Part shown: in pieces, positions 1-64,000 of the stretch
How the letters are laid out: each line of letters begins with the position of its first letter
How positions within the stretch are numbered: the stretch's first letter is position 1
DNA from: Tateyamaria sp. ANG-S1
GTDB taxonomy: Bacteria > Pseudomonadota > Alphaproteobacteria > Rhodobacterales > Rhodobacteraceae
Assembly: GCF_000814025.1 (NCBI RefSeq)
Contig: NZ_JWLL01000004.1
Span: 62,001 to 126,000 of the forward strand
Reading direction: 5' to 3'
DNA length: 64,000 nt
Translations under genes and position numbers: made by a program
The notes under the pieces: generated by a model
Seen by the model: only the letters and a program-made list of their open reading frames with translations
What the model was told of the DNA's origin: nothing
The model's database searches: none

Positions 1-192
1 ATAGGCCACTGCAGCCTCAAACCCCTCACCCGCCTCCGGCGCGTCGTTCAGAACCCAAGGGTAATAGGCCGGGTTGCCCGTCGCGATGGTCAGCGTTCCG
101 TCGGTCAGGGTCTTTCCGGCGGCACAATGGTCCGCGGCAAAGGCGCCGGTGGCCACAGCGCTCAGCACGGCAGCGGTCAGAATGGTCTTCAT
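1..192 (-). CDS. ABC transporter substrate-binding protein, N-terminal part
   Basis: This is the first 64 codons of a gene that runs off the left edge. The translation starts MKTILTAAVLSAVATGAFA, a clear Sec signal peptide, followed by ADHCAAGKTLTDGTLTIATG, the usual opening of a family-3 (amino-acid type) periplasmic binding protein. The protein should capture a small polar solute in the periplasm and hand it to an ABC permease, but the substrate cannot be read from this fragment. The bestrophin-like gene on the same strand ends 93 bases upstream and is not obviously in the same operon. Confidence 0.75.
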   Translation of the reverse strand, partial: MKTILTAAVLSAVATGAFAADHCAAGKTLTDGTLTIATGNPAYYPWVLNDAPEAGEGFEAAVAY

Positions 193-285
193 GTGAAATC
201 TCCCCATCATTTTGCGGCGATATTCAGGCAAGGGGGCAGGGCTGTCCAGAGGCGGCTGTAGCCCGTAGACCACGCAACGCTGTCG

Positions 286-1191
286 TTAGGTTAATATATG
301 ATCAATTGCGGTCACGGGCGGCGGGGCCTCATCGCCCATCGCCTCGGCGGCGGCACTTTCGATGGCGCGGCAAATCGCATCCAGCGGCAAGCCGTTTTCG
401 ACGTTCCGAAATGGCATCTCCAACTCGTTCGTGACGGCCTGCAACCCAAAGAAGACATAAGCCACGACAGCCGCAAAGATCGGGGCAAAAATGTCGGCCG
501 CATCCAGAAGGGCGAAGGGCAGCAACCAGCAATAAAGATAGGTCGTCCGACGCACGAGCAGCGAATAGACAAAGGGCAGCGGCGTGTTTGCGATGCGTTC
601 ACACCCCGCCTGTGACAGCGTAAGCGATGCCAATCGGTTCGCCAGCGTCATCTGACCAAAGCCGGACAGCTTGCCCTGATCCGCCAGCGCAGCCAGATGC
701 GCGGTCGCGCCGCGCAGTGCTGCGTCCGCGGGCCGATGATGCTGCGCCAAAGCCTGCGCGATGTCCGCTCCGACCCATTTCGCAGCATCTTCGCCCGCGT
801 TCACACCTCTCAAGTCGCCACGATGCAAATGCACACTAGCCACCGCGTGGTTCATCAACGCCCGCCGCTCGTCAGCGTCGCGGATAAACAACATCGCATC
901 CCGCCCGAGACTGCGGACATCGGCGAGCATCGTGCCCCAAAGGATTCGCGCCTCCCACCAGCGGTCATAGGCCGCGTTGTTGCGAAACCCCAGAAACAGC
1001 GACAGCGCCACACCAAAAATCCCCATGGCCGGCACCGAGATGCGCGGCAGGGCAAGTAGATACGCATCCACGAAAACGACAATCAGGGAGAGGCAGGCAA
1101 CGGCAAGTATCTTGCCTGCGATCCTCGGCACGATTGAACCCTGCATCTCGTAAAACAGATGCAGGGAGGACGGTTGGTCTTTGACGATCAT
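286..1191 (-). CDS. bestrophin-like membrane channel family protein
   Basis: The 301-residue product has an N-terminal hydrophobic hairpin (about residues 23-70) followed by the motif FRNNAAYDRWWEAR, which is typical of bacterial bestrophin homologues (RFP-TM/UPF0187), and a second hydrophobic pair near residues 215-250. Length and the WWEAR motif fit the family closely. Bacterial members form pentameric ion channels in the inner membrane; which ion this one passes cannot be seen. It lies 52 bases downstream of prs on the same strand and could be read through from it, although no functional link is known. Confidence 0.8.
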   Translation of the reverse strand: MIVKDQPSSLHLFYEMQGSIVPRIAGKILAVACLSLIVVFVDAYLLALPRISVPAMGIFGVALSLFLGFRNNAAYDRWWEARILWGTMLADVRSLGRDAMLFIRDADERRALMNHAVASVHLHRGDLRGVNAGEDAAKWVGADIAQALAQHHRPADAALRGATAHLAALADQGKLSGFGQMTLANRLASLTLSQAGCERIANTPLPFVYSLLVRRTTYLYCWLLPFALLDAADIFAPIFAAVVAYVFFGLQAVTNELEMPFRNVENGLPLDAICRAIESAAAEAMGDEAPPPVTAIDHILT

Positions 1192-1243
1192 GCCATGTCC
1201 CCGTCACATCATGTGCAGCGGCACACGCCGGTTAGGAAGTGGA

Positions 1244-2263
1244 TCACTCCGCTGCGTACATCCCGTCATAGATCGGGCTCAGCGTCTCCGCCTCGAACAG
1301 CGACGACACGGATGTGCCATGCCAGATGTTCAGGATCGCCTGCGCAAACACGGGGGCGGTCGGCACAATCCGAATGTTAGGCGCAGCCTTCACCGCCTCG
1401 GTCGGCTGAATGCTGTCGGTGATCACCAGCGACTTCATCACCGACTTCGTCACGCGGTCCACAGCAGGGCCAGAAAGAACACCATGGGTGATGTAGGAGT
1501 GCACCTCTTTCGCCCCGTTCTCCATCAACACCTCAGCCGCCTTGCACAGCGTGCCAGCCGTGTCACAGATGTCATCGACAATGATACAGGTCTTGCCGGT
1601 CACGTCCCCGATCACAGTCATCTCGGCCACTTCACCGGCCTTCTCACGCCGCTTGTCCACGATCGACAGCGGCGCATTGATGCGCTTGGCCAGATCACGG
1701 GCACGGGCCACACCGCCCACGTCAGGCGACACGATCATCACGTCATCCATGTTGCCCGCAAACTGGGTCTTCAGATCCAGCGCAAACACGGGCGAGGCAT
1801 AAAGGTTGTCCACCGGAATATCGAAGAAGCCCTGGATCTGTGCGGCATGCAGGTCCATGGTCAGCACCCGCTCGATCCCCGCACCGACCAGCATATTGGC
1901 CACCAGCTTCGACGAAATCGGCGTCCGGGCCTTGGACCGGCGATCCTGCCGCGCATAGCCAAAATACGGGATCACGGCGGTGATGCGGGCAGCACTCGAC
2001 CGGCGCAGCGCATCACACATGATCAAGAGTTCCATCAGGTTGTCGTTGGCCGGATTCGAGGTCGGCTGGATAATAAACATATCCTCACCACGCACATTCT
2101 CGAACACCTCAACGAAAATCTCACCGTCGTTGAAACGCTCAACACGGGCATCCACCAGCCCCACATTGACGCCGCGATGCAGCGACATGCGCCGCGCAAT
2201 TGCATTTGCCAATGGCAGATTGGCATTGCCCGAGATCAGCTTGGGCTCTTGAATGGTCGGCAT
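1244..2263 (-). CDS. prs: ribose-phosphate pyrophosphokinase
   Basis: The enzyme makes PRPP from ribose 5-phosphate and ATP, feeding purine, pyrimidine, histidine, tryptophan and NAD synthesis in the cytoplasm. The 339-residue sequence carries the flexible-loop/ATP region [20 protein letters not shown] (about residues 107-126) and the PRPP-binding signature [12 protein letters not shown] near residue 228. Length is slightly above the usual 310-320, with a longer C-terminus ending in IYDGMYAAE. It is divergent from the DsbA-fold isomerase at 2369, and the 105-base gap should contain both promoters. Confidence 0.97.
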
Positions 2264-2368
2264 GTCGTATCCCCGCGCAGCACGATTGTGACAGATTCGT
2301 GATGTTGACTCCGCTTAACACGGGGGTACCGTCCCGCGAAACAGCAGACCCCACGACCGAGGACGAAA

Positions 2369-2968
2369 ATGCCCCACATCGACTATTATTTCGCAACGTT
2401 GTCCCCTTACACCTACCTGGCCGGGAAACGGTTCGAGGCGCTCGCCGAAAAACACGGATGCTCGATCACCTACAAACCGCTTGATGTGATTGCACTTTTC
2501 GGGCGCACGGGCGGCACCCCACCCAAGGACCGGCACATCAACCGCGTCGAATACCGGGCGCAGGAACTCGTCCGGCAGGCCAAGAAATACGACATGCCGT
2601 TCAAGCTGAAACCCGCCCATTGGCCGACCAACGCCGCCCCATCCTCCTACGCGATCATCGCAGCCCAAAACGCGGGTGGCGGTGATCTGGGCACGCTGGT
2701 GCACGCGTTGCTCCGCGCCGTCTGGGCCGAAGACAAGGACATCGCCCAGGACGACGTGATCAAATCCTGCCTGACGGAAGCCGGGTTCGACCCTGCACTT
2801 GCGGACAGCGGCCTGCTTTCAGGTGCCGACACCTACGCCGCCAATCTCGAAGAAGCGGTGGACAAGGGCGTCTTCGGCGCACCCTTCTACATCGTTGATG
2901 GCGACCAGCGGTTCTGGGGCCAGGACAAGCTCGATGATCTCGACCTGCATCTGAGCGGCAAATTGTAA
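2369..2968 (+). CDS. 2-hydroxychromene-2-carboxylate isomerase family protein (DsbA fold)
   Basis: The 199-residue protein belongs to the kappa-class GST/DsbA-like family. The N-terminus DYYFATLSPYTYLAGKRFEAL matches the family opening (D-x-x-x-S-P-Y/W-x-Y-L) in which a serine replaces the redox CXXC. The C-terminus has the typical GVFGAPFYIVDG and the W-G-Q-D-R/K-L element (FWGQDKLDDL). Characterised members isomerise 2-hydroxychromene-2-carboxylate in naphthalene degradation, but no other aromatic-degradation gene is nearby, so the substrate here is probably different. Start ATG is at 2369, divergent from prs. Confidence 0.85.
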   Translation: MPHIDYYFATLSPYTYLAGKRFEALAEKHGCSITYKPLDVIALFGRTGGTPPKDRHINRVEYRAQELVRQAKKYDMPFKLKPAHWPTNAAPSSYAIIAAQNAGGGDLGTLVHALLRAVWAEDKDIAQDDVIKSCLTEAGFDPALADSGLLSGADTYAANLEEAVDKGVFGAPFYIVDGDQRFWGQDKLDDLDLHLSGKL

Positions 2969-3107
2969 GCGCCCAACACAAAAGCCATTGCGCGGCATCT
3001 TGAATAGATGCAACCTGTGCGGGAATATTGCGTGGCACCGCTACGCAGTATTCCAGCCGTGGCCGCTCAGGCCACCCGGACGTTGGACACGCACAGGGGG
3101 CCCGCGC

Positions 3108-3881
3108 ATGCAGCTTATCAAAACGGCACATGACACCATTGATATGCTGGCTCCGGCCCAGCCTTTGGACCAGGTGCCCTTCGATCACCAGATCGTGGCC
3201 AATGAATACGGGTTCTACTGCCTGCCCGAAACTTACATGCCCCGCGAAGTGCCGCGCACGCTGGCGCAGGGGAGTGTGTATGAACCCGACACCCTGAAAT
3301 TTATGGGCCGCCTTCTGCGGGGCGGCGGCGACGTGATCACAGGCGGCGCCTTTGTCGGGGACTTCCTGCCCGCACTCAGCCAGTCGCTTGCACCGCGTGC
3401 GCGGGCCTACAGCTTTGAACCCAACCCCATCTCATGCGACGCGGCGTTGCACACGCTGTTCCTCAACCGGATCGAGACTGTGTCGCTGTTCCCCTGCGCC
3501 ATCGGCGATGACGCAGGCACCGTCCACCTGCAAGTGTCCAAGGCCGATGGCCGCGCCATGGCGGGCCGGTCCCGGATCGTGGCAGACAGCGCCGAGGGAA
3601 AGACCATCGAAGCCCCCGTGCGCACCATCGATGCTCTTGTCGACAGCGCTCGGCCCGTCACCCTGATCCAGCTTGATCTCGAAGGGCACGAGGCCAAGGC
3701 CCTGACCGGCGCCGCAAATGTCATCCGCGCGTCCAAGCCCTACGTCATCGTCGAAGCAGATCGCCCGGCCAAGCGGCGGCGGATCGGCGCCCTGCTGGCC
3801 GAGATGTGCCCGGACGCCGACTACGTGATCGCGGGCATGATCGAACGCAACGCCATTTTTCTGCCCCGCGCGGCGCATTGA
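3108..3881 (+). CDS. FkbM family SAM-dependent methyltransferase
   Basis: I place the start at ATG 3108, which has AGGGGG seven bases upstream; the open frame extends back to 2988 but that part is arginine-rich and unlike the family. The 257-residue product has the FkbM pattern: a glycine-rich first strand (ITGGAFVGDF), the acidic SAM-ribose position in YSFEPNP, and the family signature LIQLDLEGHEAKAL near residue 187. FkbM enzymes O-methylate varied small molecules, glycans or lipids. No biosynthetic cluster surrounds it, so the acceptor is unknown. It is convergent with YcgN. Confidence 0.85.
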   Translation: MQLIKTAHDTIDMLAPAQPLDQVPFDHQIVANEYGFYCLPETYMPREVPRTLAQGSVYEPDTLKFMGRLLRGGGDVITGGAFVGDFLPALSQSLAPRARAYSFEPNPISCDAALHTLFLNRIETVSLFPCAIGDDAGTVHLQVSKADGRAMAGRSRIVADSAEGKTIEAPVRTIDALVDSARPVTLIQLDLEGHEAKALTGAANVIRASKPYVIVEADRPAKRRRIGALLAEMCPDADYVIAGMIERNAIFLPRAAH

Positions 3882-3972
3882 TGCGGCCCGCCGGGCAGGG
3901 CGACGAATTCGCGCAGAATCGCCACGCATTAACCTTTCCAGCCCGTGATGTGCCGTGATCTTGTCAAAACGC

Positions 3973-4088
3973 GCAGTTTCGGCACCAAAATATGCAGTTT
4001 CCGAAAACCACCCCGAAACCGGCCCAAAACGGCTGCCTGAAAACACGCAGTTTCAGCCCGAAACTTCGCAGTTTTCGCCCAAATTCAA
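3973..4088. repeat. four GCAGTTT(C/T) repeats in helical phase
   Basis: GCAGTTTC begins at 3973, 3994 and 4047, and GCAGTTTT at 4068. The offsets are 21, 53 and 21 bases, close to 2, 5 and 2 helical turns, so all copies face the same side of the helix. Each copy is followed by a C/A-rich stretch ending in CCAAA or CCGAAA. The array sits between two convergent gene ends (FkbM methyltransferase and ycgN), so it is not in a usual promoter position. Confidence 0.6.
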
Positions 4089-4143
4089 CGCAAGCGGTCG
4101 AGGTTCTGACGCACAAACCCCCGGTTAACGGTGCGCACGGTGC

Positions 4144-4614
4144 TCAGGTGGGCTCCTCAATGATGTGGTCTTCCCAATCCTCGTCCGCCACATCAAATTC
4201 ACTCACCGTCCGCCCCCGCATGGACACACCCGCCGCATGCACACTCTCCGCCGTACCCGAAATCAGGGGGTGCCAGTCGAACAGGGGTTTTCCTTCATAA
4301 ACAAGGCGATAGGCGCACGTCTCCGGAATCCAGTACAGGTGTTCCGCGATGTTGGACGGCTTCAAAACGATGCAATCCGGCACAAACTGATGGCGAATAT
4401 CGTACTGCCCGCACCGGCACGTCTCGTCATCCAGCAGCCGACACGCCACCCGCGTCAGCGCAACCTCACCCGACTCCTCGTCTTCCAGCTTGTTCAGACA
4501 GCATTTTCCGCACCCATCACACAGCGCTTCCCACTCTTTGCGGGTCAGCTTGTCGATGGATTTTTTCTTCCAAAAACGGGGGCTTAGCCCGTTCCGATCA
4601 ATCGGGTCGCTCAT
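4144..4614 (-). CDS. YcgN family cysteine-cluster protein (UPF0260)
   Basis: The 156-residue product has the UPF0260/YcgN arrangement: KEWEALCDGCGKCCLNKLED near the N-terminus (four cysteines in CDGCGKCC), then TRVACRLLD, TCRCGQY and FVPDCIVL. Families of this type are thought to chelate zinc or iron, but the biochemical role is not established. Length is close to that of E. coli YcgN. Its start codon overlaps the stop of ribF by four bases (TCAT at 4611-4614 on the plus strand), so the order of translation is ycgN then ribF in one transcript. Confidence 0.9.
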   Translation of the reverse strand: MSDPIDRNGLSPRFWKKKSIDKLTRKEWEALCDGCGKCCLNKLEDEESGEVALTRVACRLLDDETCRCGQYDIRHQFVPDCIVLKPSNIAEHLYWIPETCAYRLVYEGKPLFDWHPLISGTAESVHAAGVSMRGRTVSEFDVADEDWEDHIIEEPT

Positions 4615-5543
4615 AGGTCGGCCAGGATTTCGCGCGCCTGCGCACTGTCCGCATCCATCTGCGTGATCAGCGCCTCAAGCCCATCAAACTTCTCCTCGCC
4701 GCGCAGATGCGCAACAAGCGCGACAGACACTGGCGCACCATATAAATCACCAGAAAAATCAAAGACATACGTCTCAAGGTTGGGTTTGTTTTCCCCAAAC
4801 ATCGGCCGCACCCCCAGCGATGCCACCCCGTGATACGCCCCCTTATGCGGCCCCTCCAGCACGTCAAACAGCACCGCATAAACGCCGAACGCAGGGGGGT
4901 GCAGCCCATCAATCGACATGTTCGCTGTGGGGTATCCCAGGGTCCGCCCCCGCTGCTCCCCACCGATCACAGGACCCTCTATCCTGTGCCAATGCCCCAG
5001 CATCTCCGCAGCATCTCGTGGCCGCCCGTCGCTAAGCGCCTCGCGAATGGCCGTGGAGGAAACCGTATTTTCCGCGTGTTCCAGAAGCGGCGCAATGGTT
5101 ACGCCAAAGCCCATCTCCGCCCCATATCGCACCAGATGCTCCGCCGTCCCGGCCCGCTTCCGCCCAAAGCAGAAATCAGCCCCGACAACCACGTGGCTCA
5201 GCCCCAGCCCGTCGCAGAGTACGTCACGCGCAAACTCTTCCGGATCAAGGCGCGCAAGCCCGGAATGAAAAGGCAATTCAAAGAGATAGCGCAGACCCAT
5301 CTTCTCCAACCGGCTCGCACGCGCGGCCTGGCTCATCAGTCGAAACGGGGGGGCGTCGGGCGCAAAATACTCCCGCGGATGCGGCTCAAACGTCAGCACA
5401 CCCAGCGGCGCATCGGGTGCCGCTGTCTGCGCCAGTTCAATGACAGACCGATGCCCTAGATGCACACCATCAAAGTTGCCGATGGCCACGCTCGCCCCGC
5501 GGTCGCCCGCCTCAACGAACTGATAATCCCGAATAATCTTCAT
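4611..5543 (-). CDS. ribF: bifunctional riboflavin kinase/FAD synthetase
   Basis: RibF phosphorylates riboflavin to FMN and adenylylates FMN to FAD. The N-terminal nucleotidyltransferase half carries AIGNFDGVHLGHRSVI (nucleotide-binding G-N-F-D-G-x-H-x-G-H) and the SSTAIREAL element near residue 160. The C-terminal kinase half has GRTLGYPTANM and the YVFDFSGDLYG region. I choose the ATG at 5543 (MKIIRDYQF), which matches the family start; the frame stays open to 5567. The resulting 310 residues are the normal length. Note that the translated order places ycgN (start 4614) after ribF: ribF lies upstream on the minus strand and its stop overlaps the ycgN start. Confidence 0.95.
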   Translation of the reverse strand: MKIIRDYQFVEAGDRGASVAIGNFDGVHLGHRSVIELAQTAAPDAPLGVLTFEPHPREYFAPDAPPFRLMSQAARASRLEKMGLRYLFELPFHSGLARLDPEEFARDVLCDGLGLSHVVVGADFCFGRKRAGTAEHLVRYGAEMGFGVTIAPLLEHAENTVSSTAIREALSDGRPRDAAEMLGHWHRIEGPVIGGEQRGRTLGYPTANMSIDGLHPPAFGVYAVLFDVLEGPHKGAYHGVASLGVRPMFGENKPNLETYVFDFSGDLYGAPVSVALVAHLRGEEKFDGLEALITQMDADSAQAREILADL

Positions 5544-5597
5544 ACCCCTGCCTAGCCAAGCGACCAAACAAGGGCAAGATGCCCGTTTCTTCTGACT

Positions 5598-5642
5598 GAA
5601 AATACCACGGGGTGAGGCCGCAGGCCGAGGGGCAGCGCCCCT
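5598..5642. repeat. dispersed GC-rich hairpin repeat, copy 1
   Basis: The stretch reads GAAAATAC, then GGGGTGAGGCCGCAGGCC, then GAGGGGCAGCGCCCCT. It contains two nested hairpins (GGCCGCAGGCC and GGGGCAGCGCCCC). A copy with a 26-base identical core is at 59894-59939, and a more diverged one in the opposite orientation is at 28275-28330. Read on the minus strand it is a hairpin followed by TATTTTC, so here it could end the MaoC transcript. Confidence 0.7.
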
Positions 5643-5666
5643 GAACCCGTCAGTAATTATAAAGTG

Positions 5667-6110
5667 TTAGTCGAACTTTCGCGACGGCGCCAGCACAGTC
5701 GCTTCCCCGATCAACACCTTCTTGCCGTCCACTGCGCAATGGCAATCCAGCTTCACCCGGCGCTTGGCAAAGTCGATGTCGATCACCTTCACCTCGGCAT
5801 AGACCATGTCGCCCGGACGCACGGGTGCAAGGAATTTTAACGATTGCCCCATATAGACCGTGCCGTGCCCCGGCAGCTGCTCACCAATCACGGCCGAGAT
5901 CAGACCGGCGGTCAGCATCCCATGCGCAATGCGCCCCTGAAAGATGGTGTCCCGCGCATAGTCATCGTCCAGATGAACCGGGTTCCGGTCGGTGGAGATC
6001 TGGGCGAACATCTCGATATCCTCGTCCGTCACCACTTTGCGCAGGTGACGGGACATGCCCATTTCGATGTCTTCGATGCAGATCGTGCCGCGTGGCAGAT
6101 TGTCCAACAT
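5667..6110 (-). CDS. MaoC family dehydratase (hot-dog fold)
   Basis: The 147-residue single hot-dog protein shows the hydratase-2 motif: AQISTDRNPVHLDDDYA supplies the catalytic Asp and His (D-x4-H), followed by GRIAHGML. Members hydrate (R)-specific enoyl-CoA in PHA synthesis, beta-oxidation or short-chain acyl-CoA pathways. The motif residues are intact, so activity is likely, but the chain-length preference cannot be predicted. It is upstream of ribF on the same strand, separated by a hairpin repeat that may end its transcript. Confidence 0.88.
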   Translation of the reverse strand: MLDNLPRGTICIEDIEMGMSRHLRKVVTDEDIEMFAQISTDRNPVHLDDDYARDTIFQGRIAHGMLTAGLISAVIGEQLPGHGTVYMGQSLKFLAPVRPGDMVYAEVKVIDIDFAKRRVKLDCHCAVDGKKVLIGEATVLAPSRKFD

Positions 6111-6199
6111 GGATCAGCTCCGGTAACTATATGACCGCTTGCCCGGCCTTTGCGCAATCTAATTACTTTGCGCGCGCAGAAAAGCAAGACAAAAGTAGG

Positions 6200-7072
6200 T
6201 CAGCGGAGATGTCCTATGGCGAAAGTTGGCGCAGAGGTTTCCTTTTCAAGATAAGCACTTAGTGCATCCGGGTCCGGTTGGTGCGACGTTTTTGTTTCCG
6301 CGGCGGCCAATCCGCCCGAAATAAACAGGGAATCGATGTCCTCTCCCATCGCTCCGGCAATGTCCGTCAGCACCCCGTCCCCAATCGCCAGAATGCTGCT
6401 GTCGGGCACATCCACGTCCAGTTCCGCCAACCGCCGACGCGCCAGATCATAGATCGGTGGATGTGGCTTGCCGAAATACAGGCTCTCACCGCCCATCTCG
6501 GTGTAAAGCTTCGCCAGCGCGCCGGCACACCATTCGCGCACCTCGCCCCGGTCCACGACAATGTCGGGGTTGGCACAGAGCAGCTTCAGCCCCAGTTGCT
6601 TGGCCATCAGGAACTCGGGCCGCATGACGTCCGGGTCCGCCATGGGATCGCGCGGGCCGGTGCACACGATGCCCTCGGCTTCGTTCAACGGGACCATGTC
6701 GATCTGAACCGGGTCCTTGATCACGCCGATGGGCTGGAAAAACTTCTCTTCGCCGGGCTGTCCGATGAAGTAGACCTTGGATCCCACGATCCCGCGGAAC
6801 ATCGCAGCGCGCGCACTGTCTCCGGACGTCGCGATTGTGTCCCAGGCATCATCCGGCACGCCAAAATGCACCAATTGCTTTTGCACACCAGCGCGCGGGC
6901 GGGGCGAGTTTGTGACGAGTACCACCTTGCCCCCCTTGGCGCGGTAGGCCTGCAGGGCGGCAACCGCTTCGGGCAGCGCCTTCACCCCGTTGTGCACACA
7001 GCCCCACAGGTCCACGAACAGCGCGTCGTAATGGTCCGAAATCTCGGACAGGGCGGAAATGATCTGGGCCAT
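6200..7072 (-). CDS. HAD-superfamily class IIA hydrolase (TIGR01459 type)
   Basis: The 290-residue protein has HAD motif I as FVDLWGCVHNG, where tryptophan takes the place of the second aspartate of the usual DxDx; this is characteristic of the TIGR01459 subgroup. Motif II is VLVTNSPRP and motif IV lies in ILAIGDGVLTDIAGA, and GKPHPPIYD supplies the lysine. The class IIA cap domain lies between. These proteins are probable sugar or nucleotide phosphatases with unknown substrates. Start ATG 7072; the gene stands alone between MaoC and the pyrophosphatase. Confidence 0.88.
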   Translation of the reverse strand: MAQIISALSEISDHYDALFVDLWGCVHNGVKALPEAVAALQAYRAKGGKVVLVTNSPRPRAGVQKQLVHFGVPDDAWDTIATSGDSARAAMFRGIVGSKVYFIGQPGEEKFFQPIGVIKDPVQIDMVPLNEAEGIVCTGPRDPMADPDVMRPEFLMAKQLGLKLLCANPDIVVDRGEVREWCAGALAKLYTEMGGESLYFGKPHPPIYDLARRRLAELDVDVPDSSILAIGDGVLTDIAGAMGEDIDSLFISGGLAAAETKTSHQPDPDALSAYLEKETSAPTFAIGHLR

Positions 7073-7183
7073 AGGGGCACTCCGTCTTCAAAAAGGAGGG
7101 CGGACCGATGGTCCGCCCGTCTCGCGGCAACATAGGCCACGGTGTCGAAATAGTAAGGCGGAGGTGTCCTCCGCCCCGCACCC

Positions 7184-8104
7184 TCAGACCTTGAGGTTCG
7201 GGATGATCTGCTTTTTCCGGCTCATGATGCCGGGCAGGACCACGGTGTCGCCGGTTACGGTGGCGTCAAAGCTCTTTTCAGCCACGCCCTTCACGCGGTC
7301 ATTGGGGATCAGCATGGTGGCTTCTTCGTTCAGGATATCGACCACAAACAGCAGAACCTCGTCCGCGCCGTCCTCTTTCGCCACATCAACCATGGAGGCC
7401 ATCAGGCTGTCCTTGCGATCCAGTACCAGTTTGGGCGCGGTGGTTTCCAGGACAGAGACGCGGAATTGCGTGCCATCGACGGCATATTCCTTGCTGTCCA
7501 TGCGCAGCAGTTCGGCATCGGAGAAGGCGGAGACGTCCGACTTCGCCTCGAACATCTCGGACGCATAGGCGGTCAGATCCACGCTCAGGTCCTTGGCCAG
7601 ATCATGGGCAATCGCTTTGTCTTCCTGCGTTGTGGTGGGCGAACGGAATTCCAGCGTGTCGGACAGGATGCAGGACAGCATCGCGCCTTTTACTCCCGTG
7701 GGCATTTGCGCCATGTCCTTGCCGATCATCTTCCACATGATGGTCGCGGTGCAGGCCAACGGCTCGATCCGAATGTCGATGGGACCCTTGGTTTCCAGCC
7801 CACCGACCAGCTTGTGGTGGTCGATGATGGCGGTGATGTCGGCATCGTTGATGGCATCGGGCAGCTCGGCGGGGTTGTTGGTGTCCACGATCACGACCGG
7901 CTGGTCTGCGTCCACGCTGTTGATGATCCGCGGCTTGGGCAGATCCCATTTTTTCAGGACAAAGGCCGCTTCGGTGTTGGGCTCGCCCAGCAGCACGGGC
8001 TCGGCTGCGACGCCTTTGATCTCGTTCAGATACCACGCCCAGATGATGGGCGATCCGGTGGAGTCGGTGTCGGGTGATTTATGGCCAAAAACAAGGGTTG
8101 TCAT
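7184..8104 (-). CDS. ppaC: manganese-dependent inorganic pyrophosphatase (DHH family)
   Basis: The 306-residue enzyme hydrolyses pyrophosphate to phosphate, pulling biosynthetic reactions forward. It shows all class II pyrophosphatase motifs: GHKSPDTDS (metal-binding His8, Asp12, Asp14), VIVDTNNP, the DHH signature IIDHHKLVGG, and the C-terminal RKKQIIP substrate-binding element. Length is that of the family. A class II enzyme is less common in alphaproteobacteria than the class I type; nothing here says whether both are present. Confidence 0.95.
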   Translation of the reverse strand: MTTLVFGHKSPDTDSTGSPIIWAWYLNEIKGVAAEPVLLGEPNTEAAFVLKKWDLPKPRIINSVDADQPVVIVDTNNPAELPDAINDADITAIIDHHKLVGGLETKGPIDIRIEPLACTATIMWKMIGKDMAQMPTGVKGAMLSCILSDTLEFRSPTTTQEDKAIAHDLAKDLSVDLTAYASEMFEAKSDVSAFSDAELLRMDSKEYAVDGTQFRVSVLETTAPKLVLDRKDSLMASMVDVAKEDGADEVLLFVVDILNEEATMLIPNDRVKGVAEKSFDATVTGDTVVLPGIMSRKKQIIPNLKV

Positions 8105-8191
8105 CGCAATGCGTCCTTTGGGGGAGGGGATATTTCGGCGTCCTTATAGCAACCTTTCCCATGGTGTCACGGGGGGCGGGTCAGTGAGCAA

Positions 8192-8220
8192 TTGTCGCGC
8201 CCGCGGATACGGTGTATGCT
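8192..8220 (+). promoter_or_regulatory. sigma-70-like promoter
   Basis: TTGTCG (8192-8197) is followed after exactly 17 bases by TATGCT (8215-8220). It would start a transcript near 8227 that covers two five-codon ORFs, a 55-residue ORF and the DUF2161 gene. Confidence 0.5.
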
Positions 8221-8235
8221 GGTGGAATACGACCA

Positions 8236-8341
8236 AGGAGTGCTCTGAAAATGAACAACGCGGCCTGATTGCCCACCCGTTCCGCGCCCAGCGAGGCGCA
8301 TGTTTTCAGAGGAGTGTTTCCCGATGGACAAGCCTGCCTGA
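8236..8341 (+). other. two near-duplicate five-codon ORFs, each with a Shine-Dalgarno site
   Basis: The first unit is AAGGAGTG, an eight-base gap, then ATG AAC AAC GCG GCC TGA (8251-8268, MNNAA). The second is GAGGAGTG, a seven-base gap, then ATG GAC AAG CCT GCC TGA (8324-8341, MDKPA). They share AGGAGTG, the ATG, ACAA and GCCTGA, so they look like diverged copies of one unit. Both lie just downstream of the promoter at 8192 and could be leader peptides. Between the second unit and the next ORF, GGAT-TGCGC-GCT-GCGCA-ATCC can fold with a short bulge (8358-8384). Confidence 0.4.
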
Positions 8342-8408
8342 CCCGCATCCGCGGGGATTGATCTGCGCGCTGCGCAATCCCATCCAATTCAGACAGAAGG
8401 GGCACCTC

Positions 8409-8576
8409 ATGCCCGTATCCAAGAAACCCGCCCGCAAGCCGGGCGACACACTGACCACGTCCAAACCCCGCCAACCGATCCGACCGGCTGCAAGCCGCAA
8501 GCCGGATCATACGCTGCGCACCCAAGTGCGCGGCGGGCGGCCACCGCGTTTTCCGGGACGCACCGGCGGGCGCTAG
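8409..8576 (+). CDS. small basic hypothetical protein, 55 residues
   Basis: ATG 8409 is preceded by AGAAGGGG with six bases between, a good ribosome-binding site. The product begins MPVSKKPARKPGDTLTTSK and is rich in Lys, Arg and Pro with no hydrophobic core, so it is either disordered or nucleic-acid binding, or not a real protein. It ends 59 bases before the DUF2161 gene and probably shares its transcript. I recognise no family. The Shine-Dalgarno site and position are the only support. Confidence 0.4.
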   Translation: MPVSKKPARKPGDTLTTSKPRQPIRPAASRKPDHTLRTQVRGGRPPRFPGRTGGR

Positions 8577-8635
8577 GGCTTGCCAAAGGGCTCGCGCGGG
8601 GGTTTCCTCGTGCGGGCCAAACCGGACCCAGCCAC

Positions 8636-9310
8636 GTGACGACCCGCGAAACCGACCTTTACCCACCGATCAAGACCTTTCTGGAGGGGCAGGGCTATGT
8701 CGTGAAGTCCGAAGTGGGGGCGGCTGATGTCGTGGCTGTTCGTGGGGGTGAGCCGCCTGTAATTGTGGAGCTAAAGCTGGGCTTCTCGCTTGCCCTTGTG
8801 CATCAATGTGTGGCGCGTCTGTCGGTCAGCGATGACGTCTACATGGCTGTCGAGCGCGGCAAGGGGAAACGGTTCCTCAAAGCTGCCAAGGACATGACGC
8901 GCCTGTGCCGCCGTCTGGGCCTGGGTCTGATGACGGTGCGGCTGTCGGATGGTCTTGTGCAGGTGCATTGCGATCCGGGGCCTTATTCACCGCGCAAGAA
9001 CGCCAAGCGACAGGGCCGGTTGCTCAAGGAGTTTGCGGCACGGCAGGGGGACCCCAACGACGGTGGGCAAACCCGCGTCGGGCTGATCACGGCCTACCGG
9101 CAGGATGCGCTGAAACTGGCGATGTATCTTTATGAAGTCGGGGCCAGTAAGGGTGCGGATGTGGCGCGCGAGACGGGTGTGTCCCGCGCAACGACCATGA
9201 TGCGCGATGATCACTATGGCTGGTTCGAGAAGGTTGAAAAGGGCGTGTATGGGCTGACGCCCAAAGGGGGGGAGGCGGTGTCGCAGTCGGGTCAGGTTCT
9301 AGGCGCGTAG
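8636..9310 (+). CDS. DUF2161 family putative PD-(D/E)XK phosphodiesterase
   Basis: The 224-residue product has a nuclease-like core near the N-terminus: YPPIKTFLEGQGY, then GAADVVAV and PPVIVELKLGFS, giving the order E/D...D-x(n)-E-x-K expected of a PD-(D/E)XK fold. The C-terminal part (about residues 145-205) looks like a winged helix (YEVGASKGADVARETGVSRA). This matches DUF2161. The start is GTG 8636; no strong ribosome-binding site precedes it, so translation may depend on the upstream ORFs. Family function is unknown; restriction, repair and RNA roles are all possible. Confidence 0.78.
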   Translation: MTTRETDLYPPIKTFLEGQGYVVKSEVGAADVVAVRGGEPPVIVELKLGFSLALVHQCVARLSVSDDVYMAVERGKGKRFLKAAKDMTRLCRRLGLGLMTVRLSDGLVQVHCDPGPYSPRKNAKRQGRLLKEFAARQGDPNDGGQTRVGLITAYRQDALKLAMYLYEVGASKGADVARETGVSRATTMMRDDHYGWFEKVEKGVYGLTPKGGEAVSQSGQVLGA

Positions 9311-9413
9311 CGGATTTTGACGCAAAATCCGGGCGGTTTTCCGACGCGGAAAACCTGGCGCGACGTTGCTTGAAACTGCGCCAGTCTCCAGTCGTTTCCC
9401 GCGTCGGGAAACG
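9311..9413. terminator. three hairpins with 9-bp stems and ACG/CGT loops between convergent genes
   Basis: Hairpin 1 is CGGATTTTG-ACG-CAAAATCCG (9311-9331). Hairpin 2 is GGTTTTCCG-ACG-CGGAAAACC (9335-9355). Hairpin 3 is CGTTTCCCG-CGT-CGGGAAACG (9393-9413), whose loop reads ACG on the minus strand. All stems are perfect. A longer-range stem CTGGCGC/GCGCCAG (9355-9361 with 9378-9384) lies between 2 and 3. The likely role is two-way termination between the DUF2161 and TraB/GumN genes, with two units serving the plus strand and one the minus. Confidence 0.7.
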
Positions 9414-9418
9414 GTCTG

Positions 9419-10420
9419 TCAGAACGGTTGCCGCTCCAGTGTGAACCCGCGCAATTCGAGCTGATTGAGCAGCCCGGTGTCACCGCCCAGATGTGCAGCC
9501 CCTACCGCGATCACGATGTTCGGCTCATCCCGTTGATCGATCCGGTCCATCCACATCAGGTTCCGCTGGTCCAGCAGCATCACCATCATCTCGTCAAACA
9601 GGGCCTCGAATTCTTCGGGCGGGAAACTGATCTGATCGCGGGTAAAGACACGGGAGAAGGCCAGCAGCGCGCCGTGTTGCTCTTCGAAGTAAGCGGCCAC
9701 GGTGGTGGCTGTGGCGTCATCCACGGTGCTTTCCATTTGCGCGACCAGCGGCAGGAACTGCATCTGTTCCTCAATCGGATCCGCTGCCAGCAGGTCAATC
9801 ATCTCGCGATGTGTTTCCAGCGCTGCAATTGGTACGTCGGCCTGCGCGGCCTCTGCCATGATCAACTTGTCGAGGCCGACTTTGCCTGCGTGTAGATCGG
9901 CCATGGCGCACGGGGCGATGGCCAAGGTCATCGACAAAAACCACGGCTGGTACTTTGCGGCCATGAAGGGCGGCACGCCCCGCTTTTGTGCGGCATCGGC
10001 CAAAGTGGCCCACACGTCGGGCGACACGCGTTCGATCAGGCTGGGCCCGTCAGTGAGAAAGGCGATGGTCGGGTCGGTCGAGATGGCGTTGAGGAGGGCG
10101 GCCTCTTCTTCTGCCGTGATCTCGACCAGCAGCAGGTCGGCGGATGCCACGGTGGGGGCCAGACGCGCGACGATATCGGCCATGCGGGGATCGTGTATGT
10201 GCATTGTGCCAACCAGTGTAATTGTCTGGTCCCCGCGGGTGGCGCGCCAATGATTACCCTCAGCGTAGGGCAGCGCGGCGGTGCGCTCTGAGATCTCTGC
10301 CTGCGCCGCTTCGCTCAGATACGGTCGCATATCCGTGCCGGAACAGGCAGCCTGCACAGCAGCCGGGATCAGCAGCGTGGCTGCGAAAATCACATGTTTC
10401 AGAAGGGTCTGCATCGCCAT
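9419..10420 (-). CDS. TraB/GumN family protein, exported
   Basis: I choose ATG 10420, which gives an N-terminus MAMQTLLKHVIFAATLLIPA, a Sec signal peptide ending near AVQA before a cysteine-containing mature start; the frame stays open to 10468. The mature part carries the TraB/GumN hallmarks ITLVGTMHIHDPRM (GxxH) and VAVGAAHLGGDTGLLNQL near the C-terminus. Proteins of this family resemble TIKI-type metalloproteases, with the GxxH and GxxHLxG elements as possible metal ligands, but the bacterial substrates are unknown. Length 333 residues is normal. Confidence 0.85.
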   Translation of the reverse strand: MAMQTLLKHVIFAATLLIPAAVQAACSGTDMRPYLSEAAQAEISERTAALPYAEGNHWRATRGDQTITLVGTMHIHDPRMADIVARLAPTVASADLLLVEITAEEEAALLNAISTDPTIAFLTDGPSLIERVSPDVWATLADAAQKRGVPPFMAAKYQPWFLSMTLAIAPCAMADLHAGKVGLDKLIMAEAAQADVPIAALETHREMIDLLAADPIEEQMQFLPLVAQMESTVDDATATTVAAYFEEQHGALLAFSRVFTRDQISFPPEEFEALFDEMMVMLLDQRNLMWMDRIDQRDEPNIVIAVGAAHLGGDTGLLNQLELRGFTLERQPF

Positions 10421-10511
10421 CTCACCGCTTGTTTTCGACAGGCTAGGCAATGGCGCGACCGGTTCCAAGGGCGTGTCGCGCAGGTGGCGAAAATTTTGCG
10501 GTATCGCGTGG

Positions 10512-10540
10512 TTGACTCGTCCCGGGTGCTTCCATAACTA
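10512..10540 (+). promoter_or_regulatory. groESL promoter
   Basis: TTGACT (10512-10517) and TAACTA (10535-10540) are 17 bases apart and directly precede the CIRCE element. This fits a housekeeping-sigma promoter repressed by HrcA. I do not see a good RpoH -35 box (CTTG) at the same place. Confidence 0.6.
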
Positions 10541-10547
10541 CGCTACG

Positions 10548-10574
10548 TTATCACTCGCATGTGATGAGTGCTAA
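10548..10574 (+). promoter_or_regulatory. CIRCE operator (HrcA binding site)
   Basis: TTATCACTC, nine bases, GAGTGCTAA. It differs from the consensus TTAGCACTC-N9-GAGTGCTAA at one position in the left arm. It lies just downstream of the promoter and 56 bases before the groES start, so HrcA is expected to repress groESL until heat shock. Confidence 0.93.
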
Positions 10575-10629
10575 CGGCCCCGATCACGGGGTCAAGGGAG
10601 AAAACTTTGAGCCTCAAGGAGCTGCAAAG

Positions 10630-10917
10630 ATGGCATTGAAACCGCTTCATGACCGCGTGCTGGTACGCCGCACGGAAAGCGAAGAGAAAACCGCTGGCGG
10701 GCTGATCATCCCCGATAGCGCCAAGGAAAAGCCTAGCGAAGGCGAAATCGTCGCCGCAGGCCCCGGCGCCCGCAAAGACAGCGGTGAGCTGATCGAGATG
10801 GGTGTGAAAGCCGGCGACAAGGTGCTGTTCGGCAAATGGTCCGGCACCGAGGTCACCATCGACGGCGAAGAGCTGCTGATGATGAAAGAAAGCGACATCA
10901 TGGGGATCATCGAGTAA
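10630..10917 (+). CDS. groES: co-chaperonin GroES
   Basis: GroES is the heptameric lid of the GroEL folding chamber. ATG 10630 has AAGGAG upstream and gives a normal 95-residue protein starting [14 protein letters not shown]; the frame remains open to 10561 but that extension overlaps the CIRCE element and is not translated. The mobile loop region (about residues 18-32) and the C-terminal [10 protein letters not shown] are typical. groEL follows 51 bases later, and the pair is controlled by the CIRCE element. Confidence 0.97.
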
Positions 10918-10935
10918 GCGGCCCCGCTTCTCTGA

Positions 10936-12606
<1,671 letters not shown>

Positions 12607-12649
12607 GCTGCTTGGACCGGCGCGATGCTGGTCCGCATAAGACTGCGAA

Positions 12650-12676
12650 GGGCTGCCCATTGGGCGGCCCTTTTTT
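12650..12676 (+). terminator. groESL rho-independent terminator
   Basis: GGGCTGCCC (12650-12658), loop ATT, GGGCGGCCC (12662-12670), then six T. One G-T wobble occurs in the stem. A weaker hairpin GGACC/GGTCC lies just before it (12614-12633). Confidence 0.9.
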
Positions 12677-12859
12677 GTGTCAGAGGCTTTGACCGCGTCA
12701 GGGAACGGGGCGGCAGCTAACTGGGTCGCATCTGCATCTCCCGTTATGGTTGAGCAGAAATCCGCCAACGTCAAATTGGTCGTTTCGACACAGCTTGACT
12801 TGGTTGTGATTGCCGCCGTACCAAACGCGCAGCGAAACCCACAAGCAAGGAGGGCGAAC
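12677..12859. other. intergenic stretch upstream of an 18-codon ORF
   Basis: No supported gene lies between the groESL terminator and the short ORF at 12860. TTGACT (12795-12800) with TACCAA 18 bases later (12819-12824) could be the promoter for the short ORF and the ABC exporter. An open frame from GTG 12677 covers the stretch but has no ribosome-binding site and an unremarkable composition. Confidence 0.5.
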
Positions 12860-12916
12860 ATGAAATTCGATATGCGTACCCTCCTAGCAGGCGCTCACCC
12901 ACGAGTACCTTCCTGA
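12860..12916 (+). CDS. 18-residue ORF with a near-ideal ribosome-binding site
   Basis: AAGGAGGG ends five bases before ATG 12860, the best Shine-Dalgarno site in this part of the window. The peptide is MKFDMRTLLAGAHPRVPS, followed by TGA. It has a short hydrophobic patch and a basic, proline-containing end. It ends 80 bases before the ABC exporter and may be a leader peptide controlling that gene or a free small protein. No family is recognised. Confidence 0.5.
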   Translation: MKFDMRTLLAGAHPRVPS

Positions 12917-12996
12917 CCTAGCCGGGCCTTTTCGCCCCTACCGTCAGTCGCTTCGTCCACATTCGGACACCTTTCTATTACATCCGAGGCACGGGC

Positions 12997-14772
12997 TTGC
13001 CCCGTGATCATTTCATGCCCCTGTTGTCTTCCAAAGGCGCCATTGCGCGCGTTCTCTCCTTCGCTTGCCGCCTCTGGGGCCGCCGCCCCGGCCTTGTGGC
13101 GGCGATCCTGGCGCTCGTGCTGTTGTCGACGGCGGCGGACGTCACCATTCCCGTGATAACAGGGCGCCTGGTGGCTGCCGTGTCAGAGGGCGCATCGCCG
13201 TGGATGCCATTTGCGACACTGCTGGCGCTGGGCGTCGTGTCGATTGGCGGCAAGATCCTGAGTTATTTCACGATCATCGCGCTGACCGTGCCAACCATGC
13301 GCACGGCAGAACAAGAAGCGTTTGCGCGTGTGCAGCGCTTGCCCGCCGACTGGCACGCAAATGCGTTTGCTGGCTCGACCGTGCGGCAGATCACGCGCGG
13401 GGCCTGGGCGCTCGATGACATGGCTGATGTTCTGCTTCTGGCGCTGTTGCCGTCGACGCTGGTGTTGCTGGGGACCATCGGCACGCTGGCGGCGTTTCGC
13501 TGGGACATTGGGCTGATCGCTGCACTCGGTGCCGCCCTGTTTCTGGGCCTCTCGCTGACCCTTACGCTCACGTGGGTTGCACCCGCTGCACGGCTGTCAA
13601 ACGCACAGGACAGCCGCGTGTCTGGGGCGCTGGCCGACGCCATCACGTCGAACCCGGTTGTGCGCGCCCATGCGGGTGAGGCACGCGAGGACACACGGTT
13701 GGGTCAGGTCCTGTCGAAATGGGCGCACCGCACGCGGCGCACGTGGCGGCGCGGCACGTGGTCAGGGCTGGTGCAGGACTCGTCCCTTTGGTGTCTCCGC
13801 GCGGCAGTGCTGGGTGGTGCGCTTCTGGCCTTTGTTCAAGGGGCAGCGGGCGCGGGCGAGATCGCCTTTGTCGTCTCGGCCCTCGGCATGATGGACGGGT
13901 ATCTGCGCCAGATGGGCAATCATGTCCGGACGTTGCAGAAGTCGATCAACGACGCCGAAGAGCTGGTGGACCTGATGGCCACTACGCCTGAACAGGACAT
14001 CGTGCATCAACCCGCACAGGCGCTGCCCGCGCGTGCGGCTGCGCTGGCCTTTGACAATGTCACCTATGGCTACGCGGGCGCGGCGACGCCACTTTTCGTG
14101 GACCTGAACGTCGCGATCCCTGCGGGGCAGAAAGTGGGTCTTGTCGGTCGGTCCGGCTCGGGCAAGACAACCTTCGTCAAGCTGATACAACGGATTCACG
14201 AGGTGACGGAGGGTGCGATCACGCTGGGCGGTGTGAACATCGCACGGGTGCCTCTGAATGAGTTGCGCCGCCACATCGCGCTGGTGCCGCAGGAACCTGT
14301 GCTGTTCCACCGCTCGCTGGCGGAGAACATCGCCTATGCCCGTCCCGGTGCCACGCCCGCTGAAGTGCGGGAGGCGGCGGAACGCGCTGGTGCGGCTGGG
14401 TTCATCTCGAACCTGCCGAAGGGCTACGGCACCGAGGTCGGCGAGCGCGGCGTGAAACTGTCAGGTGGCGAACGTCAGCGCGTCGCCATTGCGCGCGCCT
14501 TCCTGTCCGACGCGCCGGTTCTGGTGATGGACGAGGCGACCTCGTCGCTCGATTCCGAGGCCGAGGCACGGGTTGCCGAGGCTGCCGAGCGGTTGATGGA
14601 GGGGCGCACGACCCTTGTCATCGCGCACCGTCTGGCCACGGTCGAACGGATGGATCGCATCCTTGTCTTCGACAGTGGTCGGATCGTTGAGGATGGCACG
14701 CCCGCCGAGTTGATGGCACGCAAGGACGGCCTTTACCGCGCTTTGCGGCAGCGTCAGACGCTGGCAGCATAA
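12997..14772 (+). CDS. ABC exporter, fused membrane and ATPase domains
   Basis: The 591-residue half-transporter has a six-helix type I exporter domain (about residues 20-320) and a complete ATPase: Walker A GLVGRSGSGKTTFV near residue 385, signature LSGGERQRVAIARA, Walker B VLVMDEATSSLD, and the H-loop IAHRLATV. It should work as a homodimer exporting lipids, peptides or drugs. TTG 12997 has GAGG seven bases upstream and is my preferred start; ATG 13015 would give 585 residues. It follows the 18-residue ORF and ends at a strong terminator. Confidence 0.93.
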   Translation: MPRDHFMPLLSSKGAIARVLSFACRLWGRRPGLVAAILALVLLSTAADVTIPVITGRLVAAVSEGASPWMPFATLLALGVVSIGGKILSYFTIIALTVPTMRTAEQEAFARVQRLPADWHANAFAGSTVRQITRGAWALDDMADVLLLALLPSTLVLLGTIGTLAAFRWDIGLIAALGAALFLGLSLTLTLTWVAPAARLSNAQDSRVSGALADAITSNPVVRAHAGEAREDTRLGQVLSKWAHRTRRTWRRGTWSGLVQDSSLWCLRAAVLGGALLAFVQGAAGAGEIAFVVSALGMMDGYLRQMGNHVRTLQKSINDAEELVDLMATTPEQDIVHQPAQALPARAAALAFDNVTYGYAGAATPLFVDLNVAIPAGQKVGLVGRSGSGKTTFVKLIQRIHEVTEGAITLGGVNIARVPLNELRRHIALVPQEPVLFHRSLAENIAYARPGATPAEVREAAERAGAAGFISNLPKGYGTEVGERGVKLSGGERQRVAIARAFLSDAPVLVMDEATSSLDSEAEARVAEAAERLMEGRTTLVIAHRLATVERMDRILVFDSGRIVEDGTPAELMARKDGLYRALRQRQTLAA

Positions 14773-14781
14773 AGGCATGTT

Positions 14782-14823
14782 GCACAGCGCGCCGGGACGG
14801 TTTCCGGCGCGCTGTGCCTTTTT
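14782..14823 (+). terminator. rho-independent terminator of the ABC exporter
   Basis: GCACAGCGCGCCGG (14782-14795) pairs with its complement ending at 14817 across a short loop, followed by CTTTTT. Confidence 0.9.
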
Positions 14824-14868
14824 CAGACAGGCACATTTCAATGCCACAGCCAGAGAGAGATTACGGGA

Positions 14869-14955
14869 ATGTCCAAACCGCATTTTGATACAGCCGAAAC
14901 TGCGCACCCGTCCGCCAAGGTGATATTGCGCGCTTGCCCCACGGTACACCGATGA
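14869..14955 (+). CDS. 28-residue ORF overlapping the kinase start
   Basis: ATG 14869 follows ACGGGA. The peptide starts MSKPHFDTAETAHPSAK and ends VHR. Its stop overlaps the start of the next gene as ATGA at 14952-14955, the classic arrangement for translational coupling. The peptide has no recognisable motif. It may be a leader that sets translation of the kinase, or simply chance. Confidence 0.3.
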   Translation: MSKPHFDTAETAHPSAKVILRACPTVHR

Positions 14956-15497
14956 AGCGCGTGATGATCATCGGACAGCCCGGATCGGGCAAATCGACCC
15001 TTGCGCGGGCTTTGGGCGAAAAGACCTTTCTGCCGGTTGTGCACATCGATCTGATCCACTGGAAATCGGGCTGGGTTGAACGTGAACCTGATGAGAAGTC
15101 CAAGATGACGCTGGAAGTCATCGCCCGCCCGACCTGGATTTTCGAAGGCGGGCACAGTCGCACATGGCCACAGCGGCTTGACCGTGCCGACACGCTGATC
15201 TGGCTGGACATGCCGGTTGGGTTGCGGTTGCGCCGCGTCCTGTGGCGCACGATCAAGCACTACGGGAAAGAGCGCCCAGACTTGCCCGACGGGTGCCCCG
15301 AACAGTTCAGTGCCGAGTTTCTGTCCTTTATCTGGCGGACCCGGAACACGAGCCGCGCCAAGATGCGGGCGCTCTATGATGGCGCGCCAGCGGACAAGAC
15401 CAAGTACCACCTGAATTCACCCGCCGCTGTCCGCCGCTTCATGGATGGGCTGTCACAGGCGGTCGCCATCGGCAATCTCGGCTTCCCGCACCGCTAG
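14952..15497 (+). CDS. P-loop kinase, adenylate kinase/FlaR-like
   Basis: The 181-residue protein begins MKRVMIIGQPGSGKSTLARA with a Walker A motif at about residues 8-15, followed by HIDLIHWKSGW and RPTWIFEGGHSRT, which are features of the small 'topology modulation'/FlaR-like adenylate-kinase relatives. RLRRVLWRTIKHYGKERPDL resembles their lid region. They are probable small-molecule or nucleotide kinases without a settled function. The ATG at 14952 is preferred over the TTG at 14934 because it overlaps the upstream stop and gives the family length. Confidence 0.75.
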   Translation: MKRVMIIGQPGSGKSTLARALGEKTFLPVVHIDLIHWKSGWVEREPDEKSKMTLEVIARPTWIFEGGHSRTWPQRLDRADTLIWLDMPVGLRLRRVLWRTIKHYGKERPDLPDGCPEQFSAEFLSFIWRTRNTSRAKMRALYDGAPADKTKYHLNSPAAVRRFMDGLSQAVAIGNLGFPHR

Positions 15498-15500
15498 GGC

Positions 15501-15935
15501 CTATAGATTGGCTGCGTGCAGCAGTTGGAAATAGCCGGGCAGGACCTGGGCAAAGCGCTGTTTACCCGCCGGGGTCAGAGACAACTGCTTTTGCCGCCGG
15601 TCGGCGGGTTGTGACGCGGCCGGAGCGATCAGGCCCTTGTCTGTCAGGCTGGCCAGCACCTTGCTGAGTACAGGTTTCGATATGTCGAGGCGCGCCGCAA
15701 TCTCGACCGCCGACAGGCTGGTGCGCTCCGGTTCGCGCATGATCATCATCATGGCAAGGAACTGGGTCTGCGACAGGCCATGCCCGCGCAGATAGGCTTC
15801 GATGTCGCGCATAAGGACACTGGCAGCGCGCAGGTGGCTCAGGACCGACAGGACATGGCCCGGTGAGACGTCCGGCAGATCAGCAGTGACGCCCCTGATC
15901 ATCGCCTCGCTCGGCAGGTCCTTGAGAAAGAACAT
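15501..15935 (-). CDS. MarR family transcriptional regulator
   Basis: The 144-residue protein has a winged helix in the middle: LSQTQFLAMMMIM, then LSAVEIAARLDISKPVLSKVLASLTDKGLI as the helix-turn-helix, and the wing with PADRRQKQLSLTPAGKQ. Its ATG overlaps the stop of the monooxygenase gene by one base (TGATG), so the two are co-translated. This suggests that it controls its own operon, and the palindrome at 16239 is the candidate site. An inducer cannot be read from the sequence. Confidence 0.9.
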   Translation of the reverse strand: MFFLKDLPSEAMIRGVTADLPDVSPGHVLSVLSHLRAASVLMRDIEAYLRGHGLSQTQFLAMMMIMREPERTSLSAVEIAARLDISKPVLSKVLASLTDKGLIAPAASQPADRRQKQLSLTPAGKQRFAQVLPGYFQLLHAANL

Positions 15936-16228
15936 CAGGCCGCGCGCCGCATTCGAACAATCTGTACCGGTTCAGCCAGCCAGTTTTCGTAGGCGGCAAA
16001 GACCTCTTGTACGTAGTCATGCGCGTAATGCGCGTCGAGGGCTGCGTCATCTGCCCAGTGTTCCACCAGATATAGCGCATCGTCGTCGCCCGCATCCACG
16101 TTGAGTTCAAAGCGGTGGCACCCCGGCTCTGCGCGCGTCGCGTCGAGGATGCCTTGGATCGCCGCCAGTGCGTCGGCCCGGTGCTGCGGTTTGGGGCGGA
16201 TGGTGGCGAAGATGCTCAGTTCGGTCAT
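15935..16228 (-). CDS. antibiotic biosynthesis monooxygenase (ABM) family protein
   Basis: The 97-residue product is a single ABM domain (ferredoxin-like alpha-beta dimer): IFATIRPKPQHRADALAAI, EPGCHRFELNVD, and ALYLVEHWADDAALDAHYAH are standard. Relatives include quinol monooxygenases such as YgiN that act on quinones without cofactors. GGAGA lies seven bases before ATG 16228. Being co-translated with a MarR regulator fits a response to quinone-like or oxidative compounds, which is inference. Confidence 0.88.
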   Translation of the reverse strand: MTELSIFATIRPKPQHRADALAAIQGILDATRAEPGCHRFELNVDAGDDDALYLVEHWADDAALDAHYAHDYVQEVFAAYENWLAEPVQIVRMRRAA

Positions 16229-16238
16229 CGTAATCTCC

Positions 16239-16262
16239 ATATGGTTAGCATAATAACTATAT
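16239..16262. promoter_or_regulatory. candidate MarR operator
   Basis: ATATGGTTA, six bases, TAACTATAT: the arms match at eight of nine positions. The site lies immediately upstream of, and touching, the ribosome-binding region of the monooxygenase-marR operon, and is 66 bases before the divergent EamA gene. Size and AT-richness are typical of MarR-family sites. Confidence 0.65.
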
Positions 16263-16327
16263 GTCACCTTTGCGTGTCTTTCAATCGGCCGCTTGGCGCT
16301 GCATGCGCGGCGGGGTAAGGGACGGGA

Positions 16328-17176
16328 ATGCGCCTGATCCTGTTGATTTGCCTCACGATGGTTGCCTTTGCGGCCAATTCTGTTCTGAACCGTATGGCGG
16401 TGGATGGGGGCGGTATTGATCCATCGAGCTTTGCCATGATCCGCGTGCTGGCGGGGGCGGTGGCGCTGTGCATGATCCTGACTGTGCGCGGTGGCGGGCT
16501 GCCGATGCTGCACCGCGATCGGGTTGTCGGGGCGTTCAGCCTTGCCGCGTACATGATCGGGTTTTCGCTGGCCTATGTGACGCTGGATGCCGGGCTGGGG
16601 GCTCTGATCCTCTTTGGCACCGTGCAGGTGACAATGTTTGGCTGGTCGGCCCTGCGCGGCGGTCATCCAACCGCGCGGCAGGTGCTGGGCGCGAGCATCG
16701 CCTTTGCCGGTCTGCTGATTGCACTTTGGCCGGATGAGAGCGGGGGCGGCGACCTAGTGGGCGCAACACTCATGGTCATCGCGGGCCTGGGTTGGGCGGC
16801 CTACACGCTCGTGGGTAAAGGGGCCACAGACCCGCTTGCGGCCACCGCGGCGAACTTTGTCTGGACGCTGCCTATCCTTAACATCTTGCTGCTCGGCACG
16901 GGTTTGCACGCTGCTCCATCTGGTATTGCACTCGCCATCATGTCGGGCGCGGTGACGTCCGGCCTTGGCTACGCGCTGTGGTACAGCATCCTGCCGCGGC
17001 TTGCCGGACAGACGGCGGCTGTTGTGCAACTCAGCGTTCCGATCATTGCTATTGCTGGGGGCGCGCTGCTCTTGGGCGAGGCGCTGTCGATCTCCCTCGC
17101 ACTCGCTGCTGCGCTTGTCGTCGGCGGAATCGCCGTCGCGGTCACCGCATCAAAGGCTCCAGCGGGTCGTAACTGA
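16328..17176 (+). CDS. EamA/DMT family transporter
   Basis: The 282-residue protein has about ten hydrophobic helices in two repeated EamA halves. The first half starts MRLILLICLTMVAFAANSVL and the second begins near LVGATLMVIAGLGWAAYTLV. These are usually exporters of amino acids, metabolites or drugs. It is divergent from the monooxygenase-marR operon across a 99-base gap holding the candidate operator, so the MarR protein may control it too. Its 3' end overlaps the convergent NUDIX gene by 35 bases. Confidence 0.88.
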   Translation: MRLILLICLTMVAFAANSVLNRMAVDGGGIDPSSFAMIRVLAGAVALCMILTVRGGGLPMLHRDRVVGAFSLAAYMIGFSLAYVTLDAGLGALILFGTVQVTMFGWSALRGGHPTARQVLGASIAFAGLLIALWPDESGGGDLVGATLMVIAGLGWAAYTLVGKGATDPLAATAANFVWTLPILNILLLGTGLHAAPSGIALAIMSGAVTSGLGYALWYSILPRLAGQTAAVVQLSVPIIAIAGGALLLGEALSISLALAAALVVGGIAVAVTASKAPAGRN

Positions 17177-17594
17177 CGCCCTCGGCGCCAAAGGCCACGG
17201 CACCCAGACTGTCGGGTTTGTGCGGCACTGCCGCCAACTCTTCCGCCGTCAGCCAACGCCGCTCGGTCACGACCGCCTCGGCATCGTGCCAGACCTCCGG
17301 GCGCAGGGTGCCGGGCTTGACGGTGCAGCGAAAGAACACCTCGACCTGGTGAAACTGGCTGGGTGCGTCGTGGTACTCGTTCACGAGGCAGGGCGGTCCG
17401 ACCTCAACGGTCAGCCCGGTTTCCTCATAAACTTCACGCGCAAGGTTCGCAGGCAGGCTGCTGCCCACCTCGGCCCCGCCGCCGGGGGCACACATCAGAT
17501 TGCTCTTGGCCGTGTGCCAGGCATTGACCATCAACAGCCGCCCATCCTCGACAATGACGGCGCGCACGGCGATGCGGGGAGATTTCGGGCGCAT
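17142..17594 (-). CDS. NUDIX hydrolase
   Basis: The 150-residue protein contains a full NUDIX box (G-x5-E-x7-REVYEETGL: GGGAEVGSSLPANLAREVYEETGLT split across residues about 38-62). It should hydrolyse a nucleoside diphosphate linked to another group, with the substrate unknown. I choose ATG 17594, preceded by AAAGGTG; the frame is open to 17645. The last 35 bases overlap the convergent EamA gene. Confidence 0.88.
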   Translation of the reverse strand: MRPKSPRIAVRAVIVEDGRLLMVNAWHTAKSNLMCAPGGGAEVGSSLPANLAREVYEETGLTVEVGPPCLVNEYHDAPSQFHQVEVFFRCTVKPGTLRPEVWHDAEAVVTERRWLTAEELAAVPHKPDSLGAVAFGAEGVSYDPLEPLMR

Positions 17595-17664
17595 GATCAC
17601 ACCTTTGAGTGAAAGACGACGCGTTACCATTCCATAGCGCCGCACGGAAAGCTATCTCAAGGGT

Positions 17665-18435
17665 ATGAGATGGATTGCCGCCCTTGTCCTGCTGCTGATG
17701 GCCAGCATGGCCCGCGCCGACTGCGTGGTGCTGCTGCACGGGCTCGCGCGGACCGAAGCGTCGCTTTTGGTGCTGGAACAGGCCCTGCTGAACGACGGCT
17801 ACCGGGTTGTGCGCCCCGGCTATCCGTCGACCACCGAAACGGTGGAAACGCTGGCGCTTGATGTGATGCCCCGCGCGATGGAGGCCTGCGGCGACGACAC
17901 CGTGCACTTTGTGACCCACTCCATGGGCGGCATCCTTGTGCGCTACTGGTTTGCCCATACGGCGATACCGGACAATCTGGGGCGCACGGTGATGCTGGCC
18001 CCGCCCAACCGTGGCAGCGAAGTGGTGGATGAGTTGGGCGACCTCGAAGCGTTTGGCTGGTTCAACGGTCCTGCAGGCCGGCAGCTTGGTACGGGTCCAG
18101 CCAGCCTGCCGCGCAGCCTGCCGGGCGTGACCTATCCGGTGGGGATCATCGCGGGGGAACAGTCGCTCAATCCCTACTTCTCGTCCCTCCTGCCGGGGCC
18201 GGACGATGGCAAGGTGTCGGTCGTCGCGACCCCGGTTGCTGGCATGACGGATCACCTCGTGTTGCCTGTCACGCACACTTTCATGATGAACAATCCCAAT
18301 GTGATTGCACAGGTCCTGACCTTTTTGGAAAACGGGGCCTTCGACCGGGACCTGCGCTGGGTCGATGCGGTGCTTGAACAACTGGGCTGTCCCGACGGGG
18401 ACTGCCTGACGGGAAATGACGATGCTCGAAATTGA
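17665..18435 (+). CDS. exported alpha/beta hydrolase, lipase-like
   Basis: The 256-residue product starts with a signal peptide ([18 protein letters not shown]) and goes directly into the alpha/beta-hydrolase core: [15 protein letters not shown] supplies the oxyanion strand and [15 protein letters not shown] is the nucleophile elbow (G/T-H-S-M-G-G). A catalytic His may lie in VTHTFMMNN. The fold is like class 2 or LipA-type lipases and esterases. It should act in the periplasm or outside. Its end overlaps the phnM start by 20 bases, so the two are probably co-translated, though no functional link is obvious. Confidence 0.82.
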
Positions 18436-19567
18436 CCTGATCGGGGCCAAGGTGCTGCTGCCCTCCGGCCTCGAAACCCCCGATCTGTCGCTGGCGGACG
18501 GCCAGATCGTGGACACCCGCGCGGGGCGGGCCGTTGATCTGAGCGGCTACCGCATCCTGCCGGGCATCATCGATGTGCACGGCGACGGGTTCGAACGGCA
18601 CATGGCACCGCGCCGGGGCGCCATGAAGCAGATGAACGAGGGGATCATGGCCGCCGAGGCCGAGATCGCCGCCAATGGCATCACCACGGCGGTTCTTGCC
18701 CAGTTTGTCAGCTGGGAAGGGGGGCTGCGCGGGCTCTATTTCGCGGATCAGGTGTTCAAGGCGCTGATCGCCACACGGGATCAGGTGATCACGGACCTGC
18801 GCCCGCAATTGCGGTTCGAGACGCATATGCTGGACCTTTACGACGAGTTGCCCGCGCGTATCACCGATTGGGACATCCACTATGTCGTGTTCAATGACCA
18901 CCTGCCGCATGACCGGCTGGCCGAGGGGCGCAAACCACCACGGCTCACGGGGCAGGCGCTCAAGGCCGGGCGGAACCCGGATGTGCACTTTCAGATGTTG
19001 CTCGACATGCACGCGCGCGGAGATGCGGTGCCCGAGGCGCTGGATGTCCTGGCCGCGCAACTGAATACTGTGGGCATCCAGCTTGGCAGCCATGATGACG
19101 CCTCAGCCGACCAGCGCGCCACATGGCACGCGCGCGGGGCGCATGTGGCAGAGTTCCCCGAAACGCTTGAGGCGGCAGAAGCGGCGCACGCGGCGGGCGA
19201 CCTGGTGGTTCTGGGCTCGCCCAACGTTGTGCGGGGTGGGTCGCACAAGGGCAACGTGTCCGCGCTCGACCTGATTGCCATGGGGCTCTGCGACGCGATT
19301 GCATCCGACTACCACTACCCGTCGCCCCGGCGGGCGGCCTTGATGCTGGCCAAGAGCGGTCTCATGGGATTGGATGGCGCGTGGGCGCTTGTGTCATCCG
19401 GCCCCGCTGCGGTGCTGGGTCTGACGGATCGCGGCACGCTTGAGGCAGGCAAACGCGCCGATCTGGTGATCCTTGACGCGCAAGACCGGGTTGCGGCAAC
19501 GATCTCTGGCGGGCGGGTCAGCTACATGTCTGGCGACATCGCGCAAAGGTTTGTGGCCGCAGCCTAG
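18416..19567 (+). CDS. phnM: alpha-D-ribose 1-methylphosphonate 5-triphosphate diphosphatase
   Basis: PhnM removes pyrophosphate from the triphosphate intermediate of the C-P lyase pathway. The 383-residue amidohydrolase-fold protein has the PhnM metal site [25 protein letters not shown], and the C-terminal [10 protein letters not shown] with the aspartate ligand. ATG 18416 overlaps the lipase gene. No phnG-L or other C-P lyase genes occur in the window, so this copy stands away from its usual partners; either they lie elsewhere or this enzyme serves another ribose phosphate. Confidence 0.9.
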
Positions 19568-20631
19568 CCCACGATGCGGTTCACATGGCCCATCTTGCGC
19601 CCGGCCCGCGCCTCGGCCTTGCCGTAGAGGTGCAGAGCGGTCGCGGGATCCTTCGCCAGATCCGGCACGCGGTCCATGTCATCGCCAATCAGATTCTCCA
19701 TCACCACATCTGCGTGACGCTTCCCGTCGCCCAAGGGCCAACCGGCAATGGCGCGGATATGCTGTTCGAACTGGTCCACGACACAGCCATTCTGCGTCCA
19801 GTGACCCGAGTTATGTACGCGCGGCGCGATCTCGTTGACGATCAGACCTTGGGGCGTGACAAACAGCTCAACGCCAAGCACACCAACATAATCAAGCGCA
19901 TTCAGGATGTTGGCGGCCAGCAAGACAGCATCAGTCCGCTGACCGGCGCTTAGCCGGGCAGGGACGGTTGTGGTGTGCAGGATACCATCCTTATGCACGT
20001 TCTCCCCCGGATCAAAGCAGGCGACAGCGCCATCGAGGCCGCGGGCCGCAATGACGGACACCTCGTGGCTGAAGTCCACGAACCCTTCGAGGATCGCAGG
20101 CGCGCCCTGCATCTCGGCCAGGGCGGCCTCTGCATCGCCAACCTCCATGATCCGGGCCTGTCCCTTGCCGTCATAACCGAAGCGGCGGGTTTTCAGGATC
20201 CCGGGCGTGTCGATCTGGGGCAGGGCGGTTGCCAGCGCAGCCATGTCCGGCACATCAGCGAAAGGGGCGGTCTGCAGGCCAAGCCCTTGCAGGAATTCCT
20301 TCTCGACCAACCGGTCCTGGCTGACCCGCAGTGCCTCGCGCCCGGGTCGGATCGGGGTGTGATCTTCCAGCGCGTCCAGGGTCAAGGTCGGGATGTTTTC
20401 AAATTCGTAGGTGACGACATCGACGTTTGTGGCAAAGGCGAAGAGCGCGTCGCTGTCCTCGTAGGGGGCGGTTGTCACCAGATGCGCGACATCGCCTGCA
20501 GGCGGCAATGCGCCGGGCTCGTAGATGTGGGTGCGAAAGCCCAAGCGGCTCGCAGCGACAGACAGCATCCGCCCCAATTGGCCGCCACCCAGAATGCCGA
20601 TGGTCGCGCCCGGTGCCAGCGGTTCAGTCAT
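19564..20631 (-). CDS. purK: 5-(carboxyamino)imidazole ribonucleotide synthase
   Basis: PurK uses ATP and bicarbonate to carboxylate AIR to N5-CAIR in purine synthesis. The 355-residue ATP-grasp protein begins at ATG 20631 with [18 protein letters not shown], includes [12 protein letters not shown] (ATP-binding loop) and [16 protein letters not shown] (metal site). The start overlaps the end of purE by eight bases, so the enzymes are co-translated. Its 3' end overlaps phnM by four bases in convergent orientation. Confidence 0.96.
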
Positions 20632-21118
20632 CGCTGGGCACCTCGGGGATCGACGCTGACAGCGCCTCGCGCCACGCCTCAAGCCGTGCAGCCAGTGCGT
20701 CGTCGGACACGGCCAGAATACCCGTCGCCATCAGACCCGCATTCGCGGCACCCGCAGCGCCAATCGCCATGGTTGCCACGGGAAACCCGCGTGGCATCTG
20801 TAGAATGGAATAAAGGCTATCGACCCCGCTCAGCGCCTTGGTCTGAACCGGAACGCCGATCACCGGTACCCGCGTTTTGGATGCCATCATACCCGGCAGA
20901 TGCGCCGCGCCGCCCGCGCCCGCGATGATCACCTTCAAACCCCGGTCCACGGCTGTCTTGCCGTAGTCCCACAACCGATCCGGCGTGCGGTGGGCCGACA
21001 CGATGCGCGTCTCGTAGGGCACCTCAAGCGCATCCAGCATTTCGGCCGCTTCACGCATGGTGGGCCAGTCTGACTGGCTGCCCATGATTATGCCAACGGG
21101 GGGAGGGGTTTGGGTCAT
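20624..21118 (-). CDS. purE: N5-carboxyaminoimidazole ribonucleotide mutase
   Basis: PurE converts N5-CAIR to CAIR, using the product of PurK. The 164-residue protein shows the class I PurE motifs: [13 protein letters not shown] (substrate phosphate site), [13 protein letters not shown] (catalytic His) and [13 protein letters not shown]. It heads the purEK unit on the minus strand. Confidence 0.97.
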
Positions 21119-21255
21119 GTCGTGTGGCCCTCAAGGTCATGAAGCGCGCACTATAGCCAGATCGCCCTCCGGGGCAATGGGCACCGTAGGGGTTTCCATT
21201 GACACGATGCTGCACTGCGGCAACGCTGGTGGCATTCAGCACAGGAGATTTGACA

Positions 21256-21615
21256 ATGATGACCCCGTTTGACGTCTGGGCACCCATGTTCCGCGCGCCC
21301 TTTTCCGGCGATGTGACCCAGGAAATCGTGCCTCGTATCCTGTCGCCCGACATCGCAGGCAGCCCGGAAATCGAGGCCAAGATCCAGACCGACGTTGCCA
21401 GCTACGGCAAGCAGCTGGGCAAAGTTCTGGACGCATTGCAGACGCTGTCGCAGGCGACCAAAACACCGTTGCCTGACATCGACGCGCTGGTCGCCAAGAT
21501 CGAAGAGGTCAAGGACAACAGCGCCGAAACACTGCGGGCTGATGCGGAACGTGCGCTGGACCGGCTGAAAACGGTGGACGAAGATGCCTGGCGCGATCTG
21601 ACGGGGGCCGCCTGA
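21256..21615 (+). CDS. hypothetical protein, 119 residues
   Basis: ATG 21256 follows AGGAG (ending ten bases before) and starts MMTPFDVWAPMFRAPFSGDV. The rest is helical and acidic, with a heptad-like stretch (SYGKQLGKVLDALQTLSQA and LRADAERALDRLK), suggesting a coiled coil or helical bundle. The opening resembles phasin-like or polyhydroxyalkanoate-granule proteins only in a general way, and I do not assign a family. It is convergent with the DUF465 gene; the stops are adjacent. Confidence 0.7.
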   Translation: MMTPFDVWAPMFRAPFSGDVTQEIVPRILSPDIAGSPEIEAKIQTDVASYGKQLGKVLDALQTLSQATKTPLPDIDALVAKIEEVKDNSAETLRADAERALDRLKTVDEDAWRDLTGAA

Positions 21616-21840
21616 TCAGGCGATGATGTCCGGGGTCAGGCGATCCTCGATAATGGCGATCTTGTCCTTCAGCATCAGCTTTTTCTTCTTCAGCCGCTGG
21701 ATCGTCAGCTGATCGGACGTGCCCTTTTCCTGGAGCGCCTGGATGGCTTCATCAAGGTCCCGGTGCTCGCGCTTGAACACCTCAAGCTCCACGCGCAGCA
21801 CCTCGTCCGTTTTCATCGAGATGTCCGAAGGTGCATTCAT
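21616..21840 (-). CDS. YdcH/DUF465 family protein
   Basis: The 74-residue product has the DUF465 pattern ELEVFKREHRDLDEAI and the basic cluster LTIQRLKKKKLMLKDKI, which forms an antiparallel helical hairpin. Function is unknown for this widespread alphaproteobacterial family. I choose ATG 21840 (MNAPSDISMK); the frame is open to 21999 but the upstream part overlaps the divergent heat-shock promoter. Confidence 0.88.
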   Translation of the reverse strand: MNAPSDISMKTDEVLRVELEVFKREHRDLDEAIQALQEKGTSDQLTIQRLKKKKLMLKDKIAIIEDRLTPDIIA

Positions 21841-21902
21841 GGCGCGATTCCAAGCAATTGCAGAGCCTTTAATATAATCGCAACCCTGCGATACGCCTAG
21901 AC

Positions 21903-21932
21903 CTTGTTCAGGCCATGGTTTCTGCCCATATT
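21903..21932 (+). promoter_or_regulatory. candidate RpoH (sigma-32) promoter of hsp20
   Basis: CTTGTT (21903-21908) and CCCATATT (21925-21932) match the heat-shock consensus (CTTGAA and CCCCATNT) at most positions, with a 16-base gap. The site lies 66 bases before the Hsp20 start. Confidence 0.55.
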
Positions 21933-21997
21933 TGATACATCCGCTGCCGCTTCTTGGGGCGGGTACAGACTGTCGCTTGACCAAAAGGACGTGTCGC

Positions 21998-22408
21998 ATG
22001 ACGAAGATGACCCTTGCCTCCTACCCCCATATGCTGGGGTTCGAGCAACTTGAACGGCTGCTGGAACGCACGGCCAAAAGTGCCGAAGGCTACCCGCCGT
22101 TCAATATCGAGCAGACCTCGGACTATTCCTACCGGATCACCCTGGCCGTCGCCGGGTTCGGAGAGGACGACCTGTCGATCACCGTGGAAGACCGCCAACT
22201 GGTTATCCGCGGCCGCCAGTCCGACGACACGCAGGAACGTGTCTTTTTGCACCGCGGCATTGCGGCACGCCAGTTTCAACGGAGCTTTGTGCTCGCTGAC
22301 GGCGTTGAGGTCGGAGAGGCGGTGATGGAGAATGGCCTGCTGCACGTCGATCTGACGCGGGCCAAACCCGAAACAATCGTCCAGACGATCAACATACGGA
22401 AAGGATAA
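21998..22408 (+). CDS. Hsp20 family small heat-shock protein
   Basis: The 136-residue protein has a short N-terminal region, an alpha-crystallin domain (about residues 30-125) containing FNIEQTSDYSYRITLAVAG and NGLLHVDLTRAKPE, and an I-x-I-type tail (INIRKG). It should hold unfolded proteins for refolding. ATG 21998 is preceded by AAAGGA; the frame opens further back but overlaps the promoter. The DUF1150 gene follows after three bases. Confidence 0.93.
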   Translation: MTKMTLASYPHMLGFEQLERLLERTAKSAEGYPPFNIEQTSDYSYRITLAVAGFGEDDLSITVEDRQLVIRGRQSDDTQERVFLHRGIAARQFQRSFVLADGVEVGEAVMENGLLHVDLTRAKPETIVQTINIRKG

Positions 22409-22411
22409 GTC

Positions 22412-22636
22412 ATGAACACACCTTATGATTTGAACGCCGATGTGGGCCGGATGGTCTATGTCAAAGCCATCGACGTCGACGCCCTGCCGCAAGAGGTGCA
22501 GGACCAGGCCGAAGGTCTCGACCAACTCTTTGCCGTGCACGATGCCGAAGGGCAGCAACTGGCGCTGGTCGCCGACCGCAAGCTGGCCTTTGCCCTTGCG
22601 CGGCAGCACGACTACGCGCCGCAACCTCTCCACTAA
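22412..22636 (+). CDS. DUF1150 family protein
   Basis: The 74-residue protein matches DUF1150, with its conserved end LFAVHDAEGQQLALVADRKL and the tail ALARQHDYAPQPLH. In alphaproteobacteria this family usually follows hsp20, as here with a three-base gap, so the two probably act together or are at least co-expressed under heat stress. Biochemical role is unknown. Confidence 0.9.
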   Translation: MNTPYDLNADVGRMVYVKAIDVDALPQEVQDQAEGLDQLFAVHDAEGQQLALVADRKLAFALARQHDYAPQPLH

Positions 22637-22650
22637 GAGACGCTGCATTG

Positions 22651-22676
22651 TGGCCACCGGTCTGATACGGTGGCCA
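22651..22676. terminator. hairpin after the hsp20-DUF1150 operon
   Basis: TGGCCACCG, eight-base loop, CGGTGGCCA: a perfect 9-bp stem. There is no T-run after it, so it may protect the mRNA end or need Rho. Confidence 0.55.
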
Positions 22677-22720
22677 TGGTCCGTGGTGGAGGCAACCAGC
22701 TCAGATGCACGCTGGCGCCT

Positions 22721-22843
22721 CTACCCGTTCGCTTGAACCAGCATCCACACCGCCAGACCCAGCACACCACAGACGGCAATCCCCGCAGCCAGTGCATCGC
22801 GGGCAATCAACGCGAGCGCAATGACAAGCACGACGGAGGCCAC
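22721..22843 (-). CDS. small membrane protein, 40 residues
   Basis: GTG 22843 starts a frame with two hydrophobic stretches (VASVVLVIALALIARDALAA and IAVCGVLGLAVWMLV), looking like a one- or two-helix membrane protein. It is in the frame that follows the stop of the OB-fold gene 25 bases upstream, so it could be the second gene of a small operon. No clear ribosome-binding site is seen and no family is recognised. An ATGA overlap with the OB-fold stop exists in another frame but leads to a poor product. Confidence 0.35.
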   Translation of the reverse strand: MASVVLVIALALIARDALAAGIAVCGVLGLAVWMLVQANG

Positions 22844-22867
22844 CGGCCTTGCCCGCGCTCGGATCGC

Positions 22868-23197
22868 TCATTCGTAGCGCCGTTCAACCGTGATGACGGT
22901 GCCATCCTCCAAAACAATCTCGCGGGCATATAGCTCATTGCGGATCAGGTTCCCGTCCATGAAGCCTGACACCTGAATCGACTGGCCCAGCGAAAGGGCA
23001 ACGGGCTGTGGACCGATATAGACGCGAAGCGACCCTGTCTCGTCCCGCAAGCGGATCTCATCTTCATCATGGAACCGCTCAATGGTGCCTGCGACAGTGA
23101 CGGGCTGGTTGCGCTGGACGTCTGCAATGGCCGTGATCTCGGCCAGGACCGGCGCAGCCGACAGGAGAAGGACAAGAGACGGAAGGGCGAGACGCAT
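22868..23197 (-). CDS. exported OB-fold protein (BOF/YgiW-like)
   Basis: The 109-residue product begins MRLALPSLVLLLSAAPVLA, a signal peptide, and the mature part is a small beta-rich OB-fold: QPVTVAGTIERFHDEDEIRLRD and SGSLRVYI-like strands fit the BOF family (YgiW/YdeI). E. coli members help in stress tolerance in the periplasm. ATG 23197 is chosen over 23212 because it begins the signal peptide. Confidence 0.7.
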   Translation of the reverse strand: MRLALPSLVLLLSAAPVLAEITAIADVQRNQPVTVAGTIERFHDEDEIRLRDETGSLRVYIGPQPVALSLGQSIQVSGFMDGNLIRNELYAREIVLEDGTVITVERRYE

Positions 23198-23380
23198 CTG
23201 ACGAAACTCCATTTTGGGATCGCGACTGTGTTGGTCGTGATGTGGGCAGTCAGAGGGGACCGTTCAACGGCGGCGGGCAGGACAAGCGGAACGCCGCAAG
23301 GGTGGGGCACCTTGACCACGCCGCGCATCAATGCGCTGTTGCGCACAGCCGGGGCGCCAAACACCAAAGGAATCCGCAAG

Positions 23381-24250
23381 ATGAAATTCGATGTCGATTG
23401 GGTTGATGCCTTCACCGACCGAGCCTTCGGCGGAAACGGATGTGCTGTTGTCCACGACGCGGCACGTCTGGACGACGAGACCTGTATGGCATTTGTCCGC
23501 GAAACGTCGCTGGTCGAATGCACGTTCACCGGCCCATCGGAGACCGCTGACATCCGGGTGCGCTACTTCCTCGCCAGCCGCGAAATCCCCTTCGCGGGTC
23601 ATCCGACTGTTGCGACCGTGGCCGCGCTCCGGCATCGCGGCCTGATCGCGGACGGCCCACTCACCCTGGAAACAGGTGCTGGCATTGTCCCGGTCGAGGT
23701 TTCCGGGACATCCGTTCGTATGACCCAAGTGGCACCGACCTTTGGGGCGCGCCCCGATCCCGGGCTGGTCGCTTCGGTCGGTGGGCTGACCGCCGGCGAC
23801 ATCATCCACCCGCCCCGCGTATCCTCAACCGGCTTGCCGTTCACCATCACCGTCCTAAGGGACCGGGCGACGTTGGACAGCGTTCGTTTCGACATGGATG
23901 CCTTTCGCGCTTACCTTGATGCGCTGGGCGTGCACGGCACAGATGTGATGGAACCGTTCTGGTGTACGCTTGGGGGCGCAACATCAGCGGGCGACACCTT
24001 CGCCCGTCTGCTCATGGCACCGCCGAGCCCAGCCGAGGATCCGTTCACAGGCTCCGCCACCGGTGCGATGGCTGCTTATCTCTGGTCCGAAGGGTTGATC
24101 GACAGCCCAACCTTCGTGGCCGAGCAGGGGCACGGTTTGGGCCGCCCCGGTCAGGCAAGTGTCGAGGTGCTGGGGCCGCGCGACGCCATCACCGGTGTGA
24201 TGGTCGAAGGGCAGGCGCATGTACTGATGAGCGGTACGCTGCACCTATGA
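23381..24250 (+). CDS. PhzF family isomerase
   Basis: The 289-residue protein has the PhzF two-domain diaminopimelate-epimerase-like fold. It starts MKFDVDWVDAFTDRAFGGNG, has the catalytic glutamate region SLVECTFTG, and the second-domain motif EDPFTGSATGAMAAYLW. PhzF enzymes isomerise small amino or cyclohexadiene substrates; outside phenazine clusters the role is usually unknown, and no phenazine genes are here. The frame opens back to 23069 but ATG 23381 has AAAGGA upstream and is the family start. Confidence 0.9.
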   Translation: MKFDVDWVDAFTDRAFGGNGCAVVHDAARLDDETCMAFVRETSLVECTFTGPSETADIRVRYFLASREIPFAGHPTVATVAALRHRGLIADGPLTLETGAGIVPVEVSGTSVRMTQVAPTFGARPDPGLVASVGGLTAGDIIHPPRVSSTGLPFTITVLRDRATLDSVRFDMDAFRAYLDALGVHGTDVMEPFWCTLGGATSAGDTFARLLMAPPSPAEDPFTGSATGAMAAYLWSEGLIDSPTFVAEQGHGLGRPGQASVEVLGPRDAITGVMVEGQAHVLMSGTLHL

Positions 24251-24256
24251 AAAAGA

Positions 24257-24279
24257 CGCACCAAAAGGTGCGCCTTACG
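24257..24279. repeat. CGCACC/GGTGCG hairpin followed by CCTTACG, copy 1
   Basis: CGCACC, AAAA, GGTGCG (24257-24272), then CCTTACG. The same right arm and tail (GGTGCGCCTTACG) occur at 30900-30912. It sits between two convergent genes, PhzF and the Sat fusion, so it may act as a terminator. Confidence 0.6.
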
Positions 24280-24298
24280 ATTGGGGTATCGTCCTGGC

Positions 24299-26380
24299 TT
24301 ATTGCGCGGCGATCAGACCCATGCTTTCCAGCTTCAGCAGAACCTGGTGGGCGCAATTGTCCACATCCACATTCTCGGTCTCGACGCTCAGCTCAGGGCT
24401 CTCAGGCACGTCGTAGGGGTCGGAGATGCCTGTGAACTCCTTGATCTTGCCTTCGCGCGCCAGCTTGTAGAGACCTTTGCGGTCGCGACGCTCGCATTCC
24501 TCGATCGAGGTGGCCACGTGCACTTCGACAAAGGCACCAAAGGCTTCGATGTCCTCGCGCACAGCCCGACGGGTGGTCGCATAGGGCGCGATGGGCGCAC
24601 AGATCGCGATGCCGCCGTTCTTGGTGATTTCGGAGGCAACGTAGCCGATGCGGCGGATGTTCAGGTCGCGGTGCTCTTTCGAGAAGCCCAGTTCCGAAGA
24701 CAGGTTCTTCCGCACGATGTCACCATCCAGCAGCGTCACGGGACGGCCACCCATCTCCATCAGCTTGACCATCAGCGCATTTGCGATGGTGGACTTGCCC
24801 GAGCCGGAGAAGCCGGTGAAGAATACGGTAAAGCCTTGCTTCGAGCGCGGCGGCTTGGTGCGGCGCAGCTCGGTCACAACCTCGGGGAACGAGAACCACT
24901 CGGGGATCTCAAGACCTTCGGCCAGACGGCGACGCAACTCTGTGCCTGAGATGTTCAGGATCGTGACGTTATCCTTGTCCTCGATCTCGTCCGCGGGCTC
25001 GTACTGGGCGCGCTCTTGCACATAGACCATGTGCTTAAAGTCGACCATTTCGATGCCCATTTCTTCCTGATGCTCGCGGAACAGGTCCTGCGCGTCATAG
25101 GGGCCATAGAAATCCTCACCTGCGGAGTTCTTGCCGGGGCCTGCGTGGTCGCGGCCAACAATGAAGTGCGTGCAGCCGTGGTTCTTGCGGATCAGGCCGT
25201 GCCAAACAGCCTCGCGCGGGCCCGCCATGCGCATCGCCAGGTTCAGCAGCGACATCGAGGTTGTGGCCTGCGGGTACTTGTCCAGAACCGCCTCGTAGCA
25301 GCGCACGCGGGTGAAGTGGTCAACGTCGCCCGGCTTCGTCATGCCCACAACGGGGTGGATCAGCAGGTTGGCTTGCGCTTCACGCGCGGCGCGGAAGGTC
25401 AGCTCCTGGTGCGCACGGTGCAGCGGGTTGCGGGTCTGGAAGGCCACGACCTTGCGCCAACCCATCTTGCGGAAGTAGCTGCGCAGCTCGTTCGGCGTGT
25501 CGCGGCGCGCACGGAAATCATAGTGCACAGGCTGTTGGATGCCGGTCACAGGCCCGCCCAGGTAGATATCGCCAGCCGTGTTGTGCAGGTAGTTGACGGC
25601 AGGGTGGGCACTATCATCGTCGCCAAACACCATCTTCGCTTCATGCGCCTTGTTGGGCGTGTAGCGGTCGGTGACAGTCATGGTGGCGAGGATCACGCCT
25701 TCCTGATCGCGCAGGGCGATGTCCTGGCCGATCTCCAGGCTTTCCGCGAATTTCTCGTTCACGTCCAGTGTGATGGGCATCGGCCAGAGGGTACCGTCGG
25801 TGGTGCGCATCGTGTCCACGACGCTGTTGTAATCTGCTTCGGTCAGGAACCCTTTCAGCGGGTTGAAGCCGCCGTTCATCAGCAGCTCAAGGTCACAGAT
25901 CTGGCGCGGGGTCAGATCCCAGCTGACCAGCTCGGCCGCTTCCATCTTCAGCTTCTGAGCGCTGTCATACGAGACATAAAGCTCGGGGATCGGAGCGAGA
26001 TTGTTTTCCATCAATTTGGTCCTGTGTTTCAGGGGGTTTAACCCGGACGTGGTGCCGGTCAACTCGGCAAAAAGGGCATCATATTCCGCGAATTTGCGGG
26101 TGAGGAACTGATCGGTGAGCCGGTTTTTCTCTCCGGCCCCCCGGGTTGTGAGCGCATAGGAATAGCGTTGCCGCTTGTCCGGCGCGTCCACATCCTGAAC
26201 GCGCACGAACCCCGCCGCCGTCGCCTGCCGCAACAGGGCATTCAGACGACCCAGAGACACACCAATGCCTTGTGCCATGGCACGCTGCGACGCGCCCGGC
26301 GCCTCGTCGAGCTGACGCAGAAGACGGAAGAGCTGGTCTTCGGCTTCCGGGGTGGGTTTGGGTGCGGCGGACATGGGCAT
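24299..26380 (-). CDS. HTH regulator-ATP sulfurylase-APS kinase open frame
   Basis: One 693-codon frame covers three units. Residues about 10-108 match the EPS-associated MarR-type regulator (RAMAQGIGVSLGRLNALLRQ, YALTTRGAGEKNRLTDQFL). Residues 124-510 are ATP sulfurylase with QTRNPLHRAH (315-324) and GRDHAGPG (409-416). Residues 515-693 are APS kinase with Walker A GFSGSGKST (523-531). The enzyme pair turns sulfate into PAPS. The Sat-CysC part alone could start at ATG 26011 (MENNLAPIPEL), which has AGGA nine bases upstream. No stop separates the regulator from Sat; the linker is about 15 residues. Both a true fusion and two starts in one frame are possible. I would annotate 24299-26011 as sat-cysC with certainty. 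Confidence 0.85.
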   Translation of the reverse strand: MPMSAAPKPTPEAEDQLFRLLRQLDEAPGASQRAMAQGIGVSLGRLNALLRQATAAGFVRVQDVDAPDKRQRYSYALTTRGAGEKNRLTDQFLTRKFAEYDALFAELTGTTSGLNPLKHRTKLMENNLAPIPELYVSYDSAQKLKMEAAELVSWDLTPRQICDLELLMNGGFNPLKGFLTEADYNSVVDTMRTTDGTLWPMPITLDVNEKFAESLEIGQDIALRDQEGVILATMTVTDRYTPNKAHEAKMVFGDDDSAHPAVNYLHNTAGDIYLGGPVTGIQQPVHYDFRARRDTPNELRSYFRKMGWRKVVAFQTRNPLHRAHQELTFRAAREAQANLLIHPVVGMTKPGDVDHFTRVRCYEAVLDKYPQATTSMSLLNLAMRMAGPREAVWHGLIRKNHGCTHFIVGRDHAGPGKNSAGEDFYGPYDAQDLFREHQEEMGIEMVDFKHMVYVQERAQYEPADEIEDKDNVTILNISGTELRRRLAEGLEIPEWFSFPEVVTELRRTKPPRSKQGFTVFFTGFSGSGKSTIANALMVKLMEMGGRPVTLLDGDIVRKNLSSELGFSKEHRDLNIRRIGYVASEITKNGGIAICAPIAPYATTRRAVREDIEAFGAFVEVHVATSIEECERRDRKGLYKLAREGKIKEFTGISDPYDVPESPELSVETENVDVDNCAHQVLLKLESMGLIAAQ

Positions 26381-26402
26381 TCAGATACGGGATTCGGTTT
26401 GC

Positions 26403-26455
26403 GTTCACGGGTGAACATATGTCACCGAAAGTTTGTTCATGGAAGAACAAACTTT
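26403..26455. promoter_or_regulatory. two palindromes upstream of the HTH-Sat-CysC gene
   Basis: Palindrome 1 is GTTCAC-GG-GTGAAC (26403-26416). Palindrome 2 is AAAGTTTGTTC, six bases, GAACAAACTTT (26428-26455), a perfect 11-bp inverted repeat. Both share GTTC...GAAC half-sites and lie 23-75 bases before the start codon, where a MarR-type regulator would bind to control its own gene. There is no T-run on the minus strand, so a terminator for the cyclase gene is unlikely. Confidence 0.6.
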
Positions 26456-26503
26456 GTCGCAGGCGGGATTCCTCTGAGTGTGGTAAACACATCACTCCCC
26501 GGA

Positions 26504-28213
26504 TCAGGCCGGAGCAGAGGCCTCTGCCGAGGCTTTTGCATCGCGCTGCCGGGTATGTGTCATGTCGGTCAGATCCTTGACCAGCAAGGCGTCCAATGGT
26601 GCTTCGCGCCCGCGCAAGGAAAGCGATACCATCGCGTCGTCCGGGGGGGTCAGGCCCGCAGCGTGCAGCGCGTCGATCGACACAAGCGCCTGTGCCCCGC
26701 GCCCTTTGGTTTCACTTTCCAGCCGGGAAGCTATGTTGACCGTATCCCCGATCAGGGTCCGGGGTGCCTGTCCGGCTGCGCCAATCTCGCCCAGCACGAC
26801 GTTGCCAAGATGCACGCCGATCCCGATCGCAACCGGCGCGCTGCCTTCGCGTGCAAGCCGTGCGTTGAAATCTGCAAGAGCGGCCCCAATACCTTCGATG
26901 GCCGTCAGCGCCGCGCGGGCCGAGGCCGCCGCACTGGGCAGTTCGAACACAGCCATCAAACCATCGCCCATATACTTGTCGACAGTGCCGCCCGCCGCAT
27001 TGATGGGGGGCACAATCTCGTCGAAAAAACGGTTCAGCAGATGCACAACATCATAGGGCAACTGACCGTCCGTGCGGGCGGTGAAACCGCGCATATCCAG
27101 GAAAAGAACAGCAAGCTGCGCCTCCTTGCCCTGGCTGGCGTGTGCCCGGCTGCGCTGCCCGTCGCGGTCAAACACGCGGAACACGCGCACGCTGCTGCGC
27201 GGGCGCACCTGACAGGCCAGCCGTGCATTCGGTGGCGCGCCAACGGCGGCAAGACTGCGGGCCTCTGCCTCGGACGGGGGCGGCAGGTCTTCTAGCCCGT
27301 CTTCGATTATCACCCGGCAGGTGGTGCAGCGCCCACGCCCGCCGCACAGGGCCGTGTGAGCAACACCGCTGCTTTGCGAGGTTTCGAGTATTGTCTGCCC
27401 GCGCGGGGCGCGCACGCTGGGGCCGTCGACATAATGAATGCGAATGGGCCGGGCGATGGCGGCCACGGCGCGGCGCAGCAAAAAGGCCGCCACAGCAATG
27501 GCGAGCACCGCCCAAACGACCATATTGGCACGGTCCGATGCCGCAGCCAGTTGTCCAAATCCCGCCGGATCTGGCCAGTTCCAGGCGGCATGTGCCACCG
27601 CTTCGCCGCGCGGGTTGGACAAAAGCCCGTCAATCACCCTCGCAAATGTCACAAAACCCAGAAGCGCCAGCACAGGCAGAACGACACCCACGCCGATCAG
27701 CCAGGGCACGGCCTTGCGCCACCAGGCCGTCAAGCGCAGCCACATATGCAACCCGATGCAGCCATGGACCCAGGCGATGATCAGCAGGGCGGCTTGCCCC
27801 CAGCCGTCGCCTGTGTCCCAGATCAGGCGCGTGACATAGCCGAACATCGTGTTCACGCCCAGCATCTCATGTGCACCGCGCGTGTAGATCAGGTGGTCGA
27901 TCAGCAGGATCGGGATGGCCAGGCCCAGCAGGACCTGTGCCCATTGGGACAGCGGCATGCGAAAGGTCCGCGCCACGACGACCTTGCCCAGTGACAGTAG
28001 AACATGGGCTGCCAGTGCCACACCGATAACAGCCGTTCCTGTACCGGACCGGATGACGGCCAGCCGCGCGGACTGCACGGCATCATAGGCGGCAGGGGAT
28101 ATCAGGACCGCAGCCAGGTTCAGGATATGCAGCGTCAGGTAGACCATCAGGATCAGGCCGCTTGCGATCCTGACCCGCGTTGCCCAAGAGCCGCGCCATA
28201 TTGCGTGCGCCAT
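26504..28213 (-). CDS. membrane adenylate/guanylate cyclase with ferredoxin domain
   Basis: The 569-residue protein has about six N-terminal membrane helices (residues 15-245) containing several histidines that could bind heme (His29, 70, 107, 150, 156). A plant-type 2Fe-2S domain follows, with Cys290, Cys296, Cys299 and Cys334 (C-x5-C-x2-C-x34-C). A class III cyclase domain covers about 363-545, with FLDMRGFTAR supplying the first metal aspartate (373) and DKYMGDGLMAVF the second. It should make cAMP or cGMP in response to the redox state of the iron-sulfur or heme centres, which is inference. It is upstream of the Sat fusion on the same strand, with a 123-base gap. Confidence 0.88.
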   Translation of the reverse strand: MAHAIWRGSWATRVRIASGLILMVYLTLHILNLAAVLISPAAYDAVQSARLAVIRSGTGTAVIGVALAAHVLLSLGKVVVARTFRMPLSQWAQVLLGLAIPILLIDHLIYTRGAHEMLGVNTMFGYVTRLIWDTGDGWGQAALLIIAWVHGCIGLHMWLRLTAWWRKAVPWLIGVGVVLPVLALLGFVTFARVIDGLLSNPRGEAVAHAAWNWPDPAGFGQLAAASDRANMVVWAVLAIAVAAFLLRRAVAAIARPIRIHYVDGPSVRAPRGQTILETSQSSGVAHTALCGGRGRCTTCRVIIEDGLEDLPPPSEAEARSLAAVGAPPNARLACQVRPRSSVRVFRVFDRDGQRSRAHASQGKEAQLAVLFLDMRGFTARTDGQLPYDVVHLLNRFFDEIVPPINAAGGTVDKYMGDGLMAVFELPSAAASARAALTAIEGIGAALADFNARLAREGSAPVAIGIGVHLGNVVLGEIGAAGQAPRTLIGDTVNIASRLESETKGRGAQALVSIDALHAAGLTPPDDAMVSLSLRGREAPLDALLVKDLTDMTHTRQRDAKASAEASAPA

Positions 28214-28274
28214 GCCTGTCCTACTCCGCTCGCGTTTCAGTCAGGGTGGCGGGACGGGCGCGTCTGGTCAAGCC

Positions 28275-28330
28275 GGGGAGGGGGCCAGCCCCCGTCGCTT
28301 GCGCGACTCCCCCGGGATTTTTTTGAAACA
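28275..28330. repeat. dispersed GC-rich hairpin repeat, diverged copy in opposite orientation
   Basis: GGGGGC-CA-GCCCCC (28280-28293) and GTCGC-TTGC-GCGAC (28294-28307), then CCCCCGGGATTTTTTTG. Read on the minus strand it follows the order of the copies at 5598 and 59894 (A-run, CGGGG, hairpin, GGGG hairpin). Its T-run points along the plus strand although the genes on both sides are on the minus strand. Confidence 0.5.
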
Positions 28331-28344
28331 GGGAAGACGGACCG

Positions 28345-29310
28345 CTACTCTGCTGCGAGGTCCGCGCTCTCTTCGTTTTCAGCCAGGAAGCGTTCGGCTT
28401 CGAGCGCGGCCTGACAGCCCATGCCGGCCGATGTGATCGCCTGCCGGTATTGCCAGTCGGTGATGTCGCCGGCGGCAAAGACGCCGGGGATCGAGGTTTC
28501 GGTGCTGTCGGGTTTCGTGACAACATAGCCGCCCATGTGGGTTTCCAGCGTGTCCTTGACCAACTCGTTGGCGGGCGCGTGGCCGATGGCGACAAAGACG
28601 CCCTTGGCCGGGATGTCCGTGATCTCGCCCGTCTTGACGTTCTTCACCTTGATCCCTTCGACGCCCAGCGGGCTGTCGGTGCCATAGACTTCCTCAAGCT
28701 GGTTGAACCACAGCGGCTCGATCTTGGGGTTCTTGAACAGCCGGTCTTGCAAGATTTTTTCGGCCCGCAACTCGTCGCGGCGGTGGATGAGCGTGACCTT
28801 GGAGGCGAAGTTGGTCAGGAAGAGCGCCTCTTCCACCGCCGTGTTGCCGCCGCCAATCACCACGATCTCTTGCCCGCGATAGAAGAACCCGTCGCAGGTG
28901 GCACAGGCCGAGACGCCAAAGCCTTTGAACTTTTCTTCGCTGGGCAGGCCGAGCCATTTAGCGCGCGCACCGGTGGCGAGGATCACAGAGTCGGCCACGT
29001 ATTCCGTGCCGCTGTCAGATTGCGCGACAAAGGGGCGCTTGGACCAGTCCACGGATGTGATGATGTCGCCGATTATTTCGGTGCCCATCGCCTTGGCGTG
29101 CTCCTGCATCCGGATCATCAGGTCGGGGCCCTGCACCTCGGTGTCGCCGGGCCAGTTCTCGACCTCGGTCGTGGTGGTCAGTTGGCCGCCGGGTTCAATC
29201 CCTTGCACGAGGATCGGGTTCAGCATCGCGCGGCTGGCATAGACGCCCGCCGTGTACCCCGCAGGGCCGGAGCCGATGATCAGAACTTTGGTGTACTTCG
29301 TCTCAGCCAT
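28345..29310 (-). CDS. trxB: thioredoxin reductase
   Basis: TrxB transfers electrons from NADPH through FAD to thioredoxin. The 321-residue protein has the FAD-binding [19 protein letters not shown], the redox disulfide ACATCDG (Cys136 and Cys139), and the NADPH-binding [13 protein letters not shown]. The C-terminus [20 protein letters not shown] is the second FAD contact. It is divergent from the lrp-type regulator at 29501. Confidence 0.97.
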
Positions 29311-29449
29311 TTTTCGACCCCCGTCTGGTGTATGAAAGCCTATCCGATATAGACGGGTGCGCAGGCGGTTTGAAGCGGTGATTTGGGCAGCCGGGTTGCA
29401 CCTGACGCATGGGCATGATTTCGGAATGTTGCGCGCCTGTGAAACTTTA

Positions 29450-29477
29450 TTGCGCGTGCCTGCGAGGCTGTTATAAC
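29450..29477 (+). promoter_or_regulatory. promoter of the Lrp/AsnC gene
   Basis: TTGCGC (29450-29455) and TATAAC (29472-29477) with a 16-base gap, 24 bases before the start codon. The -10 box is inside the small palindrome GTTATAAC, a possible regulator contact. Confidence 0.5.
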
Positions 29478-29500
29478 AACTGCAAATTCAGGGGGCGCTG

Positions 29501-30001
29501 ATGGCAAGCACGCGACTAGATCCGATTGATCGTAAGATTCTGGCAGAACTGCAGGCTGATGGTCGCATGACCAATGTCGAGCTGGCCAAGCGCGTGGGAA
29601 TCTCTGCCCCGCCCTGTTTGCGCCGGGTGCGTACGCTTGAGGAAAGCGGCTACATCCGCGGCTATCACGCCGATGTGGACAGCCACGAGTTGGGATTCGA
29701 GGTGCAGGTGTTCGCCAATGTCGGCCTCGCCAGCCAGGCGGAGGCCGACCTGAGCGCCTTCGAAGACAAGTGCCGCGCATGGCCGCTTGTGCGTGAGTGT
29801 CACATGCTGAATGGCGAGGTGGATTTCATCCTCAAATGCGTGGCCCCCGACCTGTCGAGCTTCCAGAGCTTTCTGACGGGCGAGTTGCTGACGACCCCTA
29901 ACGTGGCGTCGGTCAAGACGTCGCTCGTGATCCGGCAGGCCAAGGATGCCCCCGGCGTGCCGTTTGACGTGTTGGAAGAGCGGCTGGCAAAGTCCGCCTA
30001 G
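29501..30001 (+). CDS. Lrp/AsnC family transcriptional regulator
   Basis: The 166-residue protein has an N-terminal helix-turn-helix (LDPIDRKILAELQADGRMTN, then VELAKRVGISAPPCLRRVRTL) and a C-terminal RAM ligand-binding domain (FANVGLASQAEADL, MLNGEVDFILKC). Members sense amino acids and control nearby or global genes. It is divergent from trxB across 190 bases, an arrangement that suggests it may also control trxB. Its stop overlaps the convergent Hint gene by four bases. Confidence 0.92.
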   Translation: MASTRLDPIDRKILAELQADGRMTNVELAKRVGISAPPCLRRVRTLEESGYIRGYHADVDSHELGFEVQVFANVGLASQAEADLSAFEDKCRAWPLVRECHMLNGEVDFILKCVAPDLSSFQSFLTGELLTTPNVASVKTSLVIRQAKDAPGVPFDVLEERLAKSA

Positions 30002-30744
30002 GCCACCGTGTCCGGCTCCGGCGCGCGCGGATGCGCGAGGGGGCCGAAATCCGTGACATGTGCGATATGCGGGAACATCGACAGGAACAGATCGCGCTGG
30101 GCGTGCGTCACCTGACGGATCGCCTGCAGGCCGGGATGGAAGGTCTCAACCTCGATCCCACCGACATCGACGGCGGCATGGCGGCTCAGGCAGATGTGGA
30201 ACAGACGGATCGGGGTCGGCGGCACCACCTCGATCACATTTACACCGTCCACGAATGCGGCGGCTGGAGTCAGCAACTGCGCGCCAGCGGTTGCCCCCCG
30301 CAGATGCGGCGGCGTCTGCAACAGCCGCGCTCCGGGACCAACGGTCAGGAACGATTCAGGCCGATTCATACCAAAACTGTCGGCCATCACACGGATCAAT
30401 GGCGTACGGCGGCCGGTATCCGATGGCACAAAGCTGGACGATCCGATCCACATCACCTGCGCCGGTTCACCGGCTGACGTGTTCAGCCAGTCGCCGGGTT
30501 GCAGGTCTTCCACGGCAATGCCGCCCTCAGGGCCCGACAGCACGACGCCGCGGGCAAAGGCGGAAAACGCGGCTTCAAATAGCGGTGCCGCCGGGGCCTT
30601 GAAGGTCGCGATGCTGCGCGTGCCGTCTGCACGCAGGGCAGCCACTTCATAGGTGCGGAGGGTGGGGGTCTTGGGCCGGGCCATTGGCGTTGCGTGTCGG
30701 TCGTAGGGCGCGCGGGGCACGCGCACTGCGGCTTGGGACGTCAT
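29998..30744 (-). CDS. Hint (hedgehog/intein) domain-containing protein
   Basis: The 248-residue protein has the Hint core: GPEGGIAVEDLQPGDWLNT in the first part, followed by QVMWIGSSSF, and VIRVMADSFGMNRPESFLTV further on, with HPGLQAI near the end. The position where Hint domains usually start with a catalytic cysteine reads ARGVVLSG (about residues 64-71), so the nucleophile appears missing and self-splicing is unlikely. Roseobacters carry many such proteins, often secreted with RTX repeats; there are none here. GAGGTT lies eight bases before ATG 30744. Confidence 0.8.
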   Translation of the reverse strand: MTSQAAVRVPRAPYDRHATPMARPKTPTLRTYEVAALRADGTRSIATFKAPAAPLFEAAFSAFARGVVLSGPEGGIAVEDLQPGDWLNTSAGEPAQVMWIGSSSFVPSDTGRRTPLIRVMADSFGMNRPESFLTVGPGARLLQTPPHLRGATAGAQLLTPAAAFVDGVNVIEVVPPTPIRLFHICLSRHAAVDVGGIEVETFHPGLQAIRQVTHAQRDLFLSMFPHIAHVTDFGPLAHPRAPEPDTVA

Positions 30745-30888
30745 GAATGTAACCTCGTCATACTGGTCACATCTGCATCGGCCCCCACCGACGACGACAG
30801 ACGGAACATGTCCATGTGTCTAATTGATGGACAATAACTCCCAAAATTGCCGCAAATTGTCAAAGTATGGAGGACATAAACCACTAAT

Positions 30889-30912
30889 GGCGCACCAATG
30901 GTGCGCCTTACG
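30889..30912. repeat. GGCGCACC/GGTGCGCC hairpin followed by TTACG, copy 2
   Basis: GGCGCACC-AAT-GGTGCGCC (30889-30907), a perfect 8-bp stem, then TTACG. The right arm and tail are identical to those of the hairpin at 24257. It lies in the gap between two minus-strand genes; nothing else but an imperfect TGTCCA/TGGACA inverted repeat (30809-30833) is seen between 30745 and 30961. Confidence 0.6.
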
Positions 30913-30961
30913 CCCTATTGTTCAAAAACATACGGGCGAGTTTGCCACATTTCGATTCGCG

Positions 30962-31102
30962 TTACGCGCTTTGGCGTGTCTCCGCAGCGGTCTTCCGGCG
31001 CGCGATCATAGTGGCCCGACGTGTGCCTCGGGCCCAGGGCATCTGCGGCACGTCCTTTTGTGCGGCATTGGTCACGGATGTGATGAAGCGTGGGTTCGTC
31101 AT
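30962..31102 (-). CDS. small basic protein, 46 residues
   Basis: ATG 31102 has AGGAC six bases upstream. The product starts MTNPRFITSVTNAAQKDVPQ and continues MPWARGTRRATMIARR, a basic patch with a Trp-Ala-Arg-Gly-x-Arg-Arg core. I recall similar short proteins with a P-W-A/T-R-G-x-R-R core in Rhodobacteraceae, but could not check. It lies alone in a 573-base gap between the Hint gene and pgeF. The rest of that gap (31103-31335) shows nothing else. Confidence 0.55.
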   Translation of the reverse strand: MTNPRFITSVTNAAQKDVPQMPWARGTRRATMIARRKTAAETRQSA

Positions 31103-31335
31103 GGTCTGTCCTGTGCTCAAAGAAGTGGGTCTGATCGCCCATTGCGGACAGCATGCCGGAGCTTTCGGGCAGGTTTGGGGCCACAGCACAGGAATTTACG
31201 AAAAATGGCCTAATGCGCTGGTTTAAATATGGCGGTGCGAACCCCCTTGTTTTCAGTAGCACCAGCAGCCGATTGATGCCTGCACGGAAACAATGGGGCG
31301 ACGTAAAGGCACTTAAAGCCGCAATTGCGCCCCAA

Positions 31336-32091
31336 TCATAGAACGATGGCCGACATCAACCGCCCATAGTCAGGGTCCTTTTGGTGCACCGACCGACGGT
31401 AGGAATAGAACCTGTCGGGATCAAAATAGGTGCAGTGCCGCGTCCACTCGGCGGACGCGATGCCAGCGGCCCGCAGCCGCATCAACCCGTAACCCGGTAG
31501 GTCGAAATGCATCCGGTCCCCGTCGCCACCGGCAAAAAAACGGGTGTTCTCGGGGTCTTCACCCAGAAAGATCTCAAAGAACTCCGGCCCGACCTCATAA
31601 GCGCGTTGGCTGATGGTGGGGCCAATGACAGCATGAATGGACCCGCGATCGGCACCCAGATCAACCATCGCGTCGATCGTCGCCTCCAGAACGCCCGCCT
31701 GTGCGCCCTTCCAACCGGCATGGGCCGCGCCGATGACACGCGCCTCGGCGTCGGCAAACAGAACTGGCTGGCAGTCCGCCGTCAGGATCGACAGGGCGAG
31801 ACCCGGCGTTGCCGTGGCCATGCCATCCGCCTTGGGCTTCGGGTCCGGCGCGGACGTCACCGTGACTGCGTCCCCTGAATGGACCTGATGGACCCCTGCC
31901 AGCATCTCGGGCGTCACCCCCAACGCATCGGCGGCGCGGGCGCGGTTGATGGCTACGATCTCTGTCTGGTCCGAACTGCCGATGCCGCAATTCAATCCTG
32001 CGAAAATACCTGACGACGCGCCGCCCTTGCGGGTGAAAAAGCCGTGCCGGATCGGGGCAAGGCTGTCGGCAGTCAGGATTTCCAGTGTCAT
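31336..32091 (-). CDS. pgeF: peptidoglycan editing factor PgeF (YfiH family)
   Basis: The 251-residue multicopper-oxidase-like (DUF152) protein has the metal-site sequences HQVHSGDAV, ILTADCQPVLF and AAHAGWKGAQAGVLEATI, which supply the conserved His and Cys ligands. PgeF homologues remove wrongly inserted L-Ser from peptidoglycan precursors, and some have purine-nucleoside phosphorylase activity. Its start overlaps the stop of the upstream methyltransferase as ATGA (32088-32091), making it the third gene of a coupled lgt-methyltransferase-pgeF operon. Confidence 0.92.
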   Translation of the reverse strand: MTLEILTADSLAPIRHGFFTRKGGASSGIFAGLNCGIGSSDQTEIVAINRARAADALGVTPEMLAGVHQVHSGDAVTVTSAPDPKPKADGMATATPGLALSILTADCQPVLFADAEARVIGAAHAGWKGAQAGVLEATIDAMVDLGADRGSIHAVIGPTISQRAYEVGPEFFEIFLGEDPENTRFFAGGDGDRMHFDLPGYGLMRLRAAGIASAEWTRHCTYFDPDRFYSYRRSVHQKDPDYGRLMSAIVL

Positions 32092-33149
32092 CGTTCCAGT
32101 CCGGGCGGCGGGGCAGCGTGGTCGGGGAACAGCCCCAGAACCTTGAACAGGTTTCCCATTTCCTCGGGGTGCGTCAACCGCCGATGTGCCGCGATATGCG
32201 CTTCCAATGCGGGACCGTCCAGTTTCGCGGCCAATGCCTGCGCGCGCGCCGTTATGCCCAAACGCTCAAGGAAGATGCCCTGCGGTGTGACACGGCTATG
32301 TGCGGCGGGGGCAGCGGCGGCGCAGAGCGCCTCGAAATCCACATGGGCTGTCAGATCCGCATTGCCTGGATCGGCCAATGGATCGACCGGTTCATGGTTG
32401 CGCAACGCCTGCATCGTGTCACCCAGCGACCGCCAATCGCCGTAGTCGATGATCAGGGCTGCACCGCCATGAGACGCGATTCGATCGCCGATTGCCTTCA
32501 AGATCGGCGATGCGGCGGGGCAGGTTTCGACAATGTGCCCGTCCTCGGTGTCATCCAGCCGGTGCATCAGGCTTGCCTGCGGCCCGACCGGCGACAGGCC
32601 AAGGCACAGCACGCCATCTCGCAGGCCCACGTTCCGCTCGCGCCATCCCGCACCGTCACGCTGGAACTGGCGGACAGGCAGCGCATCAAAGAACTCGTTT
32701 GCCACTAGGCACAGCGGTGCATCCGGCAGGGCGTCTGTGCTGTCGATATGCTCAATGCTGTGTGCGGCCAGAGCCCTGGTCTGCGCCGCACGTAAGGTGG
32801 GCGACGCTTCGATCAGCATGATCCGTGCCGCTGCGTGAAAGCCCGGAACACGCGCGGTTGCACGCACGATGTCGGCCATCAGCGTGCCGCGCCCGGGTCC
32901 CAACTCGGCCAGCGTAAAGGGGTTGGGCGCACCCTGATCCAACCAGCTTTGCGCCAGCGAAAGGCCCACCAACTCGCCAAACATCTGGCTGATCTCGGGC
33001 GCGGTGGTGAAATCTCCCGCCGCCCCAAGCGGGTCGCGCGTGGTGTAGTAGCCATATATGGGGTGCAGCAGTGCCTCCCCCATGAAATCGGCGACGGTGA
33101 TGGGGCCTTGGGACGTGATCCGGGCGATCAGGTGGTCACGCAGGCTCAT
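32088..33149 (-). CDS. SAM-dependent methyltransferase, NDUFAF7/MidA family (DUF185)
   Basis: The 353-residue protein begins [20 protein letters not shown] and includes [31 protein letters not shown] and [15 protein letters not shown], the family's glycine-rich SAM site. In eukaryotes the family member NDUFAF7 methylates an arginine of a complex I subunit; the bacterial role is less certain. ATG 33149 overlaps the lgt stop (ATGA), and its stop overlaps the pgeF start, so all three are translated together. The frame is open to 33410 but that part is inside lgt. Confidence 0.9.
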
Positions 33150-34042
33150 GCGGTGGCCGTGGCCAGTCGCCGCGCGCGGGCAATCAGCCACAGGCCCAAT
33201 AGGATCATCGGCAGCGACAGGATTTGTCCCATGGTCAGGCCGTAGCCGCTGATGTGCCATGCCAGCCCCAGCGGATTGCCATCCGAGATGAACTGCGCAT
33301 CCGGCTGCCGCACGAACTCGACCGCAAAGCGGCTGGCACCATATCCGAGCAGGAACACGCCTGTCAGGAAGCCGGGCCGCTTGAACCCGTCCCGCCGCCA
33401 CGCGAGCCAAAGCAGCACGACCAGCAGCACAAAGCCCTCAAGAAACGCTTCATAAAGTTGCGACGGATGGCGCGCACAGGCACCCACGACCTGCGGACAG
33501 AACTGCGCCGCCTGTCCGGGAAAGACCACGCCCCATGGCACCTCGGTCGGACGCCCCCACAATTCGGCGTTGATAAAGTTCGCAAACCGGCCCAACAGCA
33601 GGCCCGGCGGCACACCCAGCGCGACGGCATCTGCGGTGCTCATCAGCGGCAGTTTGTGACGCCGGGAATAGAGCCAAAAGGCCAGGATCACCCCCAGCAT
33701 GCCACCATGGAAGGACATGCCGCCTTCCCAGATCGCGATGATGGATAGGGGATCATCCAGATAGGCCCCCGGCTGGTAGAACAGCACATAGCCGATCCGC
33801 CCGCCCAAGAGGACGCCCAGAATGATCCAGGTCAGCATGTCCTCGGTCTGGCCCGGGGTCAGAGGGGCTGTGTTGCCGGGCCAAAGGCGCGGGGCCTTCA
33901 GCGCCATGACCACCATCCGCCAGCCGATGATGATGCCGACGATATAGGCCAGCGCGTACCAGCGCAGCGCCAGCTCAAAGCCGAAAATCGAGATCGAAAA
34001 GATCTCGGGCGAGATATCGGGAAAGGGTAGGGCGCCTGTCAT
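33146..34042 (-). CDS. lgt: prolipoprotein diacylglyceryl transferase
   Basis: Lgt attaches diacylglycerol from phosphatidylglycerol to the cysteine of lipoprotein precursors in the inner membrane. The 298-residue seven-helix protein begins [20 protein letters not shown] and has the signature [16 protein letters not shown] with the essential arginine and asparagine, plus [15 protein letters not shown] 34042 gives the family length; the frame opens further to 34318 without family similarity. It heads the operon with the methyltransferase and pgeF. Confidence 0.96.
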
Positions 34043-34138
34043 CTGCGTCTGAATGCCTCTGCTGCCGGGGCAGGTCAACCTTGCCCCGCCTCTCTTTGGT
34101 GCCCATATAGGGGACAGCTTCGAAAGGATCACGACATC

Positions 34139-34378
34139 ATGCAGGCACGCGGCAAGATTTTTGACGACATCTCGCAATTGATGACCAATGCGATGGGCGT
34201 GGCCCAGGGTGCCCGGGAAGAGGCGGAGACGGCAATGAAGTCTATGATGGACCGCTGGCTGGCCGACCGCGACTTCGTCACGCGCGAGGAATTCGATGCC
34301 GTCCGCGCGATGGCCCAAAAGGCGCGCGAGGAAAACGAAGCGCTCAAGGCCCGGATCGAAGCGCTGGAAGGCAAGTAA
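34139..34378 (+). CDS. ubiK: ubiquinone biosynthesis accessory factor UbiK
   Basis: The 79-residue BMFP/UbiK protein starts [20 protein letters not shown] and ends in a coiled coil [12 protein letters not shown]. UbiK helps UbiJ organise the aerobic ubiquinone-synthesis enzymes and binds membranes. It is divergent from lgt and followed by a strong terminator at 34404. Confidence 0.93.
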
Positions 34379-34403
34379 CGCCTGACTGTCTGCGCTGTTG
34401 AAA

Positions 34404-34427
34404 AGCCCGGCTTAGCCCGGGCTTTCT
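34404..34427. terminator. rho-independent terminator after ubiK
   Basis: AAAGCCCGG, loop CTTAGC, CCGGGCTTT, then CTTG. A perfect 9-bp stem. Confidence 0.88.
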
Positions 34428-34601
34428 TGTTGGTGTTACACTACTGAAGACCCGCAAGTATTCGCTGCCACCACGGTCCTAGCCCTTGATGGTGGCAAAC
34501 TGTGATAGGCTCCGCCCCAAGACACACGCAATCGCGCCGGAAACGGACCGGACATCCTCCTCAGAACCACCTCCCTCGTCGCTACAACCGCGGTGGCCGA
34601 A

Positions 34602-34859
34602 ATGATCGTCATCAACGGCCGCTACATCGTGCCCACGGACGGCGCGTGCGGCGATTTCTACCGACAAAGCGACGACCGCACCGTCTTTGACATCCGGTGA
34701 AGCGAATGGTCCACCCAATACCGCTGCGACGACGACTACGACCGCAGCCGGGTCGAGACGGCGGCGCTGAACTGCGTTTTGCAACTCGCTGACGTCTGCG
34801 CATTTGATTTCAGTGACTTACTCGAAAGCGAAAGCTTCGCCAACTGCGCCAAGCTCTGA
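34602..34859 (+). pseudogene. short gene split by an in-frame TGA
   Basis: ATG 34602 opens a frame MIVINGRYIVPTDGACGDFY that meets TGA at 34698-34700 after 32 codons; the same frame continues SEWSTQYRCDDDYDRSRVET for 52 more codons to TGA 34857. Both halves have coding-like composition with several cysteines and aromatic residues. Upstream, the frame LVATTAVAE looks like the end of a signal peptide, so a longer start (GTG 34593 or before) is possible. The stop could be a mutation, a readthrough codon or chance. The rest of the gap 34428-34925 shows nothing else. Confidence 0.45.
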
Positions 34860-34925
34860 CATGCTCGCTGCGCTGCGGCATAATGCGCCGCTCCGCCCAC
34901 GTGTCGCAGCCCCTATCTTGCGGGC

Positions 34926-36296
34926 ATGACGATCCTCGCCACCCTCGTTCTCCCGCTGACACTGCTGATTTGGCTGGTCTACCGCGGCTGGCCGATCCTC
35001 TTGGTCGCCCCGCTCACCGCACTCCTCGCCGCAGGCCTCGCCACGGACCCGCTTCTCGCGACACTCACCCAGCGGTTCATGCCCGCCGCAGGCGGCTTCG
35101 TGATCGCCTTCATGCCGCTCTTCGTCCTCGGCGCCGTCTTCGGCAAGGTGATGGAGGCTACCGGCGCCGCCGCAACCCTGGCCCAGTGGATCGTCACGCG
35201 GCTCGGCTCCGGGCGCGCCCTTCTGGCCGTGGTCCTGTCCTGCGCGGTACTGACCTATGGCGGCGTGTCACTCTTCGTGGTTGCCTTTGCGGTCTACCCG
35301 CTCGCCACAGCACTTTTCCGGCAGGCCAACATGTCCGAGCGTTTGATCCCCGCCGCCATCGCCCTCGGGTCCTTCACCTTCACGATGAGCGCGCTGCCCG
35401 GCTCCCCTGCCATCCAGAATGCAATTCCCATGCCCTACTTCGGCACGACAGCCTTCGCGGCACCGGGCCTCGGCGTGATCGCAGGGACCATCATGGCGCT
35501 CGGCGGGCTGACCTATCTCTCGACCATGGCCCGGAGACCGGGTTTTGCAGTGCCGGTCGCAGCACTCGGGGCACGCACCCAACCGGACGGGGGGCGGCCA
35601 ACACTCTGGGTGGCGATCCTGCCGATCTTCACGGTCTTCGCGGCCAACTGGATCCTGTCGCGGCACCTGCTGCCCGGGCTTGATCTCGGCTACCTCGCGG
35701 CCCCCGAATGGGGCGGGGTAACCCCCGATCAGGTGATTGGCATGTGGGCCCTGATCGGCGCGCTCAGCCTGGCCATCGTCATGCTTCTGGCGCTGACATG
35801 GCACAGGCTCGACGCCCCGCGCGCAGCCCTCAGCGACGGCTCACAAGCGGCCCTTCTGCCGCTCTTCAACACCGCAGCGCTCGTTGGCTTCGGCTCGGTA
35901 GTCGCCGGTCTGCCCGCATTCGCAGCCCTCAGTGCGGCCATCACGGACATGCCGGGCGGCGTGCTGCCCAGCCTCGCGGCCTCGGCCAGCCTCTTGGCGG
36001 GTCTGACCGGATCGGCCTCGGGCGGCATGTCGATCGCGCTCGACACGCTCGGCCCCAGCTACCTGCAGGCCGCGCAAGCGCAGGGCGTCGACCCGGCAGC
36101 ACTCCACCGCATCGTGGCACTGGCGACCGGTGGGCTCGATGCACTGCCCCACAACGGCGCAGTCGTGACCCTGCTGGGCATCGCCAAGCTGACACACCGC
36201 GAGGCATACGGCCCGATTTTCGTGGTGGCCGTCGCAATCCCCGTCGTCGCCCTGCTGGCGACACTCGCGGTCGCAACCTTTTTGGGCACGTTCTAG
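34926..36296 (+). CDS. GntP family permease
   Basis: The 456-residue protein has about 12-14 hydrophobic helices with GntP features: the N-terminal LVYRGWPILLVAPLTALLAA, the loop GALPGSPAIQNAIP-like sequence (SALPGSPAIQNAIPMPYFGT) and the C-terminal ATGGLDALPHNGAVVTLLGI. Family members bring in gluconate, other sugar acids or 3-hydroxybutyrate. There is no strong ribosome-binding site before ATG 34926. No catabolic gene is adjacent to name the substrate. Confidence 0.88.
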   Translation: MTILATLVLPLTLLIWLVYRGWPILLVAPLTALLAAGLATDPLLATLTQRFMPAAGGFVIAFMPLFVLGAVFGKVMEATGAAATLAQWIVTRLGSGRALLAVVLSCAVLTYGGVSLFVVAFAVYPLATALFRQANMSERLIPAAIALGSFTFTMSALPGSPAIQNAIPMPYFGTTAFAAPGLGVIAGTIMALGGLTYLSTMARRPGFAVPVAALGARTQPDGGRPTLWVAILPIFTVFAANWILSRHLLPGLDLGYLAAPEWGGVTPDQVIGMWALIGALSLAIVMLLALTWHRLDAPRAALSDGSQAALLPLFNTAALVGFGSVVAGLPAFAALSAAITDMPGGVLPSLAASASLLAGLTGSASGGMSIALDTLGPSYLQAAQAQGVDPAALHRIVALATGGLDALPHNGAVVTLLGIAKLTHREAYGPIFVVAVAIPVVALLATLAVATFLGTF

Positions 36297-36320
36297 CGGG
36301 GCGCTCTCAACACGACCACT

Positions 36321-36800
36321 TCAGGCCTGCGCCGCCTTCTCGGCGCATCTCTGGCCAAGGTGCAGAATATAGGCGCGGAATTGCGGGTCCTCGCCGTCCA
36401 GCAGCTTGGTCAGAAGACGCCGGAAATCCTCGCGCGAACACCACTCCATCATGTCATCTTCCCACGACGACCAACGGCGTTGCGCATCCCCGTCCATGTC
36501 ATCCGAGTGCAGTATGATAAACGCCTTCTCAAACAGCGACAGCAGCATGCGGTAGATGATCTCGATACGCTCTCGCTGCTCTTCAGAGACGGGTTCCGGC
36601 AGGCAGGCGCGGCTCATCAGCAGCAGATCGGCGTTGTCCATTACCATCCGAAGAAAGCCGTCATATTCCTGGGAAAGACTGCGATGCAATTCGCTGATTT
36701 CGTTGGCGCGTCTCAGCCGTTCTTCCCGGACGATCACATATATGGCGGCGGGAAAGCCAAGAATGGTCACCAGATAACTCAACCCTTCGAGCCAGATCAT
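36321..36800 (-). CDS. membrane-anchored hypothetical protein, 159 residues
   Basis: GGAGAACGC precedes ATG 36800, giving MIWLEGLSYLVTILGFPAAI as a single N-terminal membrane helix and a long cytoplasmic helical domain rich in Arg, Glu and Asp (for example LRMVMDNADLLLMSRACLPE and EEQRERIEIIYRMLLSLFEK). Function is unknown; the layout resembles small anchored proteins of the DUF4760 type only loosely. It is convergent with the GntP gene. Confidence 0.7.
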   Translation of the reverse strand: MIWLEGLSYLVTILGFPAAIYVIVREERLRRANEISELHRSLSQEYDGFLRMVMDNADLLLMSRACLPEPVSEEQRERIEIIYRMLLSLFEKAFIILHSDDMDGDAQRRWSSWEDDMMEWCSREDFRRLLTKLLDGEDPQFRAYILHLGQRCAEKAAQA

Positions 36801-36833
36801 GCGTTCTCCATCGGCTAAATCCGATCTCATATG

Positions 36834-37156
36834 TTAGGTGCAGAACGGCCCGTCGCAAGCATCCGGGCCCCAGCTCTTGCCAGTCTCCATGACTGTGCCG
36901 CAGCGTCTTTTCTGTCCGGCAGGGTCATCACCCAACAGTTTCAATCCCCAAGGGTGGCGCAATCCTCCATCTTGCTCATCAAACCACCATATCCCCAACT
37001 TATTGGGGTTATCCCCAAATAAAGGGTTGCCAGATGCAATCCCCGCCGTCACCATATTTGGTAGAGGCACGGGGGATCGCCCCGAGATCTCAGAGCAGGC
37101 ACCTAGCGCTTGGGGCGCTGCCAGCCCCCCGCGCTACAGCAATAAGAGGTGGCACC
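36834..37156. other. intergenic region with an uncertain 73-residue minus-strand ORF
   Basis: A minus-strand frame from ATG 37055 to 36834 would encode a peptide starting MVTAGIASGNPLFGDNPNKL and ending GPDACDGPFCT. It has no ribosome-binding site and I recognise no family. CCCCAA-CTTA-TTGGGG (36993-37008) is a small hairpin, followed by another CCCCAA at 37013. No promoter stands out for the YbjN gene, whose ribosome-binding site AAGAGGTGG lies at the end of the region. Confidence 0.4.
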
Positions 37157-37657
37157 ATGGCACTTTCCGAGCAGTTCCTGGAAGAAGAGATTCATCCAAT
37201 CGACATCGTCGAGCATCTGGCCGAGCACCACGAATGGGACTTCGACCGCATCGCCGACGATCAGATCGCAATGGCCGTCGAAGGACAATGGCGCACTTAT
37301 TCCATCACGCTCGCCTGGTCGGGCTATGACGAAACGCTCCGCATGGTCTGCACCTTCGAGATGGAGCCGCCGGAAGAGAAACTCGCCGGTCTCTACGAGT
37401 TGTTGAACCACGTGAACGACCAGTGCTGGGCGGGCGCGTTCACCTACTGGGCCGAACAAAAGTTGATGGTCTATCGCTATGGCCTCGTGCTGTCGGGCGG
37501 CCAGATGGCCAGCGCCGAACAGATCGACACCATGATCGGCGCCGCCGTGATGAGTGCGGAACGCTACTACCCCGCGCTGCAGTTGCTGGTCTGGGGGGAG
37601 CGGACACCCAAGGACGCGATGCAGGTCGCTATTGCGGAGGCCTATGGCCGCGCCTAA
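37157..37657 (+). CDS. YbjN domain-containing protein
   Basis: The 166-residue protein has the YbjN/type III secretion-chaperone-like fold: FDRIADDQIAMAVEGQW, YSITLAWSGYDETLRMVCTF and LYELLNHVNDQCWAGAFTYW. Family proteins are linked to motility and stress in E. coli without a clear mechanism. ATG 37157 has AAGAGGTGG just upstream; the frame opens to 37034. It is 30 bases before proC and probably co-transcribed with it. Confidence 0.88.
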   Translation: MALSEQFLEEEIHPIDIVEHLAEHHEWDFDRIADDQIAMAVEGQWRTYSITLAWSGYDETLRMVCTFEMEPPEEKLAGLYELLNHVNDQCWAGAFTYWAEQKLMVYRYGLVLSGGQMASAEQIDTMIGAAVMSAERYYPALQLLVWGERTPKDAMQVAIAEAYGRA

Positions 37658-37687
37658 CCTGCGCCCCTGAAACGGCGGGGGATTTCC

Positions 37688-38500
37688 ATGCAAGATACGA
37701 CAATCGCAGCCCGGGGCCTTGTGCTTCTGGGCTGTGGCAAGATGGGGTCAGCGATGCTGGCCGGATGGCTTGACCGGGGCTTGCCCGCAAGCTCAGTCTG
37801 GGTTCAGGACCCAGCCCCTTCGCTTTGGGTTCACGGCTCTGGCGTGCATGTGAACGCCGAATTGCCCAATAATCCTGCCGTCATCTTGATCGCCGTCAAA
37901 CCCCAGATGATGGGCGACGCGCTGCCCGACATCGCAGCCTTCGGTGGTGGCGACACGGTCTTCATCTCCGTCGCCGCGGGGACGCCATTGTCCGCCTTCG
38001 AAGAGGCATTTGGCGCCGCATCCCCCATCGTCCGCGCCATGCCCAACACCCCCGCCGCCGTGGGCCGCGGGATCACGGCCATCTGCGCCAATGCCGCTGG
38101 ACAGGCCGCACTCGACACGGCCGAGATGCTGCTGTCCGCCGTGGGCGACGTCGTGCGCCTCGACGGCGAGCACCAGATGGATGCGGTCACCGGGGTCAGC
38201 GGCTCGGGACCCGCCTATGTGTTCCATTTGATCGAAACCCTGGCCGCCGGTGGCGTGGCGCAGGGCCTGCCCGAAGACCTCGCCATGCAGCTTGCCAAGG
38301 CCACGGTCGCAGGGGCCGGACACCTCGCCATGGAGGCGGATGAAGACCCCGGCCAACTGCGCGTCAACGTGACCAGCCCTAACGGCACAACGCAGGCGGC
38401 GCTTGAGGTTTTGATGGATAAAAAGTCCGGATTTCCCAGTCTATTACCGCGCGCAGTTAAAGCAGCACATGAACGGTCCGAGGAGCTGTCCCGTGGCTGA
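37688..38500 (+). CDS. proC: pyrroline-5-carboxylate reductase
   Basis: ProC reduces pyrroline-5-carboxylate to proline with NAD(P)H. The 270-residue enzyme has the Rossmann start LVLLGCGKMGSAMLAGWL, the AVKPQ motif (ILIAVKPQMM), VRAMPNTPAAVGRGITA, and the signature SGSGPAYVFHLIETLAAGGV with VTSPNGTTQAAL. It overlaps the csaA-like gene by eight bases at its 3' end, giving a YbjN-proC-csaA-dehydrogenase operon. Confidence 0.95.
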   Translation: MQDTTIAARGLVLLGCGKMGSAMLAGWLDRGLPASSVWVQDPAPSLWVHGSGVHVNAELPNNPAVILIAVKPQMMGDALPDIAAFGGGDTVFISVAAGTPLSAFEEAFGAASPIVRAMPNTPAAVGRGITAICANAAGQAALDTAEMLLSAVGDVVRLDGEHQMDAVTGVSGSGPAYVFHLIETLAAGGVAQGLPEDLAMQLAKATVAGAGHLAMEADEDPGQLRVNVTSPNGTTQAALEVLMDKKSGFPSLLPRAVKAAHERSEELSRG

Positions 38501-38831
38501 AGTATCCTTCGACGACTTCCTGAAGGTCGACATCCGCGTAGGTCGCGTGACCAAAGCCGAACCCTTCCCCGAAGCCCGCAAACCGGCCCTCAAGATGTGG
38601 GTCGATTTCGGTGACGAGATCGGCGAACGCAAGACCTCCGCGCAGGTGACTGTACACTACGATGCGGACAGCCTCGTCGGTCGTCAGGTGATGGCCGTGG
38701 TCAACTTCCCACCCCGCCAGATCGGGCCCTTCATGTCCGAAGTTCTGGTACTAGGGTTCCCGGATGACAACGGTGACATTGTGCTGGCCACACCTGACAA
38801 GGACGTGCCCGTTGGCGGGCGGATGCACTGA
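38493..38831 (+). CDS. csaA: CsaA-like tRNA-binding protein
   Basis: The 112-residue protein is a stand-alone tRNA-binding OB-fold (as in MetRS C-terminal and CsaA): FDDFLKVDIRVGRVTKAEPF, KMWVDFGDEIGERKTSAQVT and VVNFPPRQIGPFMSEVLVLG are the family hallmarks. CsaA is described as a chaperone of secreted proteins that also binds tRNA. The GTG at 38493 overlaps proC; an ATG at 38469 would add eight residues. Its stop overlaps the next gene start (TGATG). Confidence 0.88.
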   Translation: MAEVSFDDFLKVDIRVGRVTKAEPFPEARKPALKMWVDFGDEIGERKTSAQVTVHYDADSLVGRQVMAVVNFPPRQIGPFMSEVLVLGFPDDNGDIVLATPDKDVPVGGRMH

Positions 38832-39781
38832 TGAAGCTGTGGATTACACGGCCCCTGCCGGACAGGGTAATCGACGCGGCGCGCGGACTGTGCGACGTCG
38901 AGGTTCGGCAGGAGACGCTGCCCCTTACCGGTGATGAGTTGCGCAGCTCTCTCAAGGAGTTTGACGCAGTTCTTCCGACGCTGGGCGATCTGTTTTCAGC
39001 AGAGGTCTTTGCTGATGTTTCGACCCCGCGCTGTAAGCTGCTCGCGAATTTCGGTGTGGGTTACAATCACATCGACGTAGCGGCAGCCAAAGCGAGAGGC
39101 GTCGCTGTCAGCAACACGCCGGGTGCGGTCACAGATGCGACAGCCGACATCGGAATGATGCTGATCCTGATGTCGGCCCGCCGCGCGGTGGAAGGCGAGC
39201 GGTTGGTGCGGGCGGGGGATTGGCCGGGCTGGCATCCAACGCAGATGTTGGGGCTGCATGTCACGGGCAAGCGGGTTGGTATCGTCGGGATGGGCCGCAT
39301 CGGGCAGGCCATCGCGCGGCGCTGTCATTTCGGGTTCGGGATGGAGGTTGCCTATTTCAGCCGGTCCGAGAAGGCGCTGGAGTTTCCCGCCACACGGATC
39401 GCGTCGCTGACCGAGCTGGCGGGTGCGGTCGACGTGCTGGTGGTTGCTGTCCCCGCGGGGACAGACACGTGGCATTTGATTGATGCTGACGTGCTCAACG
39501 CGATGCAGGGCCACGCGCATCTTGTGAACATCGCGCGCGGGGATGTGGTTGATGAGGCGGCTTTGATTGCCGCGCTGGAAGCGCGGAGCATTGGGGGTGC
39601 GGGGCTGGATGTGTACGAGCATGAGCCTGCTGTGCCGGAGGCTTTGCGGGCTTTGGATAACGTCACTTTGCTGCCGCATCTGGGCACCGCTGCGCTGGAG
39701 GTGCGGGAGGCGATGGGGTTGATGGCGGTGGAGAATGTGGCCGCGTTTCTGGACGGAAAACCTTTGCCGAATGCGGTTTGA
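38831..39781 (+). CDS. D-2-hydroxyacid dehydrogenase (glyoxylate/hydroxypyruvate reductase type)
   Basis: The 316-residue NAD(P)-dependent dehydrogenase has ANFGVGYNHIDVAAAKARGV, the Rossmann GKRVGIVGMGRIGQAIARR, LVNIARGDVVDEAALIAAL with the catalytic arginine, and the catalytic His in LLPHLGTAA. It should reduce glyoxylate or hydroxypyruvate. ATG 38831 overlaps the csaA stop by one base. Codon use shifts toward G/T-ending codons in its 3' third. Nothing else is seen in 39782-39957. Confidence 0.92.
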   Translation: MKLWITRPLPDRVIDAARGLCDVEVRQETLPLTGDELRSSLKEFDAVLPTLGDLFSAEVFADVSTPRCKLLANFGVGYNHIDVAAAKARGVAVSNTPGAVTDATADIGMMLILMSARRAVEGERLVRAGDWPGWHPTQMLGLHVTGKRVGIVGMGRIGQAIARRCHFGFGMEVAYFSRSEKALEFPATRIASLTELAGAVDVLVVAVPAGTDTWHLIDADVLNAMQGHAHLVNIARGDVVDEAALIAALEARSIGGAGLDVYEHEPAVPEALRALDNVTLLPHLGTAALEVREAMGLMAVENVAAFLDGKPLPNAV

Positions 39782-39957
39782 GGGGATTTGTCCCCGCGGG
39801 GACAAGCTGTTCGGTGAATTTGCGAATTGTTTAGCGGTTTCGAGTCCGCTGGCCGGATCAACGGCTTGTGCGGCGTGCGGTGGATTTGCCGGATTTTAAC
39901 CAGCGAAAACGCATGCTGCATCTCAGCACCGGCTGGTCGCCCCAAGGGTCGAAAACG

Positions 39958-39987
39958 CGGGCGCAGCGATGATCATCGCTGCGCCCG
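39958..39987. terminator. perfect 30-base palindrome between convergent genes
   Basis: The left arm is CGGGCGCAGCGATGA and the right arm is its exact complement, with no loop bases. It is flanked by AAAAC on the left and TTTC on the right, so it can end transcripts from both the dehydrogenase and the PepSY gene. Confidence 0.75.
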
Positions 39988-39993
39988 TTTCAG

Positions 39994-41379
39994 TCAGGTC
40001 AGGCTTTGCCGCAGGCGGGGCAGGCGTGACAGGATCAGGGTGTCGAGCGCCAGCACTGTCAGCAGGGCAACACCCGCCATCGGGAAGGCCATGCAGACGG
40101 CGAGGCCCACGAGAACTGCGCCCTGCCAGAGCGGCAGTTCGCGTGGCATGGGCGGGGCGGCGAGGCGCCCGGCCTTGCTGGGCCGACGTTTCCACCACAG
40201 CACCACGGAACTGAAGCAGAGAAACAGAACCGACAGGCACACGAGGGTGTTGGCCAGCACGCTCCAGAGCCCTAGCGTTCCCATGTGGAGCGCAATCCCC
40301 ACGGCCATGGCCTTGCCCGCGAGTGAGTAATCCTCGTGCCGGACATCGGCGAGGATCTTGCCGGTGTACTGGTCCACATGGACGGTGCGGTCGGTCGTGG
40401 GGGCGGTGCTGTCATTGCTCATAGAATCGCGGCTGAGGGTCCAGACGCCGCTTTCCCCGCTGGGCAAGTTGAGCTGATAGCGCGCGTCGAAGCCGATGGC
40501 GCGGGCGAGGGTGTCCACGCTGTCGAGGGTGACGGGGCCGGTCACGCCGGTGATCCCCGTGTCACTACCAGAGGCGGGCATGGGCGTCTGTTCCAGTGCC
40601 CATGGCACTTCGCGCCGGTCGTGGTTCATGCTGGCGTGGGTGTCGTCGGAGAGGGGGACGTTGTCCCATTTCTCGGCTGGGAACTGGCTCCAGGCCTGAA
40701 CGATCTTGCCGCCCCATATGCCGGCCCAGGACAGGCCCGAGATCAGGAAGAAGACCAGAAAGATCGACATCCAGATACCGACGACGCCGTGCAGGGACTT
40801 CCAGAGGCTGCGGCCTGCCCCAAGTGTGGGGATCAGCGCACGCCGCCAGCCGGCGTCGCGGGGCCACCACATGTAGAGCCCCGTCGCCACCAGCATCAGC
40901 GTGAGCGAGGCCGCCGTTTCGAGGATGCGGTCGCCGGTGACGCCCAGCATCAGGTTGCTGTGGATGTTGTCGAAAAAGTCGTACCAACCGCTGCGGCGGG
41001 GAAAGGTTTCGATCACTTGGGCGGTGTAGGGGTCGACGGCCACCATCGTGGCGTCGCCACCCGCATCGACGCGGAAGAGGGCGGCCAGATCATCGCGGCG
41101 GGGGGCAACATACTGCTTGAGGGTGCCGCCTGGCACGGCGGCGACGGCGGCCTCTGCCTGTGCGGATACGGCCTGAGCTGTGCCCTGGGGGATGACGGCG
41201 GTGCGTTCGCCGTCGCGGCCGTCGATCCAGGCGATCCAAAGCATCATCATGCCGGTGAAGGCGAGGATGGCCAGGAAGGGGATCACGGCGAGGCCCGCAT
41301 AGAAGTGCCAGCGCCAGGCGGCGAAATAGATCTTGTTTGCGCCGCCCTCGGGCTGCGCGTCGGTGTGTGTCATGGTCAT
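39994..41379 (-). CDS. PepSY-associated membrane protein
   Basis: The 461-residue inner-membrane protein has the PepSY_TM layout: a first helix after RWHFYAGLAVIPFLAILAFT, a long periplasmic PepSY-like domain, HGVVGIWMSIFLVFFLISGL, and two C-terminal helices. Relatives are found with siderophore receptors and act in iron-siderophore reduction or release. The small gene downstream-adjacent at 41450 is its probable operon partner. ATG 41379 is preceded by TTGGAG. Confidence 0.85.
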   Translation of the reverse strand: MTMTHTDAQPEGGANKIYFAAWRWHFYAGLAVIPFLAILAFTGMMMLWIAWIDGRDGERTAVIPQGTAQAVSAQAEAAVAAVPGGTLKQYVAPRRDDLAALFRVDAGGDATMVAVDPYTAQVIETFPRRSGWYDFFDNIHSNLMLGVTGDRILETAASLTLMLVATGLYMWWPRDAGWRRALIPTLGAGRSLWKSLHGVVGIWMSIFLVFFLISGLSWAGIWGGKIVQAWSQFPAEKWDNVPLSDDTHASMNHDRREVPWALEQTPMPASGSDTGITGVTGPVTLDSVDTLARAIGFDARYQLNLPSGESGVWTLSRDSMSNDSTAPTTDRTVHVDQYTGKILADVRHEDYSLAGKAMAVGIALHMGTLGLWSVLANTLVCLSVLFLCFSSVVLWWKRRPSKAGRLAAPPMPRELPLWQGAVLVGLAVCMAFPMAGVALLTVLALDTLILSRLPRLRQSLT

Positions 41380-41449
41380 TGAATGGCTCCAAGCCTGAAG
41401 GACCGTGGTCGATGGACCACGGGCAAAGAAGGGATAGGTTTTGCAGGGT

Positions 41450-41818
41450 TCAGGCGTGGGGTGGGGCGCGGACAAGCCTTGCGGCGTCAAGGCCGTGGCG
41501 TTCGATCAGCCGTTTGGCGATGAAGCTGAATGCAAAGATTTTGGCCAGCATGACGGGCCGGTCGGTGCAGGGGCCGCTGGGCCAACCTGCTGTGTCGGTG
41601 ATCCGGCAAGCCTCGCATTTCTGGACGGGTGCGGGGCTGTTGCCATCGAAGGGGCCACAGAGATCAGCGAGCGACCCGCCTGCTGCGATATAGGCGGCCA
41701 GTTCGGGGGATGCTGTCGCGGGCGGCGCTGTGCGATGGGCAAAGCCAATGGTTGCGAGGGCAACCATCACGGCGCAGATCAGGCCGAATTTGCAGATATG
41801 GAGCGCACGCCACAGCAT
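41450..41818 (-). CDS. hypothetical exported protein, 122 residues
   Basis: ATG 41818 opens MLWRALHICKFGLICAVMVA, a hydrophobic N-terminus acting as signal or anchor. The mature part holds LADLCGPFDG and VQKCEACRIT (C-x2-C), a pattern seen in DUF2946-like proteins near copper or iron transport genes. The frame is open to 42028 but the extension overlaps the response-regulator gene. It precedes the PepSY gene by 70 bases on the same strand. Confidence 0.65.
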   Translation of the reverse strand: MLWRALHICKFGLICAVMVALATIGFAHRTAPPATASPELAAYIAAGGSLADLCGPFDGNSPAPVQKCEACRITDTAGWPSGPCTDRPVMLAKIFAFSFIAKRLIERHGLDAARLVRAPPHA

Positions 41819-41877
41819 GGGGTGTGCCGTACCAAGATTTGGGCCGCCACAACAGCGGACGATTGCCGCACCACGGC

Positions 41878-42495
41878 TTAGAACAGGTGGTGTTCCTTGG
41901 CCAAGAGTGCGGCTTGCGTTCGGTTCGAGACGTTCAGCTTGGCCAGCACGTTTTTGACATGCAGTTTCACGGTGACTTCCTGCACGCCGAGGTGACGGGC
42001 GATTTCCTTGTTCGACAAGCCGCTGCACAACTGTTCCAGCGTTTGCAATTCGCGGTCCGACAGGTCGCGGAATTTGCCGGAGGGCATGGCAGGTTGTTCT
42101 GCTTCGGCGAAGTCGGCGGGGAAGTAGCGTTCGCCTGCCAGCACGAACTTGATGGCGTTGACCATGGACTTGGCGGCGAGGCGTTTGGGGATGAACCCGT
42201 CGGCCCCTTGGGCCATGGCGGCATTGGCCACATCCTTGTTCGCGACGCCCGACATGAGGACCACTTTGCTGGTAGGATGTGCCTTGCGTGCACGGTCCAG
42301 ACCGTCGAGCCCGTTCATGCCCGGCATGTTGTAATCGAGGATCACCAGATCAACGACATCAAGGCCGCGCATGTCGGCCAGGGCACCGTCAAAATCCGAC
42401 GCGGTGCGCACGGTGAAGCCGTCGACCGTTTCGAGATAGGCGGCAATCGTGTCGCGCACGAGGTCGTGATCATCGGCAATCAGAATGCGTGGCAT
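41878..42495 (-). CDS. LuxR-family response regulator
   Basis: The 205-residue protein has a receiver domain (MPRILIADDHDLVRDTIAAY, phospho-acceptor Asp54 in VILDYNMPG, Lys in FIPKRL) and a C-terminal LuxR helix-turn-helix (LSDRELQTLEQLCSGLSNKE, IARHLGVQEVTVKLHVKNVL). It is divergent from the molybdopterin-fold and hybrid-kinase genes, and the HPt domain of that kinase is its likely phosphate donor. Target genes are unknown. Confidence 0.93.
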   Translation of the reverse strand: MPRILIADDHDLVRDTIAAYLETVDGFTVRTASDFDGALADMRGLDVVDLVILDYNMPGMNGLDGLDRARKAHPTSKVVLMSGVANKDVANAAMAQGADGFIPKRLAAKSMVNAIKFVLAGERYFPADFAEAEQPAMPSGKFRDLSDRELQTLEQLCSGLSNKEIARHLGVQEVTVKLHVKNVLAKLNVSNRTQAALLAKEHHLF

Positions 42496-42646
42496 TTCTA
42501 GCTCTTTGGTCGTCTTTGTGAGTGATAAAGAAACGTAACGGAAAACCGGCCTTCTTATACTTATGTATAGGTCGCTACTCCTTTGCACTCAAACAATTCG
42601 TGGCCAGACGATTATGTCGCTTCGTGGGAATGAAAGAGGATCGACC

Positions 42647-43135
42647 ATGGCACGGACCCACCACTCACGGAGGCTGGCCGTTCTATTCTGTTTTTTCCTG
42701 GTCTGGGTGCTTCCTGTGATGGCACAGGATGCGCTCGGGCTACAGGTGACTGATGGCAACGGGGATACCATCACGTTCGGTTTCGACCAGCTTGATGCGT
42801 TGCCTCAGTCCGAGTTCACGACCTCGACAATCTGGACCGATGGGAAGGTGCGGTTCTCGGGCGTGCCGTTGAAGGCGCTGCTTGATTCGGTCGAGGCACA
42901 GGGCAATACCGTCAAGATGATCGCGCTGAACGATTACGCGGTGACCATGCCCTTTGATGAGCTCGAAGAGGACGTGCCTCTTGTCGCGACGCGCATGAAC
43001 GGGGAACACATGTCGGTGCGCGACAAGGGGCCGTTCTGGCTTGTTTATCCGTACGACCGGAACTGGCGGTACCGGACCGAAACCAAGTATGCGCTGAGCA
43101 TCTGGCAGTTGAACCGGTTGAAGGTTGTGGATTGA
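42647..43135 (+). CDS. exported molybdopterin-oxidoreductase-fold protein lacking cysteine
   Basis: The 162-residue product starts with a signal peptide (RRLAVLFCFFLVWVLPVMAQ) and has the short SUOX-like fold: GFDQLDALPQSEFTT, FSGVPLKALLDSV, YAVTMPFDEL, and the end GPFWLVYPYDRNW. In enzymes of this fold a cysteine ligates molybdenum; after signal cleavage this protein has no cysteine, so it probably binds no cofactor that way. AGAGGA precedes ATG 42647. The hybrid kinase follows 42 bases later, suggesting that this protein is its periplasmic partner or ligand receptor. Confidence 0.82.
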   Translation: MARTHHSRRLAVLFCFFLVWVLPVMAQDALGLQVTDGNGDTITFGFDQLDALPQSEFTTSTIWTDGKVRFSGVPLKALLDSVEAQGNTVKMIALNDYAVTMPFDELEEDVPLVATRMNGEHMSVRDKGPFWLVYPYDRNWRYRTETKYALSIWQLNRLKVVD

Positions 43136-43177
43136 AATTGCACCGCGCGTCGTGTGACCTGACGGGGGAGGGCGCGC

Positions 43178-45721
43178 GTGATGACCGGATTGAATCGCTA
43201 TCGGCTTGTGATTTCGGCGGGCTTTGGCCTGCTTTTGCTGCTGCTTGCCGTGATGGTTGCCAACCTGGCGGCCCAGATGCGCAACCTGTCCCTCGCCGCC
43301 GGTGACAATACGCAGTGGAGCATCGCGCAGCTTGATACCGAGTTTGCCAATCTCAACGCGATCCTGACCCGGCAGTTGGCCGAAGGTGGTCTGACCGAGA
43401 ACGAGGTGCAGTTGCGCATCGATATCGTGTTGAGCCGTCTCGACATTGTCAATTCGGGCCGTGCCGCCGCGATTTTTGGCGACAGTGCGGAGGCCACGCA
43501 GTTGATCGCACCGATCAATGCCTTTGCGAACGCGACGATTGCCTTGCTCGACAAGCCCGGGCCGTTGGTGGACGCCGATATGCGCCGCATTCAGCAGATG
43601 CTGCGGGATGTGCGGCTGGAGGTGCGCGGTATCGCCGTGCTGGGCGTGCGTTTGGGGGCGGAGCAGAGTGAGGCCCGCCGGGCCGGATTTGCCCGGCAGC
43701 TGCTGTGGACCGGTGGCGTGGCCATCATGCTGCTGTTTCTCATGGGTATTCTGCTGCAGCTGCTTGTTCGCCTGCTGGACCGCGCCGCACAGCGCGATCG
43801 CGAACTTCTGACCTCATCGCGCAAGCTGGCCTCGACCGTGGCGGCATCGCTTGATGCCATTGTCACCTCGGATGATGAGGGGCGCATCATCGGCTTCAAC
43901 GCGGCCGCCGAGGATGTCTTTGGCTGGCGCCGCCGCGAGATCATGGGCCAGAGGATGGAGGACACCATCATCCCGCACCGCATGCGCAAGGCGCATCGTG
44001 ACGGCATGGAGCGCTATCTTGCGACCAGCGAACCCCATGTCGTCGATTCGGGCCGGTTCGAGATGTCGGCCCTGCGCAAAAGCGGTGAGGAGTTTCCAGT
44101 CGAGTTGAACATCACCACAACGGATGTGGCCGGGCAGAAAAGCTTTATCGCCTATGTGCGCGACATCAGCGAGCGCAAGATCAGCGAACAGATCCTGATC
44201 GACGCGCGCGACCGGGCCCAGAGCATGGACAAGGCCAAGACCCGCTTTCTGACCATCATGAGCCACGAGATCCGCACACCCCTGAACGGGATCATCGGTG
44301 TGCTTGACCTACTGAAGACAACCGCGCTGACACCGCAGCAGGAGCGCTATGCCAAGATCGCCACAGCGTCGAGCGAGATCCTTCTGGAATATGTGAACGA
44401 GGCGCTAGACATCACGCGGATCGAGGGCGGCGCGCTGCAATTCTCCCCCCAGGACTTCGATCTGCCCCAGCTCATGACGAGCCTAATCGACGTGCTGGAC
44501 CCGTTGGCGCGGGAAAAGAACCTGTCCCTGTCGCTGGATGTGGCCGAGGCGATGCGGATGCGCTTTCATGGCGACAACAACCGCATCCGTCAAATCCTGA
44601 CCAACCTGATCGGGAACGCCATCAAGTTCACCGACACGGGCGAGGTCAAGGTGTCGGTCACCGGCATTCATGGACCCGAGAAAACCTCGGTCCGGTTTGC
44701 GGTCAGCGACACCGGTGCGGGCATCGCGCCCGATGATCAGGAGCATGTGTTCGAGGACTTTGTCGCCTTGGCGCAGGGGGTAGGACGTCAGCGGCGGGGC
44801 GACGGTCTGGGCCTGTCGATCGCGCGCCGGATTGCGCGCGAGATGGGCGGCGACATCCGGCTGGAAAGCGAACAGGGGCGTGGGTCCGTCTTTACACTCG
44901 TCCTGCCGCTGGATCGGTGTGACAGAAAATCGGTGACAGACCGGGAGGCCCAAACCACGAGCGCGACTAAGGCCCACACGTGTTCGGTCCTTGTGGCAGA
45001 AGACAACGACATCAATCGCCGGGTCTTGCGCGATATGCTTGAGCGCATGGGGCACCGCGTGACCGAGGCAGTGAATGGCGAAGACTGTTTGCGGAAGGCA
45101 GCCCTGGATCGGTTTGATCTGATCATCATGGACATCAGCATGCCCGTGATGGACGGCATCAAGGCGACGCGCGCGCTGCGCAAGGGGGACGGACCCAATG
45201 CCGACACGCAGATTGTCGGCCTGACCGCCCATGGGCGCGAAGAGTACCGCGAAACGGCGGAACGGGCGGGCATGAACCGGTTTCACACCAAGCCGATCCG
45301 TCTGGATGCCTTGCGCACCATTTTCTCGGATGTCGAAGGCGATGTGCAGGGCGCGGCGCAGGATGATCAATGTGACGATGTGCTGTCCGAACTGATCGAC
45401 GTTCTGGGGTTTGAGAAGGTGCGGCAGACCGGGCACCGCTTTTTTGACGAACTGCATGTATTTGTCGAAGGGGCCGATGCGGTCGAGGACGCAAGTGATT
45501 TGCGCGCACTGCGGGATGCGGCGCACAAGCTGACCGGTGCTGCTGCCTTGCTTGGGTTGGTTCAGGTCGAGGCGAGGTTGGCCGCGGTCGAAGCGCGTGC
45601 AGAGGTTGGTGACATGACAGCGCATACCGCTTGCCTTGCCGCGTTGCGCGAAACCGCCGAGGCCGCGCGCCGTGCCTTTGATCGGCGCGTGGCACAGGCC
45701 GAGACTGCGGCGGATACCTAG
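43178..45721 (+). CDS. hybrid sensor histidine kinase with PAS, REC and HPt domains
   Basis: The 847-residue kinase has two membrane helices (about residues 10-33 and 173-198) bounding a helical periplasmic sensor, a PAS domain (about 215-335), a HisKA domain with His363 in MSHEIRTPLNG, a HATPase (NLIGNAIKFT, DTGAGI, GDGLGLSI), a receiver with Asp652 in IIMDISMPVMDG, and an HPt with His783 in RDAAHKLTGAA. Phosphate should pass from His363 to Asp652 to His783 and then to a separate regulator, most likely the one at 41878. It is transcribed with the SUOX-fold gene. Confidence 0.94.
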   Translation: MMTGLNRYRLVISAGFGLLLLLLAVMVANLAAQMRNLSLAAGDNTQWSIAQLDTEFANLNAILTRQLAEGGLTENEVQLRIDIVLSRLDIVNSGRAAAIFGDSAEATQLIAPINAFANATIALLDKPGPLVDADMRRIQQMLRDVRLEVRGIAVLGVRLGAEQSEARRAGFARQLLWTGGVAIMLLFLMGILLQLLVRLLDRAAQRDRELLTSSRKLASTVAASLDAIVTSDDEGRIIGFNAAAEDVFGWRRREIMGQRMEDTIIPHRMRKAHRDGMERYLATSEPHVVDSGRFEMSALRKSGEEFPVELNITTTDVAGQKSFIAYVRDISERKISEQILIDARDRAQSMDKAKTRFLTIMSHEIRTPLNGIIGVLDLLKTTALTPQQERYAKIATASSEILLEYVNEALDITRIEGGALQFSPQDFDLPQLMTSLIDVLDPLAREKNLSLSLDVAEAMRMRFHGDNNRIRQILTNLIGNAIKFTDTGEVKVSVTGIHGPEKTSVRFAVSDTGAGIAPDDQEHVFEDFVALAQGVGRQRRGDGLGLSIARRIAREMGGDIRLESEQGRGSVFTLVLPLDRCDRKSVTDREAQTTSATKAHTCSVLVAEDNDINRRVLRDMLERMGHRVTEAVNGEDCLRKAALDRFDLIIMDISMPVMDGIKATRALRKGDGPNADTQIVGLTAHGREEYRETAERAGMNRFHTKPIRLDALRTIFSDVEGDVQGAAQDDQCDDVLSELIDVLGFEKVRQTGHRFFDELHVFVEGADAVEDASDLRALRDAAHKLTGAAALLGLVQVEARLAAVEARAEVGDMTAHTACLAALRETAEAARRAFDRRVAQAETAADT

Positions 45722-45773
45722 CCGGACTTTGCGTTCTGCCTTTGCCGCGTGATGCGTGTGTTGAGCGGGATGC

Positions 45774-46199
45774 CTAACGCACCACAAAGACCGATTGCGT
45801 CGCGTGGCGTGCGACGCGGGCGGCGTTGGGGCCAATCAGGTAGTCCTTCAACTCCGGCCGATGTGCGCCGACGATGATCGCGTCAATGTCCAATGTCTGG
45901 GCTGTGCGGATGATCTGGTCATAGACTGTGCCTTCGGCCACGTGGACCTTGTAGGTTATATCATTTGGCACATTGGTCTTGGCCCATCCCTCTAGCTCGG
46001 ACTGCGCCGCCACCAGTGCGTTTTTCATGCTGTCCGCGGCCATGGAGGCACCGACAATGGCCATGCCGGTGTCCGGCACGACGTTCAGCAGGTGCAGCGT
46101 GGCCCCTTCGGCCCGAGCCATGGAGAAGGCCGCTTCGGCGCTGCGGGCGGCACCGGCAGGTGCGTTGACGTCAACGGCAAGGAGGAGCGTTTTGAACAT
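45774..46199 (-). CDS. universal stress protein (UspA family)
   Basis: The 141-residue protein is one Usp domain with LLLAVDVNAPAGAARS at the start and the nucleotide-binding IIVGAHRPELKDYLIGPNAA followed by VARHATQSVFVVR. It lies 12 bases after the TRAP permease on the same strand. In the ectoine TRAP system the Usp TeaD regulates uptake, so this protein may tune the TAXI transporter by binding ATP, which is inference. Confidence 0.92.
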   Translation of the reverse strand: MFKTLLLAVDVNAPAGAARSAEAAFSMARAEGATLHLLNVVPDTGMAIVGASMAADSMKNALVAAQSELEGWAKTNVPNDITYKVHVAEGTVYDQIIRTAQTLDIDAIIVGAHRPELKDYLIGPNAARVARHATQSVFVVR

Positions 46200-46211
46200 G
46201 GTCGGTCTTCC

Positions 46212-48839
46212 TTAGAACGCGGGTTGGGTGGCGCGGCGGCGCTGGATCAGGACCAGACCGCCCAGCAGCAGAAGGGCGGGGATGAAGAACAGCTCTTTCG
46301 GCATCCGTTCGTTTTCGATTTGCACCTGCATGATCTGCACGGGGCTGTCGCCGTAGAAGTCATATTCGTTGCCGAGGCTTTCGAAGAAGGGTGTGCCTGG
46401 GAAGGGTTCGTCCATCGCAATCACATCGCCATCGGGCAGGATGGTGAGGCCCTGCGCGTCAAGCGCGGCTTCTGCATCGCCGCTGATCGCGGGGAGGGTG
46501 ATGGTGGTGGGCCTGAGTTGGCCGGTGTCGAAGTCCGGCCCCTCCACGACCACGCGCACCTCGCGATCCGTTTCTGCACTGGCCATGAGTTCGAGGGCTG
46601 CGGGGCCCGAGGCTGTCTGGTACTTCTCGCTCACCTGATCGAGCAGGTAATCGGGCCGGAACAGCATGAAGGCGATGACCAACAGCACGACCGTTTCCCA
46701 GCTTTTGCTTTTGGCGATGAAGTAGCCTTGGGTCGCGGCCGCGAAGAGCAGCATGGCGATGAGCGATATGAAGAAGACGAGGATCGCCTTGGCAAAGCCC
46801 ACATCAATCAGCAGCAGGTCCGTGTTGAAGATGAAGAGGAAGGGCAAAAGCGCTGTTCGGATGTCGTAGGCAAAGCCCTGCACCCCGGTCTTGATCGGGT
46901 CGCCGCGACTGATCGCTGCTGCGGCGTATGCGGCAAGGCCCACGGGCGGCGTGTCATCGGCGAGGATGCCGAAGTAGAAGACAAAGAGGTGCACGGCGAT
47001 GAGCGGGAAGATGTAGCCCGCGGAAGCGCCGACGCTGATGATCACGGGGGCCATGAGCGAGGACACCACGATGTAGTTGGCTGTCGTGGGCAGGCCCATG
47101 CCGAGGATCAGTGACATGACCGCGACGAGGATCAGCAGGATCCAGATGTTGCCGCCCGCGATGACCTCGACCACTTGGCCGATGACCTGGTGTGCCCCCG
47201 TCAGGCTGATGGTGCCGACGATGATGCCCGCGGCCCCTGTGGCGACGCCGATGCCGATCATGTTGCGCGCGCCGAGGATCAGCCCCTCGATGAAGTCGCG
47301 CCAGCCTGCGACGGTCGCGGTGCTGAACGCCTCGCCCCGGAACATCGCCTTGAGCGGGCGGTGGGTGAGCGCCACGATGATCATGAAGACCGTGGCCCAG
47401 AAGGCTGAGAGCGACGGCGACAGCCGGTCGAGGCTGTCGGTGCGCACCATCAGGTTCCAGACGAGGATGAAGATCGGGAGCGAGAAGTACGCACCGCCGA
47501 GCAACGTGGGCGTGAGCCTTGGCGCTTCGAGCGGGCCGTCGGGGTCGTCCATCGCCACGTCCGGGTAGCGCGAGGCGAAGTAGACCAGCACGAGGTAGAG
47601 GACGGCGACGATGGCGACGGCGCCGTAGACGCTTTCCGTCATGAAATTATCGAGCACGCTGCGCAGCCCGATCATCAGGAAGGTGCAGGCCCCGAGGAAG
47701 ATGAAGCCCGACAGGAACAGGATGAGGATGAGGACCGGGCCGATATGCCGGCCCGCTTTCTTCAGCCCCTGCATCTGCATTTTCAGCGCTTCGAGGTGCA
47801 CGATGTAGAGGAGCGCGATGTAGGAGATGACCGCGGGCAGGAAGGCGTGTTTGACCACGTCGATATAGGGGATGTTGACGTATTCCACCATGAGGAAGGC
47901 GGCGGCGCCCATGACCGGCGGGGTAAGCTGGCCGTTGGTGGACGACGCCACCTCGACCGCGCCGGCTTTCTCTGCCGGGAAGCCGATGCGCTTCATCAGG
48001 GGTATGGTGAAGGTGCCGGTGGTCACCGTGTTCGAGATGGACGAGCCCGAGATCATCCCGGTGAGCATGGAGGACAGCACCGACGCTTTGGCCGGGCCGC
48101 CGCGCAGGGCGCCGAGGAGAGCAATGGCGACCTTGATGAACCACGACCCGCCGCCAGCACGGTCGAGGAGCGCGCCGAAGAGGACGAAGAGGAAAATCAT
48201 GGAGGTGGAGACGCCGAGCGCGACGCCGAACACCCCTTCGGTCTGCATCCAGTAGTGGCCGAGCGCTTTGGAGAGGGACGCGCCGCCGTAATTCGTGATC
48301 TCGCGTGCCCATTCGGAATAGCCGCCGAAGAAGGCGAAGGCGACGAAAGCCGAGGCGATGATCACCAGAGGCAGGCCGAGCGAGCGGTAGACGGCGATCA
48401 TCAGGACAATCATGCCGATGGACGACATGGTGATGTCGGTGGGGCTCCAGAGGCCGGGGCGGTCCGCGATCTCGAACCGGAAGACGACGAGGTAGAGGCA
48501 GGAACTGACGCCCAGGACGATTAGCACCCAGTCATAAAGCGGGATGCGGTCGCGGGGGGAGGATTTGAACAGCGGAAAGGCGAGCGTGGCCAGCATGATG
48601 GCAAAGGCCAGGTGCACGAAGCGGGCCTGGGCCACGATGTTGGCGAAGATGCCCATGCCGGTGGCTTGCGCGAGGATGCCCGGCACGCGGGATGCGATGT
48701 AGAGTTGGAAGATGGACCAGGCGATGCAGGTGCCGATGATCAGCTTGGCCTGCCAGGCGGCAGAGGGGTTGCGCGCGCCGGTGTCGGCCTCGGCCACGAG
48801 GTCATCGGCGGATTGCGTCACTGTGTTCTGATCGGTCAT
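46212..48839 (-). CDS. TRAP transporter permease, fused small and large subunits (TAXI type)
   Basis: The 875-residue membrane protein fuses the small DctQ-like part (about residues 30-210) to the large DctM-like part. The large part has SSTNGQLTPPVMGAAAFLMV and GLPTTANYIVVSSLMAP, signatures of the TAXI-TRAP permeases. It uses a sodium gradient to import the solute delivered by the binding protein at 48953. The C-terminal 190 residues include a soluble region (TASGPAALELMASAETDREV) before a final helix, as in other fused TAXI permeases. Confidence 0.93.
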   Translation of the reverse strand: MTDQNTVTQSADDLVAEADTGARNPSAAWQAKLIIGTCIAWSIFQLYIASRVPGILAQATGMGIFANIVAQARFVHLAFAIMLATLAFPLFKSSPRDRIPLYDWVLIVLGVSSCLYLVVFRFEIADRPGLWSPTDITMSSIGMIVLMIAVYRSLGLPLVIIASAFVAFAFFGGYSEWAREITNYGGASLSKALGHYWMQTEGVFGVALGVSTSMIFLFVLFGALLDRAGGGSWFIKVAIALLGALRGGPAKASVLSSMLTGMISGSSISNTVTTGTFTIPLMKRIGFPAEKAGAVEVASSTNGQLTPPVMGAAAFLMVEYVNIPYIDVVKHAFLPAVISYIALLYIVHLEALKMQMQGLKKAGRHIGPVLILILFLSGFIFLGACTFLMIGLRSVLDNFMTESVYGAVAIVAVLYLVLVYFASRYPDVAMDDPDGPLEAPRLTPTLLGGAYFSLPIFILVWNLMVRTDSLDRLSPSLSAFWATVFMIIVALTHRPLKAMFRGEAFSTATVAGWRDFIEGLILGARNMIGIGVATGAAGIIVGTISLTGAHQVIGQVVEVIAGGNIWILLILVAVMSLILGMGLPTTANYIVVSSLMAPVIISVGASAGYIFPLIAVHLFVFYFGILADDTPPVGLAAYAAAAISRGDPIKTGVQGFAYDIRTALLPFLFIFNTDLLLIDVGFAKAILVFFISLIAMLLFAAATQGYFIAKSKSWETVVLLVIAFMLFRPDYLLDQVSEKYQTASGPAALELMASAETDREVRVVVEGPDFDTGQLRPTTITLPAISGDAEAALDAQGLTILPDGDVIAMDEPFPGTPFFESLGNEYDFYGDSPVQIMQVQIENERMPKELFFIPALLLLGGLVLIQRRRATQPAF

Positions 48840-48912
48840 GGAAATGTCCCCCGTGCAGGCACTTTGCGGGCGTTATGCGCCCGTCTGCTGGCTATGGTCC
48901 TTGAAATGTGAA

Positions 48913-48938
48913 ACGCCCGAAGCGGTGGCTCCGGGCGT
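48913..48938. terminator. hairpin between TAXI binding-protein and permease genes
   Basis: ACGCCCG, one base, AGC-GGTG-GCT, one base, CGGGCGT. On the minus strand it is followed by TTT. It would let part of the transcripts stop after the binding-protein gene, giving more binding protein than permease. Confidence 0.6.
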
Positions 48939-48952
48939 CTCGGGGCGTGAAC

Positions 48953-49921
48953 TTAGTTCATCAGGCCCAGTTCTTTGTAGGCTTTCTCTGCACCGGGGTG
49001 CAGCGGTGCCGACAGGCCGTCCTTGACCATTTCGGCCGGATCAAGGTTGGCAAAGGCCGGGTGCAGGCCCTTGAAGTCGTCGATGTTCTCCATCACGGCC
49101 TTGGCCACGACATAGACCACGTCCTCGGGCACGCTGGCCGAGGTGACGAAGGTTGCGCCCACACCGAACGTGGTCGTCTCTGCGTCGGTGCCCGCATACA
49201 TGCCGCCCGGAATGGTCGCCACGCGGTAGAACGGGTTGTCGGCGACCAGTTGGTCGATGGGCGCGCCGGTCACGCTCACCAGTTTCACGTCGCATGTTGT
49301 CGAGGCTTCCTTGATCGCAGCAGCCGGGTGACCGATGGTGTAGATCATCGCGTCGATATTGCCGTCGCAGATCTCCTTGGCCATCTCGGAGCCTTTGAAC
49401 TCGGTCGCGAGCGCGAAGTCGTCCATGCTCATGCCAAAGGCGTCCATCACCACTTCCATCGTGGCGCGCTGGCCGGAGCCTGCGTTGCCCACGTTGACGC
49501 GCTTACCCTTCAGCCCTTCGAAGCTGTCGATGCCGCTGTCACCGCGCACGACAAGCGTGAAGGGTTCAGGGTGGACCGACATCACGGCGCGGATGTCAGG
49601 GAAGGCCGCGTCTCCTTCGAACTTGGATGTGCCGTTGAACGCATGGTGCTGCCAGTCGGACTGGGCCACGCCAAACTCAAGCTCACCCGCCTTGATCGTG
49701 TTGATGTTGTAGACGGAGCCGCCGGTCGATTCCACGGCGCAGCGGATGCCGTGTTCTTTCCGGTCCCGGTTCACCAGACGGCAGATCGCGCCGCCCGTGG
49801 GGTAGTAGACGCCGGTCACGCCGCCGGTGCCGATCGAGATAAACTCCTGCGCCATGGCGACGGGCGCGGTCATCAATGCGCCGGCGACGACGGCGGCCCC
49901 CAGTTTAAGTTTCGCAAACAT
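48953..49921 (-). CDS. TAXI family TRAP solute-binding protein
   Basis: The 322-residue protein begins with a signal peptide (MFAKLKLGAAVVAGALMTAP) and continues EFISIGTGGVTGVYYPTGGA, the TAXI family opening (I-G-T-G-x-x-x-G-x-Y-Y-P). KGKRVNVGNAGSGQRATMEV is the second family motif. It binds a small acid or amino acid in the periplasm. GGGAG lies ten bases before ATG 49921. It is first in the operon with the permease and the Usp protein. Confidence 0.94.
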   Translation of the reverse strand: MFAKLKLGAAVVAGALMTAPVAMAQEFISIGTGGVTGVYYPTGGAICRLVNRDRKEHGIRCAVESTGGSVYNINTIKAGELEFGVAQSDWQHHAFNGTSKFEGDAAFPDIRAVMSVHPEPFTLVVRGDSGIDSFEGLKGKRVNVGNAGSGQRATMEVVMDAFGMSMDDFALATEFKGSEMAKEICDGNIDAMIYTIGHPAAAIKEASTTCDVKLVSVTGAPIDQLVADNPFYRVATIPGGMYAGTDAETTTFGVGATFVTSASVPEDVVYVVAKAVMENIDDFKGLHPAFANLDPAEMVKDGLSAPLHPGAEKAYKELGLMN

Positions 49922-50245
49922 TATCAATTGTCTCCCTTATGTTTGGCCGTGTTGCGCGCCGAAGCATGGCGCACGGCTGATCTCTCTACCCTGCGGATAG
50001 ACGCCGTAAGGTCAACCTTTGCGACAATGAATTCGTGGGCGCACTGAGGGCTCGGCCGGGCCATGATCTGCGGCAAAACAACTGTGCGGTGCGCAATACG
50101 CCTATAAATGTAGGGCGTGCGGACCGGTATTGGGCTTTTCAGCCTGCCTGTTTCGAGACATCCTGTGCGCATAGATTGGGCGCGGTCCGGACGGCGTGCC
50201 GTTCGTTTGGACGGGGCCGTGGGCGGCAGCTTCGGAACCTTGCAT

Positions 50246-51565
50246 ATGAGCCACGTTTTTCCCCGAAACTCCAAGGCACCGCCACCGATGGTGTCGCGCG
50301 GCGCTGGCCCATACCTCTTTGACGCGGCGGGCAAATCCTATCTCAATTGCGGGGACGCGGCTGTGTCCTGCCTGGGCCATGGCGACGCTCATGTGACCGC
50401 GGCGATCAAGGCGCAGTTGGATGAGGTGGCTTTTGCCCATACCGGGTACTTTACATCCGCCCCTGCCGAGCAATTGGCAGATCGTTTGGTGGCAGCGGCG
50501 CCCGAGGGGCTGGACCGGGTATACTTCGTGTCCGGCGGGTCCGAGGCGATGGAGGCGGCGCTGAAGCTGGCGCGACAGTATTTCATTGAGGTGGGACAGC
50601 CGGAGCGGTCGCATGTGATTGCGCGTCGGCAAAGCTATCATGGCAATACGCTGGGGGCGCTGGCCACGGGCGGCAATGCGGCGCGGCGCGCGCCCTTTGA
50701 TCCCTTGTTGATGAAGGTGAGCCATGTGTCGCCCTGCTATGCCTATCGCGGGCAGGCGGAGGGCGAGACAGAGACGCAATATGTCGACCGCCTGATCGGC
50801 GAGTTGGAGGACGAGGTGCAGGCCGTGGGCCCGGACAAGGTCATGGCCTTTGTCGCCGAGCCGGTGGTGGGCGCGACCCTGGGGGCAGTGCCCGCTGTCG
50901 GCGACTATTTCGCCAAGGTCCGCGCGCTCTGTGATCGCCACGGTATCTTGCTGATCTTTGACGAGGTGATGTGCGGGATGGGCCGGACGGGCACGCTGTT
51001 TGCGTGTGAGCAGCATGGGGTATCGCCCGACATCTGTGCCATCGCCAAGGGGCTGGGGGCAGGGTATCAGCCCATCGGTGCGATGCTGTGCAGTGCGCAT
51101 ATCCACGACACGATCCGGGACGGGTCCGGTTTTTTCCAGCACGGGCATACCTATCTTGGCCATCCTGTCGCCTGTGCGGCGGCGCTGGCCGTGGTTGAGC
51201 GGTTGCTGGATGATGATGTTTTGGGCCGCGTGACGCCGCTGGGTGATTCGCTGCATCAGGCCCTGACCGACCGGTTCGGGCAGCACCCCCATGTGGGCGA
51301 TATTCGCGGTGTGGGTCTGTTTCGTGCCATCGAACTGGTGCAGTCGCGCGAGACGAAAGACCCGTTTGATCCGTCGGCGAAGGTGCATGCGCGGCTCAAG
51401 GCGGCGGCGCTGGAGGAGGGGCTGATCTGCTACCCCATGGGCGGGACCGTCGATGGCACGCGCGGCGATCACGTGCTGCTGGCACCGCCGTTCATTCTGA
51501 AAGAGAGCGATGTGGAACTGCTGGCTGACCGGCTGGATGCAGCAGTGCGGCGCGTTCTGTCCTAG
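50246..51565 (+). CDS. class III aminotransferase (PLP-dependent)
   Basis: The 439-residue enzyme has GDAAVSCLGHGDAHVTAAIK, YFVSGGSEAMEAALKLARQY (PLP phosphate contact), IFDEVMCGMGRTG with the PLP-binding aspartate, and AIAKGLGAGYQPIGAMLCSA with the Schiff-base lysine. Members transfer amino groups from omega-amino acids or diamines; this branch has no firm substrate. ATG 50246 is preferred to 50117 because the longer N-terminus is arginine-rich and unlike the family. Confidence 0.92.
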   Translation: MSHVFPRNSKAPPPMVSRGAGPYLFDAAGKSYLNCGDAAVSCLGHGDAHVTAAIKAQLDEVAFAHTGYFTSAPAEQLADRLVAAAPEGLDRVYFVSGGSEAMEAALKLARQYFIEVGQPERSHVIARRQSYHGNTLGALATGGNAARRAPFDPLLMKVSHVSPCYAYRGQAEGETETQYVDRLIGELEDEVQAVGPDKVMAFVAEPVVGATLGAVPAVGDYFAKVRALCDRHGILLIFDEVMCGMGRTGTLFACEQHGVSPDICAIAKGLGAGYQPIGAMLCSAHIHDTIRDGSGFFQHGHTYLGHPVACAAALAVVERLLDDDVLGRVTPLGDSLHQALTDRFGQHPHVGDIRGVGLFRAIELVQSRETKDPFDPSAKVHARLKAAALEEGLICYPMGGTVDGTRGDHVLLAPPFILKESDVELLADRLDAAVRRVLS

Positions 51566-51571
51566 GCGCTG

Positions 51572-52153
51572 CTAGAGGTCGCCCACGGTTTCACGCCAAT
51601 GCTTGCGGCAGAGCGAAACATAGGTTTCGTTGCCCCCAATCTGCACTTGTGCGCCATCGGTGATGGCGTTGCCGTCGGCATCCTGCCGGATGACCATCGT
51701 CGCCTTGCGTCCGCAATGGCAGATGGTGCGCACTTCGCGCATCTCGTCGGCGAGGGCCAGGAGCGTGGCGGAGCCGGGAAAGAGCTTGCCCCGGAAATCC
51801 ACCCGCAGGCCGTAGCACATGACCGGCACCTGCAGGTCATCAACGACGCGAGCAAGTTGCCAGACTTGTTCTTCGGTCAGGAACTGCGCTTCGTCCACGA
51901 ACACGCAGACGATTTCGCCCTCTGCCTGGCGGTCGATGATCTTGGCCAGCAGGTCGTCGCGTGCCGTGAACGTGTCGGCGTCTGCACCGATGCCGATGCG
52001 CGAGGCGATGCGTCCGTGGCCCGCCCGGTCGTCGAAGGAGGCGGTCAGCAGGTATGGCACCATGCCCCGTTCACGGTAGTTGTGCGCCGCCTGCAACAGC
52101 ACGGTCGATTTGCCCGCGTTCATGGTGGAATAGTGAAAGTAGAGCTTGGCCAT
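51572..52153 (-). CDS. tdk: thymidine kinase
   Basis: Tdk phosphorylates thymidine for salvage. The 193-residue type II enzyme has the Walker [19 protein letters not shown], the Walker [15 protein letters not shown], the zinc-binding cysteines in [12 protein letters not shown] and CRKHW near the end, and the lasso region. Its stop lies seven bases past the convergent aminotransferase stop. Confidence 0.96.
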
Positions 52154-52580
52154 GGCGCGTGATTAGTGCGGGCTGGAACGGGGGGCAAGCGCGATTGCCG
52201 GGCGGGTGCGAAGGCGCGCGCGTGGTCTTGTCGCCCGCGTCGCTTGTCTGCCTTCGCACCGCTTCGGCACTTGGTGAACGGGGGGCAGGCGGTGGGTGCT
52301 TGCGCGCCCGGCCTGGGGATGGTGCCTGCCCCGGTACTCAAAACCTCCGACGGATCCGCCGCCCCTGCTGCCGGTCACCCGGCCTGTCGCCCCCACGGGA
52401 CAGAGGATGCAGCGGACCCCACCCGGACCCGGTGGTTGGGGCCACCGGGCACTTGTTACGTCCCGAAAACCGTTGGGACGCTTTTAAAAATGACATTTGC
52501 GGGGTAGGTGATTAATGGGAAAAGACAGACCCGTTTCCCCGCATGTATGGGGCGCGGGCCTGCGCAACCGGGGGTGGTGA
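52154..52580. other. 427-base structured intergenic region
   Basis: No protein gene is supported between tdk and the HTH-like gene. CCCGGTGG, loop TTGGGG, CCACCGGG (52428-52449) is a perfect hairpin. CGTCCC, ten bases, GGGACG (52459-52480) is followed by CTTTTAAAAA, which looks like a plus-strand terminator. A small RNA ending near 52485 or a leader of the downstream gene is possible. A 113-codon plus-strand frame (52166-52507) is proline- and arginine-rich and without a ribosome-binding site. Confidence 0.45.
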
Positions 52581-53036
52581 ATGAGTGTGAGCAGCTATCT
52601 GAAAAAGCATACCGAGTCGCTGGTCAAGGATGTGGGGATCGAACCCGCCTGTGCGCTGACCGGCAAGTCCAAGGCGACGCTGGGCCGCTACTATTCGGAC
52701 AACCCCGAACATGCCGATCGCTTCATGCCCATCGACGCGGTCATCGCTCTGGAAGAAGCGGCGAGCTATCCGCATGTGACCAGTGCGCTGGCCGAGTTGC
52801 AGGGCATCACCCTCAGCCATGATGACCGGCGTCCGAACAACGAGCGCTCGGGTGGGGTAAATTCCGATGTCATCGCGTTGAGCCAGCGCTTTGCCATGCT
52901 GATGACCGAGTATCAGCAATCCATCGAAGACGGTGTGATCACCGTGAACGAGGCCAAGCGTCTGTTGAAAGAGACGACATTGCTCCAACAGGTGCTCATC
53001 GACATGAAGCTGCATCTGGAAGACGAAAGTGGCTGA
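52581..53036 (+). CDS. hypothetical protein with possible helix-turn-helix, 151 residues
   Basis: The product starts [20 protein letters not shown] and includes [17 protein letters not shown], which could be a phage-CII-like or Cro-like helix-turn-helix, followed by a helical C-terminus ([35 protein letters not shown]). GGGGGTGG precedes ATG 52581. No family is firmly recognised. It overlaps arsH by eight bases, so the two are co-translated. Confidence 0.65.
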
Positions 53037-53742
53037 GGACCTGCCCGCCCTAGTGATCGAAGCGCTGCCGCAGATCGATGTGGAGGCGCTGAAAGCACCT
53101 GACGATCCCGGCCACCCTCCGCGCATCCTGTTGCTCTATGGTTCACTGCGCGACGTCAGCTATTCCCGCCTTGCTGCGGAAGAGAGCGCGCGTATCCTGC
53201 GCCATCTGGGATGCGAGACGCGGATGTACGACCCTTCCGGCCTACCGTTGGTGGATGACGCCGATGCGGACCATCCAAAAGTGGTTGAGCTGCGCGAGTT
53301 GGCCACCTGGGCGGAGGGCATGGTCTGGTCCAGCCCCGAACGCCACGGCGCCATGACCGGCCTGATGAAGACACAGATTGACTGGCTGCCCCTGTCGCTC
53401 AAGGGCGGCATCCGGCCCACGCAGGGCAAGACGCTGGCCGTCATGCAGGTGTCCGGTGGCTCGCAAAGCTTCAACGCCGTCAACCAGATGCGCATTCTGG
53501 GGCGTTGGATGCGGATGGTCACGATCCCGAACCAGTCGAGCATTGCCAAGGCGTGGCTGGAGTTTCAGGACGGTCGGCTGCCCGAGGGCCCGTTCTACCG
53601 CCGCGTCGTGGATGTAGTGGAAGAGCTGGTGAAATTCACGTGGATGGTGCGCGGGCGGAAGGACTACCTTGTCGATCGCTATTCCGAGCGCGTGGAAAGC
53701 GTTGAGGACGTGCATAAGCGCGTCTCACTCAAGAAAGTCTAG
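53029..53742 (+). CDS. arsH: ArsH-type NADPH-dependent FMN reductase
   Basis: The 237-residue flavoprotein has the ArsH signature [40 protein letters not shown], and [20 protein letters not shown]. ArsH oxidises trivalent organoarsenicals or acts as a quinone reductase. The start is GTG 53029, overlapping the upstream gene. No arsenite pump, arsR or arsC is in the window, so resistance to arsenic is uncertain. Confidence 0.92.
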
Positions 53743-53743
53743 G

Positions 53744-53769
53744 CGCAGACCCCGTCTCCGGGATCTGCG
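53744..53769 (+). terminator. hairpin after arsH
   Basis: CGCAGA, one base, CCCG-TCTC-CGGG, one base, TCTGCG, then GTTCTCTTTG. The stem has one mismatch pair. Confidence 0.6.
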
Positions 53770-53780
53770 GTTCTCTTTGC

Positions 53781-54320
53781 TCACCAATAGGACGGATCGC
53801 TCAGGGCCGCGACGCAGCGCCCCGGCCCTTTGAGCGGTTCCAGAGCTTTGCCTATCAGCGATTGCCCCAGCCATCCGTGAGGGTAGGACAGGGGCGCGGG
53901 TGCTTGCGCCGTCTGTTCCGTGATCTGTTCGAACCCGACCTTGGAATAGTAGGTCGGGTCGCCATAGGTCAGCACCACGTCAACGCCCGTTTCGCGCAGC
54001 ACGCCCAGCCCGTGGCGCAACAGGCTTTGACCAACGCCCTTGCGCTGGTGGTCCGGCGCCACGGCCACGGGTGACAGGATAAAGACGGTGCGATCATCCT
54101 CGGCATAGGTCATGCGGGTGAAGATGATGGACCCGATCAGGTCCTCACCATCCCGCCCACACACCACGATCATGTCGCGACTGTCCACTGTCGCGAACAT
54201 GTCCGCAGCCAGCTTTCCGATCAGCTGTCCCTCCGCCGCGCCCTCGGACGCGGTGAAGGTGTCTGTGAACAGTGCAATGATTTCGGCCTCGTGACCGCTG
54301 TGCTGGGTTGTGAAATCCAT
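53781..54320 (-). CDS. yjhQ: GNAT acetyltransferase, YjhQ-like antitoxin
   Basis: The 179-residue protein has the GNAT acetyl-CoA site VAVAPDHQRKGVGQSLLRHG and the C-terminal LTYGDPTYYSKVGFEQITEQ. AGGAAC precedes ATG 54320. It follows a YjhX/TopAI gene by 23 bases, the same order as the E. coli yjhX-yjhQ toxin-antitoxin pair, in which YjhQ is a GNAT protein of similar size that counters TopAI. The role here rests on that context. Confidence 0.82.
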   Translation of the reverse strand: MDFTTQHSGHEAEIIALFTDTFTASEGAAEGQLIGKLAADMFATVDSRDMIVVCGRDGEDLIGSIIFTRMTYAEDDRTVFILSPVAVAPDHQRKGVGQSLLRHGLGVLRETGVDVVLTYGDPTYYSKVGFEQITEQTAQAPAPLSYPHGWLGQSLIGKALEPLKGPGRCVAALSDPSYW

Positions 54321-54343
54321 ACTATGTTCCTTTCTATGCCGCG

Positions 54344-54601
54344 TCATCGCTGGTTCAATTCGGCGCGCACGGCCTTGATCCCGGCGTGAGACGCCCGGTA
54401 AGGTCGCCCGTTCCGGGAGTGGATGAAACGCCGCTTCTTGAGACGTGTGAAAACCGCCATCGTGCAGTCCGACAGGACGTGGCCGTTGCGGGTGTAGCAG
54501 GTGATGTCACGTATCTTGCCGTTCTCGCCGCGCACGTAGTGGATGGCTCCACCCAGGGCGAGTTCGTGCAAAACACGTTGTTCGTGTTTTGATATATTCA
54601 A
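54344..54601 (-). CDS. yjhX: TopAI/YjhX family toxin (topoisomerase I inhibitor)
   Basis: The 85-residue protein has the length and pattern of E. coli YjhX (TopAI): NISKHEQRVLHELALGGAI, CYTRNGHVLSDCTMAVFTRL, and KRRFIHSRNGRPYRASHAGI. In E. coli this protein binds topoisomerase I and blocks its activity. The start is TTG 54601, with AAGG upstream; a weak start is common for toxins. The upstream gap 54602-54817 has CACTCA/TGAGTG (54640-54660) and GTTCCC/GGGAAC (54676-54701) inverted repeats that could serve autoregulation. Confidence 0.9.
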   Translation of the reverse strand: MNISKHEQRVLHELALGGAIHYVRGENGKIRDITCYTRNGHVLSDCTMAVFTRLKKRRFIHSRNGRPYRASHAGIKAVRAELNQR

Positions 54602-54639
54602 CGGAGTGCCTTGATGTCATAGGGGCAACAAAAAGGGAT

Positions 54640-54701
54640 CACTCAGCGGTCGCGTGAGTGTCCTTTGAGTGACGTGTTCCCGATGCCGTGGTGCAGGGAA
54701 C
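54640..54701. promoter_or_regulatory. inverted repeats upstream of the YjhX-YjhQ pair
   Basis: CACTCA, nine bases, TGAGTG (54640-54660), and GTTCCC, fourteen bases, GGGAAC (54676-54701). GAGTG also recurs at 54667. They lie 39-100 bases before the toxin start and could be operators or transcript-end hairpins of the upstream KAS III gene. Confidence 0.4.
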
Positions 54702-54817
54702 GTGTTAGCCCCGGGGCTCTGACATAAAATCTCCGATGCAGCAGGCATGTGCCTTGTGCTGCATGTCATCTATGCTGCGCACGCGCAGCGAGCAAGTGGT
54801 GGGCGCGCGAACGCGGG

Positions 54818-55945
54818 TCAGCCGTGTCTTTCGACCAACACCGATCCGACGGAATAGCCGGCACCAAAGGAACAGATGATGCCCTTGTCACCGTCCTTCA
54901 AATCATCGGAATACTTGGAAAACGCGATGATCGACCCGGCGGAGGATGTGTTGGCGTAGTCCTGCAGGATGTTGGGTTGCTCGCCCGGTTCTGGCGTGCG
55001 GCCCAGCACCTTTTTCCCGATGAAATCGTTCATGGTCTTGTTGGCTTGGTGCAGCCAGAGCCTTTTCAAGTCGGTGGCCTCGACGCCTTCATCTCCCATG
55101 TGGTCAGAGATGTGCTTGCTGACCATGGGCAGCACTTCCTTGAACACCTTGCGCCCGTTCTGCATGAACTGCATATCGCGGCGGTCTTTCATGCCGTCGG
55201 GGCGGGAGCGGCGCAGATAGCCGTTGTTGTTGCGGATGTTGTTGGAAAATGCGGTGCCGCAGCGGGTCGACTTGATCTCGAAATATGCTCCCTTGGCGTC
55301 TTCGACCCGTTCGATCAGGGTGGCGGTGGCCACATCGCCAAAGATGAAGTGACAGTCCCTGTCGCGCCATTCGAGGTGGGCCGAGCAAATCTCCGGGTTC
55401 ACGACGAGGGCCGAGCGGATGGAGCCAGAGCGGACCATGTCCGCCGCCGCCTGGATGCCGAAGGTGGCTGAGGAACAGGCTACGTTCATGTCGAAAGCGA
55501 AGCCCTCAATGCCCAAGAGTTCCTGGATTTCGATGGCGACCGCCGGGTAGGCACGTTCGAGGTTCGATGCCGCACAGATCACCGCATCCACATCCGCCGC
55601 CGTCTTGCCCGCGTGCTCCAGCGCTGTCTTGGCCGCATTCACGGCCATTTCGGCCATGATCGACGGCTCATCATCGCTGCGCTGGCGGAGCAGGGGGTGC
55701 ATGACCTTGGGGTCCAGCACGCCCGACTTATCCATGACATAGCGCCGTTCGATGCCGGAGGCTTTGACGATGAACTCTTCCGACGAATGCTCCTTCGCCG
55801 TTACCTCACCAGCCGCAATCGCATCGGCATGTTCGGCATTGTAGAGGTCGGCATAGGCATTGAACGCCTCGACCAGTTCGGCATTGGAAATGGATTGCTC
55901 TGGCGTGAACACGCCCGTGCCGGTGATCGCTGGAGTGAAAGCCAC
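54818..55945 (-). CDS. beta-ketoacyl-ACP synthase III family protein
   Basis: The 375-residue thiolase-fold enzyme has the active cysteine in MNVACSSATFG (Cys157), the histidine in LWLHQANKTM, and the asparagine in YANTSSAGS, so the Cys-His-Asn triad is complete. It is longer than FabH (about 320) because of an N-terminal insertion (ADLYNAEHADAIAAGEVTAK), a form found in many proteobacteria. It should condense an acyl-CoA or acyl-ACP with malonyl-ACP in fatty-acid synthesis. Confidence 0.9.
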   Translation of the reverse strand: MAFTPAITGTGVFTPEQSISNAELVEAFNAYADLYNAEHADAIAAGEVTAKEHSSEEFIVKASGIERRYVMDKSGVLDPKVMHPLLRQRSDDEPSIMAEMAVNAAKTALEHAGKTAADVDAVICAASNLERAYPAVAIEIQELLGIEGFAFDMNVACSSATFGIQAAADMVRSGSIRSALVVNPEICSAHLEWRDRDCHFIFGDVATATLIERVEDAKGAYFEIKSTRCGTAFSNNIRNNNGYLRRSRPDGMKDRRDMQFMQNGRKVFKEVLPMVSKHISDHMGDEGVEATDLKRLWLHQANKTMNDFIGKKVLGRTPEPGEQPNILQDYANTSSAGSIIAFSKYSDDLKDGDKGIICSFGAGYSVGSVLVERHG

Positions 55946-56337
55946 GGCGCGCCCCTTTCAGGCTTGTCGATGTTTGCGCGAACCTACAGGGCGCGCGCAT
56001 GGGTCCGCAAGGGGGGGCGCCGTGGGGTAAATGCCAAGGTTTCAAGCCTGTAACAAAGCGAGACATGTCGAAATTTCGTCGTTTTGATCGACTGTTTGCC
56101 ACTCCTGGCTTGCCCTGATGACGCGCGGAATGCGCGCGCAGGGGCTGACGGAAGATCAGTTAAGCGCTGTTGTCACAAAGTTCGATGTCGAGTGGGACGA
56201 CGGATTGGGTGTCAGTCCACCGTGGAGCCATTTGCACAGGATCAATGGTGCATATTTGGGGAAAAATGAAGTCTCAGGTGACGCGCCCGTATTTCATCGT
56301 TCCTCAAAACATGCAGATCTGGTTTACCGCAGGAGGA
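55946..56337. other. 392-base gap with only uncertain short ORFs
   Basis: A plus-strand frame from ATG 56118 (MTRGMRAQGLTEDQLSAVVT) runs 76 codons to 56348, and another starts at 56266 (MKSQVTRPYFIVPQNMQIWF) and continues into the antisense of the ABC gene. Neither has a good ribosome-binding site or recognisable family, and I do not call them. The promoter of the KAS III gene should be near 55950-56050. Confidence 0.4.
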
Positions 56338-57390
56338 CTAGCCTTTGATTGTATTGCCGTCCGCGTCAAAGAAATGCGTGCGCTCTGCGTCAAAGCTGAG
56401 GCCAACCGTATCGCCGACTGTCAAATCCGCATCCCCCGAAACCCGCACGTTGATCTGGCCAGCAGCCCCGCAATCGAGCAGCACAAACGTGTCGGCCCCC
56501 AGATACTCGATCACATCGACCGTCCCGTCACACTGCCCCGTCCCCGCCGCGCCAACCGTGATGTGCTCTGGTCGGATACCCATCTGCGTGGCGTCGCTGC
56601 TCAAGGTGAAGGGCCCACCCCGCCCGCCGGGTACGGTGTAGCTGCCGTTGAGGGTCGAACAGCCAAAGACGTTCATCTTCGGGCTGCCGATGAATTGCGC
56701 CACGAAAACGTTGCCGGGATGGTTGTAAAGCTCGCGCGGCGTGCCAACCTGAATGATCCGGCCCGCATCCAGCACCACGATCCGGTCGGCTAGGGTCATC
56801 GCTTCGACCTGGTCGTGGGTCACGTAGATCATGGTGGCTGACAGCGCCTGGTGCAGCTTGGAAATCTCGTACCGCATCTCGACCCGCAGTGCGGCGTCCA
56901 GATTCGACAGCGGCTCGTCAAAGAGGAACGCCGTGGGGTCCCGCACGATGGACCGGCCAATGGCCACGCGCTGGCGCTGGCCGCCCGAAAGGTCCTTGGG
57001 GCGACGATCCAGATACTGGTCCAGTTTCAGGGTCGCAGCGGCAGCGTCCACCTTCTCGACAATCTCGGCCTTCGGTGCGCCCGCTGTCTTCAGCGAAAAC
57101 CCCATATTGTCGCGCACCGACATGTGGGGGTAGAGCGCATAGGACTGGAACACCATCGATAACCCGCGTTTGCTGGGCGGCTGGTCGGTCACGTCCTGCC
57201 CGTCAATATCCAGCGACCCGCGGCTGATGTCCTCCAGCCCACCGATCATGCGCAACAGCGTGGACTTGCCGCAGCCTGACGGTCCCACGAACACGATGAA
57301 CTCGCCATCGTTGATGGCAAGGTCCACGCCCTTGATGACCTGCACCTCGCCATACCATTTCTCGACGGCATTCAGAGTAATCGCACCCAT
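56338..57390 (-). CDS. sugar ABC transporter ATPase (MalK/UgpC type)
   Basis: The 350-residue ATPase has Walker [20 protein letters not shown], the signature [20 protein letters not shown], Walker [13 protein letters not shown], and a C-terminal TOBE-type regulatory domain (from about residue 240). ATG 57390 follows GAAGAG and matches the family start [14 protein letters not shown]; the frame opens to 57504. It is last in a five-gene operon with the binding protein, two permeases and a glycoside hydrolase. Confidence 0.95.
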
Positions 57391-57394
57391 CTCT

Positions 57395-58660
57395 TCAGGC
57401 TCCTTGACGTGAGGGAGAGGCCCAAGCCAGCCACACGGCAGCCGTCCAGGTAAAGGTGCCGCCACCAGCCGGCGAGCCGTCTCTTGGATCGAAATATTCG
57501 GCAAACCCGTGCTCTGCGATCAGGTCGGCTGTGCTGCGGCGCAGGTCCTCTCCCTGGGGCAGGCCCATCTCGGACAATCCCATCCCGATCATCATGTTCA
57601 TCATGCCCCAGACCGGCCCGCGCCAGTAGCGCTTGCCGTCAAAGCGATGATCATCCGGGCTGAGCGAGGGTACGCCATACTTGGTCAGGGCGCGCACCTC
57701 GGCCAGCCGCGTGTGCATGTCAGGGGCGTCAATACCGGCATACCAGCACAGGAAGGAGGCGTTCGAGACGGACCCGGCCCAACTGCCGCCTACGACATCA
57801 CGGCTGTCAAAGCAGCCCAGGATCGGGTTCCACAGGGTCTGCGCACCCGCTTCCAGCGTCGCCACCCACGCCTTCATCTCGGCCACGTCCTCCCCCAGCA
57901 TCTGGCCAAGGGCGATCAGATCGCGGGTTGCGCGCAGCAGGATAAAGGTCATGGTCGGATCGGCCACGCGGAATGGCGTATCCTGCAGCATCGCCGCCTC
58001 GTCCCATTTCAGCTGTGCCCCGCGCTGGACCAGCCAAATGTAGCGGTCATAATCATACTTTGTCGGCCGCATCGAACTGTCCACATGTGCGGTGTCGCGA
58101 CGGGTGTAATCCCCCACACCTTCTGGCATGATCGCGGCCATGGCCGCGTCCCAGTCGGGGGCATTGTCGCGGCCCGCCTCCCATGGGTGGGTGATGCAGA
58201 CAGCCCCTTGGTCCAGCCGCCAGTCCATGAACCAGCGGTGCCAGGCGACCATCTTGGGAAACAGCGCCGCCACCCGCGCATGCCCGGCCTCGGGCTCCTT
58301 GTCCAAAACCATCCGCGCCATGGTCGCGGCCACAGGGGGCTGGCTGATCCCCGAGGACGGGATCGGCCCGGTGCCCTGCCAGACATCATGGTTCGGAAAA
58401 TACCCGTCATCTGGAACGTGAAATAGGATGTGCGGCACCATCCCATTGTGCCATTGACCTGAAAACAGCGTCTCAATCTCGGCCCACGCGCGGTCGATGT
58501 CGAACTCGGCAAAGCCCACGGCGGCAAAGGCGCTGTCCCAATTCCACTGGTAGGGATAAAGTCCCGAAGTCGGGATGGTGTATCCACCCCGATCATTGCG
58601 CTGCAGGATCGCACGCGCCTCATCATCGCGCATGTCTGCGGAAGTCATGTCTCGCATCAT
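57395..58660 (-). CDS. MGH1/GH63-type glycoside hydrolase, possibly glucosylglycerate hydrolase
   Basis: The 421-residue (alpha/alpha)6 protein has [36 protein letters not shown] and [15 protein letters not shown], which fit the GH63 mannosylglycerate/glucosylglycerate hydrolase group. The catalytic acids are probably Asp in NWDSAF and Glu in the C-terminal part, not verified. ATG 58660 overlaps the stop of the permease gene (ATGA). In this operon it should break down an imported alpha-glucoside such as glucosylglycerate or glucosylglycerol in the cytoplasm. Confidence 0.75.
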
Positions 58661-59871
58661 CCTTTCACCGACCCGGCGGTCAGCCCTTTCGTCATGAACC
58701 GCTCCAGCCCGAGGAACAGGGCCATGATCGGAATCGTCGCGATCACGGCACCCGCCATCAGGTGCTGGCGCGGAATTTCAGAGGAGTTGAGCATCGCGAC
58801 CCCGCGGGTCAGCGTGAATTTCGACGGATCGTCCAGCAGCATGAAGGCGAGCAGGAACTCGTTCCAGGCGATCATGAAGACGTAAAGTGACACCGACACC
58901 ATCGCGGGCAGAGACAGGGGCAGGGTGATCTTCCAGATTACCTGCAGGCGTGACAGACCGTCCATGAGGCCGGCTTCCTCAACCTCGCCCGGCAGACCAC
59001 GGAAGTAGCCCTGCAGCATATAGAGCGCGACCGGGATCGTGGTGACGGGGTAGATCATCAGAAGACCCGGAATGGTGTTGCGCAGGCCCGTCATGGAAAA
59101 GGCGATGTAGATAGGCAGCGCCAGTACAATCATCGGCACCATGTAGATCAGAAGGATCGACCGCGAAAACGCCGCCCGCCCCCGGAACCGCAGGCGCGCT
59201 ACGGCATAGGCGCCGGGGACCGAGAACAGCAGCGTGATCAGCACGGTCAGCACCGAGACGTAGAAGCTGGTCCAGAGGTAGCTGCCGAAATTGAACTGCC
59301 CGAACAGCTCGGAATAGCTGCGAAACAGGTCCCACCCGCGACTCAGCTCAATCGAAAAGTCCAACGGATTGCGCAGAAGCGCCTGCTGCGACTTCAGGCT
59401 GGTCATCACCATGACGTAGAAGGGGATCAGGACAACGGCGGTGAACACGATGTAGCCAAAGCCCGTCAGAAACCGGATGACGGCGTCTTCAAACGCATGG
59501 CGTGACAGCGCACCGGGATGCGCCTCGACCAGCATGACCTTCAGCGGCCAGATGGTAAACACGCCAAAGGACAGCGCCGCCATCACCTGCCACAACACCG
59601 GCACGCCCTCACCAAACAGGATTGGCGACAGTGGCGTGAACATCAGCGCAACACAGAGCAGAACAAACCCACCGATCACCAGTCGCGCGTCGCGTACGTA
59701 GATCGCCGCCAACCCGCCACCGATCCCAAGGATCAGACACCCAAGGGATCCGGGGCGAAACCCAAGACCCGAGGCGAAAGACAGGGTGACGGATACTGTG
59801 ATCGCCATGACAAATGCCCAAAACAACCCGATCACCGCCCCGGTCACGGCACCTTGACGCAGAAGGTTCAC
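58657..59871 (-). CDS. sugar ABC transporter permease with extra N-terminal helices
   Basis: The 404-residue protein carries a standard MalG-type permease in its last 275 residues, with the EAA-loop EEAGLMDGLSRLQVIWKITL. Residues 1-115 form three or four additional helices (for example AVIGLFWAFVMAITVSVTLS), absent from ordinary MalG-type proteins. GTG 59871 is preceded by AGAAGGGGG; the frame opens to 60066 through the repeat element and is not family-like there. Confidence 0.9.
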   Translation of the reverse strand: MNLLRQGAVTGAVIGLFWAFVMAITVSVTLSFASGLGFRPGSLGCLILGIGGGLAAIYVRDARLVIGGFVLLCVALMFTPLSPILFGEGVPVLWQVMAALSFGVFTIWPLKVMLVEAHPGALSRHAFEDAVIRFLTGFGYIVFTAVVLIPFYVMVMTSLKSQQALLRNPLDFSIELSRGWDLFRSYSELFGQFNFGSYLWTSFYVSVLTVLITLLFSVPGAYAVARLRFRGRAAFSRSILLIYMVPMIVLALPIYIAFSMTGLRNTIPGLLMIYPVTTIPVALYMLQGYFRGLPGEVEEAGLMDGLSRLQVIWKITLPLSLPAMVSVSLYVFMIAWNEFLLAFMLLDDPSKFTLTRGVAMLNSSEIPRQHLMAGAVIATIPIMALFLGLERFMTKGLTAGSVKG

Positions 59872-59893
59872 ACCATGCCCCCTTCTTCTCTTT

Positions 59894-59939
59894 GAAAAAT
59901 ACGGTGGGGTGAGGCCGCAGGCCGAGGGGCAAAGCCCCT
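59894..59939. repeat. dispersed GC-rich hairpin repeat, copy 2
   Basis: GAAAAATAC, GGGGTGAGGCCGCAGGCC, GAGGGGCAAAGCCCCT. The 26-base core starting GGGGTGAGG is the same as in the copy at 5598. On the minus strand it is a hairpin followed by TATTTTTC, after the first permease gene, and could limit expression of the second permease. Confidence 0.7.
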
Positions 59940-60001
59940 GCGCGCGCAGCGCGCTCCCCCGCCCGCCGCAGGCGTGCCACAAACTTGTTTTGTGGTTCCG
60001 A

Positions 60002-61234
60002 TCACAGCCCTTCCTCCTGGCTGATGTATTTGAAGAAGAAAAAGCTGAAGAGCAGAAGCGTGGCAAAGATCACCACCGCCGCAGCTGCCCCCGCCCCAAT
60101 GTTGGAAATGGCAAAGGCCTGTTCATACACATTCACGGTCAGCGTCCGCGTGCCCGCATTGCCGCCCGTCAGCAGGAAAATGTCGTCGAACTTGTTGAAC
60201 GTCCAGATAAAGCGCAACAGGAAAAGGACCGACAGGATGCCCAGCAGCATGGGCAGCGACAGATACCAGAACTTCTGGAAGGGCGACGCACCATCCATAT
60301 CGGCGGCTTCGTACATGTCTGTGTCGATGGACTGCATCCGGGCCAGGATGAACAGGAAGGACAGCGGGAAATACCGCCAGATCTCGAACACCGTGACCAT
60401 GATCAGGGCCAGCGGCCGCTGACCGAAGAAGTTAATCGGGCTGTCGGTCACGCCCATCTGGATGAGCAGCGCGTTCAATGACCCGGAAAACGGATCAAGC
60501 AGCGTTACCCAGGTAAAGGCCACCGCAATGATCGGCGAGACATAGGGAAACAGATACAGCCCCCGCAACACGCCCTTGCCCCGAAACGACTTGTTGAGCA
60601 GCAGTGCCGCAAACAGCCCCACGACCAGCGCCCCGATCGTGCCGAAGACCGTGTAGAACGTGGTCGCCCACAGCACGGCCCAGAACTCGTCCCCGTCAAA
60701 GATGCGGGCGAAATTATCGAGCGTGAACTCGGAATTGGTCAGGATGTTGTCGCCTGACCCGAAGCCCGCGGGCTCTGTCCCCTCGACAATCTCCTCCAGC
60801 ACATCGGGGTCACCGTCCAGCGTGACCGGAATGCGAATACGCTCGTTGAACCCGCCCTCCACATCGCCAAACGCGCACCGCAAGAGCCTACCGTCCACCG
60901 AACAAGGCTCAGGCAAAGTGCCCAGCGTCACACCGTCGTGCAGCGTGTCGGTGAACCCCATCCCGACAATTTCTTTCTGCTGGGACGAATTGCGCACCCG
61001 GTATTCGATCACTATCTCGCCTGACCGCTCGCGCAGGCTCTCGCGGATTACCGGTGCCACGGGGCGCAAATCAGCGAGGCCCACAGGCTTGAAGCTGATC
61101 CAGAAGATCGCCAGCAGCGGCAGGATGATCACCAGGCTCACGATGGTGATCGTGGGCAGCAGCAGTGACCAGGCCAGCCGTGCTTCGCGGCGCTCAAGCG
61201 CACCACGGGTGGTCGGTGGGGTAGGGACCGTCAT
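60002..61234 (-). CDS. sugar ABC transporter permease with a periplasmic insertion
   Basis: The 410-residue MalF/UgpA-type permease has helix 1 at about residues 25-48, then a 100-residue insertion (about 60-162), helix 2 near 186-210 and the EAA-loop EAADMDGASPFQKFWYLSLP. The insertion has alternating beta-like segments EIVIEYRVRNSS, GFTDTLHDGVTLG, and RIRIPVTLDG and two cysteines (111 and 120), resembling an Ig-like/DUF11 domain. It is upstream of the second permease. Confidence 0.92.
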   Translation of the reverse strand: MTVPTPPTTRGALERREARLAWSLLLPTITIVSLVIILPLLAIFWISFKPVGLADLRPVAPVIRESLRERSGEIVIEYRVRNSSQQKEIVGMGFTDTLHDGVTLGTLPEPCSVDGRLLRCAFGDVEGGFNERIRIPVTLDGDPDVLEEIVEGTEPAGFGSGDNILTNSEFTLDNFARIFDGDEFWAVLWATTFYTVFGTIGALVVGLFAALLLNKSFRGKGVLRGLYLFPYVSPIIAVAFTWVTLLDPFSGSLNALLIQMGVTDSPINFFGQRPLALIMVTVFEIWRYFPLSFLFILARMQSIDTDMYEAADMDGASPFQKFWYLSLPMLLGILSVLFLLRFIWTFNKFDDIFLLTGGNAGTRTLTVNVYEQAFAISNIGAGAAAAVVIFATLLLFSFFFFKYISQEEGL

Positions 61235-61304
61235 GGGATGTCTCGAGATTGCGGGGGAAGAGAGAGGGCAGGCGCAGCCCGCCCTCTCGATGACCGCGCA
61301 GGGC

Positions 61305-62651
61305 CTAGTTGATCGCCGACAGCTCGCTGTTCATCGCGGCCACGGCACCTGCGGCATCCACTTCACCGTCAATGTACTGACGCACAATCCGGTTGATCGC
61401 CTGGCTGTTGATCATCTTCGACGCCAGCGCCAACTGTCCTTCCTCGACACCCCAGCGCTGGGCAACCTTCAAACCACCCACGATCTCATCCAGCATCTCG
61501 GCGGCATACAAATCCTTCATCGGTGCCTTGCGGTCCACACCCACCGGGATCTCCGACCAAGTGGCCGAGAACTTGCCCGGCTCATCCGCCGTGCCTGTGC
61601 GCACAGGGAACTTGCCCTCTGCCGCGATGGACAGCGTCTGCATGTAGCCGTCATTCATCGAAAACTCGACAAAGGCCTGCGCCACTTCCGTATCCGCATC
61701 GGTTGTGATCCCAAAGTACCGCACATCGCCCCAAGCCGCGCCATCGGGGTTCGACGGCCCTGCAAAGTTGGTCACGATACCCGTCGCTGCCGCCAGCTCC
61801 TTGGTCGTCGGGTCATCGTTGATGGTGGGCGCGGCACTGTCCCGCAGACCCGCCAACTCGTCCAGAATAAACGGCGACCAGATGATCATCGCCGCATCGC
61901 CCGCAAAGTAAATCTCGCGCGACTGCTTCCAGTAGAGTTCACCGGGAGGCGAGGCCTCGGCGATCGACTTGTAGAACTCTAGCACCTCGGTCGTCGCAGC
62001 CACATCCAGCTCCTGGAACCCACCGTCACCGACCGGGCTCACACCATTGGCGAGGAACACGTGCTCCAGCACCTGGGACATGAAATTCTCGTCCACCTTA
62101 GTGGCGGCGACAAAGCCATACATCTCCGGCGGATTGTGCAGCGCCTCAAGTGCAGCCTGTACGTTTGCAAAGGTGTTCGGCGGCTCCAGCCCCTTCTCTG
62201 CGAACAGATCGGCACGGTAGACCACCATCTGCGTCCAGCCATCGACCGGAACAGAGGCGATGTCGCCATCATAAGCCGCCATCGACAACGGACCCTCGGC
62301 AAATGTGTCGCGACCCAGACCATCGACAACCTCAGTTGCCGCTTCAGTGTCCAGAATGCCCGCTTCGGCCCAGGGCAGGGCGTATTGCAGCGAATGGTAA
62401 ATCACGTCGGGCAGATCACCGGCGGCAAAGGCGGCGGTCGTCCGGGTGCCAAGCTCTGTCTCGCTGACCGGAATCACTTCGACAGAATTGCCGGTCGCCG
62501 CTTCGAATTGGGCCGCCATCTCCTGCTGTTTGGCCAGCCGCTCGGGCTGTTCTTCTGTGGTCCAGAACCGGATGTCCTCGGCCATCGCGGCGCCGGCGCC
62601 CAGCACCAGGGCCATCGCCGTGCCGGTCATCAGACCTTTGGTTGCGGTCAT
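61305..62651 (-). CDS. extracellular sugar-binding protein
   Basis: The 448-residue family-1 solute-binding protein starts MTATKGLMTGTAMALVLGAG as a signal peptide, then EDIRFWTTEEQPERLAKQQE. AGGACA lies before ATG 62651; the frame is open to 62915 but that part covers the promoter. It heads the operon binding protein, permease, permease, glycoside hydrolase, ATPase. Sugar specificity cannot be read directly; the hydrolase suggests an alpha-glucosylated compatible solute. Confidence 0.93.
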   Translation of the reverse strand: MTATKGLMTGTAMALVLGAGAAMAEDIRFWTTEEQPERLAKQQEMAAQFEAATGNSVEVIPVSETELGTRTTAAFAAGDLPDVIYHSLQYALPWAEAGILDTEAATEVVDGLGRDTFAEGPLSMAAYDGDIASVPVDGWTQMVVYRADLFAEKGLEPPNTFANVQAALEALHNPPEMYGFVAATKVDENFMSQVLEHVFLANGVSPVGDGGFQELDVAATTEVLEFYKSIAEASPPGELYWKQSREIYFAGDAAMIIWSPFILDELAGLRDSAAPTINDDPTTKELAAATGIVTNFAGPSNPDGAAWGDVRYFGITTDADTEVAQAFVEFSMNDGYMQTLSIAAEGKFPVRTGTADEPGKFSATWSEIPVGVDRKAPMKDLYAAEMLDEIVGGLKVAQRWGVEEGQLALASKMINSQAINRIVRQYIDGEVDAAGAVAAMNSELSAIN

Positions 62652-62732
62652 GTGGTGTCCTCCCTTTGATCGTCCTTGGTCCGGCCACCTGCGCGGCACC
62701 CGAACGGAACCTGCCATAAATGGTCGCAGATA

Positions 62733-62847
62733 ATTGCAACGATGCAATAAAATTCTTTGCTGCAGTGCTTTTTGAAAAACCGAATAAAAATCATTGTTTT
62801 GCCGCATTGCGGCAATTCGCATGAGCTTAAAATTGCAACGATACACT
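62733..62847. promoter_or_regulatory. candidate LacI-type operators in the divergent promoter region
   Basis: Site 1 is ATTGCAACGATGCAAT (62733-62748), a palindrome with central CG. Site 2 is ATTGCAACGATACACT (62832-62847), identical over its first ten bases but degenerate on the right. Their starts are 99 bases apart. TTGCCGC-ATT-GCGGCAA (62799-62815) lies between them. The sites flank the promoters of the binding-protein operon and the lacI-type gene. Confidence 0.6.
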
Positions 62848-62923
62848 TGATTCGTTGTTGATCGACGGCCCCCGGCCTGTTCTGTTGTGACACAAAGCCA
62901 ATCCCCATTTCCCAAGGCAGGCC

Positions 62924-63937
62924 ATGGCCGACCCGACCCGCAAACCGCCGACGCTCAAGACAATTGCCGAGATTACCGGCCTCAGCCTGTCGACCGTGTC
63001 GCTGTCCCTGCGCGATGGTTCGCGGTTGAAAAAGGAAACGCGGGACAAGATCGCGCGCGCGGCAGAGCAGGTGGGCTATGTGCCCAACCGCGCGGGCGTA
63101 CGCTTGCGCACGGGGCAGACCAATGTCCTGACGCTGGTTCTGTCACCAGCCAAGAACACCATCGACTACACCCGCCAGATGATCGAAGGGATCGGCGCGC
63201 ACTTGTCAGGCACCAAGTATCACCTGAACGTGATTCCCGATCTCCAAGGGGCCACGCCCGAGGAATCGGTGCGCTATGTTCTGCAAAACCGCACTTCGGA
63301 CGGCATCATCCTGACCCACACCAGCGCGCGTGATCCAAGGGTCCAGATGCTGATCGACGCAGACTTTCCTTTCGTGTCGCACGGGCGGACAGAGTTCTAT
63401 GCCGCCCACGCCTTTCACGACTTTCACGCCGAGCGGTATGTTGAGATGGCCGTTGAACGGCTGATTGCCCGCGGGCGCAAGCGGTTCGTGCTGGTGGCCG
63501 AGGATGACGCGACCACCAACTTTGCCAAGATCACCGGTGGCTTTCACCGCACGCTTGCGCGTCACGGCATGACGGGGGAGGTGGCGACCGAAACCGGCAT
63601 CCTGATCTCGACCGAGACGGCTCGCGCCTTTGGACAATCACTGGCGCAGCGTGCCGACCCGTTCGATGCGATCATCAGCAACAATGAACTGGCGACGCTC
63701 GCCCTGATGGGCGGGATGGCGGACAAGGGGCAGGCGCTGGGTCGCGACTACGACCTGATTTGCCGCCAGACGACCCAGATTCTGCCCACGCTCTATCCGC
63801 AGATCGACACCGTGGCCGAAAATCTGGTCGCGACGGGCCGCGAATTGGCCCGTCTGCTGATTGATCGCGTCTCAGGCGTGCCCGTGGATCAGTTGCAGAC
63901 CCTGCACGAACCAGAACCGCTCTGGCGCAGCGGCTAG
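62924..63937 (+). CDS. LacI family transcriptional regulator
   Basis: The 337-residue protein has the LacI DNA-binding head TLKTIAEITGLSLSTVSLSL with the hinge VGYVPNRAGVRLRTGQT, and a periplasmic-binding-like sensor domain. It is divergent from the sugar ABC operon and should repress it until an inducer, perhaps the imported alpha-glucoside, is bound. Its stop (63935-63937) overlaps the stop of the convergent GMC oxidoreductase gene by two bases. Confidence 0.93.
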   Translation: MADPTRKPPTLKTIAEITGLSLSTVSLSLRDGSRLKKETRDKIARAAEQVGYVPNRAGVRLRTGQTNVLTLVLSPAKNTIDYTRQMIEGIGAHLSGTKYHLNVIPDLQGATPEESVRYVLQNRTSDGIILTHTSARDPRVQMLIDADFPFVSHGRTEFYAAHAFHDFHAERYVEMAVERLIARGRKRFVLVAEDDATTNFAKITGGFHRTLARHGMTGEVATETGILISTETARAFGQSLAQRADPFDAIISNNELATLALMGGMADKGQALGRDYDLICRQTTQILPTLYPQIDTVAENLVATGRELARLLIDRVSGVPVDQLQTLHEPEPLWRSG

Positions 63938-64000
63938 GCCACGCCCCGAATCAGGTCCGACGCTTTCTCGCCAATCATGATCGCCGGGGCGTTTGTGTTG
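63934..64000 (-). CDS. GMC family oxidoreductase, C-terminal fragment
   Basis: The last 21 codons, NTNAPAIMIGEKASDLIRGV and a final Ala, match the conserved C-terminus of choline-dehydrogenase-like GMC flavoproteins (N-T-N-A-P-x-I-M-I-x-E-K-A). The rest lies beyond the right edge. Substrate is unknown. Confidence 0.8.
   Translation of the reverse strand, partial: NTNAPAIMIGEKASDLIRGVA

Follow-up and report, generated by a model that had tools for sequence, protein, structure and literature searches.

A gene on the minus strand of the window, by which we mean the whole 64,000-nucleotide stretch of DNA analysed here, joins a MarR_EPS-like winged-helix domain, an ATP sulfurylase (Sat) and an APS kinase (CysC) in a single open reading frame. 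The frame (24299..26380, minus strand) opens with an ATG at 26380 and runs for 693 codons, predicting a protein of 693 aa and about 77.7 kDa. We consider it quite likely that this one gene gives rise to two proteins and a self-control loop, in which the long form would bind its own promoter and most likely repress it. Over much of a widespread marine family, sulfate assimilation seems to have its first two enzymes joined to a transcription regulator of their own, with the regulator-enzyme and the plain enzyme both apparently coming from a single gene. The first-pass annotation of this DNA had read the frame as a winged-helix regulator followed by Sat and CysC. The 693-codon frame was confirmed, and the joining of the three parts is borne out by NCBIfam and Pfam profiles.

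A regulator domain in frame with Sat and CysC

The winged-helix domain occupies residues 14-108 (26057..26341, minus strand). Over these residues the NCBIfam profile MarR_EPS (TIGR04176) reaches 80.7 bits on the 693-aa frame, just under its curated cut-off of 88. The score is 85.3 bits when residues 1-122 are taken alone, and some fused orthologues exceed the cut-off, for example that of genome G091 with 93.3. The fused gene is flanked by genes for a cyclase-domain protein and a PhzF-like protein, both named by eye, and does not lie in an exopolysaccharide gene cluster, so we regard its MarR part as a relative rather than a standard member of MarR_EPS. The gene upstream of the fusion (26504-28213, minus strand) contains membrane helices, a ferredoxin-like stretch (CGGRGRCTTCR) and the cyclase domain, all recognised by eye, and 18 of the 20 genus loci L001-L020 have a match to it in their upstream flank.

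Behind a linker of codons 109-123 (26012..26056, minus strand), which is stop-free in 104 of 105 fused-type loci, the ATP sulfurylase extends over residues 132-507 (24860..25987, minus strand; PUA_2 plus catalytic domain) and the APS kinase over residues 515-690 (24311..24838, minus strand). The Sat-CysC profile PRK05537 covers residues 122-691 with 1048.8 bits, above its curated cut-off of 669, and Pfam places HTH_24 at 17-60, PUA_2 at 132-282, ATP-sulfurylase at 293-507 and APS_kinase at 515-666. The motifs NPLHRAH (318-324) and GFSGSGKST (523-531) are both present, and we take them to be the catalytic HxxH of ATP sulfurylase and the P-loop of APS kinase. In an alignment of 45 sequences, N318-H324, G523 and S525-T531 are invariant. 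The Sat-CysC part is thus predicted to be a bifunctional sulfate adenylyltransferase/adenylylsulfate kinase, making PAPS from sulfate and ATP. It shares order, length and motifs with the known bifunctional enzymes (PRK05537; 2gks, 3cr8, 1i2d, 1m8p). The best-matching stretches of all 36 solved sequences fall within residues 131-692, and none of them covers the DNA-binding domain.

An AlphaFold2 model of residues 12-131 (mean pLDDT 82.4) shows a winged helix followed by a long helix. Searching the PDB with this model returned MarR-family proteins as the best matches (best E 2.8e-5), and the model indicates that residues 12-131 adopt a MarR-type winged-helix fold. The full-length model is poor for Sat (mean pLDDT 63.4), with residues 118-140 below 50; the structure search was made with the MarR part.

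The window comes from in or near the genus Tateyamaria. The fusion is widely distributed. It is present in 17 of 20 genus genomes, of which two others carry Sat-CysC alone (loci L018 and L019) and one has a MarR part broken by stops (L020). The family-wide count is at least 89 genomes out of 394, nearly all of different genera. The nearest named relative is Tateyamaria omphalii, with 98% identity over residues 12-131. We also collected 80 named loci, the best 80 of 335 relatives in the GTDB contig set as picked by similarity of the MarR part, which include Roseovarius, Octadecabacter, Sulfitobacter, Phaeobacter and Shimia. All 80 keep the frame open from MarR through approximately the first 200 residues of Sat. 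Among 385 genomes drawn from the class, a MarR-linker profile matched in 90, and the frame exceeded 343 aa in only two, both of this family; in most of these genomes at most 11 candidates were scored, so that the figure describes a sample and not an absence.

Between codons 20 and 670, no stop occurs in 104 of 105 fused-type loci, the exception being L020, where the MarR part has decayed. Four fused loci (L014, L015, L058 and L097) have one stop each within the matched stretch, outside this interval. Conservation across genus, family and named loci rules out an open frame by chance. Among the relatives, a stop or frame change between the two parts, which the first-pass annotation had named as a refutation, appeared only in the decayed copies L020 and L129. 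In the upstream DNA available for 43 unfused loci, no intact MarR gene was found ahead of sat; L129 is the only one of them with a MarR-like stretch, which is broken by stops. In both L020 (genome G005) and L129 (G176) the MarR part has stops although Sat is intact as a frame, and the region near the start has no palindrome, as in decaying fusions.

Substitution rates were compared along the frame. Over 136 genus pairs, dN/dS amounts to 0.089 in the MarR part, 0.052 in Sat and 0.016 in CysC; in the linker region it is 0.143 at codons 108-118 and 0.261 at codons 119-123. For 400 fused pairs drawn at random, the three domains give 0.154, 0.097 and 0.057, and the two linker stretches 0.275 and 0.493. 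These ratios indicate that the MarR part and the linker are under protein-level selection, and that the last linker residues, codons 119-123, are weakly kept as protein. The claim that regulator and enzyme belong to one real protein frame is upheld by this selection and by conservation across much of the family. Because no stop separates MarR from Sat, a translated MarR part must continue into Sat, barring an unusual end of translation.

An internal start conserved at the codon level

A Shine-Dalgarno-like AGGA (26020..26023, minus strand), made up of codon 120 (AGG) and the first base of codon 121, precedes codon 124 (ATG, 26009..26011, minus strand) by 8 bases. Translation from this codon would yield a short Sat-CysC form of about 64.1 kDa beginning MENNLAPIPEL. 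Codon 120 is AGG in 102 of 103 fused genes and CGG in the remaining one, in a set that comprises the fused genes without L020 and L107. By comparison, AGG makes up 34 of the 5345 other Arg codons of the fused genes. Out of 523 positions tested, codon 120 departs most strongly from codon usage, with 5.22 bits; the runner-up has 1.36. At codon 124, 98 of the 103 genes have ATG, 4 have GTG and 1 has TTG, and AGGA is found at -16 to -5 of this codon in 101. The 80 named loci, which overlap in part with the 103-gene set, have AGG at codon 120 in every case and ATG, GTG and TTG at codon 124 in 65, 14 and 1. Wherever codon 124 has lost Met, the replacement is another start codon in every case seen.

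These features bear on the idea that a single long protein is made and the internal ATG is not used. The unbroken 693-codon frame would suit it. A constraint acting purely at the protein level, however, would permit the common Arg codons CGC and CGT at codon 120, which is nearly always AGG. Codon 124 is always a start codon, and the changes from Met to Val all use GTG, in 14 of 14 cases among the named loci and 4 of 4 among the 103 genes. We judge a long-only product very improbable. From the conservation of the AGG and of a start codon at 124, we infer that one gene probably makes both MarR-Sat-CysC and Sat-CysC. The internal ATG at 26011 with its AGGA, which had been offered as an alternative to the fusion, is present and conserved at the level of synonymous codons, but it does not replace the fusion, since both hold together.

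The start of the long form looks different. Taking as its start codon the most upstream in-frame one after the palindrome described below, AGGA precedes it in 1 of 101 genes, some AGG, GGA or GAG in 60, and none of these in 40. L012 lacks a usual start codon between the palindrome and codon 15. The ribosome site of the long form is much weaker than the internal one, which suggests that more of the short form than of the long may be made.

The same imbalance might be taken to mean that only the short Sat-CysC is made, behind a MarR stretch that is a leader, either untranslated or a relic, and open by chance: the internal ribosome site and start are strong and conserved, that of the long form is weak, and 44 of the 148 rows of our trees manage without an intact MarR part. 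Such a leader would hardly keep a genus dN/dS of 0.089 in its MarR part and 0.143 over codons 108-118, nor an open frame in 104 of 105 fused-type and 80 of 80 named loci. The true relics, L020 and L129, differ from it in having stops and in lacking a palindrome near the start. We therefore regard a short-form-only gene as very improbable, and retain the reading with two products.

An in-frame internal start is known from a related bacterium. The part of the literature on AerR of Rhodobacter capsulatus considered here describes long and short isoforms, the short one from an in-frame internal start after a ribosome site, tested by silent changes (PMC6199135). AerR, a regulator from the same order, resembles the fused gene in this respect, and its example indicates that such a start works in a relative; it differs in being a cobalamin-binding photoreceptor that acts via CrtJ, rather than an enzyme that has a DNA-binding domain of its own.

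Palindromes that accompany the MarR part

One or two palindromes of the form GTTC-N6-GAAC precede the fused gene. In the window, the proximal one, a candidate operator, is at 26403..26416 (G000:C27:88403-88416), and the distal one, a candidate second operator inside AAAGTTTGTTC...GAACAAACTTT, is at 26435..26448 (G000:C27:88435-88448), 32 bp from the proximal; neither is assigned to a strand. Within 220 bp before codon 15, the palindrome is present in 103 of 105 fused-type loci, and it is missing from L052, which meets a contig end, and from L020, with its decayed MarR part. All 80 named loci carry it. None of the 43 unfused loci, mostly the best-scoring ones and not a random draw, has it within 600 bp upstream; a search out to 1000 bp gave single sites at -786 in L145, which is unfused, and at -783 in L020. 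In a scan of 2304 dyads, GTTC-N6-GAAC ranks first, with 103 of 103 fused loci once L020 and L052 are set aside, compared with none of the 43 unfused loci, and it occurs in 67 of 20600 shuffled sequences. The consensus of the proximal palindrome is GTTCA-N4-TGAAC, and in 102 loci this palindrome ends 34-74 bp ahead of codon 15. Two or more sites are found in 34 of the 105 loci, spaced by 32 bp in 23 of those 34. A scan with the sigma-70 consensus found no promoter.

On protein and DNA trees, fused and unfused sat genes are intermixed. The fusion label needs 31 changes on the DNA tree, of which supported branches force 19. Among independent supported pairs, the palindrome goes with the fusion in 19 of 19 on this tree (sign test, p 3.8e-6) and in 4 of 4 on the protein tree. 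We relied on the DNA tree because the Sat protein tree is weak, with only these 4 supported pairs; both are quick searches assessed by SH-aLRT alone, with no bootstrap, and 36 rows of the DNA tree are flagged for uneven composition. The genus-mates L018 and L019 lack both the MarR domain and the palindromes, and have the same neighbours as the fused gene in the window, so that MarR part and palindrome are present or absent together at one identical place. This pattern indicates that an intact MarR domain and the palindrome are tied, and the palindromes give the strongest support for a DNA-binding domain that is still functional.

On a MarR tree built from few columns, the fused domains group together (SH-aLRT 85). 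This grouping favours a single fusion followed by many joint losses of MarR part and palindromes. In L107 (genome G314), MarR, Sat and CysC are linked differently within one frame: the linker is longer, the locus has two palindromes of its own, and GAGGACAGTCTC-ATG precedes Sat. On the MarR tree, the MarR part of L107 lies outside both groups, on a long unsupported branch, and L107 may represent a second, independent fusion.

Standalone MarR_EPS genes of the family share the site. Twelve of 23 have the strict palindrome upstream and a further 7 a variant (19 of 23 in total), where shuffling leads one to expect the strict form in 0.04 of 23. Like the fused part, these regulators combine a winged helix, a long closing helix and a promoter palindrome. 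This sharing matters for the possibility that another regulator reads the palindromes and the fused winged helix only pairs subunits. MarR folds also dimerise, and sites of the same pattern occur elsewhere in the genus genomes above the control level, both of which would fit. Against this stand the palindrome following the intact MarR domain in all 19 independent supported pairs, the same palindrome at standalone MarR_EPS genes, and the window's own genome, in which the only MarR_EPS match is the fused gene itself. We hold a separate reader to be quite improbable, and infer that the long form itself binds the palindromes.

Whether binding would repress the gene is a further point. The long form might instead activate its own gene, or act on other genes in addition or instead. 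The promoter scan placed no transcription start, and two or more sites are present in 34 of 105 loci. With one pattern, the window's genome has 9 sites versus 2 for a reversed-pattern control; in 20 genus genomes, GTTCA-N4-TGAAC gives 101 sites versus 34 in total for the control, approximately 17 of the 101 belonging to fused genes. On the other hand, the short distance between the proximal palindrome and the long start (34-74 bp to codon 15 in 102 loci) suits blocking. Moreover, 6 of the 7 other sites in the window's genome lie inside gene-like frames, judged by eye, and 11 of 12 other genus sites that we viewed lie in an open frame of at least 100 aa, although this is a weak test. Some of the excess sites repeat in shared coding sequence. 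Genome G017 has a single proximal-type site, and its fused gene (L009) has one. Activation or action elsewhere is, in our estimate, unlikely, and repression of its own gene is the effect that we favour. In G010 and G012, the two genomes that lack MarR, sites are not in excess (6 versus 7 for the control), but G005, with its decayed MarR part, has 5 versus 0. The fused gene itself is thus the clear candidate target, and further targets may exist. One site of the window's own genome (L156, G000:C29:47465-47478) lies between a HipA-like and a resolvase-like frame, both named by eye.

A putative self-limiting PAPS synthetase

In the mechanism that we propose, the upstream start would give the MarR-Sat-CysC protein and the internal start at 26011 Sat-CysC, a bifunctional PAPS synthetase of the ordinary kind. 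Through its winged helix, the long form would bind the GTTC-N6-GAAC palindromes just before its own start. This binding would most likely repress transcription, limiting sulfate activation according to the amount of the enzyme and perhaps its state, and the short form would serve as extra enzyme beside the self-limiting long form.

A protein of similar layout is NadR of Enterobacterales. The sections on NadR in PMC12421817 describe a helix-turn-helix domain joined to NMN adenylyltransferase and ribosylnicotinamide kinase, and bifunctional relatives without the DNA-binding domain. An N-terminal DNA-binding domain, a nucleotidyltransferase and a kinase thus follow one another in the same order as in the fused protein (PMC12421817). 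Those sections mention no internal start in NadR, unlike the fused gene (PMC12421817). The DNA-binding and enzyme families and the pathway are different, so that the two proteins would work alike without being homologous. NadR represses other NAD genes, whereas the only target that we could recognise here is the fused gene itself. By analogy with NadR, we suggest that a PAPS synthetase here binds and probably represses its own promoter.

As a guess, the ligands of Sat and CysC (ATP, APS, PAPS) might tune DNA binding, as with NAD and ATP in NadR. Fungal ATP sulfurylase is inhibited by PAPS via its APS-kinase-like part, and we take 1i2d and 1m8p, the best-scoring solved relatives, to be fungal ATP sulfurylases. 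This inhibition makes a PAPS-dependent regulator thinkable, again as a guess. A more extended version, which we put forward tentatively and with some doubt, is that sensing falls to the catalytic domains: when APS, PAPS or ATP binds to Sat-CysC, the grip of the winged helix on the gene's own promoter would change, the ratio of long to short form, set by the internal start, would fix the set point of sulfate activation in roseobacters, and the module of MarR part and operator would have been lost jointly many times and perhaps re-fused once (L107).

A search of the open-access literature returned no report of a MarR-Sat-CysC fusion. A CysC/CysN fusion appears in a listing in PMC4921024. The passages of PMC9603854 concerning Rhodobacter capsulatus describe RedB as indirectly lowering sat, cysH and cysI, and no MarR part is mentioned in them. 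An open-access search by family names, covering titles and the openings of abstracts, found no paper concerning the MarR_EPS family. For these regulators, which occur in polysaccharide clusters, our results propose GTTC-N6-GAAC as a candidate binding site.

The standalone MarR_EPS regulators differ from the fused part in several respects. Those that score over the cut-off and are unfused lie in stop-to-stop frames of 119-217 aa. An ops-like GCGGYAGC is found 32-73 bases before codon 15 in 19 of the 23 genes, whereas it is absent from 103 of the 105 fused-type loci. On a Sulfitobacter plasmid, an RfaH gene adjoins a standalone MarR_EPS gene at a polysaccharide cluster. These observations come from L159-L180 and L021, which are standalone MarR_EPS loci, and from L304, and they suggest that the MarR_EPS operator and RfaH/ops may form one control unit of polysaccharide clusters.
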